Part shown: in pieces, positions 1 through 10,266 of the stretch
How the letters are laid out: each line of letters begins with the position of its first letter
Numbering within the stretch: the first letter of the stretch is position 1
DNA from: Nitrospirae bacterium GWC2_42_7
GTDB lineage: Bacteria > Nitrospirota > Thermodesulfovibrionia > Thermodesulfovibrionales > UBA6898
Reading direction: 5' to 3'
Length of the DNA: 10,266 bases
Assembly (NCBI GenBank): GCA_001803645.1
Contig: MHDW01000217.1
Span: forward strand, 1 to 10,266
The notes under the pieces: generated by a model
Databases searched by the model: none
The model's input: only the letters and a program-made list of their open reading frames with translations
What the model was told of the DNA's origin: nothing
Translations under genes and position numbers: made by a program

Positions 1-674
1 CTAATGGACAATATGGGGTTGATGCCTTTGCTCCATCGTTTCTGTCAGAAGATAAATTCCAATCTGGCGCGCAAGGGCTGCTGCTACAGGTTCAGTAAAA
101 AATATCCATATATGTCCTCCGTTGCCTGAACGTGATCTTTCAAGATATGCCGGGATGTTATTGCTCTTGCATGTCACCATGAATGCTTTTACATCGTCCT
201 GCCAGCTCTTTTTATCGAAGTCAGCAGCCAGAAAGTGGCAGGTTTCATCCTGCAATAATGGGTAAACTCCGGCTGTAATGCGACCATCAAGATGTCGTCT
301 GATTACCTCATCGGTGAGCAGTGCAAATAGCCGGTTTTCACATTCTCCGCACTTGACTGCTGGTTTTTTGCATATTCCGGTCACCCATTCCTTTCCGCAG
401 ACTGGGCTGTATCCTTTGGCCCCAGTCTTCTTGCTCGTCCACAGTTTTGGATAAACATCTTCACGGCCTTTGAAAAGGTTCCGGAAAATGGAGAGTTTTT
501 TCTCCAGAGAAATCGAAGCAACAGACGGAGATTGGGGTGCGTGTATTTGGGATAGTTGAGACTGTATGTTCTTTCTTTTAGGATGGAGCCGCGCTCGATC
601 TCGATCTCTTGCAGACTGGCTTGGAGGGCTGCTATAGCCGAGTGGAGAGATTGTTCGTCGTCAGCAAAATGCAT
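1..674 (-). pseudogene. Frameshifted and truncated TOTE-type archaeo-eukaryotic primase
   Basis: This is the N-terminal part of an archaeo-eukaryotic primase (AEP) of the kind found in TOTE conflict systems, where it is normally fused or linked to a helicase. It reads in two frames. From the ATG at 674 a coiled-coil-like start (DEQSLHSAIAALQASLQEIE) is encoded. Around 545-585 the coding signal moves to the -1 frame, which then reads LEKKLSIFRNLFKGREDVYP and, after 384, WVTGICKKPAVKCGECENR with a CxxC pair. The catalytic AEP motifs are present: DFD (codons near 220-214) and SGNGGH with its His at 112-114. After METMEQRHQ-like sequence the match ends abruptly in PHIVH and a stop at 1-3, where family members normally continue with a SYDRxFPNQD-like segment. 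It starts 6 nt after the PIN toxin gene and has no visible ribosome site. It is most likely a decayed gene; a sequencing error could explain the frameshift but not the lost C-terminus. Confidence 0.72.
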
Positions 675-680
675 GAGAAA

Positions 681-1082
681 TCAGCTTAGCAGGGCAAATC
701 CAAACTGTCTGAAATGTGAATCAAAAGCAAATGCGTTTCTGATCTTTAGTCTTTCCATGAGTGCGAAACTTGTGCAGTCTGTGAATGAGAAATCCTTGTC
801 GTTATACTTCTCAAGAATCTTCCATGCCCTTTCCCAATCCTGCGTAATTATGGGCACAATTTTCAAATAAGAAATTATTTTCAATTTGTCGGCAAAACTG
901 ATCGTTGCTTTGTTCCCGATAGTTCTTAAAAGCAGATTGTATGTCTCAACAAGCACAAGATCCGAGGTAATAAGTTGTTCTCTTCCAAGTATAAGTTTGG
1001 TATATAACCGTCCGGCTTCCTTGTAATGCTGGTCATTTCTGTCTGTAATCGCAATCCACGCACCGGCATCAACAAAAATCAT
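681..1082 (-). CDS. PIN-domain toxin (VapC-like ribonuclease)
   Basis: A 133-residue PIN-domain protein, the usual size for VapC-type toxins that cleave RNA with bound Mg2+/Mn2+. The acidic active-site set is visible: Asp5 in FVDAGAWIA, Glu46 in VLVETYNLL, Asp102 in SFTDCTSFA and Asp121 in AFAFDSHF, so the enzyme appears intact. Its ATG (1082-1080) overlaps the TAA of the upstream antitoxin gene by one base, implying translational coupling and a toxin-antitoxin operon. The partner is of the DUF104/AF2212-like class rather than AbrB-like, which distinguishes this pair from the second module at 2247-2904. The decayed primase follows 6 nt downstream on the same strand. RNA target cannot be told from sequence. 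Confidence 0.88.
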   Translation of the reverse strand: MIFVDAGAWIAITDRNDQHYKEAGRLYTKLILGREQLITSDLVLVETYNLLLRTIGNKATISFADKLKIISYLKIVPIITQDWERAWKILEKYNDKDFSFTDCTSFALMERLKIRNAFAFDSHFRQFGFALLS

Positions 1083-1321
1083 TATCGCCCTTTCTTTAAA
1101 GCGGAGCGATTCTTGCCGTAGAGATATTCATCATGTTTTAGAGCGGTATCCTTGAACGAGCTTTTCCCTATCCCTATAATGCTCAGAGCTGTCTTGATTG
1201 CATTCTCTGTTTCGTCTTCTGTATGGATATCTAATTCAACCTTCTGATGTTCGTGGAGTCTTACCTTTTTGATTGGTTTAAACACGCCGTTTTCATATAC
1301 TGCAGTTATGGTCTTGGGCAT
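1082..1321 (-). CDS. DUF104 / AF2212-like antitoxin
   Basis: A 79-residue protein starting [20 protein letters not shown], the hallmark N-terminus of the DUF104 (AF2212-like) antitoxin family: a small beta-rich domain commonly paired with PIN toxins. The conserved ENGVFKPxxxVxLxEHQKVEL stretch covers residues about 9-30. The tail ([15 protein letters not shown]) is basic and probably the toxin-wrapping segment, by analogy with other antitoxins. A strong ribosome site AGGAGG lies at 1333-1328, 6 nt before the ATG. The stop overlaps the toxin start. An inverted repeat GTTAA-7 nt-TTAAC at 1341-1357 sits just upstream and could be an autoregulatory operator. Confidence 0.85.
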
Positions 1322-1340
1322 CTCATACCTCCTACATAGC

Positions 1341-1357
1341 GTTAAAAATATATTAAC
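1341..1357. promoter_or_regulatory. Possible operator upstream of the first toxin-antitoxin operon
   Basis: The sequence contains perfect 5-bp arms GTTAA and TTAAC separated by 7 AT-rich bases, about 20 bp before the antitoxin start. The position fits an autoregulatory site, but short AT-rich palindromes arise by chance and I could not place a convincing -35/-10 pair around it. Confidence 0.25.
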
Positions 1358-1384
1358 ACAAAAGGAATGTTTTTCAGGAAGGTT

Positions 1385-1519
1385 TTATCTGCTTAAAGCC
1401 CTGATGACTTTCAAGGCAAGGCGGAGGGAGGGTTCATCGGAGGTTTTTGCAAAGGACTGGATAGATTCTGTTAATTCTTTGTGACTCGCTGAGGTCTTAT
1501 AATTTTCCGCTTGACTTAT
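1385..1519 (-). pseudogene. Possible start-less coding remnant, 44 codons
   Basis: The stretch between the antitoxin and lexA (1322-1550) has no full gene. On the minus strand a 44-codon open frame ending at the stop 1385-1387 has protein-like composition, including HKELTESIQSFAKTSDEP followed by a basic helix-like SLRLALKVIRALSR. It lacks any ATG, GTG or TTG start before the in-frame stop at 1520-1522. It may be the 3' end of a gene lost when lexA was placed here. I recognise no family, and the opposite strand is open as well, so this is weak. Confidence 0.22.
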
Positions 1520-1539
1520 TTAATACACCATAATACACT
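1511..1539 (+). promoter_or_regulatory. lexA promoter
   Basis: A -35 TTGACT (1511-1516) and a -10-like TACACT (1534-1539) are separated by exactly 17 nt. Transcription would begin near 1545-1547, leaving only a few bases before the ATG at 1551. The -10 is imperfect, but it is covered by a palindrome, as expected for a self-repressed gene. Confidence 0.5.
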
Positions 1540-1547
1540 ATGTATTA
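1521..1547. promoter_or_regulatory. Candidate LexA self-operator (SOS-box-like palindrome)
   Basis: TAATACA-CTA-TGTATTA at 1531-1547 is a perfect inverted repeat with 7-bp arms and a 3-bp spacer. A further half-site TAATACAC lies at 1521-1528 in direct orientation, 10 bp (one helical turn) upstream. The palindrome covers the -10 and the inferred start of transcription of the LexA-family gene that begins at 1551, the classical layout of an autoregulated repressor. The motif is not the E. coli (CTGT-N8-ACAG) or Bacillus (GAAC-N4-GTTC) box, consistent with a lineage-specific site. Confidence 0.6.
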
Positions 1548-1550
1548 ATT

Positions 1551-2177
1551 ATGGAAATTAAGCTAAGTCAGAAACAATCAGCCGCAGTCCGCTGTATACG
1601 AAACCAGATTATGCATAAAGGCAAAACCCCATCTGTGCGTGAACTAATGACAGCGCTTGAATATAAATCCCCCAGATCGGCTGCTTTAATTATTGAGGAA
1701 TTAATCCAGAAAGGCATTTTGAAAAAGCGTTCAAATGGAGATTTGCAGTTGATTAAAGATATGGACTCAGATTCAGTCCATGCCCACACAGTCGATATCC
1801 CTTTATTGGGTATGGTAACTTGTGGAGTGCCTATCTTGGCCCAGGAAAATATTGAGGGATATATTCCAGTGTCTGTTTCTATTGCAAAGCCCGGGGCTAA
1901 ATACTTCCTGCTTAGGGCTAAAGGCGATTCCATGAATAAAGCCGGCATCAATGATGGAGATTTAATACTTGTTCGTCAGCAGTCAGCAGCACAAAATGGC
2001 GATATAGTAGTAGCGTTGATTGATGATGAGGCAACTGTCAAAGAGTTTCAGAATAATAAAAATTGTGTTGTTTTAATGCCGAGGTCGAGCAATAAAAATC
2101 ATAAGCCGATTATCCTGAATGAAAATTTTCAGGTTCAGGGAGTAGCAGTAACAACAATTCCGAAGTTGGAGGTTTGA
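1551..2177 (+). CDS. lexA: LexA-family SOS repressor (S24 autoprotease)
   Basis: A 208-residue LexA-type transcriptional repressor, close to the 202 of E. coli LexA. Residues 1-65 form the winged-helix DNA-binding domain (LSQKQSAAVRCIRNQI, TPSVRELMTALEYKSPRSA). The S24 domain has the Ser-Lys dyad: Ser127 in AKGDSMNKAGI and Lys164 in DEATVKEF, each 8 positions after E. coli Ser119/Lys156. The scissile bond in PLLGMVTCGVPILA is Cys91-Gly92 rather than the usual Ala-Gly; UmuD also uses Cys-Gly. It should bind damage-response operators and be cleaved with RecA filaments. The start is chosen because the protein begins as LexA does; there is no ribosome site, and the promoter predicts a near-leaderless message. 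The gene lies between two toxin-antitoxin modules, so it may be an accessory (phage- or island-type) LexA rather than the main one. Confidence 0.87.
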   Translation: MEIKLSQKQSAAVRCIRNQIMHKGKTPSVRELMTALEYKSPRSAALIIEELIQKGILKKRSNGDLQLIKDMDSDSVHAHTVDIPLLGMVTCGVPILAQENIEGYIPVSVSIAKPGAKYFLLRAKGDSMNKAGINDGDLILVRQQSAAQNGDIVVALIDDEATVKEFQNNKNCVVLMPRSSNKNHKPIILNENFQVQGVAVTTIPKLEV

Positions 2178-2188
2178 ACATGGCAGGG

Positions 2189-2217
2189 TTGACTTTTAAA
2201 ATGGTAATACCTAAAAT
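2189..2217 (+). promoter_or_regulatory. Promoter of the second toxin-antitoxin operon
   Basis: TTGACT at 2189-2194 and TAAAAT at 2212-2217 are separated by 17 nt, a good sigma70-type promoter. It lies 12 nt after the lexA stop, so the toxin-antitoxin pair has its own transcription start. Confidence 0.6.
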
Positions 2218-2228
2218 ATAGGTAATAC
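2203..2228. promoter_or_regulatory. Candidate operator of the AbrB-type toxin-antitoxin operon
   Basis: Two direct copies of GGTAATAC (2203-2210 and 2221-2228) are 18 bp apart, and the segment between them forms the inverted repeat ACCTA-5 nt-TAGGT (2209-2223) over the -10. The AbrB-type antitoxin, alone or with its toxin, is the likely binder, since such operons are usually self-repressed. The TAATAC core is also the half-site of the palindrome before lexA, so cross-regulation is possible but unproven. Confidence 0.5.
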
Positions 2229-2246
2229 TATTTTGGAGGTAAGAAA

Positions 2247-2501
2247 ATGTCAACAATAACCAAAAAAGGGCAAGTGACGATACCAAAGCCTTTTCGAGAC
2301 AATCTACACATAAAAGAAGGTGATAATCTTTTGTTTGAGCTGAAAGGTGATACGCTGATTTTAAAGAAGATGGAAAGAAAATCAATACTAAGCCTTGGTG
2401 GAATTGCAAAAGGCAGAAAGATCGGATTTGGGGACGAGAGAGAATTTACCCAAAAAGTTATTGCGAAGAGGATTGCAAAAGAGGGCTTAAAGGGTGGATA
2501 A
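2247..2501 (+). CDS. vapB: SpoVT/AbrB-domain antitoxin (VapB-like)
   Basis: An 84-residue antitoxin with an N-terminal swapped-hairpin SpoVT/AbrB DNA-binding domain (residues 1-45: STITKKGQVTIPKPFRDNL, then the KEGDNLLFEL turn typical of the fold). The C-terminal half (SILSLGGIAKGRKIGF and a charged helix) is expected to block the toxin. The ribosome site GGAGGT at 2235-2240 lies 6 nt before the ATG. The gene overlaps the following PIN toxin by 8 nt, so antitoxin and toxin are co-translated. A promoter and a repeat-rich operator candidate lie directly upstream, consistent with self-repression. Confidence 0.9.
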   Translation: MSTITKKGQVTIPKPFRDNLHIKEGDNLLFELKGDTLILKKMERKSILSLGGIAKGRKIGFGDEREFTQKVIAKRIAKEGLKGG

Positions 2502-2904
2502 CCCTATTTTTGTTGATACTAATGTGTTCCTGAGATTTTTTGTCAGAGATGTTGAGACCTTTTACCATAAGGCTAAGGATTTCTTTGAAAAAGGGGAAAG
2601 CGGTCAGCTTAAGCTTGAAACAAGCGACTTAGTGATTGCTGAAATCGTGTGGGTTCTTGAATCATATTATGATTTTTCAAAGCCAGAGATAAAAGAAGTG
2701 GTTGAAACAATTCTCGAAACAAAAAATCTCAAAGTGGCTAACAATTCAAGAGTCAAAGAGGCAATTAACCTTTATTCTTCCGGGAAAATGGACTTTATTG
2801 ATGCATATAACATTGCCTATATAAAGGCAAAAGATTTCAAAAAAGTTGCGACGTTTGATGTTAAGCATTTTAAAAATATAGAGGGTGTTTCAAATGTTTG
2901 GTAA
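2494..2904 (+). CDS. vapC: VapC-type PIN-domain toxin ribonuclease
   Basis: A 136-residue PIN-domain endoribonuclease, toxin partner of the AbrB-like antitoxin encoded just before it. The active-site acids are visible: Asp8 in IFVDTNVFLRF, Glu50 in LVIAEIVWVLE, Asp103 in MDFIDAYNIA (Asp100 nearby) and Asp122 in VATFDVKHF. The start is the GTG at 2494 inside the end of vapB, preceded by a GAGGG-like ribosome site; the GTG and 8-nt overlap would keep toxin output tied to, and below, antitoxin output. There is no sign of damage. This is a different subfamily from the PIN toxin at 681-1082, which has a DUF104 antitoxin. Confidence 0.92.
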   Translation: MDNPIFVDTNVFLRFFVRDVETFYHKAKDFFEKGESGQLKLETSDLVIAEIVWVLESYYDFSKPEIKEVVETILETKNLKVANNSRVKEAINLYSSGKMDFIDAYNIAYIKAKDFKKVATFDVKHFKNIEGVSNVW

Positions 2905-2958
2905 AATGAGCAGATATTTTGTCCGTATATAGAGAAATAAATGGAGATATCAGGATAA

Positions 2959-2978
2959 CAACTAACACGATATAGTTG
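2959..2978. promoter_or_regulatory. Inverted repeat upstream of a small gene, possible operator
   Basis: CAACTA-8 nt-TAGTTG is a perfect 6-bp-arm inverted repeat located 23 bp before the small gene at 3002. It could be an operator or the 5' leader hairpin of that gene. Evidence is position and symmetry only. Confidence 0.25.
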
Positions 2979-3001
2979 CCATTCTTATAAAGGAAGGAAT
3001 T

Positions 3002-3229
3002 ATGTATGCTAGTAACAATAATACACCCGTTTATTCAATAACCAAAGACGATTTACAAATTGAGGCCAAAAGAATTTTGGGGCGAGAACTTGATGAATCT
3101 GAAATTCTTCAAGCCAAAAAGTATTTAGAATTTGGAATAGGAGAAAGTATTGGGATTATTTACAGCACTATTTTCAATGAAGTAAATGAACAACCCTGTA
3201 GCAAGCTACAGGGTTGTTCATTTGACTGA
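3002..3229 (+). CDS. Small hypothetical protein
   Basis: A 75-residue protein I do not recognise. A good ribosome site (AGGAAGG at 2991-2997) precedes the ATG. Residues 13-60 look like a helical domain (ITKDDLQIEAKRILGREL, DESEILQAKKYLEFGIGESI) with the periodicity of a soluble helical bundle; there is no membrane segment or signal peptide. The last 14 or so residues (NEQPCSKLQGCSFD) are encoded by a large perfect inverted repeat, so the natural C-terminus may have been replaced when that element arrived, or the gene simply runs through its own terminator. It lies downstream of vapBC with a 97-nt gap and is probably transcribed separately. Confidence 0.55.
   Translation: MYASNNNTPVYSITKDDLQIEAKRILGRELDESEILQAKKYLEFGIGESIGIIYSTIFNEVNEQPCSKLQGCSFD
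3184..3223. terminator. 19-bp perfect inverted repeat, probable terminator hairpin
   Basis: AAATGAACAACCCTGTAGC (3184-3202) and its exact reverse complement (3205-3223) are separated by only two bases, AA. Such a stem would stop transcription of the small gene upstream and isolate mltG; the A-run on one side and T-run on the other are short (three each) and symmetric, so it could act in both directions. Because the U-tract is poor, it may instead be a mobile palindromic repeat. Confidence 0.55.
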
Positions 3230-3294
3230 AAAATATATGGGAGTTATTCTCCGCTCCTTTACATTTACAATGCTGTTTTGGCATCCTAAAACAT

Positions 3295-4329
3295 ATGAAG
3301 AAAAATCTCTTTATCATCTCTTCAATCATACTTCTGCTGGCATTCCTGTATCCCCTTTTCGAAATGCTTATACCTGTGCAATCCGGGGGCGGAAATATAG
3401 AGATAGAAATACCAAAAGGCGCAACCTTCAGACAGGCTGCGGATATACTTTATAATGAAAAACTTATAAGAGACAAGAAAATATTCATTTTGCTCGGCAG
3501 GCTGACCGGCTCTGACAGAAAAATAAGGGCAGGTTTTTATTCTATATGGAAAAGTATGAGCCCTCTCGATATATTCAGAATTATAAAAAAAGGGCGTATC
3601 GTCGTATACGAGGTAAAAATACTCGAAGGGGATTCTGTTTTAGAGATCGCTGATGCTTTCGAAAAGGCCGGTGTGTCAACAAAGAAAGATTTCCTGGAGC
3701 TCTCAAAAGACCCTGACATCCTTTATTCCTATGATATAGAATCGCCGAGTATGGAGGGTTATCTGTTCCCTGACACATACTTAATACCCAAGGGGATAGA
3801 TGAGGAAGAGGCTGTCGGGATCATGATAGACAAAATGCGCGAAAAATATTCCGGCAAGTTATTGTCAAGAACAAAAGAGCTCGGAATGACTGAAAACCAA
3901 GTTCTTACCCTCGCATCGATCATAGAAAAAGAAGCTGTGGCAGATGAAGAGAGGCCGTTGATATCAGCTGTATATCACAACAGGCTGAAAAAGAAGATGC
4001 CTCTTCAGGCTGATCCTACATCGATATATGGAATTAAAAGCTCGAAGGAAAGAATTACTTTAAATGACCTGAAAAGAAAAACACCCTATAACACATACAC
4101 TATAAAAGGACTTCCCCCGGGGCCGATTGCTTCTCCCAGCTTAAGATCAATAATCGCAGCGCTTTATCCTGCGGATGTGCCTTATATTTTCTTTGCTGCC
4201 AGTAATGACCGTACGCATCAGTTTTCCAGCACAATTTCAGAACATCTGGAGGCTGTGAAACTTCTGAGGGAAAGAAACTTTAACAAGAAAAATACAAAGG
4301 AAGGTTCAGATGCCAACGGGCCTACGTAA
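3295..4329 (+). CDS. mltG: Endolytic murein transglycosylase MltG
   Basis: A 344-residue MltG (YceG-like) enzyme that cuts nascent peptidoglycan strands inside the chain and so sets glycan length at the inner membrane. Residues 5-27 form the single N-terminal membrane anchor (LFIISSIILLLAFLYPLF). A LysM-like region follows (IPKGATFRQAADIL, ILEGDSVLEIADAF). The catalytic domain has the family signatures EGYLFPDTY (154-162), LASIIEKEA with the expected catalytic Glu211, LQADPTSIYG (237-246) and PYNTYTIKGLPPGPIASPS (264-282). Length is normal. There is no clear ribosome site before the ATG, but no upstream in-frame start exists before the hairpin. The 3' end overlaps ispG by 20 nt, so the two are co-transcribed. 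Confidence 0.95.
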   Translation: MKKNLFIISSIILLLAFLYPLFEMLIPVQSGGGNIEIEIPKGATFRQAADILYNEKLIRDKKIFILLGRLTGSDRKIRAGFYSIWKSMSPLDIFRIIKKGRIVVYEVKILEGDSVLEIADAFEKAGVSTKKDFLELSKDPDILYSYDIESPSMEGYLFPDTYLIPKGIDEEEAVGIMIDKMREKYSGKLLSRTKELGMTENQVLTLASIIEKEAVADEERPLISAVYHNRLKKKMPLQADPTSIYGIKSSKERITLNDLKRKTPYNTYTIKGLPPGPIASPSLRSIIAALYPADVPYIFFAASNDRTHQFSSTISEHLEAVKLLRERNFNKKNTKEGSDANGPT

Positions 4330-5374
4330 GAAGACCAGAAAAATATTTGTCGGTAAAGTGCCTGTTGGCGGAGGCAGCCTGATTTCTGTTCAGTCAATGA
4401 CAAAGACAGATACAAGGGATGTAAAAAAGACAGTTGCCCAGATAAAGGCGCTCGAAAAAGCAGGATGCGAAATAATAAGAATTGCAGTGCCTGACATGGA
4501 AGCTGCTATTGCGCTCGGAAAGATCAAAGGATCAGTAAAGATCCCTGTTATCGCTGATATCCATTTTGACTGGAGGCTTGCTCTGGAGGCGATAAAACAG
4601 GGGGTTGATGGACTGCGGATCAATCCCGGCAACATCGGTGCCAAATGGAAAGTTGCTGAAGTGGTTTCAGCAGCAGCCGGCAAAAACATCCCGATAAGGG
4701 TTGGAGTAAACGCAGGTTCTTTAACAAAAAAACTGCTCAAAAAATATGGCCATCCTTCTCCTGAAGCCCTTGTGGAGAGCGCGGAAGAACATATCGAAAT
4801 TCTCGAGGGACTGAACTTCAGAAAGATAAAAGTCTCGCTCAAGGCATCTAATGTGCCGGCCACTGTTGAAGCTTACAGAATTTTTTCACGTAAATTCAGA
4901 TATCCCCTTCATATAGGCATATCAGAAGCAGGCCCTGCTTTTACCGGCATTATCAAGAGCTCTGTTGGCTTGGGAATTTTACTGTCTGAAGGAATAGGCG
5001 ATACCATGAGGGTCTCTTTATCTGAAGAACCGGTTGAAGAAATAAGGGTCGCCTATGAGATACTCAAATCGCTTGGAATAAGGGTAAAGGGAGCGCAGAT
5101 AATATCATGCCCGACTTGCGGCAGATGCGGGATAGACATAAAAGGGCTTGCAAAAAAGGTCGAGAAACGTCTTATGAATATTGATAAGCCCATAACAGTT
5201 GCTGTTATGGGATGTATTGTAAACGGCCCGGGCGAAGCAAGAGAAGCTGATGTTGGAATAGCAGGAGGAAAAGGCATGGGGCTGTTGTTTAAAAAAGGTA
5301 AAATAGTCAAAAGGCTCAGGGAAGATGAATTGCTTGAGGCCCTGATGAAAGAAATAAAAATATGCAGCAAATAA
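4310..5374 (+). CDS. ispG: (E)-4-hydroxy-3-methylbut-2-enyl-diphosphate synthase IspG (GcpE)
   Basis: A 354-residue IspG, the iron-sulfur enzyme of the MEP pathway that converts methylerythritol cyclodiphosphate to HMBPP using electrons from flavodoxin or ferredoxin. The TIM-barrel half carries SVQSMTKTDTRDV (26-38), VIADIHFDWRLAL and GLRINPGNIG. The C-terminal cluster domain carries SCPTCGRCG (Cys267, Cys270, and an extra Cys273) and MGCIVNGPGEAREAD (Cys302, Glu309), the three cysteines plus glutamate that hold the [4Fe-4S] centre. The length is that of the short bacterial form with no inserted domain. The ATG lies inside mltG, with AGGAAGG at 4298-4304 just before it, so the start is well supported. 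It shows that this organism makes isoprenoids by the MEP route. Confidence 0.97.
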   Translation: MPTGLRKKTRKIFVGKVPVGGGSLISVQSMTKTDTRDVKKTVAQIKALEKAGCEIIRIAVPDMEAAIALGKIKGSVKIPVIADIHFDWRLALEAIKQGVDGLRINPGNIGAKWKVAEVVSAAAGKNIPIRVGVNAGSLTKKLLKKYGHPSPEALVESAEEHIEILEGLNFRKIKVSLKASNVPATVEAYRIFSRKFRYPLHIGISEAGPAFTGIIKSSVGLGILLSEGIGDTMRVSLSEEPVEEIRVAYEILKSLGIRVKGAQIISCPTCGRCGIDIKGLAKKVEKRLMNIDKPITVAVMGCIVNGPGEAREADVGIAGGKGMGLLFKKGKIVKRLREDELLEALMKEIKICSK

Positions 5375-5393
5375 TTATCCCTTTTGTTTTCAG

Positions 5394-5475
5394 TGTCATT
5401 CCCGCAAGCAAGGCGCGTCGGGAATCCATCCGGAATGATTCTCATGAGCCTGTGGCCGGACAAGCCGGAATAACA
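5394..5475. repeat. Degenerate interspersed palindromic repeat (MITE/REP-like)
   Basis: An 82-bp non-coding unit is bounded by TGTCATTCC (5394-5402) and GGAATAACA (5467-5475), inverted copies with one mismatch. Inside are ATTCCCG and CGGGAAT (inverted) and CCGGACAAGCCGGAA. From memory, sequences starting TGTCATTCCCGC and ending in GGAATGACA are a common dispersed intergenic repeat in many bacteria; this copy seems eroded. It occupies the ispG to CBS-gene gap and may act as a hairpin barrier at the 3' end of ispG. Confidence 0.5.
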
Positions 5476-5487
5476 GAAATTTGGAAC

Positions 5488-5503
5488 TGCGGTAGAGACC
5501 GCA
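5488..5503. other. Small hairpin in the leader of the CBS-domain gene
   Basis: TGCGGT-AGAG-ACCGCA is a perfect 6-bp stem with a 4-base loop, 45 bp before the CBS-protein start. It may be part of a 5' leader. I match it to no known riboswitch. Confidence 0.2.
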
Positions 5504-5548
5504 TGATGTAGTATTTATCCAAAAACCAGGACTTCGGAGGTAAATATC

Positions 5549-5977
5549 ATGAAAGTTAAAAGTCTTTTGGAGACAAAGAGCAAAGAAGTTGTATCAATCG
5601 ACGCAAATGATTCAGTGGAAGATACAATAAGGTTAATGCACAGCAAAAAGATCAGCGCAGTTATAGTCAATGATAAGAAAAAGACGGTCGGGATATTTAC
5701 AGAAAGGGATGTTGTCAGATGTTATGTGTCTAAAGGCAAGCGTAAATTCAGGGATATTCAGGTAAAAGAAGCCATGACAACAAATCTTATTGCTGCAAAA
5801 AAGGATGATGATATCAGTGACATTATGTCAACCATGGTCGAAAAGAATATAAGGCATCTGCCTGTTGTTGAAAAAGGAAAGGTCATCGGCATGTTATCTG
5901 TGCGTGATATAATTCAGGCACAGGTCAGCAAGCTCACATCCGAAATAGATCATCTCAAACACTATATTTCCAGCTGA
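5549..5977 (+). CDS. CBS-domain pair protein
   Basis: A 142-residue protein made of one tandem pair of CBS domains (about residues 1-62 and 71-131) and a short C-terminal helix (LTSEIDHLKHYI). The repeats show the usual pattern: VSIDANDSVEDTIRLMHSKK, then VGIFTERDVVR in the first, and DISDIMSTMVEKNIRHLPVV, then GMLSVRDIIQAQ in the second. CBS pairs bind adenine nucleotides (AMP, ATP, SAM or NADH) and serve as energy sensors. There is no attached enzyme domain, so it probably regulates a partner protein, which cannot be named. The ribosome site GGAGG at 5536-5540 supports the start. It stands alone between ispG and the formate dehydrogenase operon. Confidence 0.92.
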   Translation: MKVKSLLETKSKEVVSIDANDSVEDTIRLMHSKKISAVIVNDKKKTVGIFTERDVVRCYVSKGKRKFRDIQVKEAMTTNLIAAKKDDDISDIMSTMVEKNIRHLPVVEKGKVIGMLSVRDIIQAQVSKLTSEIDHLKHYISS

Positions 5978-6023
5978 TAGGACCAGGATAAAACTTTTGG
6001 GATTACCTATGATTTTATCTCTC

Positions 6024-6045
6024 TTACTAATGCGATTATTAGTAA
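6024..6045. promoter_or_regulatory. Palindrome upstream of the formate dehydrogenase operon
   Basis: TTACTAAT-GCGATT-ATTAGTAA is a perfect 8-bp-arm inverted repeat, about 120 bp before nuoE and 46 bp after the CBS-gene stop. It looks like a regulator binding site more than a terminator, because it is AT-rich and not followed by a T-run. The regulator is unknown. Confidence 0.35.
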
Positions 6046-6072
6046 AGCAACATACATCACCCTCCCCTTCAT

Positions 6073-6127
6073 CCCCTCCCCTCAAGGGAGGGGCAGTATT
6101 ATTACCCTCTCCCCTGGAGGGAGAGGG
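6073..6127. repeat. Two tandem GC-rich hairpins (intergenic repeat)
   Basis: CCCCTCCC-CTCAA-GGGAGGGG (6073-6093) is followed after 11 bp by CCCTCTCCC-CTGGA-GGGAGAGGG (6105-6127); both stems are perfect. From memory, this paired form is a widespread dispersed intergenic repeat in bacteria. Here it fills the gap between the CBS gene and nuoE and could end transcription from the left or structure the leader of the formate dehydrogenase operon. I see no separate promoter hexamers with good spacing between 6128 and 6163. Confidence 0.6.
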
Positions 6128-6163
6128 GGCTTTACTTCAGAACTCCTTTGCAAGAATCAATTT

Positions 6164-6628
6164 ATGAACGATATCCTTTTAAATATAATCGAAAAATACC
6201 GTAAAAAGAACGGCAACATCATTTTTCTTCTGCAGGAAACTCAGGAAGCCTTAGGATATATCCCAAAACAGGCAATAGATCTTTTTTCAGAAGAACTTAA
6301 TATTGCGCCTAGCCGGATCTACGGAGTTGCAACATTTTATTCGCAGTTCAGACTTAAGCCAACCGGGAAAAATATAATAGTGGCCTGTTGCGGCACAGCA
6401 TGTCATGTGAAAGGCGCAGAGAAAATTATAAATGGTTTACGCAAAGGCCTTGAGCTTGCAGAGGATGAAGATACTACCCCGGATGGTGAATTCACTCTTG
6501 AGGAGATCGCCTGCCTGGGAACATGCAGTTTTGCCCCTGTTGTTCTCGTCAATAGTGCTGTGTATGGGAAGGCAAATATAAATGCCCTGCTGAAAAAAAT
6601 AGGCTCAAAAAGGAAAAAAAGTGCATAA
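6164..6628 (+). CDS. nuoE: NuoE-like [2Fe-2S] subunit of NAD-linked formate dehydrogenase
   Basis: A 154-residue thioredoxin-like [2Fe-2S] protein of the NuoE/HndA/FdsG family, which passes electrons in soluble NAD(P)-linked hydrogenases and formate dehydrogenases. The N-terminal helical bundle (IPKQAIDLFSEELNIAPS, RIYGVATFYSQF) is followed by the ferredoxin fold with cluster cysteines Cys75 and Cys80 in VACCGTACHVKGA and Cys117 and Cys121 in ACLGTCSFAP. An additional Cys76 sits next to the first ligand. The ATG has no strong ribosome site; the frame holds no better start. Its last 8 nt overlap the GTG start of the NuoF-like gene, so the two are co-translated. It belongs to a formate dehydrogenase rather than to complex I because the alpha subunit follows and no membrane subunits are seen. 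Confidence 0.93.
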   Translation: MNDILLNIIEKYRKKNGNIIFLLQETQEALGYIPKQAIDLFSEELNIAPSRIYGVATFYSQFRLKPTGKNIIVACCGTACHVKGAEKIINGLRKGLELAEDEDTTPDGEFTLEEIACLGTCSFAPVVLVNSAVYGKANINALLKKIGSKRKKSA

Positions 6629-8399
6629 AGAAATAGTCATAAGGGTATGCATGGGCCCTGGGGGCATAGCAGCAGGAGGGAAGGAAGTACTTGGATCATT
6701 CCGGGAGCATCTTTTAAAGGCCGGCATATTTGCAAAACTCAAAGAAAAATGTTCTTCCCATCAGGTGGGTTGTCTGGGCCTCTGTGCTCGGGACGTGCTT
6801 GTCGAAGTACATATAAACCGTAATAAAACTGTTTATCAGTATGTGAAGCCAGACATGGTCGAAAGAATAGTAAGCGAGCATATTTCAGGGGGCAAACCTG
6901 TTGAAGAATGGCTTGCAGATGATACCTTCAAGACATTCTATGGAAAACAGATGAAGATCGTGCTTGCAGATTGCGGCAAGGTTGATCCTGAAGATATAAA
7001 TTCATATATATATTCAGGAGGCTATGAACCAACACGGGAAGTTCTTACGTCGTGGATTCCGGATGATGTAATAGACGAGATCAAAACCTCAGGGCTCAGG
7101 GGCCGCGGCGGTGCAGGCTTTCCCACAGGCCTTAAATGGGAACTCGCCAGAAGAAGCAAGAGTGAGATCAAATACATCATATGCAATGCTGATGAAGGTG
7201 ACCCCGGCGCATTTATGGACAGGGCTGTAATTGAGGGCAACCCCCATTCTGTAATAGAAGGGATGATCATTGGCGCTTTTGCGATCGGATCGAACAAAGG
7301 ATATGTTTATATCAGAGCAGAGTATCCTCTCGCTGTAGAACGCCTGAAGATTGCCCTCAAACAGGCGTATGAACGCAGATTTCTTGGGAAAAATATATTT
7401 AATACAAGCTTCAGCTTTGATATTGATATCAAACTCGGTGCAGGTGCTTTTGTCTGCGGTGAGGAGACCGCCCTTATTGCTTCAATTGAAGGACAGAGGG
7501 GTATGCCGAGGCCAAAACCACCCTTCCCGATAAGCAAGGGCTTATGGCAGAGGCCGACTGTAATTAACAATGTAGAGACCCTTGCAAACATCCCCTATAT
7601 TATCAGAAAGGGCGCAGGCTGGTATTCTTCATTTGGTACTGAAAAGTCTAAAGGCACAAAGGTTTTCGCTCTTACAGGAAAGATCAGGAACACAGGGCTG
7701 ATCGAAGTTCCTATGGGTATTTCTTTAAGGGAGATAATCTATGAGATAGGAGGGGGAATTGAAGGGGGCAAGGCTCTGAAGGCGGTCCAGACAGGCGGAC
7801 CTTCAGGCGGATGCATACCTGCAAGCATGCTTGACCTGAATGTTGACTATGAGTCACTCGCAAAGGCCGGTTCTATCGTGGGCTCAGGAGGAATGATCGT
7901 GCTTGATGAGGACAATTGCATGGTCAACATGGCCAAGTACTTCATCCAGTTCACACAGGCTGAATCCTGCGGCAAATGTGTGCCTTGCAGGGTAGGCACA
8001 AAGAGACTGCTCGAGATACTTGAGAGGATCACAAAAGGACAAGGCAGGGATGGTGATATAGAACGACTTGAACGGCTCTGCAACGGTGTTAAGAATACAT
8101 CTCTCTGCGGCTTGGGGCAGACAGCTCCCAACCCGATACTAAGCACCATCAGATATTTCAGGGAAGAGTATGAGACACATATAAGAGATAAAAAATGTCC
8201 TGCAAAGGTCTGTAAAGACCTTCTTATATACAGTATCATCGAAGAAAAATGTAAAGGCTGCGGTACATGTATGAAGGCATGTCCTTCAGGAGCAATAACC
8301 GGAGATAAGAAGAAGCCGCACAAAATAGATCCAAATAAGTGCATAAGATGCGGTGCCTGTTTTGATGTATGCAAATTCAAGTCAGTAGGAAGGGATTAG
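6621..8399 (+). CDS. nuoF: NuoF-like diaphorase subunit (NADH/FMN, Fe-S) of formate dehydrogenase
   Basis: A 592-residue flavoprotein of the long NuoF/HndC/FdsB type that moves electrons to NAD(P)+. Residues 1-80 form an N-terminal thioredoxin-like domain: Cys10 in RVCMGPGGIAAGG, Cys44, and Cys51/Cys55 in VGCLGLCAR; the position expected for the second ligand of the first pair is Gly15. The FMN/NADH core shows GLRGRGGAGFPTGLKWE (159-174), ICNADEGDPGAF and GAGAFVCGEETALIASIEG (273-291). The N3 [4Fe-4S] site is SCGKCVPCR (Cys450, 453, 456) with Cys496 in SLCGLG. The C-terminus adds a two-[4Fe-4S] ferredoxin domain (Cys544/547/550/554 and Cys574/577/580/584), which could receive or split electrons with ferredoxin. 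The start is the GTG at 6621, with AGGA just before. The fdhF start follows after 2 nt. Confidence 0.95.
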   Translation: MHKEIVIRVCMGPGGIAAGGKEVLGSFREHLLKAGIFAKLKEKCSSHQVGCLGLCARDVLVEVHINRNKTVYQYVKPDMVERIVSEHISGGKPVEEWLADDTFKTFYGKQMKIVLADCGKVDPEDINSYIYSGGYEPTREVLTSWIPDDVIDEIKTSGLRGRGGAGFPTGLKWELARRSKSEIKYIICNADEGDPGAFMDRAVIEGNPHSVIEGMIIGAFAIGSNKGYVYIRAEYPLAVERLKIALKQAYERRFLGKNIFNTSFSFDIDIKLGAGAFVCGEETALIASIEGQRGMPRPKPPFPISKGLWQRPTVINNVETLANIPYIIRKGAGWYSSFGTEKSKGTKVFALTGKIRNTGLIEVPMGISLREIIYEIGGGIEGGKALKAVQTGGPSGGCIPASMLDLNVDYESLAKAGSIVGSGGMIVLDEDNCMVNMAKYFIQFTQAESCGKCVPCRVGTKRLLEILERITKGQGRDGDIERLERLCNGVKNTSLCGLGQTAPNPILSTIRYFREEYETHIRDKKCPAKVCKDLLIYSIIEEKCKGCGTCMKACPSGAITGDKKKPHKIDPNKCIRCGACFDVCKFKSVGRD

Positions 8400-8401
8400 A
8401 T

Positions 8402-10266
8402 ATGATCAAATTGACCATTGACGGTAAATTGATAGAGGTCCCTGCAGAAAAAACGATACTTGAAGCAGCAAGGATTGCCGGCATATCGATCCCAACACTC
8501 TGCCATCATCCTAAGCTGACGCCTTTTGGCGGGTGCAGATTATGCATTGTTGAGGTAAAGGGAATACCAAGGCTTGTAACTTCATGCACTACAACCGTTA
8601 GCGAGGGAATGGAAGTCCTGACCTCAACTCCTGATATCGAAGATATGAGAAAGTTTGTGCTGGAGCTCATACTGTCCGACCATCCCAATGACTGCATGGT
8701 ATGTGAAAAGTCAGGGAGTTGTGCCCTTCAGGAACTTGCGTATAAATACGACATAAGAGAGAACGAATTTTCAGGCGAAAGAAGGATCTATACAAAAAGG
8801 GACGGCAATCCTTTTATCGAAAGAGACCTCGAGAAGTGCATAATGTGCGGAAGGTGCGTGAAGGTCTGTGATGAAGTGCAGGGGGTGGAGGCTATTGACT
8901 TCGGGAACAGGGGATTCAATACAAAGATATGCACATCGTTTGAGGAAGACCTTGATTGCGAGTTCTGTGGACAATGTGTGGCTGTATGCCCTACCGGCGC
9001 ATTAACAGGCAAACTTTGGGCCCATACAGGAAGGCTGGATGATGTAAAAGAAGTTAATACGATATGTCCATATTGCGGTACAGGCTGCAACATAACCGTT
9101 CATGTGAAAGATAATGAAATAATAAGGGTGACTTCAGGGAAAGAGACATGGAACGAGGGATGGTTATGCGTTAAAGGCAGGTTTGGATACAAGTTCGTTA
9201 GTAGCCCTGAACGACTTACAAAACCATTGATAAGAATAGTTCCAAAAACAAAGGGGAAGCCAGAAGTCAGGAGTCAGAAGTCAGAAGTAAAAAAACAAAA
9301 GGAAGACAATTTTTTACCCATCACCCATTACTCTTCACTCTTTAGGGAGGCTTCATGGGATGAGGCGCTTGATCATGTAGCAGCAAAGCTTAAGGAAATT
9401 AAAACAAAATATGGACCTGATGCTATTGCCGGACTCTCATCAGCAAGGTGTACGAACGAAGAGAACTACATATTTCAGAAGTTCATCAGGGCTGCAATAG
9501 GTACAAACAATGTAGACCACTGTGCCCGTCTTTGACACGCCCCTACTGTGGCCGGTCTGGCCGCAATCTTCGGATCAGGGGCAATGACAAATTCTATCAG
9601 AGAGATAGAGGGCATGGAGGTCATCTTCATAATAGGCTCCAATACAAAAGAGACGCATCCTGTGATAGCAAACAGGATGATAAAGGCATACAGAAAAGGC
9701 GCCAAGATCATTGTTGCTGATCCGAGGAATGTGCCGATGGTAAAATTCGCAGATACATTTCTGAGGATGAGACCCGGCACTGACATTGCACTCCTGAACT
9801 GTATAGCCCATGTGATCCTTGAAGAAGGACTTCAGAACAAGGAGTTTATCAAAGAAAAGACAGAAGGGTTTGAAGAATGGAAAAAATCTCTCAAAGAGTT
9901 TACACCGGAGTATGCAGAGAAGATAACCGGGATCCCAAAGGGAGAGATAATAAAGGCTGCGCGTCTTTACGGTAGTTCACGTAAAGCAGGAATCTTCTAT
10001 ACAATGGGAATAACCCAGCATACATGCGGCACAGACAATGTAAAGGCAATAGCAAACCTTGCAACCCTTACAGGAAATATCGGCAGGGAATTTACCGGCA
10101 TAAATCCGCTGAGGGGGCAGAACAATGTTCAGGGAGCATCAGATGCAGCATGCCTGCCGAATGTCTATCCCGGATATCAGAAGGTGGACATAGCGGAAAA
10201 CCGGGAGAAGTTCGAGAAGGCATGGGAAGTTTCTTTGTCATCTGCGCCGGGGCTTACAGCTACGGA
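8402..10266 (+). CDS. fdhF: Selenocysteine-containing formate dehydrogenase alpha subunit (NuoG-like N-terminus), partial
   Basis: The catalytic molybdopterin subunit, 621 codons in the window and open at the right edge. It oxidises formate to CO2 at a Mo/W-bis-MGD site. The N-terminus carries a [2Fe-2S] domain (Cys34, 45, 48, 62), a His-Cys cluster (His94, Cys98, 101, 107), two [4Fe-4S] clusters (Cys146/149/152/156 and 186/189/192/196), then the FDH cluster Cys222/225/229/256 with Lys258. Codon 378 is TGA (9533-9535), read as selenocysteine: it sits in DHCARL-U-HAPTVAGL, His379 follows, Arg571 in NPLRGQNNVQG is 193 residues later as in E. coli FdhF (Sec140, Arg333), and a SECIS hairpin follows. 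FDH sequence continues past the TGA without a stop. Start is the ATG at 8402 with AGGAAGGG at 8387-8394, not the in-frame ATG at 8369 inside nuoF. Residues about 279-317 contain a repeat-derived insertion. Confidence 0.96.
9262..9289 (+). repeat. 7-bp direct repeats (AGTCAG units) inside fdhF
   Basis: AGTCAG occurs at 9265, 9272 and 9279, with a decayed unit AGTAAA at 9286, giving a strict 7-bp period. The A-rich stretch after it leads into CCCATCACCCATTACTC (9318-9334), another low-complexity sequence that I remember from intergenic repeats. The tract is inside an intact coding frame. Confidence 0.7.
9533..9565 (+). promoter_or_regulatory. Selenocysteine UGA and bacterial SECIS hairpin
   Basis: The UGA is followed after 18 nt by the loop GGUCU (9554-9558), held by a 7-bp stem TGTGGCC (9547-9553) with GGCCGCA (9559-9565), including one G-U pair. 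The loop sequence and its 18-nt distance from the UGA match E. coli fdhF as I recall it. SelB with Sec-tRNA would bind this loop to recode the UGA. SelA, SelB, SelC and SelD genes are not in the window. Confidence 0.93.

Follow-up and report, generated by a model that had tools for sequence, protein, structure and literature searches.

The window analysed here, a stretch of 10,266 nucleotides of contig MHDW01000217.1 from Nitrospirae bacterium GWC2_42_7, ends within fdhA, a gene encoding a formate dehydrogenase (FDH) alpha subunit whose N-terminal Fe-S region resembles NuoG (8402..10264, plus strand). The assignment is based on open reading frames, on NCBIfam matches (Fdh-alpha, E 1.7e-156; NuoG, E 8.3e-111) and on the Pfam domains Molybdopterin and Molybdop_Fe4S4. 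The gene comprises 621 codons from the ATG at 8402 up to the contig end and its C-terminus is missing; in this incomplete state, it matches Fdh-alpha with 522 bits, below the cut-off of 666. Upstream of fdhA and on the same strand are found a gene for a NuoE-like subunit with a 2Fe-2S thioredoxin fold (6164..6628; Pfam PF01257, E 6.7e-44, the NCBIfam NuoE models being below cut-off) and a gene for a NuoF-like subunit (FMN, 4Fe-4S; 6621..8399; Pfam PF01512 and PF10589, and NCBIfam NuoF, PRK13596.1, above cut-off), the latter putatively forming the side that interacts with NAD(P)H in the complex. Elsewhere in the window, domain matches point to two PIN-domain genes, possibly toxins of toxin-antitoxin pairs (681-1082, minus strand; 2494-2904, plus strand), and to a TOTE-type primase domain on a fragment (1-384, minus strand). 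A long inverted repeat at 3183-3225, upstream of a YceG-like gene, has only sub-threshold Rfam matches and is perhaps a terminator.

An earlier note on this DNA, made from its letters only, had proposed that the apparent stop in fdhA is a selenocysteine (Sec) codon, and its description of the frame was accurate: the TGA at 9533-9535 (plus strand) is the single stop counted from the ATG, it falls at the catalytic position (residue 378), and FDH sequence resumes in frame after it (HAPTVAGL, GQNNVQG), the frame staying open to the contig end. In the translation, the putative Sec is adjoined by His379 (9536..9538, plus strand), and the arginine of RGQNN is residue 571 (10112..10114, plus strand), which gives a distance of 193 from Sec378. 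This is, as the note had also said, the spacing of Escherichia coli K-12 FdhF, in which the two residues are Sec140 and Arg333. His379 and Arg571 presumably have the catalytic role that these residues have in the family. The codon stands in the in-frame sequence UHAP, with FDH alpha sequence on both sides, in agreement with UHxP, the motif listed for the Sec-containing FDH alpha subunit in PMC13188914. FdhF (PDB 1aa6) gives a sequence match of 379.8 bits that begins at residue 216 of the window protein, since it is without the N-terminal NuoG-like region, whereas the alpha subunits of the NAD-dependent FDHs PDB 9wxb and 6tg9 (the best matches) and 7e5z share the two-part architecture of the window protein and match it from residue 2 or 4 to 619-620; 9wxb has, in the printed alignment, Cys at the position of the putative Sec. 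Among the matches listed, two same-family genomes carry FDHs with 75-78% identity. The FDHs of the Nitrospirota MAG contigs JACRHE010000163.1 (L062) and MHDU01000077.1 (L063), 75-76% identical over the whole query, have at the same site both the TGA and a hairpin with an xGUCU or GGCCU loop (GGCCU in L063), but differ from the window in the inserts of the linker that connects the Fe4S4 domain with the Mo/W domain. The identities in the same-family genomes and in these MAGs suggest that the window belongs to Nitrospirota.

The hairpin of the window is SECIS-like and lies downstream of the TGA on the plus strand (9547..9565), with the stem at 9547-9553/9559-9565 and the loop GGUCU at 9554-9558; it was recognised by folding, by a below-cut-off match to Rfam SECIS_3 and by its conservation relative to a synonymous-codon null. 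Folding of 9533-9565 gives 7 bp, including one U-G pair, a 5-nt loop and -11.4 kcal/mol. The stem starts 11 nt and the loop 18 nt from the TGA; thus, of the 7-bp stem with a GGUCU loop that had been placed 18 nt after the TGA, stem and loop stand, while the distance fits the loop and not the stem. In the E. coli FdhF SECIS, the loop GGUCU also occupies nt 22-26, the U of UGA being nt 1, bases which we take to be functional there, whereas the stem sequence differs. The published bacterial SECIS model, as given in PMC13188914, has a loop of 3-9 nt with a G in its first two positions, an upper stem of 4-16 bp, a UGA-to-loop distance of 16-37 nt and a minimum free energy of at most -7.5 kcal/mol, and the window hairpin falls within every one of these ranges. 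In Rfam, the SECIS_3 (RF01989) match at 9530-9588 scores 37.4 bits (E 1.3e-5) and does not reach the curated gathering cut-off of 63; the word "textbook" of the earlier note suits the position and the loop better than the Rfam score. For the window sequence alone, folded at lengths of 33, 48 and 71 nt, the energy z-scores were unremarkable (-0.86, -0.25 and -2.60, respectively). In 100,000 synonymous-codon redraws of the window only, 3.3% had the 7 bp and 5.5% an xGUCU loop, while the two occurred together in 0.17%. With an Rfam match below cut-off and a single-hairpin energy that is not unusual, a comparative test was needed.

This test used 124 homologous rows from 122 loci, some of which are one genome taken from two collections, and for this reason the hairpin statistics were restricted to distinct rows (97 with TGA and 13 with Cys, still related by descent). 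The script that built the rows accepted a stop or Cys only if His came next, and every locus yielded a row; the window copy (L021) was excluded, and ten loci (L159-L168) were selected for the absence of a stop, so that 10 of the 12 Cys loci in the added set had been chosen for lacking one. The codon at the Sec site is TGA in 109 rows, TGT in 8 and TGC in 7, and never TAA or TAG. Likewise, among the matches listed, 12 of the 13 that cover nearly the full query, the window's own gene included, have one TGA. In the null model, the codons of each row were redrawn among synonyms 500 times with the usage of the surrounding frame. The inner six pairs are all formed in 80 of the 97 distinct TGA rows (null mean 11.7, maximum 21) and 91 of these rows have an xGUCU loop (null mean 12.4, maximum 21), while each of these features occurs in just one of the 13 distinct Cys rows (null means 0.2 and 1.9, respectively). 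Pair 18-30, formed by two third codon positions, is GC in 74 rows, UA in 10, AU in 9, GU in 2, UG in 1 and the mismatch AG in 1; the outermost pair 15-33 has no conservation in the TGA rows. Since the deviant loops of the TGA rows are GGGCU (4), GGCCU (1) and AGUUU (1), U24 and C25 are not absolute. The comparative signal is much stronger than that of the window-only redraws, and we read it as RNA-level selection on the hairpin that would be linked to UGA, with compensatory changes at third positions.

These observations bear directly on the possibility that the TGA is a true stop, the locus being then a pseudogene or encoding two proteins, the second one from the GTG at 9548. Such a start does exist 13 nt past the stop, with the frame open to the contig end, and the failure to find selC and selD in the bin would agree with it; however, a true stop accounts neither for a codon that is TGA or Cys in every row nor for a hairpin selected at synonymous sites, and a second FDH alpha gene of the same bin (G000 C200, L169) has a TGA as well, also with a GGUCU-loop hairpin. 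A true stop is thus regarded as very unlikely.

If the TGA is read as Sec, the machinery for this amino acid is expected in the organism, and the earlier note had stated that it must carry selABCD. The search of the genome that it proposed gave half of the set: in the window's own bin (G000; 238 contigs, 70.8% complete), SelA (609.3 bits) and SelB (391.6 bits, with SelB winged-helix domains) are both above curated cut-offs on contig C177, while tRNA-Sec was not found in this bin with the Rfam model, a relatives-built model or a motif search (at most 150 candidates per genome being scored with the models), and SelD had no match above cut-off. A selD match on contig C102 (65.3 bits against a cut-off of 125, with AIRS domains) was rejected as a probable ThiL-like relative. 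An overlap of selC with selB is reported for a groundwater Nitrospirae lineage in PMC8124441; it was sought on the selB stretch of C177 and not found. We assume that the organism has selC and selD in the portion of its genome that the bin does not cover.

The relatives provide a broader picture of this trait. With at most 57 candidates scored per genome, tRNA-Sec reaches at least 65 bits in 51 of 61 related genomes and the Rfam cut-off is passed in 53, the two further passes being a tRNA with a Cys anticodon in G020 and one of 47.7 bits in G058. For the UCA tRNAs, ARAGORN was given 28 loci from 26 genomes and calls tRNA-SeC at every one. Ten of the 11 genomes checked have SelA, with G005 as the exception, and SelD is above cut-off in 24 of the 27 family genomes, all except G000, G023 (66% complete) and G005. 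Each of these 24 SelDs has an in-frame TGA within the match covering its start (L196-L199 and others), and SelD is therefore probably a selenoprotein itself. It is important to note that, among the 11 genomes checked for SelA, nine that possess it gave no recognised UCA tRNA-Sec with the Rfam model, the relatives-built model or the motif search: the own bin, G006, G007, G012, G016, G018, G020, G046 and G058, of which G007 consists of one contig, with a completeness rating of 91%. One motif match in G007 (3 mismatches, 22 tRNA-Sec-like bases) was discarded, as ARAGORN finds no tRNA there and the flanks are unlike tRNA-Sec, and a comparable match in G006 is also not called a tRNA by ARAGORN. Unless sequence is missing or the searches were limited, the UGA in the FDH and SelD of these nine genomes would be decoded by a divergent tRNA overlooked by the models, which is considered unlikely.

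Decoding of the UGA as Cys, by a tRNA-Sec-like tRNA-Cys (selC*) with a UCA anticodon, should also be considered. Such selC* tRNAs have been described, some of them with UCA, in PMC7609411, and Sec-like tRNAs with a Cys anticodon do occur in the order (G020 and 11 of 13 further regions). Nonetheless, these tRNAs have GCA instead of UCA, the UCA tRNAs of the relatives are the ones that ARAGORN assigns to Sec, the bin contains SelA and one SelB above cut-off, and no selC*-like UCA tRNA was seen in the search of the own bin, all of which leaves Cys decoding extremely improbable. The long-arm GCA tRNAs themselves (G020 C115, L204 1164-1258; L228-L232; L234-L239) match the selC* tRNA-Cys described for Nitrospirae in PMC7609411. 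Finally, that TGA is an ordinary sense codon in this organism (code 4 or 25) is practically inconceivable: nothing but the open frame favours it, and an altered code is contradicted by ordinary TGA stops, which end two of seven further ORFs of the window and two of seven on C177, all 14 ORFs having the expected length or an overlap with the neighbour that we regard as normal.

A natural control for the Sec reading is offered by G005, a 99% complete relative with TGT at the Sec codon, whose bases are identical to those of the HGW-Nitrospira-1 record PGYF01000069.1 over the stretch compared. In this 99% complete genome there is no SelA match and no SelD above cut-off, and tRNA-Sec was not found; the joint absence of the TGA and of the machinery supports the Sec reading in the window. 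G005 is also the only distinct Cys row in which the six inner pairs are intact, with the loop GGACU, and we read this hairpin as a probable SECIS relic. Its congener G012 has kept SelA and a TGA in SelD, and tRNA-Sec was not found there. The apparent loss of the Sec trait in G005, with Cys at the codon and the stem kept, looks like a recent Sec-to-Cys change, of which seven events are tabulated for FdhA in PMC1794560.

According to the codon pattern (109 TGA and 15 Cys in 124 rows), the conserved hairpin, the presence of selA and selB in the bin and the G005 control, the main proposal of the earlier note is upheld: TGA 9533-9535 almost certainly encodes Sec in the alpha subunit of a Nitrospirota FDH that is associated with NuoEF and probably depends on NAD(P). 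SelB would bind the hairpin just downstream of the UGA and bring Sec-tRNA(Sec) to it in place of termination, and the side chain of Sec would then be a Mo or W ligand in the formate site, where it would have His379 as its neighbour and act with Arg571. Sec decoding, metal ligation and activity are known for the FDH family. We infer that the window FDH likewise incorporates Sec in the cell, binds the metal through it and is active; the high activity stated in the earlier note and the existence of selC and selD in this organism are inferences too. Sequence alone could hardly make the Sec assignment more secure; in having a stop read as Sec, the gene resembles those of many known formate dehydrogenases and is ordinary.

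A distinct feature of fdhA is an extra in-frame linker with GAAGTCA-type heptamers (residues 279-311; 9236..9334, plus strand), unmatched in many paralogues; among the matches listed, those of shorter homologues stop at residue 278 and restart near 312. The length of the segment that joins the Fe4S4 domain to the Mo/W domain was measured between two motifs in the 74 of 109 distinct linkers that could be parsed: 40 of them have 37 or 39 residues, and the remaining 34 have 44-81. The additional residues vary by lineage and are in frame and repeat-like (RSQKSEV, SSLVTRHSSLF, NPPLSKGGRGGV and others). Such inserts were seen in the window, L025, L027, L029, L083, L084, P0041 and others, and P0041, 88% identical to the window protein, has a quite different one at the same site. 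The string RSQKSE was not found in the literature text searched. At the DNA level, a 20-base pattern of the GAAGTCA-type repeat (at most one mismatch) gave 21 matches, spread over 14 places and 5 of the 27 family genomes, against one match for the reversed pattern used as control. These places are on C154 (L208), C172 (L213), C177 (L217; in the QueC gene) and C217 (L227) of G000, and also in G003, G005, G009 and G022. Eleven of the 14 lie in frame and in open orientation within frames of at least 311 codons, 70 or more codons away from either end; two are close to the end of a frame or contig and one is beside masked bases. Since a bacterial genome is mostly coding, such placement is no proof that the repeat favours genes. 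The linker is a length hot spot, and its inserts look like translated dispersed repeats. The Rickettsia palindromic elements, which are found inside genes, are similar.

With regard to the databases, the protein copy of the window FDH has 377 aa and ends just before residue 378, and two relatives, which match 61% of the query at 88% and 83% identity, stop at the same residue (P0026, P0041 and P0080 are the three truncated records), as had been anticipated for automated gene calls. Naive ORFs are split at the TGA site in four of five relatives, and in the fifth the gene is hidden by a long antisense ORF. Among the best 120 of 7,999 scored candidates (those sharing most words), 112 homologues have Cys at the Sec position, with which the in-frame TGA is thus aligned; of the other eight, three are truncated, four were not parsed and one gave W. 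The linker inserts may be more interesting than the Sec codon itself. The reading of the codon as Sec, for its part, corrects a truncated public protein and would show the use of selenium in the formate metabolism of this Nitrospirota lineage.
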